From Halovivax gelatinilyticus (lineage in GTDB: Archaea > Halobacteriota > Halobacteria > Halobacteriales > Natrialbaceae), in the NCBI RefSeq assembly GCF_024300625.1, contig NZ_CP101322.1, positions 2,803,992 through 2,867,991 of the forward strand: a DNA stretch of 64,000 bases, read 5' to 3'. Below are positions 1-64,000 of the stretch, in pieces (within the stretch, counting starts at the first letter, position 1; each line of letters starts with the position of its first letter). Made by a program: the position numbers and the translations under genes. The notes beneath the pieces are model-generated. The model ran no database searches, was not told where the DNA came from, and saw only the letters and a program-made list of their open reading frames with translations.

Positions 1-98
1 GTGTAATCAAAAGGAATATAACCTGTTCCCCGTATCTGTTTCAATAGGCAGCCGAGCCCCGACCGACGTGATACGACGAGAGGAAGTGAGTATCTGGC

Positions 99-722
99 AT
101 GTATGACCTCGCAGACGTCACCGCCGGAGCAGATCTGGATCCCGGGACGAACGTACTCATCGCGGGTCCGCCACTGACTGGAAAGCGCGATCTCGCACTC
201 GACATTCTTTCGACCGGTGCCGAACGGGGCGACGGATCGATCGTCGTCACGACGAAAGACAGCGCCGATAAGATCTTAGACGAGTTCTCCTCGCGGACGA
301 ACGTGACCGACCCGGACATCGGTGTCGTCGACTGTGTGACGAAACAGCGCGGCATCGGTACCGTCGACGACGATCCGCGCATTCGATATGCCTCCTCGCC
401 CGTCGACATGACGGGAATCGGGATCAAGCTCTCCGAGTACCTTCAGGAGTTCTACGAGGCCCGCGGGCTCACCGAGAATCGTATCTTGCTACACTCCGTC
501 TCGACGCTTCTCATGTACTCGGACCTCCAGACGGTGTTTCGCTTCCTGCACGTCTTTACCGGCCGGATTCAGAGCGCCGACGCGCTCGGGCTCTGCGTCA
601 TCGACTCGACCGCCCACGACGATCAGACGATGAACACGTTGAAGCAGCTGTTCGACGTGGTCGTCGAGATCGAAGAGGGTGAGGGCGGAGAACCGACTAT
701 CCGGACGGCCGGGCTCTCGTAA
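99..722 (+). CDS. RecA/KaiC-superfamily ATPase-like protein (haloarchaeal RAD55-like)
   Basis: The 207-residue protein has a P-loop (GPPLTGK, residues 23-29) and a hydrophobic Walker B strand ending in Asp (LCVID, 165-169), in the order and spacing of a single RecA/KaiC-like domain. There is no obvious DNA-binding or second KaiC domain, so it resembles the short RecA-like ATPases that haloarchaea carry in many copies, some near signalling genes. The precise role is unknown; a regulatory or signal-transduction ATPase is the usual guess. The downstream CoA-binding gene is codirectional after about 110 bp, too far to prove an operon. The ATG at 99 lies just before the first conserved strand, so the start is plausible. 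Confidence 0.75.
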   Translation: MYDLADVTAGADLDPGTNVLIAGPPLTGKRDLALDILSTGAERGDGSIVVTTKDSADKILDEFSSRTNVTDPDIGVVDCVTKQRGIGTVDDDPRIRYASSPVDMTGIGIKLSEYLQEFYEARGLTENRILLHSVSTLLMYSDLQTVFRFLHVFTGRIQSADALGLCVIDSTAHDDQTMNTLKQLFDVVVEIEEGEGGEPTIRTAGLS

Positions 723-832
723 GGGGTTCGATCTATTCTGCGGTCGTTGGCCGCGTCGCCCGTTCTGAGTGAACAGTGCGTTTCCAGCAGTACTATCCGG
801 GGAGTTTTCATTGCGGCCGTTTAGTCTCTCGT

Positions 833-1243
833 ATGCCAGTCGAGAGCGACGAAGCGGTACAAGAAATTCTCGGGTTGCGTCGCGTCGGCGTCGTCGGCTG
901 TTCGCGGACGCCGGGGAAAGCCGCCCACGAGGTACCCGCCTACCTCGACGCGAACGGATACGAGGTGGTCCCCGTGAATCCGAACGCGGACGAACTCTTC
1001 GGTCGCGAGGCGGTCGATACGCTCGCCGACGTCGGCGAACCGATCGACGTGGTGACGGTCTTCCGGCCGAGCGAGGAGGTCGCTTCGATCGTCGACGCGG
1101 CGATCGAGCGCGACGACGTCAGCGTCGTCTGGACGCAACTGGGTATTCGCGACGAGGCGGCCTTCGAGCGCGCCGAGGCGGCGGGGCTCACCGTCGTCGC
1201 CGACCGGTGTATGAAGGTCGAGCACCGCCGCCTCTACGGCTGA
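833..1243 (+). CDS. CoA-binding domain protein (YccU-like)
   Basis: A 136-residue Rossmann-type CoA-binding protein. Residues 18-24 (VGVVGCS) and the following SRTPGKA form the nucleotide-binding turn. Strand-helix repeats carry 'VVPVNPN' near 46-52, and the C-terminus has the family's 'DRCMKVEH' signature. I took ATG 833 rather than an in-frame upstream ATG (776) because the extra residues are not conserved-looking and 833 begins the fold. The family corresponds to the CoA-binding domain of succinyl-CoA synthetase alpha without its catalytic domain. The physiological role is unknown. Confidence 0.85.
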   Translation: MPVESDEAVQEILGLRRVGVVGCSRTPGKAAHEVPAYLDANGYEVVPVNPNADELFGREAVDTLADVGEPIDVVTVFRPSEEVASIVDAAIERDDVSVVWTQLGIRDEAAFERAEAAGLTVVADRCMKVEHRRLYG

Positions 1244-1249
1244 CCCCGT

Positions 1250-1954
1250 TCACCGACGACGCGCGCCGTCTACCACCGCCGAGCCGAGTGCGCCGAGCGT
1301 CGACGCGTAGAGCCGCGGCGCTCGTCGTCGTGATCCTTCGAGCGCGTCGACGAGCGCCTCGGTCGCCTTCTCGGTCACCGGCGAGCCGTGACCGACCAGC
1401 ACGACTCGCGGAACGAAGTCGGCCAGCGGGACGCGGGGAGGAGTGACTCGCATCGTCGGGTGCACCCCGAGTCGTTCGGTTCCGGTGACGAAGTACGACG
1501 ACGTCCCGAGACTCTCGGGAACGACCAGGATTTCCCGGTCGGCGTCGTAGAGGGCCGCCTCTCGCCAGAATCGGTGGTTCACGACTGGGTGCGATTCGAT
1601 CCCCGTCTCGGCCAGTGTCGCTCCGAACCGTTCGATCGGCGCGTCGAACTCGCCGTCGGGCTCGTCGAACCAGTCCGGAATCCAGGTGGAGACGTCGTGG
1701 CGCTGTGCCAGGGCGTCGGCGTCGCGATAGTGGCGGTCGAGACAGACCACGACGCCGGCTACTTCCCCGTACTCGGCGAGCAGTTCGTCCAGCCCATCCG
1801 TATCGACGGGATCGATCAGCCACGCTCCGTCGTCGACGGCGAGCGCGTGACTCGCTCGCTGCATCGTCTCTTTGGGGTGGGCGATCCAGCTACAGCCTCC
1901 GTCGAAGCGTTCGACGTCCATCGCGGCGTCGGATTCGTCGGCGCGTACTGGCAT
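1250..1954 (-). CDS. Metallo-beta-lactamase-fold-like haloarchaeal protein, unknown function
   Basis: A 234-residue protein with an MBL-like opening (SWIAHPKETMQRASHAL, then WLIDPVDTDGLDELL) and alternating strands such as VAGVVVCLDRHYRDA. The Zn-binding HxHxDH motif of active enzymes is not visible: 'LDRHYRDADALAQRH' sits where it would be. It is probably a divergent or non-catalytic member, often annotated simply as hypothetical or MBL-fold in haloarchaea. The gene converges on the CoA-binding gene with a 6-bp gap. The start at 1954 is supported by a TATA-like box 26-33 bp upstream; ATG 1921 is an alternative. Confidence 0.6.
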   Translation of the reverse strand: MPVRADESDAAMDVERFDGGCSWIAHPKETMQRASHALAVDDGAWLIDPVDTDGLDELLAEYGEVAGVVVCLDRHYRDADALAQRHDVSTWIPDWFDEPDGEFDAPIERFGATLAETGIESHPVVNHRFWREAALYDADREILVVPESLGTSSYFVTGTERLGVHPTMRVTPPRVPLADFVPRVVLVGHGSPVTEKATEALVDALEGSRRRAPRLYASTLGALGSAVVDGARRR

Positions 1955-1979
1955 GTCGCTCTGTACAACGACGAGTGAG

Positions 1980-1987
1980 AAATAATC
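1980..1987 (-). promoter_or_regulatory. TATA-like box of the MBL-like gene
   Basis: On the minus strand the sequence reads GATTATTT, centred about 29 bp before the ATG at 1954. This spacing suits a leaderless haloarchaeal transcript. Confidence 0.45.
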
Positions 1988-2055
1988 CGGGAGTCGCCGT
2001 CGCGAACCGTGGTTACACCACCGTCGATCGAAATCGGTTCAAAAGTAAGGGATAG

Positions 2056-2082
2056 AAATAAAACCTAGTAGTATAACCTAGT
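2056..2082 (+). promoter_or_regulatory. thiC promoter with 8-bp direct repeat
   Basis: An A/T-rich box (AAATAAAA, 2056-2063) lies 25-32 bp before the thiC ATG. Overlapping and following it are two copies of AACCTAGT (2062-2069 and 2075-2082) with a 13-bp period. A repeated site between TATA box and start is a typical place for a repressor. In Haloferax a DNA-binding regulator (ThiR) controls thiC, so this is a candidate operator by inference. I see no TPP riboswitch core upstream. Confidence 0.45.
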
Positions 2083-2087
2083 GGTCG

Positions 2088-3533
2088 ATGCCACGGACGC
2101 AGTTACAGGCCGCCCGGAACGGACAGGTTACGACGGAGATGGAACGCGTCGCCGAACGTGAAAACCAGAGCGCCGAATTCGTTCGCGAGCGGGTCGCGGC
2201 GGGCGAGGCGGTTATCCCGGCGAACCGAGGCCACGAGGCGCTCGATCCGATGATCATCGGCCGAGCGTTCTCGACGAAAGTCAACGCGAATATCGGCAAC
2301 AGCGAGACGACGAGCGATCCCGACGAGGAACTCGAGAAACTGCACACTGCGGTGCACTACGGTGCGGATACGGTGATGGACCTTAGTACCGGAAGCGACC
2401 TCGACTCGATTCGCGAAGCGAACGTCGATCACTCGCCGGTTCCGATCGGCACGGTCCCGCTGTACGAGGCCGTCAAACGGGCCGGTGATCCCGAATCGAT
2501 CACGCGCGAACTCCTCGTAGACGTCATCGAAAAACAGGCACGACAGGGCGTCGACTACATGACAATCCACGCCGGCATTCTCGCCGAGCACCTGCCGCTC
2601 ACCGAGGGACGGAAGACGGGGATCGTCTCTCGCGGCGGCTCGATCGTCGCGAAGTGGATGGAAGAAACCGGCGAACAGAACCCGCTGTTTACCTGTTACG
2701 ACGAGATCTGCGAGATCTTCGCCGAGTACGACGTGACGTTCAGTCTCGGCGACAGCCTCCGACCCGGCTGTTTGGCGGACGCCTGCGACGACGCGCAGTA
2801 CGCCGAACTCGACGTCCTCGGGGAACTGACGCGTCGCGCGTGGGATCGCGGCGTCCAGGTGATGGTCGAAGGCCCAGGTCACGTTCCGATGGACCGAATC
2901 GCAGAAAACGTCGAACGCCAGCGACGCGTCTGCGACGGCGCGCCGTTTTACGTACTCGGTCCGCTGGTGACGGACGTCGCGCCCGGCTACGACCACATTA
3001 CGAGCGCGATCGGTGCGGCCATCGCCGCCCAGGAGGGTGCCGCGATGCTCTGTTACGTCACGCCGAAAGAACACCTCGGGCTTCCCGACCGCGAGGACGT
3101 TCGCGAGGGGCTCGCTGCCTACCGGATCGCCGCCCACGCCGGCGACGTCGCGTCCGGCAAACAGGGGGCGCGCGACTGGGACGACGCCCTCTCGGAGGCG
3201 CGATACGCGTTCGACTGGACCGAGCAGTTCTCTCTCGCGCTCGATCCCGAGCGCGCTCGTTCCTATCACGACCAGACCCTTCCCGGCGACAACTACGCGG
3301 ATGCACGCTTTTGCTCGATGTGCGGCGTGGAGTTCTGCTCGATGCGAATCGATCAGGACGCACGCGAGGCCGGCGACCTCGCCGCGTTACGGGCGGAGAC
3401 GGATCTCGACGACTCCGCGGCGGCCGAGGTGAACTTGCCGCCGGTCGGTACGCACGGGAATTCGGCGTCCGACTCGTCGGACGACACCACCCAAATGCGT
3501 CCAGAGGCCGACCGTCCTCCCGCACGCGAGTAA
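2088..3533 (+). CDS. thiC: Phosphomethylpyrimidine synthase ThiC
   Basis: ThiC is the radical-SAM enzyme that rearranges aminoimidazole ribotide into hydroxymethylpyrimidine phosphate for thiamine synthesis. The 481-residue protein has the family's barrel core, for example '[12 protein letters not shown]', '[11 protein letters not shown]' and '[14 protein letters not shown]'. It also has the C-terminal CX2CX4C cluster motif at Cys409, Cys412 and Cys417 (CSMCGVEFC), which binds the 4Fe-4S cluster in this family. The last 50 residues are a low-complexity Ser/Asp tail. The gene stands alone with its own promoter; no other thi gene is adjacent. Confidence 0.97.
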
Positions 3534-3655
3534 CGACGGGCCGCTATCGCCCTGACCGCTCTCGCCTCGACTGCCCGTTGTCTCTCACTACCGTCCTGCC
3601 GCAGGCGAGGACCGAGGTCGCCACGATTATACCGCGGACGCCCGTTCAGCGCCAC

Positions 3656-4636
3656 ATGAGCGAGCAAGCAGAGACGGTGTCGGTCAGACTCGTCGACGCG
3701 TTCGCCGAGGAGCCCCTTTCCGGCAATCCGGCGGGCGTCGTCTTCGACGCCGACGCGCTCACTACCGAGCAGTGTCAGTCGATCGCGAACGAACTCGGCG
3801 CGAGCGAGACGGCGTTTCTCTCCCGGAGCGACGACGCCGACTACCGGATCCGGTACTTCACGCCGACCCAGGAGGTCGACCTCTGCGGGCACGCGACGAT
3901 CGGATCGGTGGTCGCCGGGGGCGAAACCGGCCGACTCACCGACGGAACGGCGACGATCGAGACGAACGTCGGCGTCCTGGACGTCGAACTCGACGCGGAC
4001 GGGACGGCCTGGATGGAGCAGGACGCCCCGACGGTTCGCGAGGTCTCGCTCGAGTACGATCGCGTCGCCGCGGCGCTCGGCGTCGACGTCGCGGCCCTGG
4101 AGGGGGTCGCTCGCGACCTGCCGCTCGCGGTCGCCTCGACCGGATTGCCGTTTCTGGTCGTCCCGATCACCTACCTGCAGGACGTCGGCGGAGCCGACCC
4201 CGATATGGCGGCGATCGAGACACTGACCGACGAACTCGACGTTACCGGCGTCTACCTCTTTACGTTCGACGCGCTCTCGTCGGAATCGACGGTCCACGGC
4301 CGGATGTTTGCGCCGGGGGCGGGCGTCCCCGAGGACCCGGTCACCGGGACGGCCAGCGGTGCGGCGGGCGCGTATCTCAGACGCTTCGGCGCGTTTTCCG
4401 GTGGTTCGACGGACACCGTCACGGCTGGGACGGGCGGCGATACCAGTGTTGCTGTCTCGATCGACGACGCCGAACCGACCGAACTCCGGTTCGAACAGGG
4501 CCACTACGTCGACAGGCCGGGATTCGTCCGCGTGCGCGTCGACGGCGGCGTTCGCGTCGGCGGCCGCGGCGTCGTCTCCATGACTGGCGAACTCCGCGTC
4601 CCGCCGACCGACGAGTCGGACATCATCGAGGGCTGA
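3656..4636 (+). CDS. PhzF family isomerase/epimerase-like protein
   Basis: A 326-residue two-domain PhzF-fold protein. It shows 'SGNPAGVVF' (22-30), the likely catalytic Glu51 in 'GASETAFLS', 'DLCGHATIG' (from 75) and the C-terminal half-site 'PEDPVTGTASG'. Family members isomerise small metabolites (PhzF in phenazine synthesis, diaminopimelate-epimerase-like folds); the substrate here is unknown. The frame stays open far upstream through thiC, but that part has no homology-like content. ATG 3656 gives a family-sized protein beginning just before the first strand. Confidence 0.9.
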   Translation: MSEQAETVSVRLVDAFAEEPLSGNPAGVVFDADALTTEQCQSIANELGASETAFLSRSDDADYRIRYFTPTQEVDLCGHATIGSVVAGGETGRLTDGTATIETNVGVLDVELDADGTAWMEQDAPTVREVSLEYDRVAAALGVDVAALEGVARDLPLAVASTGLPFLVVPITYLQDVGGADPDMAAIETLTDELDVTGVYLFTFDALSSESTVHGRMFAPGAGVPEDPVTGTASGAAGAYLRRFGAFSGGSTDTVTAGTGGDTSVAVSIDDAEPTELRFEQGHYVDRPGFVRVRVDGGVRVGGRGVVSMTGELRVPPTDESDIIEG

Positions 4637-4724
4637 GGAGGAGTCGGGTGTTCCGACGCCCACCGGCGGAGAGCGCGTCAATACGGTACCCAGTACGATT
4701 ACCCGTTCGCTAGTAATTCGATCG

Positions 4725-5249
4725 TCAGAGCAGCCGATACGTGCCGCGACTCTCGCTTACGTCGCCGTTGCGAACGAGTTTTTCGACGATCGCCGTCGTC
4801 GCGTCGGCGGGGACGCCGCGGTCGCCGGCGTAGTCGACGATTGCAGACTCCGTCGGCTCGTCGAGCGTCTCGATCGCCCGCTCGACGATCTCCCGGCGCG
4901 AACCGTGTGCGGACGATCCGCGAACGCGCCGGTCGCCGGCCGCGTCGATTTCGTCCGGATCGAGCCCCGACCCCTCCAGGTACTCCGCGTCGTCGATGAC
5001 TCCGCCGTCGACCTCGTCGTCGAGGTCGGCGAACGAATCGACCGAGGCGAACGCCTCCCCTTCGCCCTGTCGGTTCGCGAGCATCGACGCTCTGACCTCG
5101 CGGGCATGATCGACGTCGTCGGTTTCGACGAACGCCCGACGTTGCTCGTAGCGCTTTTGCGAGCCACACCGCGGGCAGGTCGTCGTTTCCGATCGGCCTT
5201 CGATCAACCAGAGGTGAGAACACTCGCTACAACCGACGACCGCGTACAT
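4725..5249 (-). CDS. DUF5817-type zinc-ribbon protein with C-terminal winged-helix-like region
   Basis: A 174-residue protein with an N-terminal zinc ribbon (Cys7, Cys10, Cys25 and Cys28 in CSEC...CPRC) followed by the characteristic 'FVETDDVDHAREVRASMLANRQG' stretch of a haloarchaeal family I recall as DUF5817. Residues of about 110-174 look like a small winged helix (REIVERAIETL... AIVEKLVRNGDV). It may bind DNA or a protein partner; no function is established. I chose ATG 5249, which begins at MYAVVG; the longer upstream frame adds only basic low-complexity residues. Confidence 0.75.
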   Translation of the reverse strand: MYAVVGCSECSHLWLIEGRSETTTCPRCGSQKRYEQRRAFVETDDVDHAREVRASMLANRQGEGEAFASVDSFADLDDEVDGGVIDDAEYLEGSGLDPDEIDAAGDRRVRGSSAHGSRREIVERAIETLDEPTESAIVDYAGDRGVPADATTAIVEKLVRNGDVSESRGTYRLL

Positions 5250-5460
5250 GATACCGCCTGCGCGTGCGAGCCAATTGAAGCCGACGGTTCGAGTTCCGAT
5301 TTCCGAAACTGCGGTCGAGCTCCTCGATCGCGAGGCGTCCTCGGACAGACGGCGGTTGCGTCGTCTCCGTCTCAGGATGACGAGGTCTCGTAACGCGGTG
5401 GGGCTCCCTTCAGGACGATGGGCCACCTTCACGGCGATGTGCTACGGTACGACGGCGTGA

Positions 5461-6495
5461 CTACCCGGACTCCGTCGTCTCGGTCGGCCCGATCCGACGA
5501 AAGAGGCGATCGTACCCGTCGGCGACGTCCTCCCAGCTTACCTCTCGCGCGATCGATCGGCCGGCCGCGGCGTAGGACTGACGTTGCGTTCGGTCCGACT
5601 GGAACTCGGCCAGTACGTCGGAGATCGCCGTCGGCTCGAGTTCGACGAAGCGGAGCTCGTCGGGGTCGTACCATCGTTCGAGTTCGCCGCGTCGAGCGAC
5701 GATCGGAAGTCCGGCCGCGCCGTACTCCTTTAGCTTCAACGGCTGCTCGGCGTCTTTGAAACAGAATCCGATATCGGCGTGGTGGAGAAAGCCGGGCATC
5801 AGCTCGTACGGGAACGCTCCCGGGTACGTGACGTTCTCGCGGTCGGTCGCCGCGTCGGCGACGGTCGACTCGAGCGGGCCCTCGCCGACGAAGACGAACT
5901 CCCATTCGGGGGTAATGTCCGCCGCGTCGAGCAATTCGTGGATGCCGTAGGTCGGCGAGAGAACGCCGATGTAGATCGCGATCGGCTTTTCGAGGTCGAC
6001 GCCGTCTGATTCGAGTATCGTCTGCGACTCCGAGATCGCGTTCACGTCTGGATCGGCGAACAGGTCGAAGGTGACGGCGTTTGGAAGCTTGACGGCGTCG
6101 GTGATGCCGCGCTCAGTGGCCTCCAGCAACGACGATTCGTAGACGAACACCGTCGCATCCGCTCGTTTTAACGCCTGCCACTCGTACCACTCGAAGAATC
6201 GAAAGAGCGGACCGGGAAGCGAGTCGATGTCCGAGATCGGGTCGCTGACGTCGCCGAGAAACGGCGTCCGTCGGACGACCGAGAGCGGGTAGCCGAGGTA
6301 GAGCCCAACGCGGACGTTGCCGGCGATGACGTCGTAACCGCCGGTGAGTGCGCGTCTGATCGCCGTCAGACCGTCGCGCCCCGTCGCGTCCTGTATGTCG
6401 ATCTCGTAGCCGCGCTCTCGAAGCTCCTCCGCGATGCGCTCGCGGCGGACGCTGATGTTGTCGCCTTTCGACGGTCGGAGCCAGAGGATCTTCAT
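5461..6495 (-). CDS. Glycosyltransferase family 4 (GT-B)
   Basis: A 344-residue GT-B glycosyltransferase. The N-terminal Rossmann half (MKILWLRPSKGDN, then IAEELRERGYEIDI) is followed by a GT4-type C-terminal half with 'AIYIGVLSPTYGIHELLDA', 'FVFVGEGPLE' and the donor-binding 'KLKEYGAAGLPIVAR' segment containing the conserved Glu. It probably transfers a sugar from a nucleotide donor onto a lipid- or glycan-linked acceptor. Its closeness to the aglG-like gene and aglB (2-3 kb away) suggests a role in surface glycan assembly, but substrate cannot be read from sequence. It is divergent from the methyltransferase gene. Confidence 0.88.
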   Translation of the reverse strand: MKILWLRPSKGDNISVRRERIAEELRERGYEIDIQDATGRDGLTAIRRALTGGYDVIAGNVRVGLYLGYPLSVVRRTPFLGDVSDPISDIDSLPGPLFRFFEWYEWQALKRADATVFVYESSLLEATERGITDAVKLPNAVTFDLFADPDVNAISESQTILESDGVDLEKPIAIYIGVLSPTYGIHELLDAADITPEWEFVFVGEGPLESTVADAATDRENVTYPGAFPYELMPGFLHHADIGFCFKDAEQPLKLKEYGAAGLPIVARRGELERWYDPDELRFVELEPTAISDVLAEFQSDRTQRQSYAAAGRSIAREVSWEDVADGYDRLFRRIGPTETTESG

Positions 6496-6722
6496 GGGCG
6501 GATCGAACGAGTGGCTTCCGTTGATTCACGCCCGTGTCGGAGGCGATCGGCGGTGTCCGTTCGCGACCCGTTATCGGCCACCGCGTGATCTGGGTGCGTC
6601 CGATCCATCGGTCTTACGCTCCGTTCGATTCCCCCTTATACGGTCCGGTTCCGCGTGGTAGCTCCCTCGGTATCAGCACCTGGTCGCCCGAAGTCGAACG
6701 GTCAAGACTACCGGAAGTCGGT

Positions 6723-6730
6723 AGCTATAC
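6723..6730 (+). promoter_or_regulatory. TATA-like box of the methyltransferase gene
   Basis: AGCTATAC lies 25-32 bp before the ATG at 6755, the spacing expected for a leaderless transcript. Confidence 0.35.
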
Positions 6731-6754
6731 CACGTCACCGTCTGATTCGAGCGC

Positions 6755-7498
6755 ATGGGCGATTTCGACGCTGCCGCGTTACCACCGGCGTTTCGCCGCC
6801 ACCTCACGGACGAGGACGTGCGGACGAATTCGACGCTCCAATCGTTCGATGCGATACGACCGCAACTGACCGCGCTCGAAGAGCTCGAAATCGAGACGAT
6901 AGTCGATGTCGGCTGTAACCGTGGCGGGCTAACGCGGGCGCTTGGTGAGCACCTGGGGGCGTCGAGTGTGTACGGTATCGAACTCGACGACGGGATGCGA
7001 GACGTCGCGTCCGACCGCGGAATTGATGTTTTCGACGTGGACGTCGAAACGGATCCGTTTCCGTTTGCCGACGATTCGGTCGACCTCGTCGTCTCGTTCG
7101 GCCTGCTCGAACACCTTCGATACTACGATCACTTCTTTACGGAGACGGCTCGCATCCTCGACTCCGGCTGGTTGTGGCTCTCGACGCCTAATCTCGGTAG
7201 TTGGGTGAACCGGGTAGCCCTCCTCACTGGATTCCAGCCGCGAAACGTCGAGCTGTCTCGCGAACTCGCTGTCGGCAGTCTGCCGATTTATGACTCTGAT
7301 ACCTTTTTAAATCACGTTCACGCGCCGACGTACCGGGCGCTTCGTGAACTACTGGAGCTCTACGGATTCGATCGAGTTCACACGACGACGGTCTCTCCGT
7401 ATCAGCGGTCGATCATCGATCGGACGCTCGACCGTCTCTTTTCACTCAGAACGGGTTGGGGACGTCGAATTGCCGTATTGGCGATCCAGCGACGGTGA
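6755..7498 (+). CDS. Class I SAM-dependent methyltransferase
   Basis: A 247-residue Rossmann methyltransferase. Motif I is DVGCNRGG (51-58), followed by an acidic motif II (YGIELDD) and 'DLVVSFGLLEHLRYYDHFF', typical of Methyltransf_11/UbiE-like enzymes that act on small molecules or glycans. 'LWLSTPNLGSWVNR' is the usual post-IV strand. It lies between two glycosyltransferase genes, so methylation of a sugar in the N-glycan or another surface glycan is a reasonable inference. Haloarchaeal N-glycans are known to contain methyl-esterified hexuronic acids made by such enzymes. Confidence 0.88.
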   Translation: MGDFDAAALPPAFRRHLTDEDVRTNSTLQSFDAIRPQLTALEELEIETIVDVGCNRGGLTRALGEHLGASSVYGIELDDGMRDVASDRGIDVFDVDVETDPFPFADDSVDLVVSFGLLEHLRYYDHFFTETARILDSGWLWLSTPNLGSWVNRVALLTGFQPRNVELSRELAVGSLPIYDSDTFLNHVHAPTYRALRELLELYGFDRVHTTTVSPYQRSIIDRTLDRLFSLRTGWGRRIAVLAIQRR

Positions 7499-7706
7499 GG
7501 TGTGGCATGATGTGTCGACATTGGTCCAAACGCGATTGTATCGATGCGAGCGCGATCGTTCGCGCGGAGGGCGGATGGTCGAGAAACGATCTCCGTATCC
7601 GACTACGGTTGTGAGGACCCGCGACGATCTAAATGCGTAAGATTCTCGACATATGGCGGACCTGTTGTTGAACGTAGGTGTACAGTACGACCCATTCGAG
7701 ACCGTT

Positions 7707-8642
7707 CTACCGCTGGACGATACGGTACGCACCTTCGAATACGTAACCGAATCCAACGACGACAGTGAAAACGTAAAGCATGAGGAGCTGACCGAGACTG
7801 GCAATTGACGGTGAGCTGGCGAGTTGCCGCAATTGAGTTGGGGTAAAGTCGACGAACAGTTGGCGAAGGTAACTGGATTCCACACTACTTCCGCCGACAG
7901 CAGTTGCCATAGTACGTTTCGAGCGGCCCTGTTCGAACGCCCGTCTGAGTAACCATCGGATCGACGTTCGGTACTCGAAGATCTTGTGTTCGACGACGGC
8001 ATCGGGTTCGTACACGACACCTTTCCCGAACTTCGCTTGTAGACGAACGCCGATCTCGGCGCCCTCAGAGTGGCTGTACGAATCCGCATCGGGGCCGAGT
8101 GCCGGATTGAACCCGCCTAGTTCGAGAAACACGTCCCTCCGAAAGGAGAGATTCGATTCGAACGTATTTCGAACCTCTTCACCCGGGTCCGCAAATCCCG
8201 GGTACGTTACGCCTACCACCCAGTCGAACGGTTTCGGTAAATACCACGGCCTGCCGGCGAGCCAGTCACCCACCATCCGGCCACCAACGGCGACGGCGTC
8301 GGTCTCCTCGTACGTGCGAACAAGCCGCTTCACCCAGTCACGCTCGGCAACCGCATCGTCGTCTATAAATGCGACCACCTCACCCGAGGCGAGCTCGGCA
8401 CCGACCGTCCGGCTGAACGAGACTCCCCGGTTCGTTTCGTTATTATGGACGATGACGTCGGAGTGGCCGCCGAAATCTGCTTCGACGCGTTCGTACGTCT
8501 CCGGACACCCGTCCACAACGATGACGACCTCAACCGTGTCGTACGTCTGGGAAAGAACGCTATCGACGCTCTCGACGAACGCATCGTAGCGATCGAGGGT
8601 GTACGTGCAGATGACGACCGAAACTTCCATTGATCCTGTCAT
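7707..8642 (-). CDS. Glycosyltransferase family 2 (AglG-like)
   Basis: A GT-A enzyme of 311 residues. The N-terminal half carries SVVICTYTLDRYDAF, then VVIVVDGCPET and the metal-binding acidic triplet in VAFIDDDAVAERDW. The C-terminus has a hydrophobic segment (LLMLYVFTVVVGFGYVF) that would anchor it in the membrane. The arrangement matches haloarchaeal AglG/AglE-type transferases that extend the dolichyl-phosphate-linked N-glycan. It is divergent from aglB across about 210 bp, a common arrangement for pathway partners. The start at 8642 fits a T-rich box near 8668; ATG 8630 (307 aa) starts exactly at the first strand and is equally possible. Confidence 0.88.
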   Translation of the reverse strand: MTGSMEVSVVICTYTLDRYDAFVESVDSVLSQTYDTVEVVIVVDGCPETYERVEADFGGHSDVIVHNNETNRGVSFSRTVGAELASGEVVAFIDDDAVAERDWVKRLVRTYEETDAVAVGGRMVGDWLAGRPWYLPKPFDWVVGVTYPGFADPGEEVRNTFESNLSFRRDVFLELGGFNPALGPDADSYSHSEGAEIGVRLQAKFGKGVVYEPDAVVEHKIFEYRTSIRWLLRRAFEQGRSKRTMATAVGGSSVESSYLRQLFVDFTPTQLRQLASSPSIASLGQLLMLYVFTVVVGFGYVFEGAYRIVQR

Positions 8643-8820
8643 GCGCCACCAGCGAGAAAAATCGTTCGTATTGGGGGAACGTTTCGGACACCGAGGGGGC
8701 AATGGTAATGCTTGACGACGATCCGGGTCCTCATCGGCGACCGATCTACCGTCGTACAGTCTGTATGCTGTAACTTTCAGGCTGACCGGCTTGTGTGAAA
8801 CTCGCATCGAAGGAGAAGGC

Positions 8821-8828
8821 TTATTGAC
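8821..8828 (+). promoter_or_regulatory. TATA-like box of aglB
   Basis: TTATTGAC sits 23-30 bp before the ATG at 8851. This is the main reason for preferring that start over the in-frame ATG at 8791. Confidence 0.5.
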
Positions 8829-8850
8829 CCGATGGCGAATCTGTAGCTCA

Positions 8851-11724
8851 ATGAGTGGAGAGACCGCTGAGGCGACGGCCCTCCAGGTCGACGACGTCTA
8901 CGCGTTCGTAGAACGCTACGGACACCTCGTCCTGGTTGGACTGTTGATGGTGTTCATGTTGTGGGTTCGGTTACTCAACTACGGGGTTTTCCGTCGTGAC
9001 GACGGCTCTGTCACGTTCACGGCAATCGACTCGTGGTATCACTGGCGAGCGACCGACTGGATGGTAGAAAACTATCCTCGATCGATGCCGTTCGAGGTGT
9101 ACACCGGCTTTCCGACGGGTAACTACGTCGGTCAGTTCGGCACGCTCTTCGACCACATCGTTGTCACCGTCGCGATGGTCATCGGCCTCGGCGACCCCTC
9201 CCAGAGCGACGTGCAGATGGCCGCACTCATCGTGGTTCCGATTCTCGCCGTCCTCGTCGCGATCCCGGTCTACCTGATCGCAAAGAAGGTCGCCGGTGGC
9301 AGCCGCGTCGCCGGACTCGTCGCCGTCATCTTTCTCGCCCTCTCACCGGGCGAGTTTCTCAGACGGTCGACCGCAGGTCAGTTCCAGCATCACGTCGCCG
9401 AGGTGCTGTTCATGGCGGTCGCCCTGCTCGCGATCATCGTCGCCCTTCGCGTCGCCGAACGAGAGAAGCCGATCTGGGAACTCGTCGAAGCCAGGGAGTG
9501 GGAGCCGCTAAAAGAGCCGGCCACGTACAGCGCACTCGCCGGCGTCGCACTCTGTCTCTATCTCTGGACCTGGCCACCGGCGGTCATGTTCGTCGCCATC
9601 CTCGGCGTGTTCTTCGCCGTCCACCTCTGCATCGAATTCCTTCGCGGCGTGTCGCCGGATCACGTCGCGTTCGTCGGCGTGATCAGCATGGTCGTCCCCA
9701 CGCTCTTCATGCTCGTCATGCTCGACGTCTTTACGTTTACGAGCGAGACTTCCTTCGGACTCCTCCAACCGACCGTCTCCGCGCTCGTTGCGATCGGCTG
9801 TCTCTTCATGGCCTGGCTCGCACGCGAGTGGGACGCCAGGGACATCGAACGAACGTACTATCCGGGTGCGATCGTCGGCATCGCCCTCGGGGGTCTGCTC
9901 GTCCTCTGGGTCGCCGTTCCGGATCTCTACTCGACGCTCGTCGGAAACTTCACCTCGCGAATCATGCCGATCGGACCGTCCGAGACCGGCCTGACCGTCC
10001 AGGAGGTCCAGCCGCCGGATGAGTTCGTTGCGCGCGCGACTCGGGAGTTCGGGATGGGACTGTACCTCTTCATCATCGGACTCGTCTTGCTCGTCGCCCG
10101 TCCGGTCATGGGCGAGCGATTCCGCGCCGAACACACGCTCGTCGTCGTCTGGAGTCTGTTCTTGCTCAGCATGGCGATGACGCAGGTGCGATTCTGGTAC
10201 TACTTCGTCCTCCCGATCGCGATCGTCTCCGGTTACACGATCGGCGTCGCCGTCGACCTGATCGATGTTCGACTCACCGACCGCGTCTCTGACGTCGGCG
10301 CCTACCAGGTGCTCGCGATCGTTCTCGTGCTGACGGTTCTGTTCGTCCCGTTCGCCCCGATGGTCAACGACGTCAACGCGATCAACGTCGGCGAGCAAGC
10401 CGGCCCGAGCCACGACTCGATCCTCTGGGAGGACGCTAACGAGTTCATGGCCGAGAACACGCCCGAACCCGGAAACCTCTACGGGGCCGGTCACGACGAC
10501 GAACTCGACTACTACGAACGGTATAGCTACCCGGACGATGGAAACTTCGAGTATCCCGAGGGCGCGTACGGGGTGATGTCGTGGTGGGACTACGGCCACC
10601 TGATAACCACCCAGGCCGAGCGGATTCCACACTCGAATCCGTTCCAGCAACACGCCCGTTCGTCGTCGGCCTACCTGCAGGCGCCCGACGAGGCGACGGC
10701 GAACGGCGTTCTCGACCTGATCGCGACGGGTGAGGATCCGCGCCTCGACGACACCGGTGGCCTCACCCAGGAGCCGCCGGAGTCTGTCGAAGGCGGCGAC
10801 CAGATGCCCTACGTGATGATCGATTACAAGATGGTGGGCTCGAAATTCGGTGCGATTTCACAGTGGACCGGTCCAGATCCGGAGGTCTATTCGTCTCCGA
10901 AGCCGATCGACATCGGCATCGAGGACCAAGAAGAGACGTTCGTCGCCGCCAACGACGAGTTCTACGACACCCAGGTCGCCTCGCTTTATCTCGAGGACGC
11001 CGACGGGATGGAAAATTACCGGCTGGTCCACGAGACGGACCGGTTCGCGATGGTTGCCGGCGTTGCCACCCAGCAGGGAGGCGTCCCGTTCTGGGGAACT
11101 GACCTCGGTATCGGCTGGGACGAAGCCGCCCAGCACGAGCCGGTCATCGATCAGCACCGAGACGAGGGGATGCTCTACGGCGGTGAGTACTACGAACCCC
11201 ACCTCGCGTCCGCGGTGAAGACCTTCGAGCGAGTCGAGGGGGCGACGCTCGACGGGCAATTCGACGGGATCGACGTCGAAAACGCCACGGTTGAAGCCTC
11301 ACTCGAACTCGAGACTGAACCAGGTCGAACGTTCGTCTACACTCAGCAAGCCGAGATCGCAGACGACGGTGGGTTCTCGGTGACGGTCCCGTACGCGACC
11401 GAGGAGACGCTCGGTCCTGAAGACGGATTCACCGAGTCGACCGTCACGGCGAACGGAAGCTACCAGGTCATCGTCCAGGACGGCGAGACCTTCTACTCGA
11501 GCGAAGTCGACGTGCCGGAGCCGGCCATCTACGACGGCGACGAGATCACCGTCTCCGACTTCGAGGAGATCGACTTCGACGACCTCATCGACGATGGGGC
11601 CGATAACGCGACGGACGAAAACGGTGACGCAGGCGGAGATGATGACGAGAACGGTGACGCTGACAACGGTGGCGAAAACGGGGATGGAAACGATGCGGAC
11701 GGTGCCGACACGAACGACGAGTGA
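8851..11724 (+). CDS. aglB: Oligosaccharyltransferase AglB (STT3 family)
   Basis: AglB transfers the completed glycan from dolichyl (pyro)phosphate to Asn in N-X-S/T sequons of exported proteins such as the S-layer glycoprotein. The 957-residue protein has an N-terminal half of about 13 hydrophobic helices, an early catalytic acidic residue (Asp60 in AIDSWYHWRATD), and the diagnostic WWDYG motif at 578-582. A long extracellular C-terminal domain follows. It ends in a roughly 55-residue Asp/Asn/Gly-rich tail, unusually acidic and repetitive. Just downstream, codirectional after about 90 bp, is the DUF368 gene. Confidence 0.97.
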   Translation: MSGETAEATALQVDDVYAFVERYGHLVLVGLLMVFMLWVRLLNYGVFRRDDGSVTFTAIDSWYHWRATDWMVENYPRSMPFEVYTGFPTGNYVGQFGTLFDHIVVTVAMVIGLGDPSQSDVQMAALIVVPILAVLVAIPVYLIAKKVAGGSRVAGLVAVIFLALSPGEFLRRSTAGQFQHHVAEVLFMAVALLAIIVALRVAEREKPIWELVEAREWEPLKEPATYSALAGVALCLYLWTWPPAVMFVAILGVFFAVHLCIEFLRGVSPDHVAFVGVISMVVPTLFMLVMLDVFTFTSETSFGLLQPTVSALVAIGCLFMAWLAREWDARDIERTYYPGAIVGIALGGLLVLWVAVPDLYSTLVGNFTSRIMPIGPSETGLTVQEVQPPDEFVARATREFGMGLYLFIIGLVLLVARPVMGERFRAEHTLVVVWSLFLLSMAMTQVRFWYYFVLPIAIVSGYTIGVAVDLIDVRLTDRVSDVGAYQVLAIVLVLTVLFVPFAPMVNDVNAINVGEQAGPSHDSILWEDANEFMAENTPEPGNLYGAGHDDELDYYERYSYPDDGNFEYPEGAYGVMSWWDYGHLITTQAERIPHSNPFQQHARSSSAYLQAPDEATANGVLDLIATGEDPRLDDTGGLTQEPPESVEGGDQMPYVMIDYKMVGSKFGAISQWTGPDPEVYSSPKPIDIGIEDQEETFVAANDEFYDTQVASLYLEDADGMENYRLVHETDRFAMVAGVATQQGGVPFWGTDLGIGWDEAAQHEPVIDQHRDEGMLYGGEYYEPHLASAVKTFERVEGATLDGQFDGIDVENATVEASLELETEPGRTFVYTQQAEIADDGGFSVTVPYATEETLGPEDGFTESTVTANGSYQVIVQDGETFYSSEVDVPEPAIYDGDEITVSDFEEIDFDDLIDDGADNATDENGDAGGDDDENGDADNGGENGDGNDADGADTNDE

Positions 11725-11817
11725 TCGATACCGCTGATGGACGAGTGATCGGTTCCCCGACCGACGTACGTGCAATCGAAGCGAATCCTTTTGGCCGGTC
11801 CGAGAATAGAGCCGGTA

Positions 11818-12750
11818 ATGCGCGAGGGGCTTGTCGTTTACTGCAAGGGATTTGCGATGGGTGCCGCAGACGCCGTTCCCGGGGTATCGGGTGCGACGAT
11901 CGCTCTCATCGTCGGGATTTACGATCGTATGATTCGAGCGATTACGGCGATCGACCCGCGCGAACTTCGAGAGATTTCCAGTCGAGATGGGCGAGCGGCG
12001 CTGTGGAGCGAACTTCTCGAGTGGGATCTGCCCTTTCTTCTCGCGCTCGGTCTGGGTGCCGTTTCGGCTGTCGTCGTCCTCGCGAACGCGATGGCGTACC
12101 TGACCGAGGCGCATCCGGTCCCAACGTACGCCTTCTTTACCGGGCTTATCGCCGCGAGTGCGATCGTCCTCTATAGCGAGGTCGACGTCACGACGCCAAA
12201 GCGCGTTCTGGTCGCGGCCGGTGGGATCGTTCTCGCGGCGGCCGTGACCGGCGTGACGGCGACGGGTGCCAGTCACACGCTCCCGATCGTGTTCGTCACC
12301 GGGGCGATTGCGATCTGTGCCATGGTGTTGCCGGGAATATCCGGAGCGTTTTTCCTCCTCGTTCTCGGGCAGTACGAGTACCTGACGGGCGTGCTCTCGG
12401 ACTTCACGTCGGGCGTGGCCGGTCTCTTCGACGGAAACTCGGTGGGGACGCTCGTCGAGCCAGGGACAGTTATCGCGGTATTCGGTGCCGGAGCCGTTCT
12501 CGGACTCTTCACGATGGCCCACGCGGTCCGCGTGGCGCTCGATCGCTACCACACCGCGACGATGACGTTCCTGGTGAGTTTGATGGTCGGGGCGCTCAGA
12601 CTCCCGATCGAAGAGGTGGCGGTTGCTCTCGGCGAATCGTCGACCGGGTCGCCGTCGTACGCGATTCTCGGCGGATCCGTCGGCGCGGGGATCGTGCTTC
12701 TCGCCGATCGGTACGCAATCGATCGAACGACCGTTTCGAACCCGGCCTAA
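11818..12750 (+). CDS. DUF368 membrane protein, candidate polyprenyl-phosphate (dolichyl-phosphate) translocase
   Basis: A 310-residue polytopic membrane protein with the two DUF368 hallmark half-repeats: GAADAVPGVSGATIA near the N-terminus and MVLPGISGAFFLLV in the middle, each followed by hydrophobic helices. Bacterial DUF368 proteins (PopT) have been reported to flip undecaprenyl phosphate back across the membrane for reuse. Here the gene directly follows aglB, whose reaction releases dolichyl (pyro)phosphate on the outer face. A lipid-carrier recycling role is therefore a strong inference, though untested from sequence. I preferred ATG 11818 over 11770 because the first conserved residues begin there; the upstream 16 residues are not membrane-like. 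Confidence 0.88.
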   Translation: MREGLVVYCKGFAMGAADAVPGVSGATIALIVGIYDRMIRAITAIDPRELREISSRDGRAALWSELLEWDLPFLLALGLGAVSAVVVLANAMAYLTEAHPVPTYAFFTGLIAASAIVLYSEVDVTTPKRVLVAAGGIVLAAAVTGVTATGASHTLPIVFVTGAIAICAMVLPGISGAFFLLVLGQYEYLTGVLSDFTSGVAGLFDGNSVGTLVEPGTVIAVFGAGAVLGLFTMAHAVRVALDRYHTATMTFLVSLMVGALRLPIEEVAVALGESSTGSPSYAILGGSVGAGIVLLADRYAIDRTTVSNPA

Positions 12751-12841
12751 ATCTGAGTTCGCGCTCTTTCCGGGTGTGACGACGGCCTCAAACTCGTCGG
12801 AAATTTAATCCGTTTAAAAACATTAAGAAAATTTAAGATAA

Positions 12842-12849
12842 ATATATTA
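12842..12849 (+). promoter_or_regulatory. A/T-rich promoter of the 45-aa mini-protein gene
   Basis: ATATATTA lies 27-34 bp before ATG 12876, inside an exceptionally A/T-rich stretch (about 12801-12850) unlike the surrounding GC-rich DNA. The strength of this box is an argument that the tiny ORF is really expressed. Confidence 0.5.
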
Positions 12850-12875
12850 CCATTGGAAACGACGTTTGGATTGTA

Positions 12876-13013
12876 ATGTCCGCAACTGACAGCGTCAAAG
12901 AAGCCGTTGAAGCGCACCCACGACTGCTCGGATTCCTGTTTGCTGCGATGGTGCTGATGAGCCAGGCTGGTTCCGTCGCTGCCGGTGCCACGGAAGTCGG
13001 CGTCGGCCCCTAA
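12876..13013 (+). CDS. 45-aa hydrophobic mini-protein (DUF7503-like haloarchaeal family)
   Basis: The ORF encodes 45 residues: a short charged N-terminus containing 'EAHPRLLGFLFA', one hydrophobic stretch (about residues 17-35, including 'FAAMVLMSQAGSVAAG') and a C-terminus ending in Gly-Pro. I recall haloarchaeal peptides with the same HPR...G...LF...QAG...AAG...GP pattern (DUF7503 in current annotation, from memory). The hydrophobic run followed by small residues looks like a membrane segment or cleavable signal. No function is known to me. It has its own A/T-rich promoter and converges on the CHAT-protease gene, separated by a perfect hairpin. Confidence 0.7.
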   Translation: MSATDSVKEAVEAHPRLLGFLFAAMVLMSQAGSVAAGATEVGVGP

Positions 13014-13090
13014 GTAGCGTCCGGATATCGACCGCTCGTTCTACCGTAGTCACACTCCGTCGAGAGAGTTCTACCCACGCTTCAGTCTGA

Positions 13091-13116
13091 TCTCGGAGAA
13101 CGTGCCGGTTCCGAGA
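13091..13116. terminator. Perfect 7-bp stem-loop between convergent genes
   Basis: TCTCGGA (13091-13097) and TCCGAGA (13110-13116) are exact reverse complements around a 12-nt loop. It lies 78 bp after the mini-protein stop and 21 bp beyond the CHAT gene stop. It could act as a two-way 3'-end hairpin. There is no U-tract, so its role in termination is uncertain. Confidence 0.4.
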
Positions 13117-13136
13117 GACGCTCATCGCGACAGAAT

Positions 13137-15284
13137 TCACACTTCGGAGAGATACGTCGGCAAGCCCAGTTCCGTATTCCATCGCAACTGACCGTCGACC
13201 ACCAGCGGCGTCTCGATCCACGTCAGGTATTTTCGCAATTGCTCGACGGAGACGCTCGTCTTTACGTCGTGCATTGGAAGCAGGTATATTTCGTCGATCG
13301 TCTTGACGTTCGGAGAGGTCACGGAGCCGATCTGAAACTCCTTTGCGGGATACGTTCGAAAGCTGAGGACGGGATCGTCGGTCGGCTCGACGGAGACGAT
13401 CGTCGGCGCCCCGCCGTCGGATTGTGCGATGTCGGTCGATCCATCGCCGACGATCAGGTACTGTTCGCCGAGGACGGTCCACTCGCTTATAATTTCCAGG
13501 GCACCGCGGAGCGGGAATCCGAGGTTGAGTAACTTCGCGAGCGACGCCCCGGAGTCGACGGCGTGTTCGTTGATGATGTCTCCGAGCGTCGCGACGCCCC
13601 CGAACGCACCCCGCTGGGCGAGCGCGAGCCCCTGCTCGTAGGAGTGACAGGCGTTCAGGAAGAAGACGCCGAGGTCGACCGACTCGAGCGTTCGGACGTC
13701 GAGATCGCCGTCTGAACACTCGAGTCCCGCGTCCGTCGCGTGCCCGATGTAGTGGAGAAAGTCGTATCCGCCGTCGGAAAGTAGTGTCGCGAGCTCGTCC
13801 GTCGAGACGCCGAATCGTGAGGTGACGTCGAACGGGAGCAGTTCCCTGGAACCGTAGGTTTCGTCCAGCAGGTCGTGTTCGTCTAGCATCCGGGCGTCGT
13901 TGCAGACGACGAGGATGTCGATGTGCTGGGTGCGCGATTTTCTATCGAGTTGATTTCGATAGCCTTCGATCGTCGCTTTCGAGGCGCCCTGAGGTGCAAG
14001 CTCGCCGAACCAGGCGTGTTCGATCGACTCGTCGGTTACGTCCGGTTCGACGACGGGAAACGTCGATTCCGAATCGATTCCATCGGTCGTCGGACGCCGG
14101 GTCGTTCTAGCCGATCGAACCAGCGTCGCGTGTTCTCGCTTCCGGTGAGCGTCTGTGTCCGACAGTGCCGTTGGCGTTCTCGTCGTTGCAGCCGAAGCGA
14201 CCTCGGTATCGATCGAGTGTTTGGTTCCGCTCGACGGCCGGACGATCCCCAGTTCGTTTACGACGAACGGGAGGACCTCGATCGCGCTCGGCTCGTCCGG
14301 GACGTGAGCCGTCAACGGCCAGCGAGGGACGTGCGGCTCGATGAGTTCGTACGGCACCTCGAGATAGGCCTCGAGTCGCGTGGAGAGCGATTCGTCGTAC
14401 AACGCTTCGAGATCCCAGGGAAGGTGCGGCTCCACCTGTTTGCGCTCGTAGAGGTCGTACCGGTAGACGCCCTCGGTACGAACCAGACAATCGAGGAAGA
14501 AGACGTGTTTGAGAACGCGCGCGACGTCGTCGGCGAACGGATTCTCATCGCGGAGTGGAATCGACGTCGACTCGGTGTGGATTGCGGGGGTATCTCCCTC
14601 GACGAGCGGGGCACTGAGGTAAAACGAGAGCGGGGCGACCGAATACAGTTGAGACAGTTGCGGAGACACTTCGATACTAACGCCGGTATCGAGGGGCGCT
14701 GATTCCGTTCGCACGTCGAGTTCGTCGCCGCGCTCGATGAGCGGCGGGTGGCCCCGAAGCGTCGGCCACGAACGCTCTGGCGTGTCCGTCTTCATCGCCG
14801 ACGCCATCGCCGAGATGGCCCGCATCATCGACGCCGGATCGTCGGGGGTCGTGATGGATCCGGCCGGGTGTTTGTGTAGTGACCGGGCGCCGATTTCGAC
14901 TTCGACCGGCTCGTCGAAGGTGAGCTGGATCGTGTTGAGTCCGACTTCGACGGTTCCCGGTGAATCCACTCGACAGTACAACTTCATCGGTCCGTCCAAC
15001 CCGACGAACTGAACGTCGTCGTCGAGGACGTACTCGGTTCCGTCAGTGAGTTTCGCGACGGACTGGCCGCTCGCCGCGTGAACGTTCACGAGGTACCGGT
15101 GGTCGAAGACGATAGACGCGGTCTCGATCCGGTAGGAAGTGTCTACGGGAAAACAAAAGAGGTCTGTCGGTACCTCGACGGGCGTGACGGGGCGGTCCGT
15201 TCTCAGCGAGAGCTGACGCTGTTCGTTCGAATCGAACAGTTTCAGCCCGTGGGGGTCCGTGTCGGCAGTTATCTCGATCGCCAT
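13137..15284 (-). CDS. CHAT-domain (caspase-like) protease
   Basis: The last third of this 715-residue protein is a CHAT domain of the clan CD cysteine peptidases. The predicted dyad is His515 in 'HYIGHATDAGL' and Cys546 in 'FFLNACHSY', followed by 'GVATLGDIINEHAV' and 'YLIVGDG'. The first roughly 430 residues are beta-rich and acidic with no domain I recognise; a Ser/Thr-rich linker (about 370-430) joins them to the protease. CHAT proteases act in bacterial programmed-death and CRISPR-linked responses and in separases, but many haloarchaeal copies are uncharacterised. The start at 15284 precedes a natural strand; a TATA-like GGCATATAC lies about 45 bp upstream. No adaptor or pore gene is adjacent apart from the mini-protein. 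Confidence 0.85.
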   Translation of the reverse strand: MAIEITADTDPHGLKLFDSNEQRQLSLRTDRPVTPVEVPTDLFCFPVDTSYRIETASIVFDHRYLVNVHAASGQSVAKLTDGTEYVLDDDVQFVGLDGPMKLYCRVDSPGTVEVGLNTIQLTFDEPVEVEIGARSLHKHPAGSITTPDDPASMMRAISAMASAMKTDTPERSWPTLRGHPPLIERGDELDVRTESAPLDTGVSIEVSPQLSQLYSVAPLSFYLSAPLVEGDTPAIHTESTSIPLRDENPFADDVARVLKHVFFLDCLVRTEGVYRYDLYERKQVEPHLPWDLEALYDESLSTRLEAYLEVPYELIEPHVPRWPLTAHVPDEPSAIEVLPFVVNELGIVRPSSGTKHSIDTEVASAATTRTPTALSDTDAHRKREHATLVRSARTTRRPTTDGIDSESTFPVVEPDVTDESIEHAWFGELAPQGASKATIEGYRNQLDRKSRTQHIDILVVCNDARMLDEHDLLDETYGSRELLPFDVTSRFGVSTDELATLLSDGGYDFLHYIGHATDAGLECSDGDLDVRTLESVDLGVFFLNACHSYEQGLALAQRGAFGGVATLGDIINEHAVDSGASLAKLLNLGFPLRGALEIISEWTVLGEQYLIVGDGSTDIAQSDGGAPTIVSVEPTDDPVLSFRTYPAKEFQIGSVTSPNVKTIDEIYLLPMHDVKTSVSVEQLRKYLTWIETPLVVDGQLRWNTELGLPTYLSEV

Positions 15285-15533
15285 TCGTCGCTGTTGGATC
15301 GATACCGCCGCACAGACAAAAAACCAACTGGTATATGCCTGCCCCAATCACCAATTCTAACTCGATGGAGGGGCATACGATTCGCAATCAATTCGATATC
15401 GTTGTACCCGGAACCTGGGTGATGGAAGTCGCCGTCCGATGTCGACGTGGCGGTAGCTGTCGATCGACTCTGTTTGCGTACAAACCGTCACCATCGCGTG
15501 CGTACCGATCGAGCGGGGAACCGACACGGTAGG

Positions 15534-15541
15534 CTTTTAGG
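15534..15541 (+). promoter_or_regulatory. TATA-like box of the phosphoglycolate phosphatase gene
   Basis: CTTTTAGG lies 23-30 bp before GTG 15564 and supports that codon as start. Confidence 0.45.
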
Positions 15542-15563
15542 AACTGTCGAGTACACTCGACCT

Positions 15564-16241
15564 GTGACGAAGGTACCACCGCTCGTGCTGGATGTCGACG
15601 GAACGCTGACCCGGCCGGGTGGTCGAGGCCTCGATCCGCGCGTGTTCGACCCCCTGGCTTCGTGGGAGGCGCCGATCGTGGTGGCGACCGGAAAAGCGAT
15701 TCCGTATCCCGTCGCGCTCTGTCACTTCATCGGCATTCCGGAGCGGGTAATCGCCGAGAACGGTGGCGTCGTCCTCACGGCGGATAGTCTCGAAGTCGTC
15801 GGCGACCGGGAGGCCGCACAGCAGGTCCTCGACGCGTACGAGGCGGCGGGCTACTCGGCGGGCTGGCGGGGCGTCGACACGGTAAACCGCTGGCGCGAGA
15901 CCGAACTCGCGATCAGTCGAGACCAGCCCCTGGAACCGCTCGAACGACTGGCCGACGACGCCGGACTCAGCGTCGTCGACACGGGCTACGCCTACCACCT
16001 CACGCACCCGACGTGTACGAAGGGGGCGTCACTCGAACGGTTCGCGTCGGCGTTCGGCGTCACCCTCTCTTCGTGCGTCGCGATCGGCGACTCAGAGAAC
16101 GACGTCTCGACCTTCGAGCGCGTCGGACGGAGTTTCGCCGTGGCGAACGCCGACGACGCCGCGAAGGACGCCGCCGACGAGGTGCTTTCCGGCGCACACG
16201 CCGACGGCACGCTGGCCGCCCTCGACCGGCTGCGTCCGTGA
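15564..16241 (+). CDS. Phosphoglycolate phosphatase, archaeal type (HAD superfamily)
   Basis: A 225-residue HAD phosphatase. The nucleophile motif DVDGT has Asp10 and Asp12, motif II is in 'IVVATGKAI', the motif III Lys is in 'CTKGASLERF', and motif IV is GDSENDVSTF. This layout matches the archaeal phosphoglycolate phosphatase/TA0175 family, which clears 2-phosphoglycolate and can act on other small phosphoesters. GTG 15564 is chosen because it follows a TATA-like box and starts at the first beta strand; the upstream in-frame ATG would add 39 unlikely residues. It is divergent from the CHAT gene across about 280 bp. Confidence 0.88.
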   Translation: MTKVPPLVLDVDGTLTRPGGRGLDPRVFDPLASWEAPIVVATGKAIPYPVALCHFIGIPERVIAENGGVVLTADSLEVVGDREAAQQVLDAYEAAGYSAGWRGVDTVNRWRETELAISRDQPLEPLERLADDAGLSVVDTGYAYHLTHPTCTKGASLERFASAFGVTLSSCVAIGDSENDVSTFERVGRSFAVANADDAAKDAADEVLSGAHADGTLAALDRLRP

Positions 16242-16346
16242 TCAATCGATGCACGTCCCCGGGTCGCGTAGTCCCTCGTACGACGAGCGGCCCGAGCGTC
16301 CCGGCAGCGTGGTCGAAGTCCATCTATAACGCGAGTCGAGAGCCAT

Positions 16347-16751
16347 ATGACGGTCGGACCCGAAGACGCGCGCATGCGCACCGCTCCGGGATCGATCCTC
16401 GCAGTCGACGGGTCGACGATCGCGATTGCCCTCCTCGGCCTCGTCGTGACCGTCGGTCTCTTCGTCTGGATTCGTCGCGACGCAGCCCGCAACGACGTCT
16501 CCCGGCCGCGGCTGTGGGGGGCGATCGCGAGCGGGGCGATGGGGCTCGGCTTCTGGCTGTATCTCACAGCACCGGTACCGATGACCGGCGTTATCATGAC
16601 GGCGAACACGGGGCTGGTCCTCTACGGGTTCGAACGCGAGATCGCCTCCGGGGATGAGCGGCCGGCCGAGCCCGGGTCGCTCCCGCACGAACCGATCTCG
16701 AATTCGGCCGACGGGACGGATGTCGACGATTCCGATCGATCGTCGGAGTGA
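16347..16751 (+). CDS. Small haloarchaeal membrane protein, unknown function
   Basis: A 134-residue protein with three hydrophobic segments (about residues 24-41, 56-72 and 78-91, for example 'IAIALLGLVVTVGLFVWI') and an acidic hydrophilic C-terminus of about 40 residues. There is no enzyme motif. A shorter start at the second Met (residue 10) is possible. It lies about 70 bp upstream of taw1 on the same strand, so cotranscription is possible but no functional link is implied. Confidence 0.65.
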   Translation: MTVGPEDARMRTAPGSILAVDGSTIAIALLGLVVTVGLFVWIRRDAARNDVSRPRLWGAIASGAMGLGFWLYLTAPVPMTGVIMTANTGLVLYGFEREIASGDERPAEPGSLPHEPISNSADGTDVDDSDRSSE

Positions 16752-16822
16752 GTCGAGGTCGCGTCGCTCGTCGTCACCGTCGGACCACGACCCTTTTTGT
16801 GATCTATCCCTAACGAGCCGTT

Positions 16823-17797
16823 ATGAGCGACGACGGGCCCAAACAGGTCGATTCACCGGACTATCACAGCGTGAATCACACCGCGGCCCAGACCTGCGGG
16901 TGGACGGCGAACGCCCTTCGCGGCGAGGGAAAGTGCTATAAGAACATCTTCTACGGCATCGAATCGCACCGCTGTATCCAGATGACGCCGGTCGTCCGGT
17001 GTAACGAGCGATGTATCTTCTGCTGGCGTGATCACCGCGGTCACGCCTACGAGCTAGACGACGTCGAGTGGGACGACCCCGAAGCCGTCGTCGACGCGTC
17101 GCTGGAACTGCAGACGAAGCTCCTCTCGGGATTCGGCGGAAACGACGAGGTCCCACGCGACGTCTTCGAGGAGGCGATGGAACCGCGCCACGTCGCCATC
17201 TCGCTCGACGGCGAACCGAGCCTCTACCCGTACCTCCCGGAACTCATCGAGGCCTTCCACGACCGCGATATTACGACGTTTCTCGTTTCGAACGGGACCC
17301 GCCCTTCCGTCCTGCGAGAGTGCGATCCGACCCAGCTCTACGTCAGCGTGGACGCCCCAGAGCGCCACACGTTCGACCAGGTCGTCCGCGCGATGGAAGA
17401 CGACGCCTGGGAGACCTTACTCGAGACCCTGGACGTACTCGCCGAGAAGGACGAGACGCGAACCGTCCTTCGGACCACGCTCTTGCGCGGCGAGAACATG
17501 CACAGCCCCGACTGGTACGCCGGGCTCTTCCAGCGAGCCGACCCGGATTACGTCGAACTCAAAGCGTACATGCACGTCGGACACTCCCGGGGGCGACTCG
17601 ATCGCGATACGATGCCCGACCACGACGAGGTCGTCGCGTTCGCCGAGGCCGTGGCCGACCACATGCCCAATCATCCCGTCGTGAAGGAGGTCCCCGCCTC
17701 TCGCGTGGCGTTACTCTCACGCACCGAGGACACCTGGATACCGAAGCTGAAGAAAGAGAGCGAGTTCTGGGCGCGCGATCCCGTCGCCGGCGACTGA
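16823..17797 (+). CDS. taw1: 4-demethylwyosine synthase (Taw1/TYW1)
   Basis: This radical-SAM enzyme condenses pyruvate carbons onto N1-methylguanosine-37 of tRNA-Phe, the first committed step to wyosine bases. The 324-residue protein has the radical-SAM triad CNERCIFC (Cys60, Cys64, Cys67). Three further Cys at 25, 38 and 51 match the spacing of the second iron-sulfur cluster known in the Methanocaldococcus enzyme. 'HVAISLDGEPSLYPYL' is the SAM/substrate strand. It is a single-copy housekeeping gene in archaea. Confidence 0.95.
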   Translation: MSDDGPKQVDSPDYHSVNHTAAQTCGWTANALRGEGKCYKNIFYGIESHRCIQMTPVVRCNERCIFCWRDHRGHAYELDDVEWDDPEAVVDASLELQTKLLSGFGGNDEVPRDVFEEAMEPRHVAISLDGEPSLYPYLPELIEAFHDRDITTFLVSNGTRPSVLRECDPTQLYVSVDAPERHTFDQVVRAMEDDAWETLLETLDVLAEKDETRTVLRTTLLRGENMHSPDWYAGLFQRADPDYVELKAYMHVGHSRGRLDRDTMPDHDEVVAFAEAVADHMPNHPVVKEVPASRVALLSRTEDTWIPKLKKESEFWARDPVAGD

Positions 17798-17866
17798 GTC
17801 GCTCGGCTACGCCTGTTCGGTTCCTGAAACCGCCACAGGTCCGATCGTTCTCGTTCTGACGTGGAT

Positions 17867-18274
17867 CTACGGTTCGGGCGGCGCCTGTACGCAAAACCCG
17901 TTCCCCTCGGGATCGCGCATGACGGTCCAGGTCTCCGAGACGGGTCCGATCTCGCGCGTCTTCGTCTCGACTTCCGAAGCGCCGAGGTCGACGAGCCGCT
18001 CGACCGTCTCTTCACGATCGTCGGCGTCCAGATCGAGGTGGATGGGAATCGACTCGGTTGGCGACTTCGCTTTCTTCTGGAAATACAATCGCGGGCCATC
18101 GCCGGTCGGATCGACGATCGCGGCCGCGGCGTTCGGATCCCCGCCGGACGCCTCCCAGGCCTCTCGCAGTTCGTCCGGCCATTCCTCCCGTTCGTACCCG
18201 AGGGCACTCGCCCAGAAGGACGCGAGTCCGTCCGGGTCGTCGCACGCGAACGTGACGTTTCCGATCGACACCAT
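17867..18274 (-). CDS. VOC family (glyoxalase/bleomycin-resistance fold) protein
   Basis: A 135-residue protein made of two beta-alpha-beta-beta-beta units. The opening is 'VTFACDDPDGLASFWASALGY', the middle has 'IHLDLDADDREETVERLVDLGA', and the end carries 'WTVMRDPEGNGFCVQ'. His (IHLDL) and Glu/Asp-rich end strands could bind a metal, but the substrate is unknown. I used ATG 18274, which starts directly on the first strand; the longer frame to 18505 overlaps the promoter of the divergent regulator gene. Confidence 0.85.
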   Translation of the reverse strand: MVSIGNVTFACDDPDGLASFWASALGYEREEWPDELREAWEASGGDPNAAAAIVDPTGDGPRLYFQKKAKSPTESIPIHLDLDADDREETVERLVDLGASEVETKTREIGPVSETWTVMRDPEGNGFCVQAPPEP

Positions 18275-18503
18275 ACGCTCCCTTCTCGACGCGGTCACAA
18301 GAACACTCTCTGAACGTCGTTTCAGATAGAACGCTGATAGGCGTTCTTCAAACGCGTCGCAGTCCCTCGGAGCCGGACAATCCAAAGCGACGCGGTAGGG
18401 AGGCGGTCGCCTCACGACGTCGGTAGCGTACTCCCACCCGATCGTCGGACCGAATCGTCGAGATACGGCGAACGCTCTTGATGGGTCGCTGCGTAGGATT
18501 GCC

Positions 18504-19367
18504 ATGGGTGAGTCAGAGTCGACGCGTCGGTTGACTCACGAATCGTTCGCCGCCGTCGGAAACGAGTTACGAATGGATATCCTGCGGACGCTCTGGTTCC
18601 ACGGTCCGCTCTCGTTTAGCGACCTGTACGACCGGGTGGATGTAGACGACAGCGGTCAATTCACCTATCACCTCTCGACGCTACGCGACCAGTTCGTCCG
18701 GAAATCAGACGATGAATACAGCGTGACGGTCGTCGGTTCGCAGCTCGTCATGACCGTCCTCGCGGCGGTCGAGACGGACGATTCGGAGAAATCGCCATAC
18801 GACCTGGATGCGGCTTGTCACGGTTGCGAATCGAATCTTCAGGCCGTCGATGGCAGTGGGTGGCTCGAGATCGACTGCCCATCGTGTGAGAAACTGTATG
18901 CGAGTTACCCGGTTCCTCCCGCCGGATCGAACGAGTGGTCGTCCGCCGAGCGGTTGTGGGTATTCGACCAGCGAATTCGGCGCACGAACGCGCTCGTCCA
19001 TCGCGGCATCTGTCCGAACTGCTCGTGTCGCATGGATCGGACGATCGTTCACGACGCGGAACCGCCGCCCGGGCTCCCGTTCGTGTTCGAACACCGGTGT
19101 GGCCACTGCCGGCTGGAGAGCTTCACCCTCCCCGGAACTGGACTACTAGAGCACCCGGCAATGGTGGCGTTCTATCACGACCGCGACGAGGATCTCTTCT
19201 ATATTCCTCAGTGGGAGATCCCGTGGCTGTACGACGGTCGCGTCGTCGACGTCGTCTCCGAGGATCCCTTCACGTACGCCATCGAGGTCCACGTCGAGGA
19301 CGATCAGTTTCGGGCGACGCTCGACGAGGAGGGGTGCGTCTGTCGCGTGGACGTCGTCGTAGCCTAA
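18504..19367 (+). CDS. ArsR-type winged-helix regulator with C-terminal zinc-ribbon region
   Basis: Residues 10-80 form a winged helix (FAAVGNELRMDILRTLWF, then SGQFTYHLSTLRDQFV), as in ArsR/HTH_20 regulators of haloarchaea. The C-terminal 200 residues contain paired Cys motifs: ACHGCESN with DCPSCEKL, and GICPNCSC with HRCGHC. These suggest two zinc ribbons in a ligand- or metal-sensing domain. I recall a haloarchaeal family with this layout but not its regulon. Target genes cannot be inferred; the divergent VOC gene is the nearest candidate. Confidence 0.8.
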   Translation: MGESESTRRLTHESFAAVGNELRMDILRTLWFHGPLSFSDLYDRVDVDDSGQFTYHLSTLRDQFVRKSDDEYSVTVVGSQLVMTVLAAVETDDSEKSPYDLDAACHGCESNLQAVDGSGWLEIDCPSCEKLYASYPVPPAGSNEWSSAERLWVFDQRIRRTNALVHRGICPNCSCRMDRTIVHDAEPPPGLPFVFEHRCGHCRLESFTLPGTGLLEHPAMVAFYHDRDEDLFYIPQWEIPWLYDGRVVDVVSEDPFTYAIEVHVEDDQFRATLDEEGCVCRVDVVVA

Positions 19368-19433
19368 CGGACGATCTGCCGAGTTTCGACCAACGCATCA
19401 TCGTCGCCGCTGTCGAATAACCTCGACAGTTCG

Positions 19434-20177
19434 TCACAGATCGATACCGAACTCCTCGGCGAGTACGTCCTCGACGTCGCTTACAGGAAGGGCTCGCTTT
19501 CGCTTCGACCCGTGTTCGGTGATCGTGAGCGACGTACCAGAGAGCGTGCGTCTCCCGTCCGCCGTGGCGAGCGTCGCCAGTCGATCGCCGGCGAAGTGCG
19601 AATCGGGCGAGTTCGCGTGAAAGTCGGCCATCTCTGCAAATTCGGTCGGTAATCGGGGGGTGCGATCGAACCGGTAGCGGATTGCCCACTCGCCGTCCGT
19701 CCGGTGTTCGACGGCGTGGGTGCACTCGTCTCGGTCGTCGGAAACGGCCACGATGCGGTAGGTTCCCGACACGTCTCGGCGCCACGATCCGTCTAGCGGG
19801 AGCGGCGTTCGAGCGAAATCACCGAACCCGACGTCGATCAGCCGGTCGTCGACGAGCAGCGCGAGGTGGTCGTATTCGGGGCCGTACGTTCCGTCGTCGC
19901 GGCGCGGGCGAGCGGAGAGATGATCGACATCATAGCCGAGTTCGGATAGCAACCAGGCGTACGCCGTGTTGAGATCGTAACAGAGGCCGCCACCGCCCGA
20001 GATGACCCGCTCGACGGCCGTTTCGGGGTCGAGCGTCGTCCCGATTTCGGCGTCGACGTAGACGTTCGTGAACGGGACGGTACGGAGGTGGCGGCGCTGG
20101 AGCGTCTCGAGTGAGTTGTCCGACCCCGAACCGTCGGGCGCTATCCCGATTCGATCCAGATAATCCGCCGCGTTCAT
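19434..20177 (-). CDS. Arylamine N-acetyltransferase
   Basis: A 247-residue NAT enzyme that transfers acetyl (or another acyl) groups from CoA to amines via a Cys-His-Asp triad. The triad is visible: Cys66 in GGGLCYDLN, His104 in YDHLALLV and Asp115 in DVGFGD. 'RRHLRTVPFTNVYV' near the N-terminus is the family's first signature. The start at 20177 gives a normal N-terminus (MNAADYLDRIGI). Physiological substrate unknown. The gene is convergent with the ArsR-type regulator. Confidence 0.93.
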   Translation of the reverse strand: MNAADYLDRIGIAPDGSGSDNSLETLQRRHLRTVPFTNVYVDAEIGTTLDPETAVERVISGGGGLCYDLNTAYAWLLSELGYDVDHLSARPRRDDGTYGPEYDHLALLVDDRLIDVGFGDFARTPLPLDGSWRRDVSGTYRIVAVSDDRDECTHAVEHRTDGEWAIRYRFDRTPRLPTEFAEMADFHANSPDSHFAGDRLATLATADGRRTLSGTSLTITEHGSKRKRALPVSDVEDVLAEEFGIDL

Positions 20178-20406
20178 GGCCGAATAGATTCGTCCGCTGG
20201 ATGAAAGCGCCACTGATTCCGATTCGGGGTGCTCGACTCACGGCCAGTATCGGTCGAACGAGACCGTCTCGACTCCCGAACGGTGAAAGTGACCTGAGCG
20301 GCGCGCGTTCCCACGAATTCGGGCGGTAGGCGTGGGGGGTATTTCACTTCCAGAACGCGCTAGCCACACCGCTATCGTGCCAGCGCGCGTTATCGGATAG
20401 TAAGTA

Positions 20407-21461
20407 ATGACTCCCAGTACGACACGCGAGACGGCGCCACCAGCAACCGAACAGGCGAACTCCAATGAGACCGACACCCGACCGCCGGCGGTGGAGGTGT
20501 GCGGGCTCGGGAAGACATTCGGCGAGACGCGGGCCGTCGACGGAATCGATCTAACCGTCCCCAGGGGCGGAATATTCGGACTGCTGGGGCCGAACGGCGC
20601 CGGGAAGACGACGGCTATTCGCATGCTCGCGACGTTACTCGCGCCGGACGCCGGGACGGCCCGGGTCCTCGGCTACGACGTCTCAGAGGACCCGGCGAAA
20701 TCAGGCGTCGAGTCAGCCTGACGGGCCAGTTCGCGTCCGTCGACGAGGACCTCACCGGACGAGAGAACCTCGTCCTGCTGGCCAGACTGGAGGGGTATTC
20801 CCGACGCGGCGCCAGGAACCGTGCGACGGAACTTCTCGACGCGTTCGGCCTGACCGAGGCGGCGAGAAAGCAGGTGAGCGCGTACTCCGGCGGTATGCGC
20901 CGACGACTCGATATCGCGGCGAGCATCGTCGTCACGCCCGAACTACTATTTCTCGACGAACCGACGACCGGGCTCGACCCGCGCAACCGGAACCAGGTCT
21001 GGGAGATCATCCGTGCGCTCGTCGACGACGGGACCACCGTCGTGCTGACGACGCAGTATCTGGAGGAAGCCGATCAGCTAGCCGATCGGATCGCCGTCAT
21101 CGACGACGGCGAGATCATCGCCGAAGGGACGCCCGGCGACCTCAAAGCCGCGGTCGGCTCTGGCGTCCTCACGATCGCCGTCACCGACCCGGCCCAGCGC
21201 GATCGGGCCATCGAACGTCTTTCAGAGCGCGTCGACGATCTCGTCGCAGCGGGTTCGGATCCGCGAACGCTGACCGCCCGGGTGACGGAGCCGGCGATCG
21301 CCCTCGATGCGTTCGCCGCGCTCTCCGAGGCGTCGATCGACGTGACCGAGTTCTCGCTCGGTCAGCCAAGCCTCGATGAGGTGTTCCTGGCGCTCACCGA
21401 CAGACCGACGGCGCAATCGTGTCGCGGTGTGGACCTACCGGACGGCGGTGAGTCACGATGA
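20407..21461 (+). pseudogene. ABC-2 exporter ATP-binding protein, interrupted by a one-base frameshift
   Basis: The first frame (20407-20721) encodes the Walker A region ([12 protein letters not shown]) and ends prematurely with ...[11 protein letters not shown]. The next frame resumes the family sequence at once ([19 protein letters not shown]) and carries the Q-loop, signature YSGGMRRR and Walker [11 protein letters not shown] through to 21461. Adding one base between 20697 and 20698 restores a continuous 351-residue DrrA-like ATPase ([11 protein letters not shown]). All catalytic motifs are otherwise intact, so this is either a recent mutation or a sequencing error. The last codons overlap the permease start by 4 bp (ATGA). 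Confidence 0.85.
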
Positions 21462-22294
21462 GCGACGATCCGGCCGTCGAGGACCCCGATCTCGAACGCG
21501 TCCGAGCGGCCGTCGCGACGGGCGAGCGACCGGAGCCCCCGAACCCGGTCTCGGCGTCGCTCACGTTCGGCTGGCGAGCCCTGCTCAAGATCAAGCACGT
21601 CCCCGAACAGCTCTTCGACGTCACCGCCTTTCCCGTCATGTTCTTGCTGTTGTTCACCTACCTGTTCGGCGGCGCCCTCGCGGGCTCGACGAGCGAGTAC
21701 CTTCAGGAGCTCCTGCCCGGCATCCTCGCGATGACGGTCGTCTTCATCTCCATCTACACGGGTGTGACGATCAACGACGACATCGACGAGGGCGTCTTCG
21801 ACCGATTTCGAACGGCGCCGATCTGGCAACCGTCGGTGATCGTCGGCGCCTTACTGGGCGACGCCGTCCGCTACACGATCGCCGCGACCCTCGTCATCGG
21901 GCTGGGTCTCGTCCTCGGCTTTCGTCCGGACGGCGGCGCCATCGGCGTCCTGTCCGCGGTAGCGCTCTTGCTGGTCTTCGCGTTCGGTCTCTCGTGGATC
22001 TGGACCGCACTCGGGTTCGTCATGCGCTCGCCGGAATCGCTCATGGGCGCGAGCATGCTGGTGCTCTTCCCGCTGACGTTCGTCAGCAACGTCTTCGTCG
22101 ATCCGGCGACGATGCCCGGCTGGCTCGAGGCGTTCGTCGACGTCAACCCCTTTAGCCACCTCGTCGACGCGATGCGCGGGCTGATGCACGGGACGGCGTC
22201 GGCGGGCGAGGTGGGACTCGTCCTCGCGATGGCCGCCGGACTGGTCGCCGTCTTCGGCCCGGTGACGATGTATCTTTTCGCCAGGCAGGGGTAA
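21458..22294 (+). CDS. ABC-2 type transporter permease (DrrB-like)
   Basis: A 278-residue membrane protein with about six hydrophobic helices and the ABC-2 signature region '[23 protein letters not shown]' with '[13 protein letters not shown]', typical of daunorubicin-resistance-type exporters. It overlaps the ATPase gene by 4 bp, so the two are translationally coupled and form one exporter. If the ATPase frameshift is real, this permease lacks its energy partner. Substrate unknown; in haloarchaea such pairs are numerous. Confidence 0.92.
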
Positions 22295-22355
22295 GATCGT
22301 CGTACCCAGAAACGATTGCTCTTTGAACGTTGGATCGAGATCGGTCGGAATCTCG

Positions 22356-22574
22356 CTACGGCGTTCGGCTGTCGTATCGGTTCTCAATGACGTACGAGGC
22401 CAGCGTAACGACCAGCCAACCGACCAAAAGTATGGGTATGACTCGGTAGGAGACGCGAATGAACGTGTCAAGGAGTAACGGTCCACGTCGTATCCCAGAT
22501 TCAAGTACGATCAGCGTCAATAAGAACGCGATATATCCAAGAAACCAGTCGCCGACGTCCATCTGCATCTCCAT
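22356..22574 (-). CDS. Small two-helix membrane protein, unknown
   Basis: A 72-residue ORF with two hydrophobic segments (FLGYIAFLLTLIVL and IPILLVGWLVVTLASYVI) separated by a basic loop. Its upstream region is A/T-rich with TTTTATATG about 30 bp before the start and a perfect palindrome just beyond it. The N-terminus has three possible Met starts (22574, 22568, 22562). I do not recognise a family. Confidence 0.5.
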   Translation of the reverse strand: MEMQMDVGDWFLGYIAFLLTLIVLESGIRRGPLLLDTFIRVSYRVIPILLVGWLVVTLASYVIENRYDSRTP

Positions 22575-22618
22575 GCGGAAAAATTCTAATATTCAGCATA
22601 TAAAATAATGGGTTGAAA

Positions 22619-22639
22619 CACAGATTGACTGAATCTGTG
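22619..22639. promoter_or_regulatory. Perfect 8-bp inverted repeat upstream of the small membrane gene
   Basis: CACAGATT (22619-22626), a 5-nt spacer and AATCTGTG (22632-22639) form a perfect palindrome about 45-65 bp before the small membrane gene, just upstream of its TATA-like box. It could be a regulator site or a hairpin; there is no evidence which. Confidence 0.35.
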
Positions 22640-22822
22640 AAACCGGAGTTGCGCCGCCTTTCAAGGCTCGTTTCCCCGTCGATTTCCGAACTGCAAATTG
22701 CTGGCAGATAGACCCGAACGTCAACTATCGACAGTAGCAGTCAATCCGCCCAAAATCACCTCGCCCCGATTCACCCTGCGGAACGCCCGCGAGAGGAACC
22801 GATCGTTCGCTCGCAGACGCGA

Positions 22823-24997
<2,175 letters not shown>

Positions 24998-25253
24998 CTA
25001 ATTCGGAAACCAAGTCTTCGCTCTGACAGAAGAATTTTTGTGATTGTGTGAAACTGGGTCGACGAGTGTCTCCGTTTCCTACTGTGGACGAGTGTTGCGC
25101 TGTCTCTACCGTGGGACGCTCGTTCCCACGAGTATTCGCAAACTATCGAATCCACCGACGGCGATCGACGCTCGATCCACCGGCCAGCGCTCTCCTGATC
25201 GATTCGAGGCGAGATTGCGAAACCATTACCCTCGTCGACACCAAGACAGCGAC

Positions 25254-26573
25254 ATGTTCGATCCGGTTCCGATCGGCGAGTACGCGCTCGAACACGCCGC
25301 CTTCCTCGTACTCGTGATCGGCTCGTCGATCTTCTTCAGCGCGCTCGCCGCCCTCAACGTTCGTCACGGTCGCGAGACGCTCGAACGAGAGCGCGAGTGG
25401 GTGTCAGACCAGTTCGGCGTCGACGATCCCGATCGCGTAAGCGCCTACCACCGAATCAAGACGCGACTCGGCCAGGTCCAATCGTGGTTCGTCCTCTCGG
25501 TCGTACTCCTCGCGCTGTACACGGGCGCGTTCGCCAGCCTCGTCGAGTGGTTCGAGGGTCTCGGCTACGGCTCGGTCGTCACCGGAACGGCCTTCTTCGT
25601 CGTCGTGATGGTGGGGATGCAGGCGCTGTCGCTTCCGTTCGACGTCTACGACACGTTCGTGGTCGAGGAACGCTTCGACTTCAACAATCAGACGCCGGCG
25701 CTGTTCGTCCGCGACCTCCTCGTCGGGCTCGTCCTCTCGGTCGTCATCGTCGCCGGCCTCTCGGTCGCGATCCTGTGGACGATCCACGCCCTGCCGGCGC
25801 TCTGGCCCGCGGCCGCCCTCGCCATCTTCGCCGCATTCTCGCTCTCGATGCTGGTCGTCTACCCGCGCGTTATCGCCCCGCTGTTCAACGACTTCGAACC
25901 AGTCGAAGAGGGAGCGCTTCGCGACGGCGTCGAGCGCGTCTTCGATCGCGCCGGCTTCACCTGCGACGACGTTTACGTAATGGACGCGAGCCGGCGATCC
26001 GGTCACTCGAACGCCTACTTCACTGGCTTCGGTCGAACCAAGCGGGTCGTCCTCTTCGACACGCTGGTCGAGCAGATGGAACTGCGCCAGCTAGAGAGCG
26101 TCCTCGCCCACGAACTCGCCCACTGGAAGCGAGCCCACATCTGGAAGCAGTTCGGGGCGGGGCTCTTGCGGATCGGGCTCGCACTGGTCGCCCTCTGGGT
26201 GCTGATGGAGACCACCTGGCTCTACGCGATGTTCGACCTACCGGCGACCGCCTACGTCGGTCTCGCGGTCGGTGCCCTCTGGATAAGCCCCCTCTTGCAA
26301 CTGTCCAGCCCGATCGAAAACCGCCTCTCGCTCGCCCACGAGCGTGAGGCCGACGCGTTCGCGACCGACGTCATGGGCGACGGCGAACCGCTCGTCGAGG
26401 CGCTCAGCCGACTCACCGGCGAGAACCTCTCGAATCCGTTTCCCCACCCGCTGTACGCGACGTTCCACTACGATCACCCGCCGATTCCCGAACGGATCCG
26501 CTACATTCGGCGGATGGGCGACGACGTCGCGGTGGACGAGCAGTCGAACACCGACGTCGTCGGTTCTGAGTGA
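25254..26573 (+). CDS. M48 zinc metalloprotease (Ste24/CAAX prenyl protease-like)
   Basis: A 439-residue membrane protease. The HExxH zinc site is HELAH (286-290) with the third ligand Glu in 'LAHEREADAFATDV' downstream. Several hydrophobic helices precede and follow it, as in Ste24/HtpX enzymes. 'EERFDFNNQTP' and 'AYFTGFGRTKRVVLFDTL' are Ste24-type signatures. Archaea mostly lack CAAX substrates, so a membrane-protein quality-control role is more likely. The start at 25254 follows the untranslated region; the longer upstream frame contains no family-like sequence. Confidence 0.93.
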   Translation: MFDPVPIGEYALEHAAFLVLVIGSSIFFSALAALNVRHGRETLEREREWVSDQFGVDDPDRVSAYHRIKTRLGQVQSWFVLSVVLLALYTGAFASLVEWFEGLGYGSVVTGTAFFVVVMVGMQALSLPFDVYDTFVVEERFDFNNQTPALFVRDLLVGLVLSVVIVAGLSVAILWTIHALPALWPAAALAIFAAFSLSMLVVYPRVIAPLFNDFEPVEEGALRDGVERVFDRAGFTCDDVYVMDASRRSGHSNAYFTGFGRTKRVVLFDTLVEQMELRQLESVLAHELAHWKRAHIWKQFGAGLLRIGLALVALWVLMETTWLYAMFDLPATAYVGLAVGALWISPLLQLSSPIENRLSLAHEREADAFATDVMGDGEPLVEALSRLTGENLSNPFPHPLYATFHYDHPPIPERIRYIRRMGDDVAVDEQSNTDVVGSE

Positions 26574-26731
26574 ATCGCAGGCGACATTCGTCACTCGGAC
26601 GCGTAACCGAAACCGAACCGTCGCGAGCGGTGACTGTCCGCGTCGGTATGCACTGTGGTTAACCGGGCTCGTCTGCTACAAAATACCATGATTTCGGAAC
26701 GACTCTCGGAGTCGTCCGAGGTGATCGGGAC

Positions 26732-27193
26732 GTGAGCGACGATCGAGCGGACGAGTCCGACGGCGGACGCCGGGGCTTTCACCTCCGGGTCGGGCTGCGC
26801 GCCCTCTCGGATATCCTCGGCGATCTCGTCGAGGTGGAGGCGACTCGCGACCCACCGCCGGAGCCGTCGGTCGAGTGGGACGACGTCGCCGATGACGAGT
26901 TGGATACGGGAACCGGTCGCGAACGGACGAAGAGGCTGCGAACGTCGACTACCGATCGTTGTCTGGTCGACACCCGGTTCGACGGCGGTGCGTTCGTCGT
27001 CCACGCCGACATTCCCGGGGCCGAGGTGGACGACGTCTCGGTCGGTCTCGATCCGCGGGCGGACCAGCTTGTCGTCGGCGTCCACGACGAGGCCGTCGCG
27101 TGGGTCGACCTCCCATGGTCGAAAGCGGAGGCGACCGACGTCTGGTTCAACAACGGCGTTCTGGAGGTGCGGCTGCGGCCAACCGACGCCTGA
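26732..27193 (+). CDS. GvpH/Hsp20-like alpha-crystallin-domain protein
   Basis: A 153-residue protein starting at GTG 26732. The C-terminal 80 residues have an alpha-crystallin-like beta sandwich (FVVHADIPGAEVDDVSVGLD, DLPW, then FNNGVLEVRLRP), the pattern of Hsp20 and of gas-vesicle accessory protein GvpH. The N-terminal 'GFHLRVGLRALSDILGDLVEVE' helix also resembles GvpH. No gas-vesicle genes are nearby, so a general small-chaperone role is more likely. An ATG-free start is normal for this clade. Confidence 0.75.
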   Translation: MSDDRADESDGGRRGFHLRVGLRALSDILGDLVEVEATRDPPPEPSVEWDDVADDELDTGTGRERTKRLRTSTTDRCLVDTRFDGGAFVVHADIPGAEVDDVSVGLDPRADQLVVGVHDEAVAWVDLPWSKAEATDVWFNNGVLEVRLRPTDA

Positions 27194-27246
27194 GTCGAGA
27201 CGTCGGCCGAATCAGCCCGCATTGACTCCAAGCGAGCGACGTCTCC

Positions 27247-28410
27247 TCATTCGAGCCCCATGACCGACCGGTATCGAGCACCCGCGTCGTCGTCTTCCTC
27301 GATGGCGGCACCGATGCGCGGCGAGAGCCACTCGCGAGTCGCGCCCACCGCGGAGTCGGTTCCAACCCCGTCCGCGGGCGTCCCGTCGAACTCCGGCGAC
27401 CGCAACTCGGCGGGCAAAAAGCGCTCGTAGACGGGCAACCGCTCTGTGAGCGGGAGTCCCGCATCCTCGGCGATCGCTTCGAGCTCCCGAAGCGCGGGCC
27501 AGGCGTAATCGGGGTTGACGTGGTCGTCGGTCACCGGCGAGACGCCGCCGAGGTCGTCGACGCCGCAGTCGATCAGTTCGCGGACGGGCGCCAGGTTCGG
27601 CGGCGCCTGCACGGACACCTCGTCGGGGAGCGCCACGCGGGCCATCGCGATCACGCGACGCATCGTTTCTACATCGGGCGTCCCGCCGTCCCAGCGCTCG
27701 TTGGTTCGGACGGGCTGGACGATCACCTCCTGGACGTGGCCGTAGCGCTCGTGCAGTTCGGCGATCGCGAGCAGGCTCTCGGCACGATCGTACCAGTCCT
27801 CGCCGATCCCGACGAGGATACCGGTCGTGAACGCGACGTCGAGTTCGCCGGCCGTCCGGATCGTCGCCAGTCGCTGACCCGGCTCTTTACGTCGTGGTCC
27901 CGCGTGGGCGTCCACCTCGGCAGTGGTCTCCAGCATGACGCCCATGCTGGCGTTGACGTCTGCGACCAGTTCCATCTGCTCGGGCGTCTGGTCGCCGGGG
28001 TTGGCGTGCGGGAGCAGGCCCTCCTCCAGGGCGACCTCGCAGGCCGCCCGAAGGTAGTGGTGAACCGAGTCGTATCCCCACGCGTCCAGCGTGTCGTGAA
28101 TCTTCGCGTAGCGATCGTCCGGGTCGTCGCCGAACGTAAATAACGCCTCGGTACAGCCGGCGTCGGCGCCTCGTCGACAGATTTCGCGGACTTCCTCGAG
28201 CGAGAGTAGCGATGCCTGTCCGGGCGGGTCGAAGTACGTACAGTAGGTGCAGGTGTACCGACACGCCGTCGTCAGCGGGATGAAGACGTTTCTCGCGAAC
28301 GTGAGTTCGTCCGGGGCGGAGACGTCCGCCGGGGTGACCGCACACAGCGCGTCGACGTCGGCGTCGTCGACCGTCAGTTCGACGTCGTACGCATCGGCCC
28401 CGGGTATCAT
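27247..28410 (-). CDS. cofG: FO synthase subunit 1 CofG
   Basis: CofG is the radical-SAM partner that, with CofH, builds the deazaflavin ring FO of coenzyme F420. The 387-residue protein has the cluster motif CRYTCTYC (Cys50, Cys54, Cys57) in a conserved N-terminal context (RNVFIPLTTACRYTCTYC). Later family segments include 'FTFGDDPDDRY', 'HANPGDQT' and 'VQPVRTNERWDG'. It lies directly downstream of cofC (about 48 bp) on the same strand, supporting an F420 operon. An in-frame ATG at 28437 would add 9 residues. CofH is not in the window. Confidence 0.95.
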   Translation of the reverse strand: MIPGADAYDVELTVDDADVDALCAVTPADVSAPDELTFARNVFIPLTTACRYTCTYCTYFDPPGQASLLSLEEVREICRRGADAGCTEALFTFGDDPDDRYAKIHDTLDAWGYDSVHHYLRAACEVALEEGLLPHANPGDQTPEQMELVADVNASMGVMLETTAEVDAHAGPRRKEPGQRLATIRTAGELDVAFTTGILVGIGEDWYDRAESLLAIAELHERYGHVQEVIVQPVRTNERWDGGTPDVETMRRVIAMARVALPDEVSVQAPPNLAPVRELIDCGVDDLGGVSPVTDDHVNPDYAWPALRELEAIAEDAGLPLTERLPVYERFLPAELRSPEFDGTPADGVGTDSAVGATREWLSPRIGAAIEEDDDAGARYRSVMGLE

Positions 28411-28458
28411 CGATCGATTGCTTGACTCGCTCGTCACTAAGGGGTATCGTTCCCGGGT

Positions 28459-29097
28459 TCACTCCGGCCGGGACGCGCTGACGCGTCCATCGGTCGTCTG
28501 CAGGGTGAATCCAACATCGGTGAGATACGTACGTGCGCGTCCGTCTCCGTGGGTGAGCACTTCGACCAGGTCGGCCGGTTCGTCGACGTCCGTCGCGAGT
28601 CGAAAGGAGTCGACGACGCACACGTCGGCTCCGACGGTGGCGGCGATCTCGCGGTGATCGAGGTACGATGTCCCGTGGTAGTCGACGCGAAACCCTGGGT
28701 GTCGAGAGACGAACGCGTTGGTTCCACCACCTCGACCGGGTGCGATGACGACGTCTCCCGGCGTCTCGAACAGCCGTTCGAGCACCGACGGCGTCGCGAT
28801 GGCCAGATCGGCCATGACGACGGCGATCTCCGGCCCTCCATCGGAACCGCGCGCGTCGACGTGGGCCGAGAGCCGCGCGTTCACGGCGTCGGTGAGCGGT
28901 CGCTCGTCGACCGTCACCGGAACGTCGACGTCGATTTGCCCGGTCGAGAGGATGTGCGGATGGTGGCCGGCAGCCTCGATCGCCTCGACGACGTCCGCTG
29001 CCATCGCTCGGGCGAAGTCCCGTCGCTCACGCTCCGAGAGAACCGGTTCCAACCGGCTCTTCGGCGATTCCGTCGAGAACGGGACAAGAACCTCCAT
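28459..29097 (-). CDS. cofC: 2-phospho-L-lactate guanylyltransferase CofC
   Basis: CofC activates 2-phospholactate (or phosphoenolpyruvate) with GTP so that CofD can attach it to FO in F420 synthesis. The 212-residue protein has the nucleotidyltransferase opening 'VPFSTESPKSRLEPVLSERER', the acidic site 'AVVMADLAIATP' and the C-terminal 'APGRGGGTNAF' loop. ATG 29097 begins at MEVLVPF; the longer frame adds 17 residues without family features. cofG follows in the same orientation. Confidence 0.93.
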   Translation of the reverse strand: MEVLVPFSTESPKSRLEPVLSERERRDFARAMAADVVEAIEAAGHHPHILSTGQIDVDVPVTVDERPLTDAVNARLSAHVDARGSDGGPEIAVVMADLAIATPSVLERLFETPGDVVIAPGRGGGTNAFVSRHPGFRVDYHGTSYLDHREIAATVGADVCVVDSFRLATDVDEPADLVEVLTHGDGRARTYLTDVGFTLQTTDGRVSASRPE

Positions 29098-29170
29098 GTG
29101 GACACTTCGTCGATACCGAACCAAAAACGCGTCGTCAGCTACTCGCAACGAGTGCGAATCGCGATCGGAG

Positions 29171-30355
29171 TTAGAACAGGGGCTCGAGGTCGTCTGCGTC
29201 CTCTTCGACGAGTTCTTCTAGGTTTTCCTCGCTCTCGGCCTGGATGTCGTCCATGTTGTCCTGGGCCTCGATGGCGACCTGCTGGAGGCGCTTGATCCGC
29301 GGGACGTTCGTGACGCCCGAGAGCAGGATCGACGCCGAAACCTCGGGGACCGGACGCGGGTAGTCGCCGCCGCGGACTTCCATGCTGCCCGTCTCCTCTT
29401 CGAGCCACTTGCGGCCGCGCTCGATGCCCTTCCGGTTTAGGTGGTTGGAAGGACCGCTGAGAACGAGCAGCGCGCGCTCGGCGCCGTCGATTTCGCAGGG
29501 TAGGGTGAGTCGACCCAGGGCGGCTTTCCGGACGAGACTGGTGATGCGGTTGGTCGTGTTCGCCGCGTCGAGGTCGGTCCCGCTCGGCGAACTGGAGCCG
29601 CCGGTAAAGCGAGAGAGCAGCCCGCCCGTGTTGTTCAGTTCCACCTCTTCGGAGGCGTAGCCGACCGTCGAGACGCCGCCGCCCGAGAGCGTGTTGATGA
29701 TCTCGGACGAGTCGACGACGCTCTCTGCGACCTCCTGGCCGGCCTGCACCTCGCCGGCACCGAAGAGTACGCCGAACCGTCGGACGATCTCCTCGTTGAT
29801 CTGGTCGTAGCCGCCTTCGACGGACTCGCCGGCGCTTCGCCAGGAGTCGTTGTCGAAGACGAGCAGGTTGTCGACCTCGCGGACGAACGTCTGGAACGAG
29901 CGGGCCGCGTTGAGCGTGTAGATGCCACCCTCGTCCGTTCCCGGGAGGACGCCGAGGCCGTACACCGGGATCGTGTAGATCCGTTTTAAGTGCTTTGCGA
30001 GCACCGGCGCGCCGCCTGAGCCGGTTCCGCCGCCCATGCCGGCGACGACCAGGAATGCGTCGACTTCGTGGGTCGGGATCGAGTCGATCGCGTTCTGGAT
30101 CTCGTCGATGTCCTCTTCGGCGACTTCCGCGCCGAGTTCGTTGTCCGCTCCTACGCCGTGTCCTTTCACACGTGCCTGACCGATCAGTACACGGTTTTCT
30201 TGGGGAATTCGGTCGAGGCCGATGAGGTCCGCTTTCGCGGTGTTGACGGCGATCGCCGCGCGGACGATACCGCTGTTCGTTCGATCGTCGTAATCGAGGA
30301 ATCGATCGACGATTTTTCCTCCAGCCTGTCCGAATCCGATCATCGCCAGCTTCAT
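29171..30355 (-). CDS. cetZ: CetZ tubulin-superfamily GTPase
   Basis: A 394-residue tubulin/FtsZ-superfamily protein. It has GQAGGK (9-14) in the nucleotide pocket, the tubulin signature GGGTGSG (108-114) and 'GLGVLPGTDEGGIYTLNAARSFQ' typical of CetZ rather than FtsZ. CetZ1 controls cell shape, rod formation and motility in Haloferax. The N-terminus (MKLAMIGFGQAGGK) and length fit the CetZ1-like group, but the subgroup needs a phylogeny. The acidic C-terminal tail ends in DDLEPLF. It lies 73 bp upstream of cofC in the same direction and might be cotranscribed with it. Confidence 0.95.
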   Translation of the reverse strand: MKLAMIGFGQAGGKIVDRFLDYDDRTNSGIVRAAIAVNTAKADLIGLDRIPQENRVLIGQARVKGHGVGADNELGAEVAEEDIDEIQNAIDSIPTHEVDAFLVVAGMGGGTGSGGAPVLAKHLKRIYTIPVYGLGVLPGTDEGGIYTLNAARSFQTFVREVDNLLVFDNDSWRSAGESVEGGYDQINEEIVRRFGVLFGAGEVQAGQEVAESVVDSSEIINTLSGGGVSTVGYASEEVELNNTGGLLSRFTGGSSSPSGTDLDAANTTNRITSLVRKAALGRLTLPCEIDGAERALLVLSGPSNHLNRKGIERGRKWLEEETGSMEVRGGDYPRPVPEVSASILLSGVTNVPRIKRLQQVAIEAQDNMDDIQAESEENLEELVEEDADDLEPLF

Positions 30356-30399
30356 TGGTTTTCTGGGGGCTCCGTTGGATAGAGACCAGTGGAAAGAAG

Positions 30400-30408
30400 A
30401 ATATAAAC
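30400..30408 (-). promoter_or_regulatory. cetZ TATA-like box
   Basis: On the minus strand GTTTATAT lies about 45-53 bp before the cetZ ATG, so the transcript should carry a short leader of about 20 nt. Confidence 0.45.
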
Positions 30409-30621
30409 TTTGTGTCTGAAAGACTTTCACGTTTGCTGGGGTATCGCCAACAATCGCAAGACGGCGACGTGATAAAATCTAAAATTATCGATCACATCGG
30501 CGGATATATCTCCAGCACTGTCGGTGGTTGAAATAGGTTCGGGGAAAGTAGTGTAGGCTTGAAGAGGGGGTAACTCGCCTTGGGCCGTGCCGATTCCATC
30601 ACCAGCGGCCATTTCTGTCCA

Positions 30622-31530
30622 TCACTCGGCGGCCAGTTCACGACCCTGTTCGGGTGTCTCGAAGTACGTTTTGAGCGTTCGAAGCGAGGCGGGGTCGACA
30701 TCGAACGCTGTGACGTCGTTCGAGGTGACGGTGTTGTCGACCGAGAGCGCTCTGGCTTGCTCCCGACTGAATGGCACGAACGGTATCGGGCCCGCGGCCG
30801 CCAGTCCGATGCGTGAGAGGACTGTCGGAACTGGCACGATCCGGACCGATTGCCCTCTGGCCGCGTAGAACTGTCGGGTGACGTCCGCAAGCGAGCACAC
30901 CTCCGGCCCGCCCAGTTCGTACGTCTCGCCGGCGTGATCGCCGTCGACGCAGTCTGCTAGCATCGGCGCGAGGTCGCCGATCCAGATCGGTTGGAACCGC
31001 ATCGAGCCGCCGCCGGGAAGGGCCGTGACGTACGGCGTCGTCGTCAGCTCGACGAACGAGAGAAACTCGCTCCCCTCGCCGAAGACGACCGACGGTCTGC
31101 AGACGACCGACTCGACGCTGCTCTCCGTGACAACCGCCTCTGCTCGCCCCTTCGCACGAAGGTGAGCGGTCGGCGCGCTGGGATCGGCTCCGAGGCCGCT
31201 CATCTGTACGAACCGACCGACTCCGGCGTCTTCGGCCGCCGAAACCAGCGTCTTGGTGCCCCCGAGGTGGACCGACGCGTGCGTGGCGCCGCGGGGCGTC
31301 TGGAACAGCGGCGATAGCGCGACGAGATTCACGACGGCGTCCACACCGTCGACCGCGTCCGGTATCGAGTCGGGGTCGGTGACGTCGCCTGCGATGGTGT
31401 CGACCGCGTTCGGAAGCGACGTCCCACTCGGATCGCGGGCCATCGCCGTGACGCGGTGGTCGCGTTCTGCCAGCTGTTCACAGAGGGCCGTTCCGATGAA
31501 CCCGGTGCCGCCGGCGACGAGTACGTCCAT
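30622..31530 (-). CDS. NDUFA9/SDR-family NAD(P)-binding protein
   Basis: A 302-residue extended/atypical short-chain dehydrogenase. The dinucleotide motif is GGTGFIG (7-13), followed by 'GDVTDPDSI', 'VVNLVALSP' and 'QMSGLGADPSAP', where the usual YxxxK catalytic pair is altered (LRAKGRAEAVV retains the Lys). This pattern is that of the complex I NDUFA9-like subfamily, thought to bind NADPH structurally or act on quinones and lipids. It is divergent from tmk. Function in this organism is unproven. Confidence 0.85.
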   Translation of the reverse strand: MDVLVAGGTGFIGTALCEQLAERDHRVTAMARDPSGTSLPNAVDTIAGDVTDPDSIPDAVDGVDAVVNLVALSPLFQTPRGATHASVHLGGTKTLVSAAEDAGVGRFVQMSGLGADPSAPTAHLRAKGRAEAVVTESSVESVVCRPSVVFGEGSEFLSFVELTTTPYVTALPGGGSMRFQPIWIGDLAPMLADCVDGDHAGETYELGGPEVCSLADVTRQFYAARGQSVRIVPVPTVLSRIGLAAAGPIPFVPFSREQARALSVDNTVTSNDVTAFDVDPASLRTLKTYFETPEQGRELAAE

Positions 31531-31688
31531 ATCCCTGGTATACGGCGTCGCGCGTGATATACGTTGGTCGAGCGGTCAGTGAAACCTGTGGGCCCGTCGC
31601 TACGAGCGGATCGTGTCGCGTTCGACGCGTTCGCCACGAACGGTTCGCTCTCGACACTTCCTTGTAGTCGCCGGTGTGAGTCGAGACC

Positions 31689-32288
31689 ATGCTGGTCACG
31701 CTCGAGGGCATCGATGGCAGCGGCAAAACGACGGTGTGGGAGGCCCTGCAGGCGGAGTACCCCGAGGCGACGTTCACGCGCGAACCGACGGATTCGTGGT
31801 ACGGCGAGGCCGTCTACCGGTCGATCGAGGACGACGACGCCGATCCGCTCGCCGAACTCTTCTTGTACACGGCCGATCACGCAGACCACCTCACTCGCGT
31901 GATCGAACCCGCGCTCGAACGGGGCGATATCGTCATCTCCGATCGGTACGCCGACTCCCGGTACGCCTATCAGGGGGCGACGCTCGACGGTGAGGTCGTC
32001 AGACCGATGGAGTACGTTCGAGGGATACACACCGCGTTTACGATCGAACCGGATCTCACGCTCTACTTCGACGTCGATCCCGAAACCGGCGCGAGTCGTG
32101 CCGGTGTGACAAACAAGTTCGAGCGGGTGTCGTTTCTCTCGCACGTTCACGAAAATTACGACCGCCTTCGTCAGGCAGAACCGGAGCGGTTCGTCACGAT
32201 CGACGCCTCACAGCCGCCGGAGGACGTCATAGATCGGGTGATCGAGATTATGGACGAGGTCCACCGTTCGATGTCGGATTCGACCTGA
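31689..32288 (+). CDS. tmk: Thymidylate kinase
   Basis: The 199-residue kinase phosphorylates dTMP to dTDP. It has the P-loop GIDGSGKTT (7-15), the TMP-binding '[14 protein letters not shown]', the DR(Y/S) motif in '[12 protein letters not shown]' and a C-terminal lid-like region. Length and motif order are standard. The start at 31689 lies directly on the first strand. Confidence 0.95.
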
Positions 32289-32299
32289 GCCGATCGAAC

Positions 32300-32530
32300 T
32301 CAATCCAGCGCGATGTACGTTTTCGTCTCGATGACACCGTCTCGCGTCTGTACGCCCGTCGAGACGGCTTCGAGCACGTCGTAGACTTCGGGGGCGTCGA
32401 CTTCGGCGATGATGTCGAACTCGCCGGCGACGATGTGGGCCCCTTCGACCGACTCCACCTCCGTAATAGACGCCAGGAGCTCTTCCGACGTTCCGGCGGA
32501 GGTCTTTACCATGATGAACGCGTGAACCAT
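32300..32530 (-). CDS. Stand-alone Lrp/AsnC ligand-binding (RAM) protein
   Basis: A 76-residue protein that is only the RAM/ACT-like ligand-binding domain of Lrp/AsnC regulators (AFIMVKTSAGTSEELLASI, AHIVAGEFDIIAEVDAPE, then TKTYIALD), with no DNA-binding helix-turn-helix. Such proteins usually form oligomers and sense amino acids or other small molecules. It is divergent from trkA; a close homologue lies directly after trkA (33373), so both may modulate TrkA or the potassium channel. ATG 32530 matches the paralogue's start. Confidence 0.9.
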   Translation of the reverse strand: MVHAFIMVKTSAGTSEELLASITEVESVEGAHIVAGEFDIIAEVDAPEVYDVLEAVSTGVQTRDGVIETKTYIALD

Positions 32531-32647
32531 CGGGGCTGTGGTACACTGTAACACGACTAAAGTGTTCCCCCGCTCACGGAGACACTTCCATCGATCGAAC
32601 CAGCCGCGTTCTGCCCGCGGATGCCGACTCTGGAGAACGGGGTAACG

Positions 32648-32655
32648 TTATTAAC
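32648..32655 (+). promoter_or_regulatory. trkA TATA-like box
   Basis: TTATTAAC lies 23-30 bp before ATG 32678 and supports that start over the in-frame ATG at 32621. A leaderless trkA message is expected. Confidence 0.5.
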
Positions 32656-32677
32656 GGGTGACGGCGTACCCCTTCGC

Positions 32678-33373
32678 ATGCGGTTTGTTATCGTGGGTGC
32701 TGGTCGAGTCGGATTGCGCACCGCGCGCGTCCTCCGCGAAGAGGGCCACGAGGTGACGCTGATCGAACTGGACGAGCCAACACGCCGACGAGCGGAGGCG
32801 GCCGAGTTCGACGTCGTCGCTGGCGACGGCTCGCGTGAAGAAATTCTCGCGGAGGCGGGGATCGACGACGCCGACGCCGTCGGGGCGCTCACCGGAGACT
32901 TAAACGTCAACTTCGCCGCCTGCATGATCGGTTCACACCGCGGTTGTCGAACGGTCATGCGGATCGACGACGACTACCGCGAGGAGATCTACCGAAAGTA
33001 CGCAGACGAGGTCGACGAGGTGATCTACCCCGAGCGCCTCGGCGCCATCGGCGCGAAGAACGCGCTGCTCGGCGGCACGATACGGGCGATCGCCGACATC
33101 GCCCAGCACCTCCAGATCGTCGAACTCACGATCACGTCCGAGGCGCCGGTCGAGGGCTACACCGTTAGCGAGTTGCAGCTTCCGGCCGACGCCACCGTCC
33201 TCGCGATGAGCAAGGACGGTTCGCCGTTTCAGATACCCGACGCTGACGAGGCGCTCGAAACCGACGACCGGCTAGTAGTTCTCACTGACTTCGCCGTCCT
33301 GGGCGACGTCAGACAGATCGTCGTCGGCGATCCGACGAAACCGCACGCGGTCGGCGCTGGAGGTGTCAACTGA
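32678..33373 (+). CDS. trkA: TrkA-type potassium uptake regulator (RCK domains)
   Basis: A 231-residue RCK/KTN protein. The Rossmann NAD site is GAGRVG (7-12) followed by 'VTLIELDEP' and 'VVAGDGSREEILAEAGIDDADAV', the classic TrkA-N pattern. The C-terminal TrkA-C (RCK_C) domain has 'VEGYTVSELQLPADATV' and 'ALETDDRLVVLTD'. Such proteins gate TrkH/KtrB-type potassium transporters in response to NAD(H) or ATP. No transporter subunit is adjacent. Its stop overlaps the next gene's start by one base (TGATG). Confidence 0.93.
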   Translation: MRFVIVGAGRVGLRTARVLREEGHEVTLIELDEPTRRRAEAAEFDVVAGDGSREEILAEAGIDDADAVGALTGDLNVNFAACMIGSHRGCRTVMRIDDDYREEIYRKYADEVDEVIYPERLGAIGAKNALLGGTIRAIADIAQHLQIVELTITSEAPVEGYTVSELQLPADATVLAMSKDGSPFQIPDADEALETDDRLVVLTDFAVLGDVRQIVVGDPTKPHAVGAGGVN

Positions 33374-33603
33374 TGGTTACTGCGTTCGTCATGATCAAAG
33401 CGAACACCGGCGAGGCGGATCGACTTCAGGAGGAGATCGAGGCGATCGACGGCGTCGTCTCCGCGCACATTGTCGCGGGTGACGTCGATCTAATCGCGAA
33501 GACCGACGTAGCAAATCCGGCAGCGGTCAAGGACATCTCCGCGACCAAAATTCAGGGCATAGACGGTGTCGAAGGGACGCAGACGTACATCGCGATGGGT
33601 TGA
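33373..33603 (+). CDS. Stand-alone Lrp/AsnC ligand-binding (RAM) protein, trkA-coupled
   Basis: A 76-residue RAM domain without a DNA-binding helix, clearly paralogous to the gene at 32300-32530 (AFVMIKANTG, AHIVAGDVDLIAKTDVAN, then TQTYIAMG). Its ATG shares the A of the trkA TGA stop (TGATG), so translation is coupled and the protein is probably made in fixed ratio to TrkA. That argues for a direct accessory role in potassium uptake. No ligand can be inferred from sequence alone. Confidence 0.92.
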   Translation: MVTAFVMIKANTGEADRLQEEIEAIDGVVSAHIVAGDVDLIAKTDVANPAAVKDISATKIQGIDGVEGTQTYIAMG

Positions 33604-33637
33604 ACAGGCGATTGCGATGGGCTAACCGGACTGACCC

Positions 33638-34165
33638 TTACAGCGGTGGCCCACCGCCATCGACGGGTTCCTGCCCTCTCTGTTGTGCGTTCGTCTGTAG
33701 CGACCGCGCCGGGCCTCGGTACTCGTACCCAGGAATGAGTCCTTGCGCGTACGTCCCTTCGACGTACTCGGCGAGCGCTTTCGCGTCAGACACTCCTTCG
33801 GTGGCGTCCCACGCGGTGAAGGCGAGTTTCACCCGAAGCGAGTCGTCGGTTCGTTCGACGACCGGCTCGTCGTGGGTACTGGTTCGGGCGACCGTGAAGG
33901 CGTCCTGAACGTGGCGTTCGAACGTCTCCGCCCAGTCGGTCTCGACGATCTCCGCCACGTGATCGACGGCGGCCGCCGAGAGCGTCGGGACGACGACCGT
34001 CACCTCGAACGCGCCGTCGCGCTCTCCCTCCGCGGCGGTCGCGGTCACCGAAACGTCGAAGACGGTCGTTTCGAGGACGTATCCGTCCGCTCCCGGTTCG
34101 AACGCGTCGTGCGTGTCGAGTGCGCGCTCGACGGCGTCGGCCATTGCGTACTCGTCAGTAGTCAT
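33638..34165 (-). CDS. DUF5813 family protein
   Basis: A 175-residue haloarchaeal protein matching my recollection of the DUF5813 family: 'DAFEPGADGYVLETTVFDVSVTA', then 'VEIVETDWAETFERHV'-like and 'ALAEYVEGTYAQGLIPGYEYRGP' segments. It is probably a small soluble alpha/beta protein; no catalytic motif is evident. It converges on the RAM gene and lies just downstream of hutH on the same strand (about 80 bp), without an obvious link to histidine catabolism. Confidence 0.75.
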   Translation of the reverse strand: MTTDEYAMADAVERALDTHDAFEPGADGYVLETTVFDVSVTATAAEGERDGAFEVTVVVPTLSAAAVDHVAEIVETDWAETFERHVQDAFTVARTSTHDEPVVERTDDSLRVKLAFTAWDATEGVSDAKALAEYVEGTYAQGLIPGYEYRGPARSLQTNAQQRGQEPVDGGGPPL

Positions 34166-34248
34166 CGAGTGAACCGACGGGCCGCGTCGAAAAGTGCGTT
34201 ACGCCGTCGTCGTGCCGATCTGCGAGTGACCGGACACTCGCGTTGGGT

Positions 34249-35853
34249 CTACTCGAGCGCCGAGTCGATGCGGTCGTCCACAGTGCCGTCGGCGATCAAT
34301 TCGGCGACCGCTTCGACGTCGTCGGTCAGCGGCCGGTCGCCGTCGAGCGGGGGGACAACGTCGCGAACGAGATCGTACACCGCACCCGTTCCGCGTCCGT
34401 GTGTCAGCGCGTCGTCGACGTACTCGGCGGCTTCGGCGGCCGTACAGAGTTCCGTCGCGATCACGTGCCGAGCGTTGCCGAGCGCGGTCTTCGCGTGGGC
34501 GGCCGACTGGGCGCTCATACTGACGTGATCTTCCTGTCCGCCAGAGACGGGCGTGTTGTCCATCGATGGCCGCCCCAGCGACCGGTTCTCGTTGACGAGC
34601 GACGCGGCGGTGTACTGAGCGATCATGTAACCCGACTCGACGCCGCTTTCGACCGCCAGAAACGGGGGAAGATGTGGTTCCTGGAGGTTCGGGTTGAGCG
34701 TTCGATCGATGCGTCGCTCGCTGATGGCCGCGAGTTCCGTCAGCGCGGACGTCGCGTAGTCCAGCCGGAGCGCGAGCGGTTCGCCGTGGAAGTTTCCACC
34801 CGAGAGGACGGCCGCTCGATCGGTGCCGCTGGCTCGCGGGTCGGCGTCGTCCGCATCGAAGACGAGCGGGTTGTCCGTCGCGCTGTTGAGTTCTCGCTCG
34901 ACCGCCTCGCGCAGGTGCGAAAGCGCTTCCCGTACGGCCCCGTGGACCTGTGGTTGACACCGAAGCGAGTAGGCGTCCTGTACGCGGTCGCAGTTACGAT
35001 GCGATTCGACGATCTCAGAATCCGCCGTGAGCGCGCGTATCTGTTCGGCGCTCTCTTCGTGTCCCGGATGGGGTCGAACCGCGGTCAATGCGGGGTGTGA
35101 TGGAACCGTCGATCCCATCGTCACTTCGGTCGTGAGTGCGCCGGCTGCGTCGGCAGCCTCAACCGTTCGCTCGGCGTCGACGGTGAGGAGGGCGGCCAGG
35201 CCGACCGTGAGTTGCGTCCCGTTGATGAGAGCGAGTCCTTCTTTCGGCGCGAGCGATAACGGGTCCAGTCCCGCCGTCGCGAGCGCCTCGTCACCGGGGT
35301 GCCGGCGCGTCGCGTTACCGTCTCCGGCGTCGTCGGGTTCGACGATCGCTTCGCCCTCGCCGATCAGGACCAGCGCCATGTGGGCGAGCGGTGCGAGATC
35401 GCCGCTCGCGCCGAGACTGCCCCGCGACCGGACGACCGGGTGGATCCGCTCGTTTAGCATCGTCACGAGGTGGTCGACGACGATCGGTCGCACCCCTGAG
35501 TAGCCCTTCGCGAGCGCGTTCAACCGCGTTACCAGCATCGCGCGGACGGCTTCGCGCTCGAGCGGTTCGCCGGCACCGCTCGCGTGACTCCGGAGGAGAT
35601 TGTGTTGCAGTCGCTCGAGTTCGTCGGGCGGGATCTGTTCGTCGACGAGTTCACCGAACCCGGTGTTGACGCCGTAGACGGGCTCCCCGGAGGCGACGAC
35701 GTCCGCGATTCGTTCGCGCGCGAGTTCGACCCGCTCGCGAGCCTCGTCGGTCACCGTAACCGGGGCGTCGAATCTGGCGACTCGCTCGACGTCCCTCGGC
35801 GTGAGCGTCTCCCCGTCGATCCGGACGGGATCGTTCGATCCGCGTTCACCCAT
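34249..35853 (-). CDS. hutH: Histidine ammonia-lyase
   Basis: HutH removes ammonia from histidine to give urocanate, the first step of the Hut pathway. The 534-residue protein has the Ala149-Ser150-Gly151 triad (GSLGASGDLAPL) that self-condenses into the MIO electrophile, the N-terminal 'YGVNTGFGEL' with the active-site Tyr60, and 'SGNFHGEPLAL'. It is the last gene of hutUGIH; its start overlaps the end of hutI by 8 bp. ATG 35853 begins at MGERGS; an in-frame ATG four codons upstream is also possible. Confidence 0.97.
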   Translation of the reverse strand: MGERGSNDPVRIDGETLTPRDVERVARFDAPVTVTDEARERVELARERIADVVASGEPVYGVNTGFGELVDEQIPPDELERLQHNLLRSHASGAGEPLEREAVRAMLVTRLNALAKGYSGVRPIVVDHLVTMLNERIHPVVRSRGSLGASGDLAPLAHMALVLIGEGEAIVEPDDAGDGNATRRHPGDEALATAGLDPLSLAPKEGLALINGTQLTVGLAALLTVDAERTVEAADAAGALTTEVTMGSTVPSHPALTAVRPHPGHEESAEQIRALTADSEIVESHRNCDRVQDAYSLRCQPQVHGAVREALSHLREAVERELNSATDNPLVFDADDADPRASGTDRAAVLSGGNFHGEPLALRLDYATSALTELAAISERRIDRTLNPNLQEPHLPPFLAVESGVESGYMIAQYTAASLVNENRSLGRPSMDNTPVSGGQEDHVSMSAQSAAHAKTALGNARHVIATELCTAAEAAEYVDDALTHGRGTGAVYDLVRDVVPPLDGDRPLTDDVEAVAELIADGTVDDRIDSALE

Positions 35854-37105
35854 GGACTCGATCACCTCCTTTCAGGACGGTTTCGACGCGGTTGACGCCG
35901 AAACTGTACGGAACGTGAACGTGACTCGGGGCGTCTAACACCAGCGCGTCTCCCGGTGCCCCCGGTCGGAGCGTTCCGGTTTTTGCTGGGACGGGCCCGC
36001 CCGCCCCATCGGTGTGGGTCAGCGCCGCGGCCCCGCCGTGGGTGGCGGCCGCGAGCGCCGATTCGGGGGTCATTTTCATCTTCGAACAGGCGAGCGCGAC
36101 GGTAAACCCCATCGACTGCGAGTGGCAGTTGGGGTTGAAATCGGACGCGAGCGCGACCGTCGCACCCGCCGATTCGAACGTGGCCGGGTCGGCGTAGTCG
36201 GTATCGAGCGAGAAGGCCGCCGCCGGAAGCAACGTGGCGACGACGCCCGCATCCGCCAGCGCCTCGGCATCGTCTTCCGTCGCCTGGAGCAGGTGATCTG
36301 CGCTCGCCGCGCTGACGTCTGCACCCACCCTGGCACCACCGGTGTGAGCGAACTCTTCGGCGTGAATCTTCGGAACCAGCCCGTGGTCGCGACCGGCGGT
36401 GAGGACGCGTCTACTCTGGGCGGGAGTGAAGACGTCCTCCTCGCAAAAGACGTCACAGAACGTGGCGATTCCCTGCTCGGCGACCGCCGGGAGCTGGTCG
36501 TCGATCACGCGTTCGGTGTAACCGGCTGCGTCCTCGTCGTCGGGAATCGCGTGTGCCCCCATGAACGTGGCGACGACGTCGACCGGGTGCGACCGATCCG
36601 CTCGATCGATCGCCTCGAGGAGTCTGAGTTCACTCTCTGTGTCCAGACCGTAGCCCGACTTGACTTCGACCGTCGTCGACCCGTGTTCGAGCGCGACGTC
36701 GAGCTCTGCCTGCAGGTTCGCCAAGAGCTGATCGTCGCTCGCGTCGCGAACCGCTCTCACGGTCCGGAGAATTCCGCCGCCTTCGGCGAGAATCTCCTGA
36801 TAGTCCGCCCCACGCAGTCGAGCGGCGTACTCGTCGGACCGGTCGCCGGCGAAGACGGCGTGAGTGTGTGAGTCGACGAAGCCGGGGATGACGCTCTTTC
36901 CCGCGGCGTCGATCGCCGTCGTCGCGTTCTCCGGCGGGAAATCGGCGATGACCGCCTCCGACGTTCCGACCGACTCGACGACGCCGTCGACGATCGCGAC
37001 TGCGGCGTCTTCGTACCGCTGAAGGCTCTTCGAATCGCCTCCCGACGGCTCGGGGCCGACGACGATCTCCGCCGCGTCGTAGATCACCGCGTCCAGTTCA
37101 GGCAC
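35846..37105 (-). CDS. hutI: Imidazolonepropionase
   Basis: HutI hydrolyses imidazolone propionate to formiminoglutamate, the third Hut step. The 419-residue amidohydrolase has the metal-binding HTH (80-82) in '[15 protein letters not shown]', '[11 protein letters not shown]', '[10 protein letters not shown]' and '[10 protein letters not shown]', all family hallmarks. The start is GTG 37105, which overlaps hutG by 8 bp; the longer open frame is a shadow of hutG. Zinc or iron is the expected cofactor. Confidence 0.95.
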
Positions 37106-38090
37106 GACGGATCCCTCCGTCGTCGGAACCCACCGCGTCTCCGGCACCGTACCCCGCGAGCGCGTGCGCGACCGTTCGGGCCGCCGCGCGGGCGGTTCGG
37201 TCGCCCTCGTCGTGACTCGGGGCACATTCGACGATCTCGAATCCGGCGAGCCGAGTACTAGCACAGACTTCGCGTACGCACGCGAAGAGGTCGGGCGCGC
37301 TGAGGCCACCCGGCGTGGGCGCGCTGACTCCCGGTGCGGCCGGCGCGTCGAGGACGTCGACGTCGACGCTGACGTAGAGGTGATCGACGCCGGAGAGCGC
37401 CCGCTTCGCTCGATCGAGCGCCGCGTGGCGGTCGGTTCCCACCGATTCCGCCGTGACGATCGCTCCGCCCTCGGCCTGGAGCCACTCGACGTAGGTCGAG
37501 GACGTCTCGAAGTGGCGCGCGCCGACCACGGCGTAGGCGTCGAGTCCGCTGTCGATCAGCTGCCGGTATGGCGTCCCGCTCGTCGGTCCATCGATCGGCT
37601 CGCGAACGTCCAGGTGGGCGTCGAAGTTTATCACGCCGACCGACCCTGACTCGAGCAGGGGCGAGACGTTCGCGACGGTGAGCGAGTTGTCCCCGCCGAG
37701 AAAGACCGGCAGCGTATCCGCGTCGTGTACCGTCGCCGTCACCGACTCGGTGAGCGACTGCACCGCGTCGACGTCGTCTCGATCGTCGACCGACACCGAA
37801 TTCGTCGGCCACCGCACGTCGCCGAGGTCGCCGATCGACCCGACCGGGCCCGCCTCGATGTGGTGGCTCTTGACGCCGGCTAGCGCGTCGCGGATCGCCG
37901 CCGGTCCCTCTCGCGCCCCACGACGGCCGATGACTGCGCCGTCGTACGGTTCGCCGAGCAACACCGCGTCGTACGAACCGCACTCGTCGAGCGACGTCCG
38001 TTCGACCACGTCTCCGAACGTCTCGTCGCTCGGATCGGTCGACGGCGAACGCCAGCCGTCTGGATCGGTGATCGCGGCCTCGGCCATCAC
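37098..38090 (-). CDS. hutG: Formimidoylglutamase
   Basis: HutG splits formiminoglutamate into glutamate and formamide, the last Hut step. The 330-residue protein has the arginase-superfamily binuclear manganese motifs: 'LGGDNSLT', '[10 protein letters not shown]' and '[10 protein letters not shown]'. The Met-Met start overlaps the end of hutU by 4 bp (38087-38090), so the operon is translationally coupled. Agmatinase or arginase activity is unlikely given the complete hut context. Confidence 0.94.
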
Positions 38091-39823
38091 TCGTCACCCC
38101 CGTCGTCCATGGGGATCGCCACGTCCGACTCGCGGGCCGTCCGCAGCGCGTCGTCGTATCCCGCGTCGACGTGGCGGATAACGCCCATTCCTGGATCGGT
38201 CGTAAACACCCGTTCGGCGGTTTCCGCCGCTCGCTCGGTTCCGTCGAGGACGACGTGGTTGTTCGTGTGCAGCGCGTTCCCGATCCCGACGCCACCGCCG
38301 TCGTGGACGCTCACGATGTCCGCGCCCGCGGCGCAGTTGACCAGCGCGTTCAAGATTGGCCAGTCCGCGACGGCGTCCGTCTCGTCTCGCATCGCCTCAG
38401 TCTCGCGGTTCGGGCTCGCGACCGAGCCCGCATCGAGGTGATCTCGCGTGACGACGATCGGCGCCGAGATCTCCCCTTCGCGAACGAGTTCGTTGATCCG
38501 CACGGCGAACCGGGCTCGCTCGGTGAGGCCGTCCTCGTCGGTGCGGTATCCGAGCCAGCAGACTCGCGACGGGAGCCCCTGGAACTGGACCTGCTCTCGG
38601 GCGAGTTCGATCCACCGACGGAGCGACTCCTTCTCGGGAAACAGTTCCAGGACGGCTTCGTCGGTGCGGTAGATGTCCTCGGGGTCCCCAGAGAGGGCGG
38701 CCCACCGGAACGGACCGCGTCCCTGACAGAACTGCGGACGAATGTAAGCCGGGACGAACCCGGGGAAGTCGAACGCGGTATCGACTCCTCGTTCGTCCTG
38801 AACTTGCCCGCGGATGTTGTTCCCGTACTCGAACGCGATCGCCCCGCGATCTTGCATCGCCAGAATCGTTTCGACGTGGCGAGCCATCGTGTCGAGGCTC
38901 GCTTCGAGGTACGCGTCGGGATCCGCCTCGCGGAGGTCGTCCGCCTCGTCGACGGTGTAGCCGGACGGGTAGTACCCTTCGAGGGCGTCGTGGGCACTCG
39001 TCTGGTCGGTGACGACGTCGGGAACGAAGTTCCGCTCGAGCATCGTTTCGAGCAAGTCGGCGGCGTTGACGTGGACGCCGACGCTGTAGGGTTCGCCCGC
39101 GGCGGCCGCCTCCTCGGCCCGCTCGATAGCTTCGGTTACGTCGTCGGTCTTCTCCTGACAGTAGCCCGTCTCGATTCGGCGATCAATGTGCGACTCGTCG
39201 ACTTCGGCGGCGATGCACACGCCGTTATTCATCGTCACGGCGAGCGGTTGCGCGCCGCCCATCCCACCCAGTCCGCCCGTGACCACGATCCGCCCCCCGA
39301 GGTCGTCGGTTCCGTACTCCTCGCGGGCGAGCGCTGCGAGCGTTTCGTAGGTGCCCTGGATGATCCCCTGCGTTCCGATGTACGCCCAGGAGCCAGCGGT
39401 CATCTGACCGTACATGATCTTTCCCTCGGCCTCTAACTCGTGAAAGTGTTCCCAGTCGTCCCACTTGCCGACGAGGTTCGAATTGGCGATGAGGACGCGC
39501 GGTGCGCGCTCGTGCGTTCGAAATCGTCCGACGGGTTTTCCGCTCTGGACGAGAAGCGTTTCGTCGTCGGCCAGTTCTCGCAACTCGTCGACGATCGCGT
39601 CGTAGGCGTCCCAGCTTCGCGCTGCGCGTCCGGTCCCTCCGTAGACGACGAGGTCCGCTGCGTTCTCGGCGACCTCGGGGTCGAGGTTGTTGTTGAGCAT
39701 ACGCAATGCGGCTTCCTGCCGCCAGCCGACGCACTCGATCTCGGTTCCGGTCCGCGCGCCGCGATACGCTTCCCAGGTGTCGCTCGGTTCTCCCCTGTCG
39801 AACGACTCGGTAAACTGCGTCAT
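38087..39823 (-). CDS. hutU: Urocanate hydratase
   Basis: HutU hydrates urocanate to imidazolone propionate using a tightly bound NAD+, the second Hut step. The 578-residue protein contains the NAD-binding glycine-rich stretch '[15 protein letters not shown]' and '[12 protein letters not shown]', and many urocanase signatures such as '[13 protein letters not shown]' and '[13 protein letters not shown]'. It is the first gene of the operon. ATG 39823 (MTQFTESFD) is preferred; ATG 39829 is two codons further upstream. Confidence 0.97.
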
Positions 39824-39875
39824 ATACAACTGTCTCTACCGGCCAACTCGAAACCTCGTCACCCACCGTGCGGAG

Positions 39876-39891
39876 GTGGATTTAAATACAC
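39876..39891. promoter_or_regulatory. Near-palindromic hut/HTH-10 intergenic promoter
   Basis: GTGGATTTAAATACAC is symmetric at 14 of 16 positions around ATTTAAAT. It lies 19-34 bp before the HTH-10 gene ATG (39910) and about 55 bp before hutU on the other strand. It can act as the TATA element for both directions and, being symmetric, may also be a regulator-binding site. Confidence 0.45.
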
Positions 39892-39909
39892 AACCCGCCG
39901 AACGAGTCC

Positions 39910-40563
39910 ATGCACGAGGCGATCCTCCGCGTCGAACCAGGCGGACCGTACGGCGAACCGACCGGCGGAACCGACGCCACCGTCGAACTGTGGTGTAACG
40001 ATCACTGCGACCTGCTTTCCGTGACCGGCGACGAGCGAGACGAGGTACTCTCGACGATCGAAGATCGCGTCGGACTCCGCGACCGGGTCGATCGAGCCGA
40101 TCGGACCCTCGCAATATCGGACGCCTGTCTTCGAACGGAGAAGGGGACGGTCGAGCGCTACCTCGAATCGCACGGGTGTTTACTCGTCCCGCCGATCGAG
40201 TACGCCCGCGGCGCGAAGATCTGCCGCGTCCTCGCGCTGGACCCGTCCGATCTGAGCGCTCTCTATCGCGATCTATCGGCCGATCGTCGGGTGACGGTGG
40301 AGTCGAAGCGCTCGATCGACGATCCGCCGGTCGCCGATCCGGTGTCGATCCTCGCCGATCCCGTTCCCTCGCTGTCGTCCCGACAGCGCGAGACGGTACG
40401 TCTGGCCTACGAAACCGGCTATTACGAGTTACCGCGGACGACGACCACCGCCGACCTCGGCGACGCCCTCGGCGTCAGCCGCCGAACGGCCGAAGAACAC
40501 CTTCGGCGCGCGGAGCGAAAGATCGTCGGGGCCGTGGCCGAACGGTTCGTGGGGGGCCGGTGA
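39910..40563 (+). CDS. HTH-10 (Bat-like) transcription regulator, candidate hut regulator
   Basis: A 217-residue protein with a C-terminal HTH-10 domain (about residues 155-215: SSRQRETVRLAYETGYYE, then TTADLGDALGVSRRTAEEHLRRAE), the DNA-binding module of bacterio-opsin activator-like proteins. The N-terminal 150 residues form the family's typical small-molecule/ligand domain. It is transcribed divergently from hutUGIH across about 86 bp that holds a near-palindromic TATA element. Control of histidine use is a reasonable inference. Its start matches a leaderless promoter. Confidence 0.85.
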   Translation: MHEAILRVEPGGPYGEPTGGTDATVELWCNDHCDLLSVTGDERDEVLSTIEDRVGLRDRVDRADRTLAISDACLRTEKGTVERYLESHGCLLVPPIEYARGAKICRVLALDPSDLSALYRDLSADRRVTVESKRSIDDPPVADPVSILADPVPSLSSRQRETVRLAYETGYYELPRTTTTADLGDALGVSRRTAEEHLRRAERKIVGAVAERFVGGR

Positions 40564-41093
40564 CGACGTCCCCGCGTGGCAATTCAACGTGGGATTTGTC
40601 GACCTATCACGCCGTTTCCGACGTGAACACCCCGCCTAACTACGGGTGATCGCGTCGTCTCCTGCTGGCATGTCTCTCGACCGCAAGGCGGCTGACCGCC
40701 GTCGATTCGCACAGCTCACCGGACTCTCTGACGACCTCCGATCCGGCCTCCCCGTCGGTAGACGCGACACCGACGAGACCACCCAATCGTAATTTGATCG
40801 TCACGACTGGCTGGTTGGATTGAATTGATAGAGTACCAGCACCGCAATCGTTGAATTCGAACCACGCCCAGGCGTTCCTGCCCACTCACTTTGCTCGTTG
40901 CGCGGGCTGCGACTGGTCTACTTCGAATCCCGTGTCACGCATACACGTTTCTCACGTTTGTTCGAGACGGTATGCGAGGGTTGGGATTCGAACAGGTGCA
41001 AGACGGTCGACCTCGTTCCACTCGGCCGCTGCGATTTGCATGCTCGAATCCCGCGTCTCGCATACATGACTCTCACTATCGTTCGAGTCGGAA
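40564..41093. other. 530-bp region with no confirmed gene; tRNA-derived repeats
   Basis: The stretch contains one weak 40-codon ORF (40670-40792) and, in its last 170 bp, degenerate copies of the tRNA-Leu 3' end in both orientations. I see no integrase, transposase or further RNA gene. Base composition is patchy and lower in GC near 40790-40860. Confidence 0.6.
40670..40792 (+). CDS. Possible 40-aa ORF, unknown
   Basis: ATG 40670 opens a 40-codon frame (MSLDRKAADRRRFAQLTGLS...DETTQS) ending TAA, with Asp/Arg-rich composition and haloarchaeal-looking codon use. There is no clear promoter or ribosome site. It could be a genuine mini-protein, the remnant of a larger gene, or chance. Confidence 0.25.
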   Translation: MSLDRKAADRRRFAQLTGLSDDLRSGLPVGRRDTDETTQS

Positions 41094-41114
41094 TGCGAGG
41101 GTTGGGATTCGAAC
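40923..41114. repeat. Tandem 71-bp repeat carrying the 3' end of tRNA-Leu
   Basis: Copies at 40923-40993 and 41044-41114 (offset 121 bp) match at 61 of 71 positions by eye. The last 22 bp (ATGCGAGGGTTGGGATTCGA plus AC) are identical and are the acceptor and T-arm end of the tRNA gene in the second copy. Each copy also starts with an inverted version of the same T-arm (TCGAATCCC...CGCAT), so each can fold into a long imperfect hairpin. The pattern fits scars of integration or recombination at a tRNA 3' end. No element remains. Confidence 0.7.
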
Positions 41115-41178
41115 CCAAGGACCCCTACGGGAGCGGGTCTTAAGCCCACCGCCGTTGGCCTGGCTTGGCTACCCTCGC
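41094..41178 (-). tRNA. tRNA-Leu (anticodon TAA)
   Basis: The minus strand folds as a class II tRNA. Acceptor arms are GCGAGGG and CCCTCGC plus discriminator A; the D arm is GCCAAGCCAGGCCAACGGC. The anticodon loop CTTAAGA sits on a GTGGG/CCCGC stem, and an extended variable arm (CTCCCGTAGGGGTC) precedes the T arm GGGTTCGAATCCC. Anticodon TAA reads UUA/UUG leucine codons. No intron is seen and CCA is not encoded. Confidence 0.93.
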
Positions 41179-41328
41179 GAGTGTGCGTTCGGTAGTTGAT
41201 GGGGGTAGGGGTTGTGCGTTTCGGTGTACGTTGGCCGATCGGGCAACCGCTGGCGGGTTTTTTTTTGGTGGAGATGTTACAAGCGAAGCGAGCGTGCGAG
41301 CGAAGCGCAAAAACGGTCTCGTCCGGGG

Positions 41329-41664
41329 TTACCAGTCTGTCGAGAGGGTCCCGTCGCCGTGTGGGTCGGGGGCCACCTCCTCGTCGGTGCGACGGTCGAT
41401 GACGTGGATACAGCCGTCGCCCTTCTTCGCGGGACACAGTTCCGCGGCGCGGACGTTTTCGGCCAGCGATTGCTCGTCCAGGTAGTACGACCGGGGACGG
41501 GCGATTCCGGTGTCTAGGTCTAAGATCCAGTTGTCGGAGGCTTCGGCGCACTTGCCGGCTCCGAAGCACTTGTTCGCCTCGAAGATGATCTTGTACGGTT
41601 TCTCGTCGACCGGCGGCCCATCGCCGCCGCCGACATCGCTCGGCCGCTCGATTCCGTCTCCCAT
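41329..41664 (-). CDS. Single-cluster ferredoxin
   Basis: A 111-residue protein with a compact ferredoxin fold. Cys33 and Cys39 (NKCFGAGKCAE) and two further Cys (77 in 'ELCPAK', 85 in 'GDGCIHV') could bind one iron-sulfur cluster, in the pattern of archaeal monocluster ferredoxins. The N-terminal 20 residues are a Gly/Asp-rich extension. It is a small electron carrier of unknown partner. The gene is free-standing and reads toward the tRNA. Confidence 0.85.
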   Translation of the reverse strand: MGDGIERPSDVGGGDGPPVDEKPYKIIFEANKCFGAGKCAEASDNWILDLDTGIARPRSYYLDEQSLAENVRAAELCPAKKGDGCIHVIDRRTDEEVAPDPHGDGTLSTDW

Positions 41665-42050
41665 TAGCGAACGCTTATCGTGCGTGCACTTTCCGATTAC
41701 GGTTCGACCGCGTCGTCACGGACGGGCTGATCTCTGACCGTCGGTTTCGAACGTCCGTTGCAGACGCGCGGCTCCGTATTCGGTGAAGAGAGAAAATTCC
41801 GACGAAGCGGACCCCCATCAGCTTCGTCGGACCCCCATCCCTGACTCTCGTCAGGTATGCGTCCCTACCCGGCGAACCACTATTAATATTTCCCTTTCTA
41901 TCTCTTTCATAGAAGGCGAACGAAGCCGTTACGAGCGCTCTGTGTCCCGGTTGATCGGATGCCAAAGCGGAATGTGCCGAATTCGGTGGTGGTGCACCGA
42001 AGGTGGTTGTGCGATCCCGTCTCGCCGGTTCGGCGTACCCGATCGACGGT
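41665..42050. other. 386-bp gene-free region with a hairpin and direct repeat
   Basis: No convincing ORF; the 96-residue minus-strand frame here has low-complexity, non-acidic composition. At 41801-41828 a perfect 8-bp stem (GACGAAGC/GCTTCGTC) encloses a 12-nt loop, and CGGACCCCCATC occurs twice (41808-41819 and 41828-41839). Further along lies an A/T-rich box (TATTAATATT, near 41881-41890) that looks promoter-like but faces no nearby start. Function unclear. Confidence 0.5.
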
Positions 42051-42569
42051 TCAGTCGCGGTCGACCGTGACCGATTCGAGGACGATGTCCTTCGTCGGTT
42101 GATCCTGTGCGTTCGTCTCGACCGAACCGATCTCTCTGACGACGTCCATCCCGTCGGTTACCTCTCCGAAGACGGCGTGACGGTCGTCGAGGTGTGGCTG
42201 GGCGTCGAGCGTGATGAAAAACTGCGACCCGTTGGTGTTCGGACCGGAGTTCGCCATCGAGAGGATACCGGGTCCGTCGTGGCGAAGTTCGTCGTGGAAC
42301 TCGTCGTCGAACTGGTAGCCGGGGCCGCCGCGTCCCGTGCCGGTCGGGTCGCCGCCCTGGATCATGAACCCCTCGATGATCCGGTGGAAGACCACGTCGT
42401 CGTACAGCGGTTCTCCCTCGACGGTTTCGCCCGTTTCGGGGTCGGTCCACGCCTGTTCACCCGTCGCGAGCCCGACGAAGTTTGCCACGGTCTCGGGTGC
42501 GCGCGCTTCGAACAGTTCGACCTCGATGTCTCCCTCGCTGGTGTGCAGGGTCGCCGTTGGATTACCCAT
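42051..42569 (-). CDS. Peptidyl-prolyl cis-trans isomerase (cyclophilin)
   Basis: A 172-residue cyclophilin that catalyses proline isomerisation during protein folding. The core has 'VVFHRIIEGFMIQGGDPTGTG', 'GPGILSMANSGPNTNGSQFFI' and 'LDDRHAVFGEVTDGMDVV', which contain the family's active-site Arg, Phe/Met, Gln and His. No signal peptide is seen, so it is probably cytoplasmic. It is divergent from the AstE/AspA-like gene. Confidence 0.96.
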   Translation of the reverse strand: MGNPTATLHTSEGDIEVELFEARAPETVANFVGLATGEQAWTDPETGETVEGEPLYDDVVFHRIIEGFMIQGGDPTGTGRGGPGYQFDDEFHDELRHDGPGILSMANSGPNTNGSQFFITLDAQPHLDDRHAVFGEVTDGMDVVREIGSVETNAQDQPTKDIVLESVTVDRD

Positions 42570-42724
42570 ATCGGCGCGAATGGGACGTGAGGTGAAAACG
42601 GTGGTGATCCGTCCGTGGATCGATCGATGGCCTGGCGAACCACGTCACGGAAGACACTCGTCGGGTTCTACGAACGTGACAGGATCCCCCTACATACATA
42701 TCGACGTTGGTTGAACGAATTGCC

Positions 42725-43702
42725 ATGGATGCAGTCACCTATTCGACGGACGAAGTCGTTCTCGCGACGTTGCCGTCCGGTATCGCCGTCGAGACGGTCG
42801 TCCATACCTACGAGGGGTCGACCGACGGGCCGGCGGTGTACGTTCAGGCGGCCCAGCACGGCCGCGAGGTGAACGGAACCGAGGTCTTGCGCCGGTTTCA
42901 CGACAGAATCGTCGGACGCGAGATCGCGGGCCGGATCGTCGCCGTCCCCGTCGCCAATCCGCTCACGTTCGACCGCGTCTCCTACACGACGCCGGAAGTC
43001 CTAGATAGCGTAAACCCGAACATGAATCGGGTCTGGCCGGGTGACGCGTCCGGGTCGCTTCACCAGCGAATGGCGGCGAGCCTGTGGGAGTACGTCGAAT
43101 CGGCCGACGCCGTTGTCGATCTCCACACCGGCAGCCCGGATATGCACCCTCACGTCGTCTTCCTGGAAGGGAGCGCCGAATCGCGGGCGATGGCGGCGGC
43201 CTTCGGGACCGAGTTGCTGCTCGGGGAGCAAGCGGGCGAAGACGCCCCCGACGAGTGGCATCGGCGGAGTTTTTCGGGGAAACTTCGCGTCGTCGCCGAT
43301 CGCGAGGGGATCCCGGCGATCACGCCCGAACTCGCACACAGCCGGGAACTGATCGAAGACGTCGTCGAGGACGGCGTCGACGGCCTGCTCGACGTCTGCC
43401 GGCACCTTGGAATACTCGAGGGATCGGTGCCGGAACGGAATCAGACGATCGCGCGAAACCACCTCGGACAGGTAACTGCCTCGGCGTCCGGGCTCTTTCG
43501 CCCGAAACCGTCGCTCGAACTCGGCCGTTCGTTGCCGGCGGGCCTCTCGATCGGTACCGTGTACGACCCGACGAGCTACGAGCCGCTCCAGGACGTTTCG
43601 ACCGACCGTGCGGGCGTACTGTACGCGCTCACCCGCGAAGCGACGGTCAAGGCGGGCGATAAGCTCGCGAGCGTGGCGATCGTGCGGGAAGAATCCCGGT
43701 AG
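42725..43702 (+). CDS. AstE/AspA family zinc carboxypeptidase-like hydrolase
   Basis: A 325-residue M14-like amidohydrolase. Zinc ligands are His45 and Glu48 in 'QHGREVNG' and His134 in 'VDLHTGSP'; the general-base Glu is in 'AITPELAHS' (near 202). It belongs to the succinylglutamate desuccinylase/aspartoacylase superfamily, in which substrates are N-acyl amino acids. The exact substrate is unknown; related haloarchaeal genes are annotated only as the superfamily. The C-terminal 80 residues form a beta-rich domain typical of the family. ATG 42725 is preferred; the longer frame adds six residues. Confidence 0.9.
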   Translation: MDAVTYSTDEVVLATLPSGIAVETVVHTYEGSTDGPAVYVQAAQHGREVNGTEVLRRFHDRIVGREIAGRIVAVPVANPLTFDRVSYTTPEVLDSVNPNMNRVWPGDASGSLHQRMAASLWEYVESADAVVDLHTGSPDMHPHVVFLEGSAESRAMAAAFGTELLLGEQAGEDAPDEWHRRSFSGKLRVVADREGIPAITPELAHSRELIEDVVEDGVDGLLDVCRHLGILEGSVPERNQTIARNHLGQVTASASGLFRPKPSLELGRSLPAGLSIGTVYDPTSYEPLQDVSTDRAGVLYALTREATVKAGDKLASVAIVREESR

Positions 43703-43732
43703 CGGTCAAGCGCGGTACGGTCCGTCGGTAAA

Positions 43733-44800
43733 TCAGTAGGCTCGCAAGTCGTCCAGCACGGCCGCCGCGGCGCCGTCTTCGATCGCGTCGCGAGCCCGAT
43801 CGAGTCCGTCTTCGACGGAGTCTGCGTCCTGGTGAGCGTATATTCTGAGGGCCGCGTTGAGCGCGACGGCGTCGGCGAAGTGATCGGTCCGCTCGCCGGC
43901 GACGACCGACTCGGCGATCGCTGCCGATTCGCCCGCGACGTCGTCGACGGCGAGATCGTCGCTCTCGACGTCCATGCCGAATTCGGCCGTTTCGATGGAG
44001 AAGTCGTCGAACGATCCGTCACCGGACCATTCGGCGACGGTGGTGTGGCCCGGCCGCACGTCGTCGTAGCCTTCCATCCCCTGGAACATGAGCACGCGTT
44101 CGAACGGGAGTTCGTCGCTCTCATCGACGAGATTACACATCTTCTTCGCGAAGGGAAGGTGGTAGAACGAACCGAGGTGAACCGACGCGTTGGCGGGGTT
44201 CGCGACGGTCTCGATCGTGTTCACGAAGGTGCGAACGCCCATCCGGTCGCGCCGGTCGTAGAGCGAGTCGATCCCAGGGTTGAACGCCGGCTGATAGTAG
44301 AATCCGAATCCAGTCTCGTCGACCATGTCGGCGCTCTCTTCGGGTTCGAGTTCGGTTCGAACGCCGAGTTCGTCGAGAACGTGTTTGTACGCGTCTTGCT
44401 CCTGCGTCGGAACGCGATCGCCCGAGTGGACGACGACCGGCGTTCCCGAGGCGGCGGCGACGACGCCCGCAGCGACGCCGAGCAGCGCCGAACGTCCCTT
44501 GCCGTCGTAGTTCGCACCGCAGTCGAGCGGGTCGCAGTCCGGTTCGGCGACGACGACGGATTCCTCGCGCATGACGTCCGTGTAGGCGGCGAGTTCCTCG
44601 GGCGTGTTCGTCTTCCATCGGTTGGCGAGCCAGAACGCGCCGAGCGTCGTCGGATCCGGTTCGTCCGCGAGGATGCGCTGGAACGCCTCGCGGGCCTGAA
44701 CTGGTGACAGGTCGTCTGCCGACTTGGGGCCGGAGCCGACGACCTCGGTCATGAGGCGTTTCAGGGGCCATTCCCCGAACTCCTGGGCTGGCGTGGACAT
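43733..44800 (-). CDS. TrpD-like (glycosyltransferase family 3) protein, not a standard TrpD
   Basis: A 355-residue protein of the anthranilate phosphoribosyltransferase fold: N-terminal helical domain (LKRLMTEVVGSGPKSADDLSPVQAREAFQ) and a larger alpha/beta domain. The diagnostic phosphate-binding GTGGD loop is replaced by 'DCGANYDGKGRSALLG', and the 'GN-S' anthranilate motif by 'HSGDRVPTQEQDAY'. It therefore resembles the TrpD2/YbiB group of unknown function rather than a tryptophan enzyme. It is divergent from the siroheme decarboxylase gene by about 140 bp. Function unknown. Confidence 0.85.
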   Translation of the reverse strand: MSTPAQEFGEWPLKRLMTEVVGSGPKSADDLSPVQAREAFQRILADEPDPTTLGAFWLANRWKTNTPEELAAYTDVMREESVVVAEPDCDPLDCGANYDGKGRSALLGVAAGVVAAASGTPVVVHSGDRVPTQEQDAYKHVLDELGVRTELEPEESADMVDETGFGFYYQPAFNPGIDSLYDRRDRMGVRTFVNTIETVANPANASVHLGSFYHLPFAKKMCNLVDESDELPFERVLMFQGMEGYDDVRPGHTTVAEWSGDGSFDDFSIETAEFGMDVESDDLAVDDVAGESAAIAESVVAGERTDHFADAVALNAALRIYAHQDADSVEDGLDRARDAIEDGAAAAVLDDLRAY

Positions 44801-44943
44801 GTACAGGAGTTAGTGCGGTCCGTCCAAAAGGGTCCCGTTTCCGGTGAGTCGTCCTGACCGTCGGTCGATCGGCGGGCGGCGACGCCCGAGGGTGCGACAG
44901 GCGCTTCGAAAGGGCTACCCGTCGACGGTTCCAACGTCGACCG

Positions 44944-46041
44944 ATGAGCCAGCAGTCCGACGACTGGCGCGACGGTCTCGACGCTGCGGATGCCGCGCTG
45001 ATCGACGGCTACCAGAGCGGGTTTCCGGTCGAAGCACGACCGTTTCGTCGGCTCGCCACGGATCTCGATATCGACGAGCGAGAGGCGTTCGAACGCGTCC
45101 GTCGGCTGGTCGATTCGGGAATCGTCCGACGGTTCGGTGCCGTGTTGAACCCACCGGTGATCGGGTCGTCGACTCTCGCGGCGGTGAAGGCGCCCGCGGA
45201 GCGCTTCGACGACGTGGCCGACGTGGTCAACGGCTACAGGCAGGTCAACCACAACTACGCGCGCGATCACGAGTGGAACATGTGGTTCGTCGTCACGGCC
45301 GGGTCGCGCGAGGTTCGTGATCGAATTATCGAGGAGATCGAATCGCGAACCGGTCTCGAGGTCCTCGTTTTACCCATGCTGACGGATTACTACATCAACC
45401 TCGAGTTCCCCGTGGTCAACGCGGATCGGTTCGCGCGCGAGAGTCAGCGGGGTGACGCAACCGCCGATTCGAGCGAGTCCGGTCGTGGATCTACCACCCG
45501 ACGGTCGGTTGCGTCGAGCACAGAGTCCGCCGCGACGCGTATCAGCGAGGAGGCGACGGGTGGCCTGACGGACGCCGAGGCCGACCTACTGCTCGAAATC
45601 CAGGACGGCCTTCCCCTGTCGCGGACGCCGTACGCGGACGTCGCCGACGCGATCGGCCTGGAGACGGACGAGGTGCTCGCCGCGATCGAGGAACTTCTCG
45701 AACGGGGCTGCATCAAGCGAATCGGCTGCGTGATCAACCACGTCCGAACCGGCTTCGACGCCAATTGCATGGTCGTCTGGGACGTTCCCGACGACGAGCG
45801 CGACGAGCGGGGCGAGCGAGTCGGGGCGCTCCCCTACGTTACCCTCTGTTATCATCGCCCGCGGCGGCCCGCACAGGACTGGCCCTACACTCTCTTTACG
45901 ATGATACACGGGCGCGATCAGGACGCGGTCGACGCGAAGATCGACGAGCTCGCAGACGAGTACCTTCCGTTCGCCCACGAACGACTCTACTCGACGGACA
46001 CGTTGAAGCAAACCGGCGCCCGGTACGAGGAACTGCTCTGA
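44944..46041 (+). CDS. ahbAB: Fused siroheme decarboxylase AhbA-AhbB
   Basis: Siroheme decarboxylase removes the acetate carboxyls of siroheme to give didecarboxysiroheme, the route to haem in archaea. This 365-residue protein contains two tandem Lrp/AsnC-like units: residues about 10-155 (RFGAVLNPPVIGSSTLAAVK, NHNYARDHEWNMWFV) and about 205-365 (CIKRIGCVINH, CYHRPRRPAQDWPYTLFTMIHG). A Ser/Thr-rich linker at about 165-200 separates them. In many organisms these are two proteins, AhbA and AhbB. The residues around the reactive His/Arg positions are present in each half. It is not a DNA-binding regulator despite the fold. Confidence 0.85.
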   Translation: MSQQSDDWRDGLDAADAALIDGYQSGFPVEARPFRRLATDLDIDEREAFERVRRLVDSGIVRRFGAVLNPPVIGSSTLAAVKAPAERFDDVADVVNGYRQVNHNYARDHEWNMWFVVTAGSREVRDRIIEEIESRTGLEVLVLPMLTDYYINLEFPVVNADRFARESQRGDATADSSESGRGSTTRRSVASSTESAATRISEEATGGLTDAEADLLLEIQDGLPLSRTPYADVADAIGLETDEVLAAIEELLERGCIKRIGCVINHVRTGFDANCMVVWDVPDDERDERGERVGALPYVTLCYHRPRRPAQDWPYTLFTMIHGRDQDAVDAKIDELADEYLPFAHERLYSTDTLKQTGARYEELL

Positions 46042-46095
46042 TCGGTCGGCTGAGCCGTCGATCAGTCCAGGCTCTCGCAGCTGACGGCTCGCCGA

Positions 46096-47445
46096 TCACT
46101 CCGAGTGAAACGACCAGTCGGAGATCTCGTCGAAATCGCCCGGTGGCACCGGTCCATCGAGTAAGGGATCGTTCGTCTCGACCATCCACTCGTGAAGTCG
46201 CGCGGCGAGTTCGTCGCGCTTGTCGCGATAGCGCGGTTCGTTGGCGACGTTGTCGTGTTCGGTGGGTCCCTCACGCAGGTCGTAGAGTTCCTCGTACCGT
46301 CGCGGGGGAACGTTGTAGGTCTCGCGGACTTCGCGGCCGGCCTCGCTCGCGAAGATGTCTCGAGTCAGGTATACCTTTGGGAGGTGCCAGAAGTTGCGGA
46401 TATACTTGTAGCGGTCCGTTCGGATCGCTCGAGTGGGATTGTACATGTCGTGCCAGGTCATCTCGGCGAATATCTCATCGCGCGGATCGTAGGAGTCGCC
46501 GGTCAGGAGGGGCGCGATGCTACGGCCGTTCACGCCGTCTGGGACGGGAACGTCGACGAGGTCCAGTATCGTGGGAAGGACGTCGACGTTGCTCACGAGT
46601 TCGTCGTACCGAGAGCCGGGTTCGACCAGGTCGGGATGGCTCACGAGTAACGCGCCCTCGAGACCCGGATTGTAGCACATTCCTTTCGCCCGGGGGAAGG
46701 CGATGCCGTGTTCGGTCGTAAAGATCACGAGCGTCCCCTCGTCGAGACCCGTCGATTGCAGACACTCGCGTACGGTCCCGATGGCGTCGTCGACCGCGTA
46801 GATCATCCCGTGCATCTCGCCTAAGTCCTGGCGGATCCCGCGTCGGTCGGGCAGGTACGACAGCGGCCTGACGTCGTCGGGGTCGTCTGCGTCGTAGTGG
46901 TCGGATTCGAATCCGTACCGACCGTTTTCCTCCTCGACTCGGTGGAGTTCGAAGAAGCCGACGGACGCGAAGAACGGGGCGTCGAACGCCCGTTTTTCGA
47001 GGAAGGTCGTCACGACGTCGGCGACGTTTCGGGCTCGGTTGGCCTGGTGGACCGCCGGCGAGACGCCCGGATAGAGGTTTCCCTCGGAGTGGACGTGGTC
47101 GTAGCCGAGTCGATCGGTGTCCTGCGAGATGTGCTGGAGGCCGAACAGGTGCGTCTCGTACCCTTCCTCACCGAGGTATTGGGGGAGAATTCGCTCGCTA
47201 TCGTTGAGCTCCCAGCTGCCGTGAGCCAGCCCCATCAACCCGTTCACGTGTGGGTAACAACCCGTCATGAGGCTGCCGCGACTCGGCGAGCACTGCGGCG
47301 CCGTGACGAAGTGTTTCTCGAACAGCGCCCCGCTCGCGGCGAGGTCGTCGATGTTCGGCGTCTCGATATCGACGCCGTAGCAGCCGAGATAGCGCCCGAG
47401 GTCGTGACAGTGGATCAGGAGAACGTTCGGTTTGGACGCGGCCAT
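46096..47445 (-). CDS. Sulfatase-family hydrolase
   Basis: A 449-residue type I sulfatase. The active-site Cys52 lies in 'APQCSPSRGSLMTG', which matches the CxPxR motif that is oxidised to formylglycine. Metal and base residues follow in 'HDLGRYLGCYG', 'HGIAFPRAKG' and downstream conserved segments. It may hydrolyse sulfate esters (or phosphonate/phosphate esters in related enzymes). Haloarchaeal S-layer and archaellin glycans are often sulfated, so a glycan substrate is conceivable. No signal peptide is evident, so the substrate may be cytoplasmic. ATG 47445 begins at MAASKPN. Confidence 0.9.
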   Translation of the reverse strand: MAASKPNVLLIHCHDLGRYLGCYGVDIETPNIDDLAASGALFEKHFVTAPQCSPSRGSLMTGCYPHVNGLMGLAHGSWELNDSERILPQYLGEEGYETHLFGLQHISQDTDRLGYDHVHSEGNLYPGVSPAVHQANRARNVADVVTTFLEKRAFDAPFFASVGFFELHRVEEENGRYGFESDHYDADDPDDVRPLSYLPDRRGIRQDLGEMHGMIYAVDDAIGTVRECLQSTGLDEGTLVIFTTEHGIAFPRAKGMCYNPGLEGALLVSHPDLVEPGSRYDELVSNVDVLPTILDLVDVPVPDGVNGRSIAPLLTGDSYDPRDEIFAEMTWHDMYNPTRAIRTDRYKYIRNFWHLPKVYLTRDIFASEAGREVRETYNVPPRRYEELYDLREGPTEHDNVANEPRYRDKRDELAARLHEWMVETNDPLLDGPVPPGDFDEISDWSFHSE

Positions 47446-47575
47446 AGTCGGGCTATCACGACCAGTCGCAAAACGCTTGGTCGGCGTCTCGGGCGCTGAA
47501 AACGCGGACTTCGTCCCATTGCGTACTGGGCCCGTACCGACGACTTGAAGGCCGGATACGGAAACTACCCGAACG

Positions 47576-48901
47576 ATGAAGGGCCTCGTCGTTGGGGGTG
47601 TCAGTTCCGGCGTCGGCAAGACGGTGGCGACGCTGGCCGTGATGCGGGCGTTCGACGAAGCCGGGTACGACGTTCAACCGGCGAAAGCCGGGCCGGATTT
47701 CATCGACCCGAGTCACCACGAGGTGGTCGCCGGAGTGCCGTCGCGGACGCTCGATCCATGGCTCTGTGGGACCGACGGATTGCACCGAAACTACCGACGC
47801 GGATCGGGTGACGTCTGCGTCGTCGAGGGGATGATGGGACTCTACGATGGCGAGGTCGCGAGCACCGCGTCCGTGGCGTCGTCGCTTGGCCTTCCGGTCG
47901 TCCTCGTCGTCGACGCGAGCGCCGGCATGGAGAGCGTCGCCGCGACCGCCGTCGGATTCGACCGCTACGCCGAGGAGACGGGCCAGGACGTCGACGTGGT
48001 CGGGATCGTCGCCCAGCGTGCTCACAGCGGACGTCACGAGTCCGGAATCAGGGAGGCTCTGCCAGACCGTCTCACCTACTTCGGACGAATTCCGCCGTCA
48101 TCGGATCTCGAGATTCCTGACCGTCACCTCGGATTGCACATGGGGGCGGAATCGCCGATTTCGTCGAACGCCCTCGACGAGGCCGCGGGCGAACTCGACG
48201 TGGAAGCGTTGCTCGAAGCAGCCCGAAAACCGGAGCGGGGTATCGACCCGTCTCCGGGCCGATCGGACGCGCCTACCCGGCGCTCAACCGAACCGACCGT
48301 CGCCGTCGCCGACGATCGGGCGTTTTGTTTTTACTATCCGGCGACGATCGAGCGATTTCGCGAGCGGGCCGAGCTCGTCACGTTCTCACCGGTCGCCGGC
48401 GACCGCGTTCCCGACTGTGACGGCGTGTACCTGCCGGGTGGCTACCCCGAGCGTTTCGCCGCGGAGCTTGTGTCGTCTGGAACGCTCGCGGAGCTCGGCG
48501 ATCGCGCCCGAAACGGCCTCCCCGTGTTCGGCGAGTGCGGCGGACTGGTGGCCATGAGTCGGTCGCTCTCGACCGTCGACGGCGATCGGTACGAGATGGC
48601 CGGCATCCTTCCGGCCGACGTCGAGATGTGCGACCGGTATCAGGCGCTCGATCACGTCGAACTTCGCGCGGTCGAGGACGCGCCGACGGCCGGCCGCGAC
48701 GAGACCGTTCGCGGCCACGAGTTTCACTACTCGCGAGCGAGCGTCGATTCGGACGCTCGATTCGCCTTCGAGACCGTTCGGGGTGCCGGAATAACCGGCG
48801 AGCGGGACGGACTCCTGGCGTACAATTCGATCGGGACCTACGCGCACGTCCACCCGGAGAGTGGGGCGTTCGACGCGTTCCTCGATCGCCTCGCCGAGTG
48901 A
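47576..48901 (+). CDS. cobB: Cobyrinate a,c-diamide synthase CobB/CbiA
   Basis: Amidates the a- and c-carboxyls of cobyrinate using ATP and glutamine in cobalamin synthesis. The 441-residue protein has the N-terminal dethiobiotin-synthetase-like P-loop GVSSGVGKT (8-16) and 'GPDFIDPSHH', and a C-terminal class I glutamine amidotransferase domain with Cys321 in 'FGECGGLVA' and 'GHEFHYS'. It is divergent from the sulfatase. The neighbouring siroheme decarboxylase uses a related branch-point tetrapyrrole. Confidence 0.96.
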   Translation: MKGLVVGGVSSGVGKTVATLAVMRAFDEAGYDVQPAKAGPDFIDPSHHEVVAGVPSRTLDPWLCGTDGLHRNYRRGSGDVCVVEGMMGLYDGEVASTASVASSLGLPVVLVVDASAGMESVAATAVGFDRYAEETGQDVDVVGIVAQRAHSGRHESGIREALPDRLTYFGRIPPSSDLEIPDRHLGLHMGAESPISSNALDEAAGELDVEALLEAARKPERGIDPSPGRSDAPTRRSTEPTVAVADDRAFCFYYPATIERFRERAELVTFSPVAGDRVPDCDGVYLPGGYPERFAAELVSSGTLAELGDRARNGLPVFGECGGLVAMSRSLSTVDGDRYEMAGILPADVEMCDRYQALDHVELRAVEDAPTAGRDETVRGHEFHYSRASVDSDARFAFETVRGAGITGERDGLLAYNSIGTYAHVHPESGAFDAFLDRLAE

Positions 48902-48929
48902 TCGGGGGTTTGCGATCTCGGTGGGGCCG

Positions 48930-49892
48930 TCACCCGGTGTAGAACGCGTCGGGGCCGTGGTCGTCCTGCCAGGTGAACGCGAAGAGTCGACGCGCGGGAA
49001 TCCGTTCGAGGGATCGACCGTCGTCGCTCTCGCCCGTTACCGGGTCGTAGGTCGTTCCGTCGACGACGAGTTGGCCGTTCGAATCGTCGAGGGCGGCCTC
49101 GCCACCCGGATGATCGTAGGCGTGCAATCCGTCCGCGTAGACGATCAGGACGTCCGTCGATCCGACCGAGATTTCGAGGGTCCCGCCAGCGTCTGCGACT
49201 GTAGGGAGGGTGACCCCGACGGCCTCACCGTCGCGTTCGACGCCGAGGACGACCGACGTCGGATCGACGTCGTCTCGCTCCCAGCTTCGACCATCGTCAC
49301 CGCGGTGGGCGGCCAGGCCGAATCCGTCAGACGAGAGGTATTCGGCGTACGGTCGCTCGCCGTACTCGACCGGTTCGGGTTCGTCGCCGGAGCCGGCTGC
49401 TTCGCTCTCGGCATCGGGGACGGGTTGAAGGATAACGCCGTCGGGGTACCCTTCTCGGAAGCGGGCGATCGTGGTCGTCGTCGCCGGCAGGATATCGAGT
49501 TGCGTCCCGGCGAGCGGACCGCCGATGGCGCGACCGGCCGATTGCTTCCACTCGGACTCGGTCTCCCGGTCGTACATGACGAGATCGTCGTCGGCGAGTT
49601 TTCCGCTGACGCCGAACGAGAGCGTCCGCCCGCCGACTCGTCGATCGTAGACGATCGCGCTCGCACAGAGTGGACACCAGGTGACGGCGATCGACGCGGT
49701 ATCGCCCCCTTCGAGGTCGAGTCGGTCGTTGGCGATCTCGTGATAATCGAGGATCCGAAGCGGATAGGCCCGCGCCGGCTCGCTCTCGACGACGATCGCT
49801 CGGTCCGTCTCGTCCCACGGGTAGGTCGCCTCGAACGTCGGGTCGTCGATGCTCGGAATCGCGTCTTTCGGGATGACCTGTCGAACGTTCAT
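48930..49892 (-). CDS. DUF3179 domain protein
   Basis: A 320-residue DUF3179 protein with the family's central motif 'TWCPLCASAIVYDRRVGGRTLSFG', then 'LVMYDRETESEWKQSAGRAIGGPLAG'. The two close Cys (CPLC) could bind a metal or form a thiol site, but no activity is established. The C-terminus contains 'GGTLEISVGSTDVL' and ends in 'AFTWQDDHGPDAFY'. ATG 49892 follows a TATA-like box; the longer frame adds 36 unlikely residues. It is divergent from tupA. Confidence 0.85.
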   Translation of the reverse strand: MNVRQVIPKDAIPSIDDPTFEATYPWDETDRAIVVESEPARAYPLRILDYHEIANDRLDLEGGDTASIAVTWCPLCASAIVYDRRVGGRTLSFGVSGKLADDDLVMYDRETESEWKQSAGRAIGGPLAGTQLDILPATTTTIARFREGYPDGVILQPVPDAESEAAGSGDEPEPVEYGERPYAEYLSSDGFGLAAHRGDDGRSWERDDVDPTSVVLGVERDGEAVGVTLPTVADAGGTLEISVGSTDVLIVYADGLHAYDHPGGEAALDDSNGQLVVDGTTYDPVTGESDDGRSLERIPARRLFAFTWQDDHGPDAFYTG

Positions 49893-49915
49893 GTAATCAC
49901 ACGTCGACGCGGCGT

Positions 49916-49923
49916 GATAATAG
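49916..49923 (-). promoter_or_regulatory. TATA-like box of the DUF3179 gene
   Basis: On the minus strand CTATTATC lies 24-31 bp before ATG 49892 and fixes that start. Confidence 0.45.
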
Positions 49924-50048
49924 TCGGCATTCGGGCCGACAGGAAGCGCCCGACTGCACGGGGGGTAATCGTATTGGGTTACACTTTCGCCGAAACACAA
50001 CCTATTACGAAAAGGTACAACTATTTTCAGTTACATCGCTTCGGCACG

Positions 50049-50056
50049 TTTTTACG
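50049..50056 (+). promoter_or_regulatory. TATA-like box of tupABC
   Basis: TTTTTACG lies 24-31 bp before ATG 50080 and supports that start over an in-frame ATG at 50059. Confidence 0.4.
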
Positions 50057-50079
50057 GATTGGCGCGTACTCGACGAGCA

Positions 50080-50994
50080 ATGGCGATCGATCGCAGGACG
50101 GTACTGTCCGGCGCGGCGACGGGGGTGGTCGTCGGGAGTGCCGGCTGTCTGAGTTTCGGTGAGAGCGGGTCCGGGTCGGTGGCGGACGCAGAGCTGACGC
50201 TCACGACGACGACGAGCACCTACGATACGGGCCTGCTCGACGAGTTGAACGCCGGCTTCGAGGAGCGTTTCGGCGCGCGCGTCGCCACCGTCAATCAGGG
50301 AACTGGCGCCGCATTGCGGAGCGCGAGAGACGGCGACGCCGACGTCGTTCTGGTCCACGCACGCGCGCTCGAAGACGAATTCATCCGCGACGGCTACGGG
50401 GTGAACCGACGCGATCTGATGTTCAACGATTTCATCGTCGTGGGTCCCGCGTCGGATCCGGCGAACGTCGAATCAACGACCGTGGCCACCGCCGCGTTCG
50501 ACGCGATCGCAGCCGCCGAAGCGACGTTCGTCTCGCGCGGCGACGACTCGGGCACGCACGCGATGGAACGCTCGCTCTGGGATGATGCGACGAGCGATCC
50601 TGCCGGCGAGTGGTACCGGGAACTCGGTTCGGGAATGGGCGAAACGTTGAACCACGCCGACGAGGCGGGCGCGTACGCGCTCGCCGACCGCGGTACCTAC
50701 CTCTCGATGCGAGACGGGCTCACCCTCGAAATCGTCCTCCAGGGCCCGATCGAGGGCGGACCGGACCGGCTCGCGAACCCGTACGGGCTCATCGCTGTCA
50801 ATCCCGCCGTCCACGATCACGTCGAGTACGACCTGGCGATGGCGTACATCGGCTACCTCACCGGCCCCGGGGCCCAGGCGATCATCGAATCGTTCACGAT
50901 CGACGGCACGCAACTGTTCTACCCGGACGCGACCGCAGCGAATCCGAACTTCGAACAGTACGTCCCGGAGGGATGGGAGTCGCCGAACGAGTAG
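50080..50994 (+). CDS. tupA: Tungstate-type ABC importer substrate-binding lipoprotein
   Basis: A 304-residue periplasmic-binding-like protein. The N-terminus has a twin-arginine signal ([17 protein letters not shown]) and a lipobox Cys23, so it should be exported folded and anchored by a lipid. The core '[21 protein letters not shown]' and '[15 protein letters not shown]' residues are typical of TupA-type tungstate/molybdate binders. The next two genes encode its permease and ATPase. Oxyanion identity (tungstate versus molybdate) cannot be settled from sequence. Confidence 0.9.
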
Positions 50995-51034
50995 TCGATC
51001 TCGCCACCACGTCGCATCCACGAACTGTAGACAC

Positions 51035-51706
51035 ATGCCAGGTTCCGTCCTCACCGACCCCGCCGCGCTCTGGAGTATCATCCAGGTTTCGCTCGTCGTC
51101 AGCGGCGTGGCCGTCCTCATCAGTACGGCGATCAGCCTTCCGATCGCGTTCGCCGTCGGCTTTTCCGACTTTCGCGGCAAACGTCTCGTCACGGCGGCGA
51201 TCAACACGGGGATGGGATTTCCGAGCGTCGTCGTCGGCCTGCTCGTCCTGCTCGCGCTCTCGAACCAGGGGCCGTTCGGCACGTTCGACCTCGTCTTCAC
51301 CGTCGAGGCGATGATCATCTCACAGCTCGTCCTCGCGACGCCGGTGATCACGGGGGTCGCGCTGTCGGCCGTCGAGAGCGTCGACGACCGCATCCGCGAC
51401 GCGGCCTACGGCGTGGGCGGAACCCGATCCGACGTCGCGTTCGCCACGCTCAGGGAGGCCAGATACGGCGTCGCGACGGGCGTTCTCGCCGGATTCGGCC
51501 GCGCGATCAGCGAGGTCGGATCCGTGCTGATCGTCGGCGGCAACATCGCCTACGCCGACGGAACCTCGAAAACGCGGACGCTGACGACGGCGATCCAGCG
51601 CGAAGCCCGGCGCGGCGAGTACGAGTTCGCCATCGTCCTCGGACTCGTGTTGCTCGTGCTCGTCTTCCTGGTGAACGGGCTCGTTTTGCGACTGCGAGGG
51701 CGGTGA
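51035..51706 (+). CDS. tupB: Tungstate-type ABC permease
   Basis: A 223-residue permease with five or six hydrophobic helices and the cytoplasmic EAA-like loop '[22 protein letters not shown]', which docks on the ATPase. '[14 protein letters not shown]' and '[14 protein letters not shown]' are TupB/ModB-like. It begins 41 bp after tupA and is followed by tupC after 26 bp, a compact three-gene operon. Confidence 0.92.
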
Positions 51707-51731
51707 TGAATACGACCCAACGCGCACATCG

Positions 51732-52577
51732 ATGAAACTAGAACTAACCGACGTCACGCACGGATTCGACGGCCGCCCGGTCCTCGAAGCGGCGTCGCTG
51801 TCGGTCGGTCACGGCGAGGTGGTCGCCATCATCGGACCGTCCGGTGCCGGAAAGTCGACGTTTCTCCGGCTAGGGAGTCTCTTCGAGCCGCCGGACGGGG
51901 GGACCGTCACCTTCGACGGGGTCGACCCGTGGGCACAATCGGACCGGGGGCGCCTCGAGACCCGTCGGCGGATCGGCGTCGTCTTCCAGCAGGCGAGCCT
52001 CTTCGGGACGACCGTCGAGCGAAACGTCGATGCCGGTCTCAGAATGCGCCGCGACCGTCGGAGACGACTCGCCGACTTCGTCCGCCGGACCGGATCGCAG
52101 ACGCCCCTCGTGCGTCGGTTCGTCGATACGACGGGCACTGACGACCGAATCGAACGGGCCCTCTCGATCGTGGGACTTACAGACCGACGATCCTCCCCCG
52201 TCGATTCGCTTTCGGGCGGAGAGGCACAACGGGTTGCGTTCGCCCGGGCGATCGCGTACGACCCCGACCTGCTGGTGCTGGACGAACCGACCTCCGATCT
52301 CGACCCGCGCAACACCGCGATCTTAGAGCACGCCGTCGACCGAGCCAGCGAGAGCGGGTGTAGCGTCCTACTCGCGACCCACGACATGCACCAGGCGAGG
52401 CGGGTGGCAGATCGGATCGGCGTCCTCATCGACGGCCAACTGATCGAGGTCGGACCGACGGCTCGCATCTTCGACGCACCCGCCGATCCACGAACGGCAC
52501 GGTTCGTCGACGGCGATCTACTCTACGACGTCGGGGATGACGACCTCGCCCCCGTCGACACGCCGAGCGAGTCGTGA
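51732..52577 (+). CDS. tupC: Tungstate-type ABC ATPase with inserted segment
   Basis: A 281-residue ATPase with Walker A GPSGAGKST, Q-loop 'VVFQQASLF', signature LSGGEAQRV, Walker B 'LLVLDEPTSDLD' and switch His in 'LLATHDMHQ'. Between the Q-loop and signature there is a basic insertion of roughly 25 residues (about 100-130: MRRDRRRRLADFV, RTGSQTPLVRRF) that standard TupC/ModC ATPases lack. The domain otherwise has normal length. It energises the importer encoded just upstream. Confidence 0.92.
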   Translation: MKLELTDVTHGFDGRPVLEAASLSVGHGEVVAIIGPSGAGKSTFLRLGSLFEPPDGGTVTFDGVDPWAQSDRGRLETRRRIGVVFQQASLFGTTVERNVDAGLRMRRDRRRRLADFVRRTGSQTPLVRRFVDTTGTDDRIERALSIVGLTDRRSSPVDSLSGGEAQRVAFARAIAYDPDLLVLDEPTSDLDPRNTAILEHAVDRASESGCSVLLATHDMHQARRVADRIGVLIDGQLIEVGPTARIFDAPADPRTARFVDGDLLYDVGDDDLAPVDTPSES

Positions 52578-52646
52578 GTGGCTAGCGAGCGATGGTTACT
52601 CGAACCGTTTTCCTCGCGGTTACTCACGGCGTTCGACACCGCTCGA

Positions 52647-53501
52647 CTACTCGACAAGCGCTTCGGCCAGCGTCCCGCTGTGCTCTGTCAACCGACTCGT
52701 CGTTTCCGAGGCGTCTTCCAGTTCGGTGCTGATTGCACGGTACAGCGGTGCCAGCGCGATTGCCCCGTCCTCGTCGATCCACTCGTCGACCGGACGGATC
52801 GGGTTCCGACACGATGGGCACGGTCGTGAGGCGTTCGGTCCGTCGACCGTCGACTCGACTTCGATCGGTTCGAGACAGACGTGACAGTGCCCGTCGGCGA
52901 CGACCGCCGTCTCGGCGAGCGACATCACCTGCTGGAGGTGAGCCTGCAGCGTCGTGGCGAGCTCACTGACCGTCGCGAGCGACGGTCCGAGCAGGCGACC
53001 GAGTTCCGGGGGTGGAAGCGACTCACCCGAATCGTCGACGGTGCCGTTGTTTTGGCGCGCTCGCGCAGGATACCCGCTCTCTTCGCAGATGGTTTCGAGG
53101 GCTGTGAGGTGCCGCTCGACCACACGAAGTGCGAGCCGAATCTGCCGTCTGTCTGCTCGGTAGCGGTCGCGTGCGTCGCCGTCGATTCCCGCAGTCGTCT
53201 CCGTCGCGAAACCGGCGACGTCGCCGACGGCGGTTCCCTGCGTCCCCGTCACCGTTTTGAGCAGCGAAAACAGGCCGCCCTCGACGTCGGTTACGACGGT
53301 CCGTCGCCACGCCGGAACGCCACCCGAAAGTAACGCGTGACACGACGTGCACGTCGTTACCAGCGACTCGGGCGTCGCCCGGTCGTCTATCGCGTACGGT
53401 TCGAGGGAGTTCGCGTCCTGATCTGACTCCCCGCAGTTGCGACAGCGGTATCCGTCGCGCTCGAACACACGCGTTTCGACGGCCTCACCGGGATCGTTCA
53501 C
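52647..53501 (-). CDS. HNH-like zinc protein lacking the catalytic histidine pair
   Basis: A 284-residue protein. The N-terminus is HNH-nuclease-like: Cys20 and Cys23 in 'RDGYRCRNCG' and Cys51, Cys54 and His55 in 'TTCTSCHALL'. The central position normally holding the catalytic His-His of HNH enzymes reads 'SLEPYAIDDRATPES', with no His. It is therefore probably a zinc-binding, nuclease-dead HNH protein. A second zinc ribbon lies near residues 212-245 (HCHVCLEP, then RPCPSCRNP). Function unknown. It converges on tupC and precedes the DUF547 gene. Confidence 0.7.
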   Translation of the reverse strand: MNDPGEAVETRVFERDGYRCRNCGESDQDANSLEPYAIDDRATPESLVTTCTSCHALLSGGVPAWRRTVVTDVEGGLFSLLKTVTGTQGTAVGDVAGFATETTAGIDGDARDRYRADRRQIRLALRVVERHLTALETICEESGYPARARQNNGTVDDSGESLPPPELGRLLGPSLATVSELATTLQAHLQQVMSLAETAVVADGHCHVCLEPIEVESTVDGPNASRPCPSCRNPIRPVDEWIDEDGAIALAPLYRAISTELEDASETTSRLTEHSGTLAEALVE

Positions 53502-53583
53502 GGCGAGGAAAACGTCTCGGTGGACGAAAAGCGTTCGGGGCTGGGCACGTGCACACGACGGTATCGCGGACCCGGCGTCCCAC

Positions 53584-54297
53584 TCAGGCGCGGTATCGAT
53601 CGACGTCGATCGAGTCGAACTCGACGAACTCGATCGAGAAACTGCGCTCGGCCGGGACGACGTCGTACGTGGCGAGAAAGTCCCTGATACCGCTCATCCC
53701 GCCGAAGTCGCCGCGGTACCAGCGAAACAGGTGCGGTATTTTGACGGTGGTTCGATCCTCGTCGTAGCTGACCGTTTCGGAGAGGTACCACTCCGTCGCG
53801 ACGTCGAGTTCGTGGTCGACGTCGGTCGGCGAGTAGACCGAGACCGGCGGGGCGTGATCGCCGCTCCGATCGAGTGCGAAGTGGACGCGGGGATCGCACG
53901 ATTCGAGCCGGAACCGACGTTCGAATCTCGCCGGAAACGGTCGTGGAAGGTAGCCAAATCCCCAGCGCAACTTCGATCGACGGAGCAGTCCGTCGCGTAC
54001 GTCGGTGAGGCTCAGCGTCGTTCCGGCGATCGGAATCTGGTTCCGGGAGTAAAAGCGCAACCTGGCCAGCCGACCGTCGTCTATCTCGCCGTCGTACTCC
54101 TCTAACAGGAGGTGGACGTACGCGTTGAAGACGTTGAGCCAGAACGCCAGGCGGTGTGGCCGGTCGGCCAGAATCCCGGCGAGTGACTCCTGGTCCAGAT
54201 TGGCGAGGTGATCTCGAAGCTCCGTCGGGTCGCCCCCGGTTTTTACGGTGTATAGCAGATCGGCCGCCGCAGAGAGTGGATCGAGCTGCGCCGACAT
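53584..54297 (-). CDS. DUF547 domain protein
   Basis: A 237-residue protein with the DUF547 core: 'RLAFWLNVFNAYVHLLLEEY', 'GTTLSLTDVRDGLLR' and the acidic 'DPRVHFALDRSGDHAPPVSVY'. The family has a papain-like or transglutaminase-like predicted fold, but its activity is not known. A conserved Cys/His pair may be present (SCDPRVHF). It starts about 150 bp upstream of the divergent AI-2E-type permease gene. Confidence 0.85.
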   Translation of the reverse strand: MSAQLDPLSAAADLLYTVKTGGDPTELRDHLANLDQESLAGILADRPHRLAFWLNVFNAYVHLLLEEYDGEIDDGRLARLRFYSRNQIPIAGTTLSLTDVRDGLLRRSKLRWGFGYLPRPFPARFERRFRLESCDPRVHFALDRSGDHAPPVSVYSPTDVDHELDVATEWYLSETVSYDEDRTTVKIPHLFRWYRGDFGGMSGIRDFLATYDVVPAERSFSIEFVEFDSIDVDRYRA

Positions 54298-54445
54298 TAC
54301 ACGAGACTTCGTCGACCACCGTCTTGAAGCCGCCCTGTGGATAAACCTGACTCTCGTCCTTTCTCGTGAGTAAACGTCAAATTACAGGCGAAACGGACCG
54401 AATCAGTGACCTCACTTTACTCACTCGCGCCCTCTATCAAACGAG

Positions 54446-55465
54446 GTGAAACGACCGGGAGCGACGTTGCTCGCCCTCGCGGGTGTGTTCGCCGTACTAT
54501 CGTTGCTACTCGTGTTGCCGTTTCTCCAGTACGTGTTGCTCGCCGTTCTGCTCGCGTACGTCCTCGCTCCGCTTCAACGGCGCCTCGAAGGTCGTCTCTC
54601 TCCGACGATCGCAGCCGGCTCGCTCGTCGCCCTCGCGGTCGTTGCGTTCGTCGTTCCGTTCGCGATCGCGCTCGCCGTGATCGCCGAAGACGCCGTCACG
54701 CTCGCACAGGACGTCGACGCTGACACCCTCCAGCTCGGCGAACTCGAATCCGTGATCGCGGACGTAACCGGCTACGAGGTAGATATCACGGAGGAGGTTT
54801 CGGGTCTCGGCCAGGAGGCCGGGACGTTTCTGGCAGAGCAGGCGACGACGTACTTCGCGATGGCCACGCACGCGATCATCGGCCTCGGTCTCACCCTCTT
54901 TCTACTGTACTACCTCCTCAAGGACGGCGACTCGTTGGTCTCCTGGATTCGAGAACACACGCCGGTTCCGTCGGAGTTTCAGGATCGCCTCTTCTCTGAG
55001 ATCGACGACGTCATGCGCGCGGTACTCATCGGGCACGTGCTCATCGCCTTCGTCGAGGGGTTGATCGCAGGGATCGGGCTCTTCGCGACCGGCATTCCGA
55101 ACGCCGCCTTCTGGACGGTGGTCATGATGATCCTCGCGTTGATTCCGCTCGTCGGGGCCTTTCTCGTCTGGGGGCCCGCCGTCGGCTACCTCCTTCTCAC
55201 GGGGGAGCCGGTCCTCGCCGGGGCGCTCTTCGTCTACAGCGCGATCGTCGTCGGCGTTTCGGACGACTACCTGCGCCCGCTCGTCGTCGATCGGTACGCC
55301 CAGATCAATCCGGCCGTCATCATCCTCGGCGTCATCGGTGGCGTCTACGCGTTCGGGGTGATGGGGTTGTTCTTCGGACCGGTCGTGCTCGGGGCGCTGA
55401 TCGCGACGGTGTCCGTGCTCGACGAGTACTGGGAGCGCCAGGACCGGCGTCACGACGACCCTTGA
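54446..55465 (+). CDS. AI-2E family (TqsA-like) membrane transporter
   Basis: A 339-residue protein with about eight transmembrane helices. The start is GTG 54446 after a weak promoter (CTCTATC). The family-specific elements are a long soluble-looking segment between helices 3 and 4 (residues about 75-135) and the C-terminal 'PLVVDRYAQINPAVIILGVIGGVYAFGVMGL' region. Such proteins export small molecules or ions; the autoinducer-2 link is only historical. Related haloarchaeal copies may be Na+/H+ or small-solute exporters. Confidence 0.88.
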   Translation: MKRPGATLLALAGVFAVLSLLLVLPFLQYVLLAVLLAYVLAPLQRRLEGRLSPTIAAGSLVALAVVAFVVPFAIALAVIAEDAVTLAQDVDADTLQLGELESVIADVTGYEVDITEEVSGLGQEAGTFLAEQATTYFAMATHAIIGLGLTLFLLYYLLKDGDSLVSWIREHTPVPSEFQDRLFSEIDDVMRAVLIGHVLIAFVEGLIAGIGLFATGIPNAAFWTVVMMILALIPLVGAFLVWGPAVGYLLLTGEPVLAGALFVYSAIVVGVSDDYLRPLVVDRYAQINPAVIILGVIGGVYAFGVMGLFFGPVVLGALIATVSVLDEYWERQDRRHDDP

Positions 55466-55555
55466 CTCTCGTACTCGCACGAGAAACGAGTAGCCGGCGG
55501 TTCGACGCCGGCGATCCGTCGCCCTTTTGGCCGGCGAACGCCCAGTAGGCGATAG

Positions 55556-56809
55556 ATGGCCCGCTATCACATCGAGACGTACGGCTGTACGTCGAACCGC
55601 GGAGAGAGCCGCCAGATCGAGCGGCGACTCCGCGACGCGGGCCACCGCCGGGTCGAGGGCGTCGACGACGCGGACGTCGCGATCTTGAACACGTGTACGG
55701 TCGTCGAGAAGACCGAACGAAACATGCTCCGTCGCGCCGAGGAACTGGCCAACGAGATGGCCGACCTCTACGTGACCGGCTGCATGGCGCTGGCTCAGGG
55801 CGAGTCGTTCGTCGACGCCGGCATCGACGCCGAGGTTCTCCACTGGGACGAGGTACCCGAGGCGGTCACCAACGGCGAGTGCCCGACGACGACGCCCGAC
55901 GCCTCGCCCGTCTTGGACGGCGTGGTCGGCATTCTCCCCATCGCCCGCGGTTGCATGTCGGACTGCTCGTACTGCATCACGAAGTTCGCGACCGGGAAGA
56001 TCGAATCGCCGCCGATCGAGGAGAACGTAAAGAAGGCACGCGCCCTCGTTCACGCCGGCGCGAAGGAGATACGAATCACCGGCCAGGACACCGGCGTCTA
56101 CGGCTGGGACACGGGCGAGCGCACGCTCCACGAACTACTCGAACGCATCTGTGAGATAGAGGGGGAGTTCCGCGTGCGCGTCGGGATGGCCAACCCGAAG
56201 GGCGTCCACGGTATCCGCGAGGACCTCGCCGACGCCTTCGCCGCCAACGAGAAGCTCTACGACTTCTTGCACGCACCCGTCCAGTCCGGCTCGGACGACG
56301 TCCTCGGCGACATGCGCCGCCAGCACCAGGTCGCGGAGTTCCGGGACGTCGTTGAGACGTTCGACGATCGACTTCCCTACTGGACGCTTTCGACGGACTT
56401 CATCGTCGGCTTTCCGACGGAGACCGACGACGATCACGCCCGGTCGATGGCCCTGCTCGAAGAGACGCGACCCGAGAAGATCAACGTCACCCGCTTTTCC
56501 AAGCGACCGGGGACCGACGCCGCCGAGATGAAGGGCCTCGGTGGAACGGTCAAGAAGGAGCGCTCTTCGGAGATGAGCGAGCGAAAGCGCGACATCGTCG
56601 GCGAGGCCTACGCGGCCATGGTCGGTGAGACCCGCGAGGACGCACTGGTCGTCGAGGAGGGCGTCGGCGATTCGGTGAAGTGTCGCGACTCGGCCTATCG
56701 GCAGCTCATCGTCCAGAACGCCAGCGAGCACGGACTGGAACCGGGAGATTTCGTCGACCTCGAGGTGACGGCCGCGGAGACGATGTACGCGTTCGCCGAC
56801 CCGATCTGA
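55556..56809 (+). CDS. tRNA t6A37 methylthiotransferase (MtaB/CDKAL1 family)
   Basis: A 417-residue radical-SAM enzyme that adds a methylthio group to t6A37 in tRNAs reading ANN codons. It has the MTTase N-terminal Cys triad (11, 47, 76), the radical-SAM motif CMSDCSYC (Cys133, Cys137, Cys140) and a C-terminal TRAM domain (about 355-417: YRQLIVQNASEHG, GDFVDLEV). The order and lengths match archaeal/eukaryotic e-MtaB. No operon partner is seen. Confidence 0.95.
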   Translation: MARYHIETYGCTSNRGESRQIERRLRDAGHRRVEGVDDADVAILNTCTVVEKTERNMLRRAEELANEMADLYVTGCMALAQGESFVDAGIDAEVLHWDEVPEAVTNGECPTTTPDASPVLDGVVGILPIARGCMSDCSYCITKFATGKIESPPIEENVKKARALVHAGAKEIRITGQDTGVYGWDTGERTLHELLERICEIEGEFRVRVGMANPKGVHGIREDLADAFAANEKLYDFLHAPVQSGSDDVLGDMRRQHQVAEFRDVVETFDDRLPYWTLSTDFIVGFPTETDDDHARSMALLEETRPEKINVTRFSKRPGTDAAEMKGLGGTVKKERSSEMSERKRDIVGEAYAAMVGETREDALVVEEGVGDSVKCRDSAYRQLIVQNASEHGLEPGDFVDLEVTAAETMYAFADPI

Positions 56810-56907
56810 GTCCGGTGCATTCGATCGCGCGACAATAACACGACGCATACGAGTTTGGGCCCGCCCATTCGATCGAGCAATCCCGGCGATCGCCAGCTAT
56901 GTTCCCG

Positions 56908-57450
56908 TCACCACTCGAACTCGACGGCGCGTGACTCCTCGACGACCGTGGCGTCGTCCAGTTCGGCGAACGCCCCGTGGAGTTGGTCGTAGGACTCGTC
57001 GAGTGCTTCGACGATCACCTTCGTATCCCCGACGACGGGCATGAAGTTTGTGTCGCCCTGCCAGCGCGGGACGACGTGGGTGTGGACGTGGTCGTCGATC
57101 GATCCACCGGCTGCGGTTCCGAGGTTCAAGCCGACGTTGAAGCCTTCTGCGTCCATCGCGTCCTCGAGCGCCGCGAGCGTTCGCTGTTTCAAGCGGGCGT
57201 GGTCGAGCAACGTTTCGGCTTCAAGCGAATCGAAATCTCCGGTGTGCGTTCGTGGAATGACCATGACGTGGCCCGGGCTGTACGGATAATTATTCAACAG
57301 AACGAAACTTCGAGGGCTACGCGCGACGACGAACGTCTCTCTGTCGTCCTGGCGTTCGGGGAGCTCACAGAACGGGCACGTCGACTCGGCTTCGGGGGGC
57401 CGATCTCTGGTGACCCACTCGATCCGCCAGGGTGCATACAGCTGGTCCAT
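56908..57450 (-). CDS. HIT family nucleotide hydrolase/transferase
   Basis: A 180-residue histidine-triad protein. The HVHTHV motif is at 121-126; an N-terminal zinc pair (Cys25, Cys28) and the pocket strand 'NYPYSPGHVMVIPRTH' place it near the archaeal HIT/FHIT-like group. Such enzymes cleave AMP from nucleotide conjugates such as dinucleotide polyphosphates or adenosine phosphoramidates. The physiological substrate is unknown. It is divergent from the small zinc protein gene by about 300 bp. Confidence 0.92.
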   Translation of the reverse strand: MDQLYAPWRIEWVTRDRPPEAESTCPFCELPERQDDRETFVVARSPRSFVLLNNYPYSPGHVMVIPRTHTGDFDSLEAETLLDHARLKQRTLAALEDAMDAEGFNVGLNLGTAAGGSIDDHVHTHVVPRWQGDTNFMPVVGDTKVIVEALDESYDQLHGAFAELDDATVVEESRAVEFEW

Positions 57451-57756
57451 ACCGGCGACTCGGCGTCCGTCGGCCTAAAGCTGTTCACCCGATCGACCTG
57501 TGGAGTAGAGCGCTGTGGGCTGGAGTCGATTGATCGATCCGCCCTGAACCGATGCTGACTCGGCCAATAATACCAAATTACTTTGCTATCAACGGGCTAT
57601 ACAATAACCCGAACGACGGCCGGAGAACGAACGTTGAACCTTCTCGAACTCTCTCGATCTCTTATCTGTTCACCCCGCCTCCGTCTGTCGGTTTTACGAA
57701 TCAGATTTCGAAATGAAACAGGGATTTATATCTAAGATAGCGCAAGTAACGTACAG
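57451..57756. other. 306-bp divergent intergenic region with imperfect palindrome
   Basis: It contains the divergent promoters of the HIT gene and the small zinc gene. A 19-bp near-palindrome CGGGCTATACAATAACCCG lies at 57593-57611 in an A/T-rich zone. The TATA-like TTTATATC at 57725-57732 serves the zinc gene (25-32 bp before ATG 57757). No ORF of note. Confidence 0.5.
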
Positions 57757-57957
57757 ATGGCAACGACAGACAACTCATTTAACGGGCTGACCGAGCACTG
57801 CGAAGATTGCGAGCTGGATACGCTCCACGAGGTCTCCGTCCAGATCCGGACCGAGAGCCTCAAAGAAGAAAACAGTCAGTTCTCGCGCGAACCCTACCGG
57901 GTTACCGAGTGCCAGCGCTGTGGCCACCGGAGCAGCCAGCGGATGAACAACGCGTAA
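57757..57957 (+). CDS. Small zinc-ribbon protein (DUF7835-like)
   Basis: A 66-residue protein with two Cys pairs (Cys15/Cys18 in EHCEDC, Cys52/Cys55 in ECQRCG) and the conserved middle 'RTESLKEENSQFSREPYRVT'. It matches my recollection of a haloarchaeal zinc-ribbon family numbered DUF7835 in recent annotation. It is probably a protein- or nucleic-acid-binding mini-protein, function unknown. A strong promoter-like box 25-32 bp before ATG 57757 shows it is an independent gene. Confidence 0.8.
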   Translation: MATTDNSFNGLTEHCEDCELDTLHEVSVQIRTESLKEENSQFSREPYRVTECQRCGHRSSQRMNNA

Positions 57958-58081
57958 TCGGCGTCGATCGCCACGGACGTGGGCACCCCCGTTCACCACA
58001 CGTGTGCGACCGGGCAGACTCCCCCATTTTCGAACCAGTTGAGTCTCGACGAACGGTCGTTACGGTCGTCGCCACGTTTCT

Positions 58082-58134
58082 CTCACCGTGTCGGCGTCGT
58101 GACTTGCGCTCTCACCGCGTTCGCGTCGTGACTT
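58082..58134 (-). repeat. 24-bp near-duplicate at the 3' end of map
   Basis: CTCACCGTGTCGGCGTCGTG (58082 onward) and CTCACCGCGTTCGCGTCGTG (58111 onward) are near-identical copies with a 29-bp period. The second copy encodes the C-terminal VTTRTR-stop of the methionine aminopeptidase; the first lies just beyond the stop codon. It looks like a local tandem duplication of the gene's tail. Confidence 0.6.
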
Positions 58135-59014
58135 CACAGCCGTCGTGGGTGACGATAACCGTGTGTTCTTTCTGACTGACCAGACACCCGTCGTCTTCTT
58201 TCAACACCGGGTAGCCGTGGACGAGATTGTTGCGCTTGAGCCGTCGAAGGGCCATCTCGGCCCGGTCCGTCTCTAGCCAACGCGTCGCGAACGGGAGCGT
58301 TCGAAATTCCTCGGTTATCTGTTCTAGCGCCTTTCGCGCCTGTCTGTTTCTGATCGCGCCCTCGCGTTCGAGCGAGAAAATCTCCTCTTTCGCCCCTTCG
58401 GACACCTTCCCACCACCGTCGGTCGCGAACGGCTCGATCGCGACGACGTCGCCGACCGAGAGCGTCGTCCCCTGCGAGACCGACCGGTTCGGAATCGTCG
58501 GATCGGTGTGTTGTTCCCAGTGGCCGAGGCCGTGGCCGGTCAGATTGACGACGGGGTTGTAGCCGTAGCCGTCGATGACCGATTCGATTTCGGCTCCGAT
58601 CTCTCCCGTATCGACGCCGGGTTCGATCATGTCGATCGCGGCGTCTAAGGCCTCGGCGGGTGCGACGGCGAGGTCGTCGTGCCCGGAGAGGTCGACCGTG
58701 ATCGCCGTGTCCGCGAGCCAGCCGTCGACGTGGACGCCGATGTCGAGGTTGATCATCTCCTCGCCGAAGGTCGAGTCGTCGTCGATGCTCGGCGTGGCGT
58801 GTGCCGCCTCTTCGTCGATCGAGATGTTCACCGGGAAGGCCGGCGTTCCGCCGAGTTCGCGGATTCGGTCTTCGGCGTACTCGGCGATCTCCAGGTGAGA
58901 GACGCCGACGTCGACGCGCGCGGCGGTCTCCTCGCGCACCTGGGCGAGGATTTCGCCGGCCTCTCGGTGTTTTTCGTACTGCTCGGCGTCGAGATCGACC
59001 TCGGTGTCGGCCAT
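58112..59014 (-). CDS. map: Methionine aminopeptidase, type II
   Basis: Removes the N-terminal Met from new proteins. The 300-residue enzyme has the MetAP pita-bread fold with its five metal ligands in order: Asp in 'DIGVHVDGW', Asp in 'LADTAIT', His in 'GHGLGHW', Glu in 'IEPFAT' and Glu in 'QKEHTVIVT'. The helical insert in the C-terminal half marks the archaeal/eukaryotic type II. ATG 59014 is the natural start; the longer frame continues into the upstream region. Confidence 0.96.
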   Translation of the reverse strand: MADTEVDLDAEQYEKHREAGEILAQVREETAARVDVGVSHLEIAEYAEDRIRELGGTPAFPVNISIDEEAAHATPSIDDDSTFGEEMINLDIGVHVDGWLADTAITVDLSGHDDLAVAPAEALDAAIDMIEPGVDTGEIGAEIESVIDGYGYNPVVNLTGHGLGHWEQHTDPTIPNRSVSQGTTLSVGDVVAIEPFATDGGGKVSEGAKEEIFSLEREGAIRNRQARKALEQITEEFRTLPFATRWLETDRAEMALRRLKRNNLVHGYPVLKEDDGCLVSQKEHTVIVTHDGCEVTTRTR

Positions 59015-59125
59015 GGTTCGAGTTTGGCGGGTCGACAAAAAGAGATTGCGCCTCTCCGATCGGTGGGAAAAGACCGCCGTCGCCAGTCGCACACAGCGCA
59101 GTCCGTACGATACGTGACGAAACGA

Positions 59126-59236
59126 TTATCGGTCGACGTACGGGCAGGCTGGACACGCGGAAACGCCCTGCACGTTCGACAGCGACGTCTCACAGCGGGG
59201 ACAGCGGGTGATGGGGTACGTCCGGGGTTCGAGCAT
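59126..59236 (-). CDS. 36-aa CPxC zinc mini-protein
   Basis: A 36-residue frame on the minus strand with two Cys pairs, CPRC (12-15) and CPAC (28-31), spaced 12 residues apart, the pattern of the small CPxCG-type zinc-finger proteins abundant in haloarchaea. Between them lies 'ETSLSNVQGVSA'. Upstream of the ATG (59236) there is no strong promoter box. It sits between map and a histidine-kinase gene. Function unknown; family members have been tied to stress and motility phenotypes in Haloferax. Confidence 0.6.
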   Translation of the reverse strand: MLEPRTYPITRCPRCETSLSNVQGVSACPACPYVDR

Positions 59237-59391
59237 GGAGCGCACCGAGGAAGTCGACGATAATAAATGTCTGGTTCGACAGTCGTCGAACTTCGAGATG
59301 GTTCTACGCCGTCGAATCGATCCGCCGGGCGAACTGATTGCGTTGAATCGACCGGGAGTAGCGTTTTATTCGTCGAGAGTCATGAGCCCAC

Positions 59392-60501
59392 ATGGCCGCG
59401 GACGATCCGCCATCGCTCCTTCGTTCGGCAGTTGACACCCTTCCGATCAACCTGGCTATCCTCGACGCGGATGGCACGATCGTCTACACCAACCAATCCT
59501 GGAAACAGTTCGGAACTGAAAACGAGATAGATCTCCGTCCGGATACGATCGGCGTCAACTACCTGGAGGTGGCAGGGAAGGACACGTCGGAAACCGGACG
59601 ACGAGCCATCGACGGACTTCGCGAGATTCTCGCGGGCGAACGGGACGTGTTCGAACTCGAGTATCCGTGTCACTCCCCATCGGTCGAACGGTGGTTTCTC
59701 ATGCGAGCAACCTCGTTTCGCCACGACGGGGAGCGCTACGTCTCTGTCGCACACTCGGACATCACGGACCGATACGAATCGGAACGCGAACTGGAGCGTT
59801 CGAACGAACGCCTCGAACAGTTCGCCCACGCCGCGAGTCACGACCTCCAGGAACCGCTCAGGATGGTGACGAGTTATCTCGATATGCTAGAACGGCGCTA
59901 CGGAGCGGAACTGGACGAGGAGGCGATCGAGTTCATCGAGTTCGCTACCGACGGCGCGTCGCGGATGAAGGCGATGATCGACGGCCTCCTCGAATACTCT
60001 CGGGTCGAAACGGCGACGTCGCCGTCTAAATCGGTCGATCTCGACGCCGTCCTCTCCGACGTGCGTACCGACCTGGGACGTCGGATCGAGGAGACCGACG
60101 CGGAAATTACGACCGAATCGCTACCGATCGTCAGGGGCGATCCGAGTCAGCTCAGACAGGTGTTTCAGAACTTGCTCGACAACGCGATCGAGTACAGCGG
60201 AGAGACGCCTCCGCGCGTCGACGTCTCCGCGACCCGTCTCGACGGGATGTGGCGTCTCTCGGTCAGCGACGACGGGATCGGGATCGATCCGGCGAACGAG
60301 GACCGAATCTTCGGCGTGTTCGAACGATTACACACCCACGAGGAGCACACCGGATCGGGAATCGGCCTCGCCCTCGTAAACCGTATCGTCGAGCGACACG
60401 GCGGCGACATCTGGGTCGAATCGGAGCAGGGAGCCGGCTCGACGTTCTCGTTTACCCTTCCGCCGGCGACGGACGAGGCTGACGGTACCGAGGCTGGTTG
60501 A
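59392..60501 (+). CDS. PAS-domain sensor histidine kinase
   Basis: A 369-residue soluble two-component kinase. An N-terminal PAS domain (about 10-125: LPINLAILDADGTIVYTNQSW, then VSVAHSDITDRYESE) precedes a HisKA dimerisation helix with the phosphoacceptor His in 'FAHAASHDLQEPLRM'. The HATPase_c domain has the N box 'NLLDNAIEYS', G1 'DDGIGI' and G2 'GSGIGLALV'. No transmembrane segment is visible, so the signal is probably cytoplasmic. No response regulator is adjacent. Confidence 0.94.
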   Translation: MAADDPPSLLRSAVDTLPINLAILDADGTIVYTNQSWKQFGTENEIDLRPDTIGVNYLEVAGKDTSETGRRAIDGLREILAGERDVFELEYPCHSPSVERWFLMRATSFRHDGERYVSVAHSDITDRYESERELERSNERLEQFAHAASHDLQEPLRMVTSYLDMLERRYGAELDEEAIEFIEFATDGASRMKAMIDGLLEYSRVETATSPSKSVDLDAVLSDVRTDLGRRIEETDAEITTESLPIVRGDPSQLRQVFQNLLDNAIEYSGETPPRVDVSATRLDGMWRLSVSDDGIGIDPANEDRIFGVFERLHTHEEHTGSGIGLALVNRIVERHGGDIWVESEQGAGSTFSFTLPPATDEADGTEAG

Positions 60502-60514
60502 CTCCGTCCGTGGC

Positions 60515-61420
60515 CTAGTCCCGAGCGACGGCGCTCTGCATTCCCTCGCTGTTGTAAGCGGAACCGACGGTTCCGTTCGCGTCGATCGCGATCACGCCGG
60601 CGCTCGAGCCGGTCAGTTCGCCGAACTCGTCGATCGCGAGGCTGGTCGCCGCATCGGCGTCGAGTCCGCGTTCGACGTGCCTGGAAACGCGGCGCGAAAG
60701 GGTCACGCGGGCAATATCTTCACCGGCACCCGTCGCGCTCACGCCCGCGGCCGGGCCGCAGTAAAACCCGGAACCGACCTGCGGGACGTCCCCGACGCGA
60801 CCCGCGAGGGCCAGCCATCGGCCGCCGGTCGAGGTCGCCGCGGCGAGCTGGCCGTCCTCGAACGCGACGGCGCCGACCGTGTCGTGGTCGTGTTCGTCGC
60901 CGACGCCGGCAGCGTCCGTCTCTCGTCCGTCGGGATCGGACCGGCCGTACCGATCGCGGATCCAGGCGAGGTGTGCCCTCGCGTCGCCGTCCGGGGCGTC
61001 GAGTTCGTTCCACTTCTCGCGCGTGCGTTCGGACCAGAGATCCATGCCCGTTTCGATTTCGAACGCCTCGGCCAATGCAACCGCGTGGTCGCCGGAGACG
61101 AACCCGTGCGGTGTCTCTTCCATGACGGCGCGGGCGACGCTGACGGCGTGTTCGACGCCCGGCATCGAGCACGCGGCGCCGATTGCGCGGTCGTCGGTCA
61201 TGATTCCGGCGTCGGTCCGGACGACGCCGTCGCTCTGGACGGCTCCGCCGACCCCCGCGTTGAACCGGGGTGACGATTCGAGTACCGTGACCGCCGCTTC
61301 GACGGCGTCCAGCGGCTCGTCGGCGCTCACACCGGCGTCGGCTGCGTCGTCGAGGACGGCCTGTCTGGGTTCCGGTTCGTCTGGACGACCACCCGCGCCA
61401 CCGTGGACGATTACCTGCAT
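60515..61420 (-). CDS. Isoaspartyl peptidase/L-asparaginase (Ntn hydrolase)
   Basis: A 301-residue plant-type asparaginase. It is autocleaved at Thr181 in 'HDHDTVGAVAF', which becomes the N-terminal nucleophile of the beta subunit. 'SPRFNAGVGGAVQSDG' and 'ATSTGGRWLALAGRVGD' are typical N- and beta-subunit signatures. The role is clearing isoaspartyl dipeptides and asparagine turnover. A substrate preference is not predictable. Confidence 0.93.
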   Translation of the reverse strand: MQVIVHGGAGGRPDEPEPRQAVLDDAADAGVSADEPLDAVEAAVTVLESSPRFNAGVGGAVQSDGVVRTDAGIMTDDRAIGAACSMPGVEHAVSVARAVMEETPHGFVSGDHAVALAEAFEIETGMDLWSERTREKWNELDAPDGDARAHLAWIRDRYGRSDPDGRETDAAGVGDEHDHDTVGAVAFEDGQLAAATSTGGRWLALAGRVGDVPQVGSGFYCGPAAGVSATGAGEDIARVTLSRRVSRHVERGLDADAATSLAIDEFGELTGSSAGVIAIDANGTVGSAYNSEGMQSAVARD

Positions 61421-61560
61421 ACGGGAGGAGTTCGAGCCAGGGTGTGTAACCTTCACGGTTCCGGACAATCGCGACCGGTCCCGTTCGGCCGTCGAATTCC
61501 GACGACTCAGTCCTCGATATCGTCTCAACGGTTACTACTCGGGCCCGCGTCCGTCCGTAT

Positions 61561-61707
61561 ATGGAACGTGACCGAACGAGCGGCGTACCGATCGATGGCG
61601 ACGCGGAGGTGGACGCGGTCTACATCTCCCCGCTGGCCGACTTCCTGCTCGTTCTCTCGATCACCGTGTTCGCCACCGTCGCGGGTGTGACGTTACTCGT
61701 GCTGTGA
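61561..61707 (+). CDS. 48-aa single-helix membrane mini-protein
   Basis: A 48-residue frame: a hydrophilic acidic N-terminus (MERDRTSGVPIDGDAEVDA) and one transmembrane helix near the C-terminus (LADFLLVLSITVFATVAGV). Its stop is 8 bp before the GTG start of the DUF5658-like gene, so the two are probably one operon. No family recognised. It is too short for the usual 60-residue cut-off. Confidence 0.55.
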   Translation: MERDRTSGVPIDGDAEVDAVYISPLADFLLVLSITVFATVAGVTLLVL

Positions 61708-61714
61708 CCGTCTC

Positions 61715-62050
61715 GTGAAGCTGTCTCTCGAGGGCGTAATCGAGTGGGGTGTGGCCAACGAGCGTACGCTCTGGATCGCCGCGGTCGTCCTGTACGGCGT
61801 CGGCGATACCGCGACGACGTTCGTCGGCTTGTCCGCGGACGGCGTCGAAGAGATCGGGCCCGTGGCGGGTCCGCTCATGGATCGCTACGGTCAGTGTTCG
61901 CTCGTCGGAGTGAAAGTGACTCTCTTTGGCGCATTCTGGATGCTGTGGCGCACCCTCGAGACGACTGCTCGCGTCGCCGTTCCGATGGCTGTCGCGCTCG
62001 TCGGCGCGCTCGTCACGGTCTGGAACCTCCTGGTGATCCTCGCGGCCTGA
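61715..62050 (+). CDS. Small polytopic membrane protein (DUF5658-like)
   Basis: A 111-residue protein starting at GTG 61715. It has three to four hydrophobic segments (about 18-37, 63-79 and 86-109), including 'AVVLYGVGDTATTFVGL' in which a conserved Asp and Thr pair lies inside the first helix, as in DUF5658-like proteins. It is 8 bp after the 48-residue gene. Function unknown. Confidence 0.7.
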   Translation: MKLSLEGVIEWGVANERTLWIAAVVLYGVGDTATTFVGLSADGVEEIGPVAGPLMDRYGQCSLVGVKVTLFGAFWMLWRTLETTARVAVPMAVALVGALVTVWNLLVILAA

Positions 62051-62168
62051 GAACCACCGAATCGAGTCCGTACCTGCGCCGAACCGTACCGGATCGACCA
62101 TCGCGACCGTCGGTGACGTCGTCACCGCGTCGTGGCTTCCACCGCCTGACCGGCAGGAAATGGATGCG

Positions 62169-62176
62169 CTTTTAGG
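62169..62176 (+). promoter_or_regulatory. TATA-like box of icd
   Basis: CTTTTAGG lies 26-33 bp before ATG 62202 and supports that start rather than ATG 62160. Confidence 0.45.
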
Positions 62177-62201
62177 CGCGTCTACGGGAGTTACAGACGA
62201 G

Positions 62202-63464
62202 ATGAGTTACGACAAGATCGAAGTCCCCGATGACGGGGCGAAGATCACGCTGAAAGAAGGGACGGACGACGAACTCGAGGTTCCGGATAACCCAATTATC
62301 CCGATAATTTACGGTGACGGCGTCGGCTCGGACGTCGGCCCCGCAGCACAGACCGTACTCGACGCGGCGGCGAAGGCGACGGGTCGAGAGATCCACTGGA
62401 TGCGCGTCTACGCCGGGGAATCTGCACGTGAGACGTACGACGAGAACCTCCCGGACGAGACCGTCGAAGCCATCAAAGAACACCGCGTCGCCATCAAGGG
62501 TCCGCTGACGACGCCCGTCGGCGCCGGCTTCCGCTCGCTCAACGTCGGCCTTCGTAAACTGCTCGACCTTTACGCGAACGTTCGACCGACCTACCACCTG
62601 GACGGCGTTCCGTCGCCGGTCAAAGAACCCGAGAAGATGGACATGGTCACGTTCCGCGAAAACACGGAGGACGTCTACGCCGGCATCGAGTGGGAAGCCG
62701 GCACCGACGAGGTCGAACAGGTCAAGGCGTTCGTCGAAGACGAGATGGGTGCCGACGGCGTCATCCACGACGGCCCAGTCGGCATCGGCGTCAAGCCGAT
62801 CACGGAGTTCGGGACGAAGCGACTCGTCCGCCGCGCAATCGACTACGCGCTCGAACACGACCGCGACTCGGTGACGCTCGTCCACAAGGGCAACATCATG
62901 AAGTTCACCGAGGGTCAGTTCCGCGACTGGGGCTACGAAGTTGCCGACGAGGAGTACGGCGACGAGGTCATCACCGAAGACACCCTCTGGGAGGAGCGAG
63001 ATGGCGAGATGCCCGACGACGCCGTCGTCGTCAACGACCGCATCGCCGACAACATGCTCCAGCAGATCCTCACCCGCACCGACCAGTACGACGTCGTCGC
63101 GACGATGAACTTAAACGGCGACTACATGTCCGACGCCTGCGGCGCTCAGATCGGCGGCCTCGGCATCGCCCCCGGTGCCAACTTCGGCGACGGTCGGCTG
63201 CTCGCCGAACCCGTCCACGGCTCCGCGCCGAAGTACGAGGGCCAGGACAAGGTCAACCCCACGGCGATGATCCTCTCGGGTCGCATCATGCTCGAGTACA
63301 TGGGCTGGGACGACGCCGCCGACCTCGTCCGTGACGCCGTCGAGGCGACCATCGTCGACGGTCTGGTCACCTACGACCTCGAACGCCAGCTCGACGACGC
63401 CGAGAAGCTCGCCACCAGCGAGTTCGCCGACGCAGTCGTCGAGAACATCGAAACGCTGTCGTAA
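62202..63464 (+). CDS. icd: Isocitrate dehydrogenase (NADP-type)
   Basis: Oxidatively decarboxylates isocitrate to 2-oxoglutarate in the citric acid cycle. The 420-residue protein has the substrate phosphate-binding 'RSLNVGLRKLLDLYANVRP', the catalytic Lys/Tyr region 'FRENTEDVYAGIEW', the metal-binding Asp in 'NLNGDYMSDACGAQIGG' and the cofactor loop 'HGSAPKYEGQDKVNPTA', whose Lys and Tyr favour NADP. The very acidic surface is typical of haloarchaea. ATG 62202 is preferred over a start 14 codons upstream. Confidence 0.97.
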   Translation: MSYDKIEVPDDGAKITLKEGTDDELEVPDNPIIPIIYGDGVGSDVGPAAQTVLDAAAKATGREIHWMRVYAGESARETYDENLPDETVEAIKEHRVAIKGPLTTPVGAGFRSLNVGLRKLLDLYANVRPTYHLDGVPSPVKEPEKMDMVTFRENTEDVYAGIEWEAGTDEVEQVKAFVEDEMGADGVIHDGPVGIGVKPITEFGTKRLVRRAIDYALEHDRDSVTLVHKGNIMKFTEGQFRDWGYEVADEEYGDEVITEDTLWEERDGEMPDDAVVVNDRIADNMLQQILTRTDQYDVVATMNLNGDYMSDACGAQIGGLGIAPGANFGDGRLLAEPVHGSAPKYEGQDKVNPTAMILSGRIMLEYMGWDDAADLVRDAVEATIVDGLVTYDLERQLDDAEKLATSEFADAVVENIETLS

Positions 63465-63673
63465 TCGACTCGACGTCCGGACAACGTATTTTTCGTCGGT
63501 CCGTTCGCCGGTCTCGGCCGCACAGGAACGCGAGTAGTCTCTCAGGCCAACCGATCGGTAACAATCGGTTACACACCACAACGTTTTCTCTCGGCCCGGC
63601 GTCAGATCGGTGACCTGACTGCGATGTTGCAACCTATCGACCGACGGACGATCCACGACCGACACTCGCTGCG

Positions 63674-64000
63674 ATGAACGTCCTCGTCACCGGCGGCGCC
63701 GGGTTCATCGGCTCGCACGTCGCCCAGGCGCTGCTCGACGGTGGACACCACGTCGTCGTTCTCGATTCGATGGATCCGTACTACGACACCGAGATCAAAG
63801 CCGAGAACCGCTCGTGTTGTGAGCGGACGGCCGCCCACCGGTACTACTTCGTCGAGGGATCGATCACCGACGCGGATCTGGTCGACCGCGTCTTCTCGAG
63901 CTACGGGATCGAGTTCGTCTTCCACCAGGCGGCGCAGGCGGGCGTCCGGACCAGCGTCGAGAATCCGCACAAGCCCCACGAGATCAACACCACCGGCCTC
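63674..64000 (+). CDS. NAD-dependent sugar-nucleotide epimerase, 5' part (cut by window edge)
   Basis: The first 109 codons encode an extended-SDR epimerase. The NAD site is GGAGFIG (7-13), followed by 'VVVLDSMDPYYDTEIKAENRS', which resembles UDP-glucuronate/UDP-glucose 4-epimerases, and 'FVFHQAAQAGVRTSVENP', the family's substrate-side strand. The gene runs past the end of the window. It may supply nucleotide sugars for surface glycans. No stop is reached, so the full length is unknown. Confidence 0.85.
   Translation, partial: MNVLVTGGAGFIGSHVAQALLDGGHHVVVLDSMDPYYDTEIKAENRSCCERTAAHRYYFVEGSITDADLVDRVFSSYGIEFVFHQAAQAGVRTSVENPHKPHEINTTGL

What the first reader, a model, noticed from the sequence alone, without database searches (positions are those of the whole stretch)
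8851..12750. aglB directly followed by a DUF368 gene: candidate archaeal dolichyl-phosphate recycling flippase
Seen: the oligosaccharyltransferase gene is followed, codirectionally after about 90 bp, by a DUF368 protein with the family's two PGVSG/PGISG half-repeats. Established: bacterial DUF368 (PopT) proteins were reported to return undecaprenyl phosphate to the cytoplasmic face. AglB leaves dolichyl (pyro)phosphate on the outside, and the archaeal recycling enzyme is, to my knowledge, not identified. Inference: this DUF368 protein is that flippase.
Basis: partly seen in the sequence, partly recalled or inferred. Interest (0 to 1): 0.65.

Follow-up and report, generated by a model that had tools for sequence, protein, structure and literature searches.

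The report
Archaeal lipid-carrier recycler beside glycosylation enzyme
In this salt-loving archaeon, and in most of its relatives, the gene for the enzyme that puts sugars on surface proteins is followed by a gene for a membrane protein of the PopT (DUF368) family, which most likely returns the used lipid sugar-carrier (dolichyl phosphate) to the inside of the cell; the pairing is real and conserved, but the job in archaea is still unproven.

Summary
aglB (8851-11724, +) is followed after 93 bp by a DUF368/PF04018 gene (ATG 11818-12750, +; E 1.9e-65), with two PGVSG/PGISG half-repeats. The adjacency is conserved: DUF368 lies downstream of aglB on the same strand in 80 of 116 haloarchaeal genomes, 31 of 45 genera and 8 of 9 families (about 0.06 genomes expected by chance). 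In 25 of 41 linked loci a possible DUF368 start codon overlaps or nearly abuts the aglB stop. In the window's own family the gap is longer and carries a conserved promoter-like box, so there DUF368 is probably a separate leaderless transcript. In Haloferax volcanii, aglB is HVO_RS12050 and the DUF368 gene is HVO_RS12060; that DUF368 protein was already reported to partly complement a V. cholerae undecaprenyl-phosphate translocase mutant (PMC9876793). Best reading: a PopT-type translocase returning dolichyl phosphate after AglB. I found the aglB link in no paper I could search. 'The archaeal' recycler is too broad: most related non-haloarchaeal genomes lack DUF368, linkage has been lost several times, and DedA-type candidates coexist. 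Direction, substrate and in vivo role remain untested.

The parts
8851..11724 (+). aglB, archaeal oligosaccharyltransferase (STT3 / AglB core / AglB_L1); WWDYG motif at 10582-10596
   Evidence: Pfam hits; translation; tblastn to named haloarchaea
11725..11817 (+). 93-bp intergenic stretch; CTTTTGG promoter-like (BRE/TATA-type) box at about 11783-11794, TTTT at -29 from the ATG, suggesting a leaderless transcript of the DUF368 gene
   Evidence: GAA..CTTTT-like box at -29 to -31 in 8 of 8 copies of the window's family, including one copy not linked to aglB; promoter function itself is inference
11818..12750 (+). DUF368 / PopT-family (PF04018, 'undecaprenyl phosphate translocase-like') membrane protein, 310 aa; candidate dolichyl-phosphate translocase
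   Evidence: PF04018 E 1.9e-65; AF2 model pLDDT 89.4, pTM 0.82; invariant residues shared with bacterial family members
11878..11892 (+). PGVSG motif, first half-repeat (residues 21-25), in a break between helices 2-18 and 25-32
12331..12345 (+). PGISG motif, second half-repeat (residues 172-176), in a break between helices 155-170 and 176-182
7707..8807 (-). GT2 glycosyltransferase, divergent from aglB; GT2 proteins are the next most frequent neighbours of aglB
5461..6495 (-). GT1-type glycosyltransferase, part of the local glycosylation neighbourhood
6755..7498 (+). SAM-dependent methyltransferase, possible glycan-modifying enzyme
   Evidence: role is inference

Best explanation
The DUF368 protein is a PopT-type polyprenyl-phosphate translocase working with AglB. 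Cytoplasmic glycosyltransferases build a glycan on dolichyl phosphate, the charged lipid is exported, and AglB transfers the glycan to S-layer and other proteins, leaving dolichyl phosphate on the outer leaflet. DUF368, an internally duplicated membrane protein with two PG(V/I)SG motifs in predicted re-entrant hairpins, returns that lipid phosphate to the inner leaflet for another round. Shown here: gene identity, conserved linkage, near-abutting or overlapping start and stop codons in many genera, motifs, and a confident predicted fold. From the literature: the H. volcanii copy partly rescues a bacterial translocase mutant. Inferred: dolichyl phosphate as substrate, inward direction, and in vivo coupling to AglB.
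For: Single PF04018 copy next to aglB. Linkage in 80/116 genomes, 31/45 genera, 8/9 families, always downstream and codirectional; expected about 0.06 genomes. Linkage occurs in every sampled haloarchaeal family with DUF368, including the earliest-branching lineages of the DUF368 tree, so it is probably ancestral, with about 5 changes of state. In 25 of 41 linked loci an in-frame start codon lies between -5 and +10 nt of the aglB stop. DUF368 is the most frequent aglB-neighbour family in the fetched loci (a set enriched for linked ones); the flanks beyond it are poorly conserved. H. volcanii: aglB = HVO_RS12050 (PMC7749143, PMC5131992), DUF368 = HVO_RS12060, which at least partly rescued the alkaline growth defect of a V. 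cholerae vca0040 mutant (PMC9876793). Order aglB-[UDP-glucose dehydrogenase, aglM-like]-DUF368 seen in G014, G078 and G113. Bacterial and archaeal members share the invariant PGxSG, G and Y positions; confident model with helices broken at both motifs and homologous halves. General knowledge: haloarchaea lack peptidoglycan, so N-glycosylation is the main known user of a polyprenyl-phosphate carrier.
Against: No assay of dolichyl phosphate transport exists in what I could read. 35 of 115 DUF368-bearing haloarchaeal genomes have no linked copy, and one haloarchaeon (G021, 120 contigs) has AglB without detected DUF368. Most sampled archaea of the phylum outside Halobacteria lack it, and none of the 21 that have it shows direct adjacency to STT3. 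DedA/VTT proteins, the other known C55-P translocase family, are in the same genome (2 copies). In the window's family the promoter-like box suggests independent transcription.
Confidence: 0.7

Rival explanations
1. DUF368 is the outward flippase that delivers glycan-charged dolichyl phosphate to AglB, rather than the one that returns the empty carrier.
For: Linkage to aglB fits either direction. Proposed exporters in H. volcanii cover only DolP-mannose (AglR) and the low-salt glycan (Agl15) (PMC3871713), leaving the exporter of the main glycan unassigned in what I read.
Against: The bacterial family is linked to bare C55-P recycling and the H. volcanii copy partly replaces it in V. cholerae (PMC9876793). 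The protein is small (310 aa) and conserved across bacteria and archaea with unrelated glycans, whereas N-glycans vary by species.
Confidence: 0.12
2. DedA-family proteins are the main dolichyl-phosphate recyclers; DUF368 is a conditional, partly redundant helper, for example at high pH or high sodium.
For: Two DedA/VTT proteins in this genome and at least one in every archaeon tested, including those without DUF368. The V. cholerae DUF368 is needed only in alkaline conditions, and its authors suggest a high-salt role (PMC9876793).
Against: Near-universal presence in Halobacteria (115/116) and conserved aglB linkage point to a regular role in glycosylation there. Compatible with the best explanation as shared labour.
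Confidence: 0.12
3. The neighbourhood is passive: an old operon arrangement kept by inertia or co-transfer, with no functional tie to AglB.
For: Linkage has been lost several times, a likely own promoter in the window's family, and aglB is reported to be transferred laterally (PMC5867893).
Against: Retained across 8 families while other neighbours turn over; tight or overlapping start/stop codons in many lineages; order kept even where an aglM-like gene is inserted.
Confidence: 0.06

Closest known systems
PopT / DUF368 family (PF04018), V. cholerae VCA0040, S. aureus SAOUHSC_00846
   Same: Full-length homology (33-44% identity to bacterial members of alignment A2), same invariant PGxSG half-repeats, same Pfam family
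   Different: Host has no peptidoglycan (general knowledge); expected carrier is dolichyl phosphate, not undecaprenyl phosphate; gene linked to aglB
H. volcanii DUF368 protein HVO_RS12060
   Same: Haloarchaeal PF04018 protein near aglB (two locus tags away); partly complements a V. cholerae mutant (PMC9876793)
   Different: An aglM gene probably lies between (inferred from related genomes); its role in H. volcanii itself was not reported in what I read
DedA / UptA family (PF09335)
   Same: The other known family of bacterial C55-P translocases; also present in this genome
   Different: A different Pfam family; not next to aglB; widespread in archaea that lack DUF368
AglR / Agl15 (H. volcanii)
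   Same: Proposed flippases of the same kind of N-glycosylation pathway (PMC3871713)
   Different: Proposed to move glycan-charged DolP outward; not described as DUF368 proteins

Membership tests
PopT / DUF368 (PF04018) | Match to the curated Pfam model over its cut-off | tested here: met
   221 bits against a cut-off of 26, profile positions 1-230 of 246
PopT / DUF368 (PF04018) | Internal duplication with PGVSG/PGISG-type motifs | tested here: met
   Motifs invariant in P, G, S, G positions of 41 sequences; half 1 against half 2 E 1.7e-13
PopT / DUF368 (PF04018) | Polytopic membrane protein with helices broken (re-entrant) at the motifs | tested here: met
   AF2 model pLDDT 89.4, helices broken at residues 19-24 and 171-175; predicted, not solved
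PopT / DUF368 (PF04018) | Polyprenyl-phosphate translocation | not testable with these tools
   Only the H. volcanii homologue has indirect support (complementation, PMC9876793)
PopT / DUF368 (PF04018) | Relationship to a solved structure of the family | tested here: inconclusive
   No sequence match in the PDB; no significant Foldseek match; VIA Z 5-6 to FNT channels and aquaporins is weak
AglB oligosaccharyltransferase | STT3 membrane domain, AglB core, WWDYG motif | tested here: met
   Pfam PF02516, PF22627, PF18079; WWDYG at 10582-10596
AglB-DUF368 conserved gene pair | Codirectional adjacency retained across genera | tested here: met
   80/116 genomes, 31/45 genera, 8/9 families
AglB-DUF368 conserved gene pair | Co-transcription in the window's organism | not testable with these tools
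   A promoter-like box before DUF368 argues for a separate transcript at least in part; no RNA data

The most novel reading that the evidence does not exclude
Haloarchaea carry an ancestral AglB-DUF368 module in which the oligosaccharyltransferase and a dedicated dolichyl-phosphate return translocase are made together, possibly as a complex that passes the spent carrier directly from AglB to the translocase. To my knowledge this would be the first dedicated carrier-return step assigned to an archaeal N-glycosylation pathway.
Probability: 0.3. Interest if true: 0.85.

Novelty: new member of a known kind. Interest (0 to 1): 0.6.

Why it matters
How the spent lipid carrier of N-glycosylation gets back across the membrane is, to my knowledge, little resolved in Archaea. 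A gene pair kept across nearly all sampled haloarchaeal families, one member of which already works in a bacterial carrier-recycling mutant, gives a direct, named target (HVO_RS12060, beside aglB in H. volcanii) for a genetically tractable test of that step. It also ties the bacterial PopT family to a process without peptidoglycan, suggesting that the family acts on polyprenyl phosphates in general.

Tried and rejected
Universal archaeal role: rejected, since DUF368 is patchy outside Halobacteria and not adjacent to STT3 there; in the one family with both genes 13-14 kb apart (f28), the stretch between, read in one genome (L111), also holds unrelated genes such as a chaperonin and TiaS. aglB-DUF368 gene fusion: none seen among the open frames in 116 genomes. 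Remnants of DUF368 beside aglB in 19 unlinked loci: none found. Shared neighbour of the unlinked copies: no common partner; only small clades share neighbours, some with a GT2-like ORF nearby. Solved-structure relatives: none by sequence or by Foldseek at E <= 0.001. The weak FNT/aquaporin resemblance (Z up to 6.0) is not claimed as kinship. The concurrent PopT paper (doi 10.1038/s41586-022-05587-z) is not in the held library, so I could not check whether it discusses archaea. Papers holding both 'DUF368' and 'aglB': none in the library, which does not cover most subscription journals.

Full report
Observation. The window lies in a haloarchaeal genome of 3.70 Mb on one contig. aglB runs from ATG 8851 to 11724 on the + strand and matches STT3, AglB core and AglB_L1; it carries WWDYG. 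A PF04018 (DUF368) gene runs from ATG 11818 to 12750 on the same strand, E 1.9e-65, 93 bp downstream. It is the only PF04018 copy in the genome. The two PGxSG half-repeats are real: comparing the profile of residues 1-130 with that of 145-265 gives E 1.7e-13.

Is the adjacency more than chance? I searched the same 116 haloarchaeal genomes for PF04018 (115 positive) and for the AglB core (116 positive) and compared positions. DUF368 lies downstream of aglB on the same strand, within 3.5 kb of the AglB core domain, in 80 genomes, 31 of 45 genera and 8 of 9 families; no genome shows it close by in another orientation. Chance would give about 0.06 of 116 genomes (genomes are not independent, so the binomial P printed there should not be quoted as such). 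In 76 genomes the genes are direct neighbours by distance; in four there is an insertion. In three of those the insert is an aglM-like UDP-glucose dehydrogenase (identified by eye from its sequence), a glycosylation gene in H. volcanii; in the fourth (G043) it is unrelated. Named genera with the pair include Halostagnicola, Natrinema, Haladaptatus, Haloglomus, Halorubrum, Halorhabdus and Halolamina.

Form of the junction. In 25 of 41 linked loci, an in-frame start codon for DUF368 lies between 5 nt before and 10 nt after the end of the aglB stop codon, often overlapping it (taATG, tgATG). That is the arrangement of co-transcribed, probably translationally coupled genes (inference). The window's own family is different: gaps of about 60-95 bp (2.5 kb in G043) and, in all 8 copies examined (including one copy 124 kb away from aglB), a GAA..CTTTT-like box 29-31 nt upstream of the ATG. 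This fits a haloarchaeal leaderless promoter, by general knowledge of such promoters; it was not tested. In this organism DUF368 is therefore probably transcribed at least partly on its own.

History. A tree of 82 archaeal DUF368 proteins places linked copies in every sampled haloarchaeal family with the gene, including the deepest branches; the label needs 5 changes. The simplest reading is an ancestral linkage with several losses, though such counts cannot prove direction. Many unlinked copies in the window's family and in f3 fall inside the f4 group, consistent with displacement by a transferred copy; four sampled genomes of genus g2 carry both kinds. The bootstrap had not fully settled and some long branches are unsure.

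Beyond Halobacteria. In 148 genomes of the phylum, PF04018 is found in 44, of which 21 are not haloarchaea. All 21 have STT3, none adjacent; three genera of one family have the two 13-14 kb apart, but the stretch read in one of them holds a chaperonin, TiaS and a histidine kinase besides sugar genes. The linkage is thus a haloarchaeal trait as far as sampled.

What it is. The protein is a full-length member of the PopT/DUF368 family, 33-44% identical to bacterial members, sharing invariant residues G11, M14, P21, G22, S24, G25, T27, A29, G33, P172, G173, S175, G176, Y186 and others. The AlphaFold2 model is confident (pLDDT 89.4, pTM 0.82) and shows helices broken at both PGxSG motifs, as expected for re-entrant hairpins. 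No solved relative was found; faint resemblance to formate channels and aquaporins (Z up to 6.0), which are also duplicated folds with half-helices, is not evidence of kinship.

What it does. In bacteria DUF368 proteins are implicated in recycling of undecaprenyl phosphate (PMC9876793). That paper also expressed an archaeal homologue, HVO_RS12060 of H. volcanii, and found at least partial rescue of the V. cholerae mutant's alkaline growth defect, and remarked that the findings may bear on dolichol phosphate translocation. Two other papers give aglB of H. volcanii as HVO_RS12050, and one of them gives aglG, aglI and aglF as RS12045, RS12040 and RS12035. The tested DUF368 gene is therefore two locus tags beyond aglB (tags step by five), and the aglB-aglM-DUF368 order seen in G014, G078 and G113, together with the statement that the H. 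volcanii cluster extends to aglM (PMC5867893), is the likely arrangement there (inference; I could not read that genome). The protein with translocase-like activity in a bacterium thus belongs to the aglB neighbourhood. In H. volcanii N-glycans are built on dolichol phosphate (PMC3871713), so AglB should leave the monophosphate outside, and no separate pyrophosphatase step would be needed before return (inference). I conclude that the most likely role is return of dolichyl phosphate to the inner leaflet (0.70). The main rivals are outward transport of charged carrier (0.12) and a secondary role beside DedA proteins (0.12); the genome has two DedA/VTT proteins.

Known or new. The family is known, an archaeal member has been tested in a bacterium, and the general idea was voiced in 2022. 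What appears new, within the open literature I could search, is the conserved and often tightly coupled aglB-DUF368 pair and the recognition that the tested H. volcanii gene sits in that neighbourhood. I therefore file it as a new member of a known kind, with an unproven but well-supported pathway role.

Noticed in passing
L046:7025-8383, L051:7726-9018, L050 between 7053 and 9162: An aglM-like UDP-glucose dehydrogenase ORF lies between aglB and DUF368 in G014, G078 and G113 (opposite strand in G078 and G113); in G078 a sugar nucleotidyltransferase-like ORF is also there (by eye).
   Followed up: partly
L031:7376-9853: In G043 (same genus as the window) the 2.5 kb between aglB and DUF368 holds a cysteine-rich halocin-like small ORF with a twin-arginine-like start and an ORF resembling an isoprenoid-synthase-type protein (names by eye, not searched).
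   Followed up: no
H4: PV200784.1, 42269-42784: A Staphylococcus aureus phage record carries an annotated DUF368 domain protein; unannotated fecal phage contigs also match. Could be host DNA in phage records.
   Followed up: no
G074:C1:2722822-2722971 and G090:C25:154401-154529: Short second PF04018 fragments about 1-1.5 kb beyond the intact DUF368 gene in two genomes of genus g31, possibly a decayed tandem duplicate.
   Followed up: no
G021 (locus L108): A haloarchaeon of family f5 has AglB and two DedA proteins but no detected DUF368; the assembly is in 120 contigs, so absence is not certain.
   Followed up: partly
window 13137-15347, - strand: 736-aa protein without a Pfam match (E <= 0.001); relatives found near aglB in 11 of the fetched loci.
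   Followed up: no
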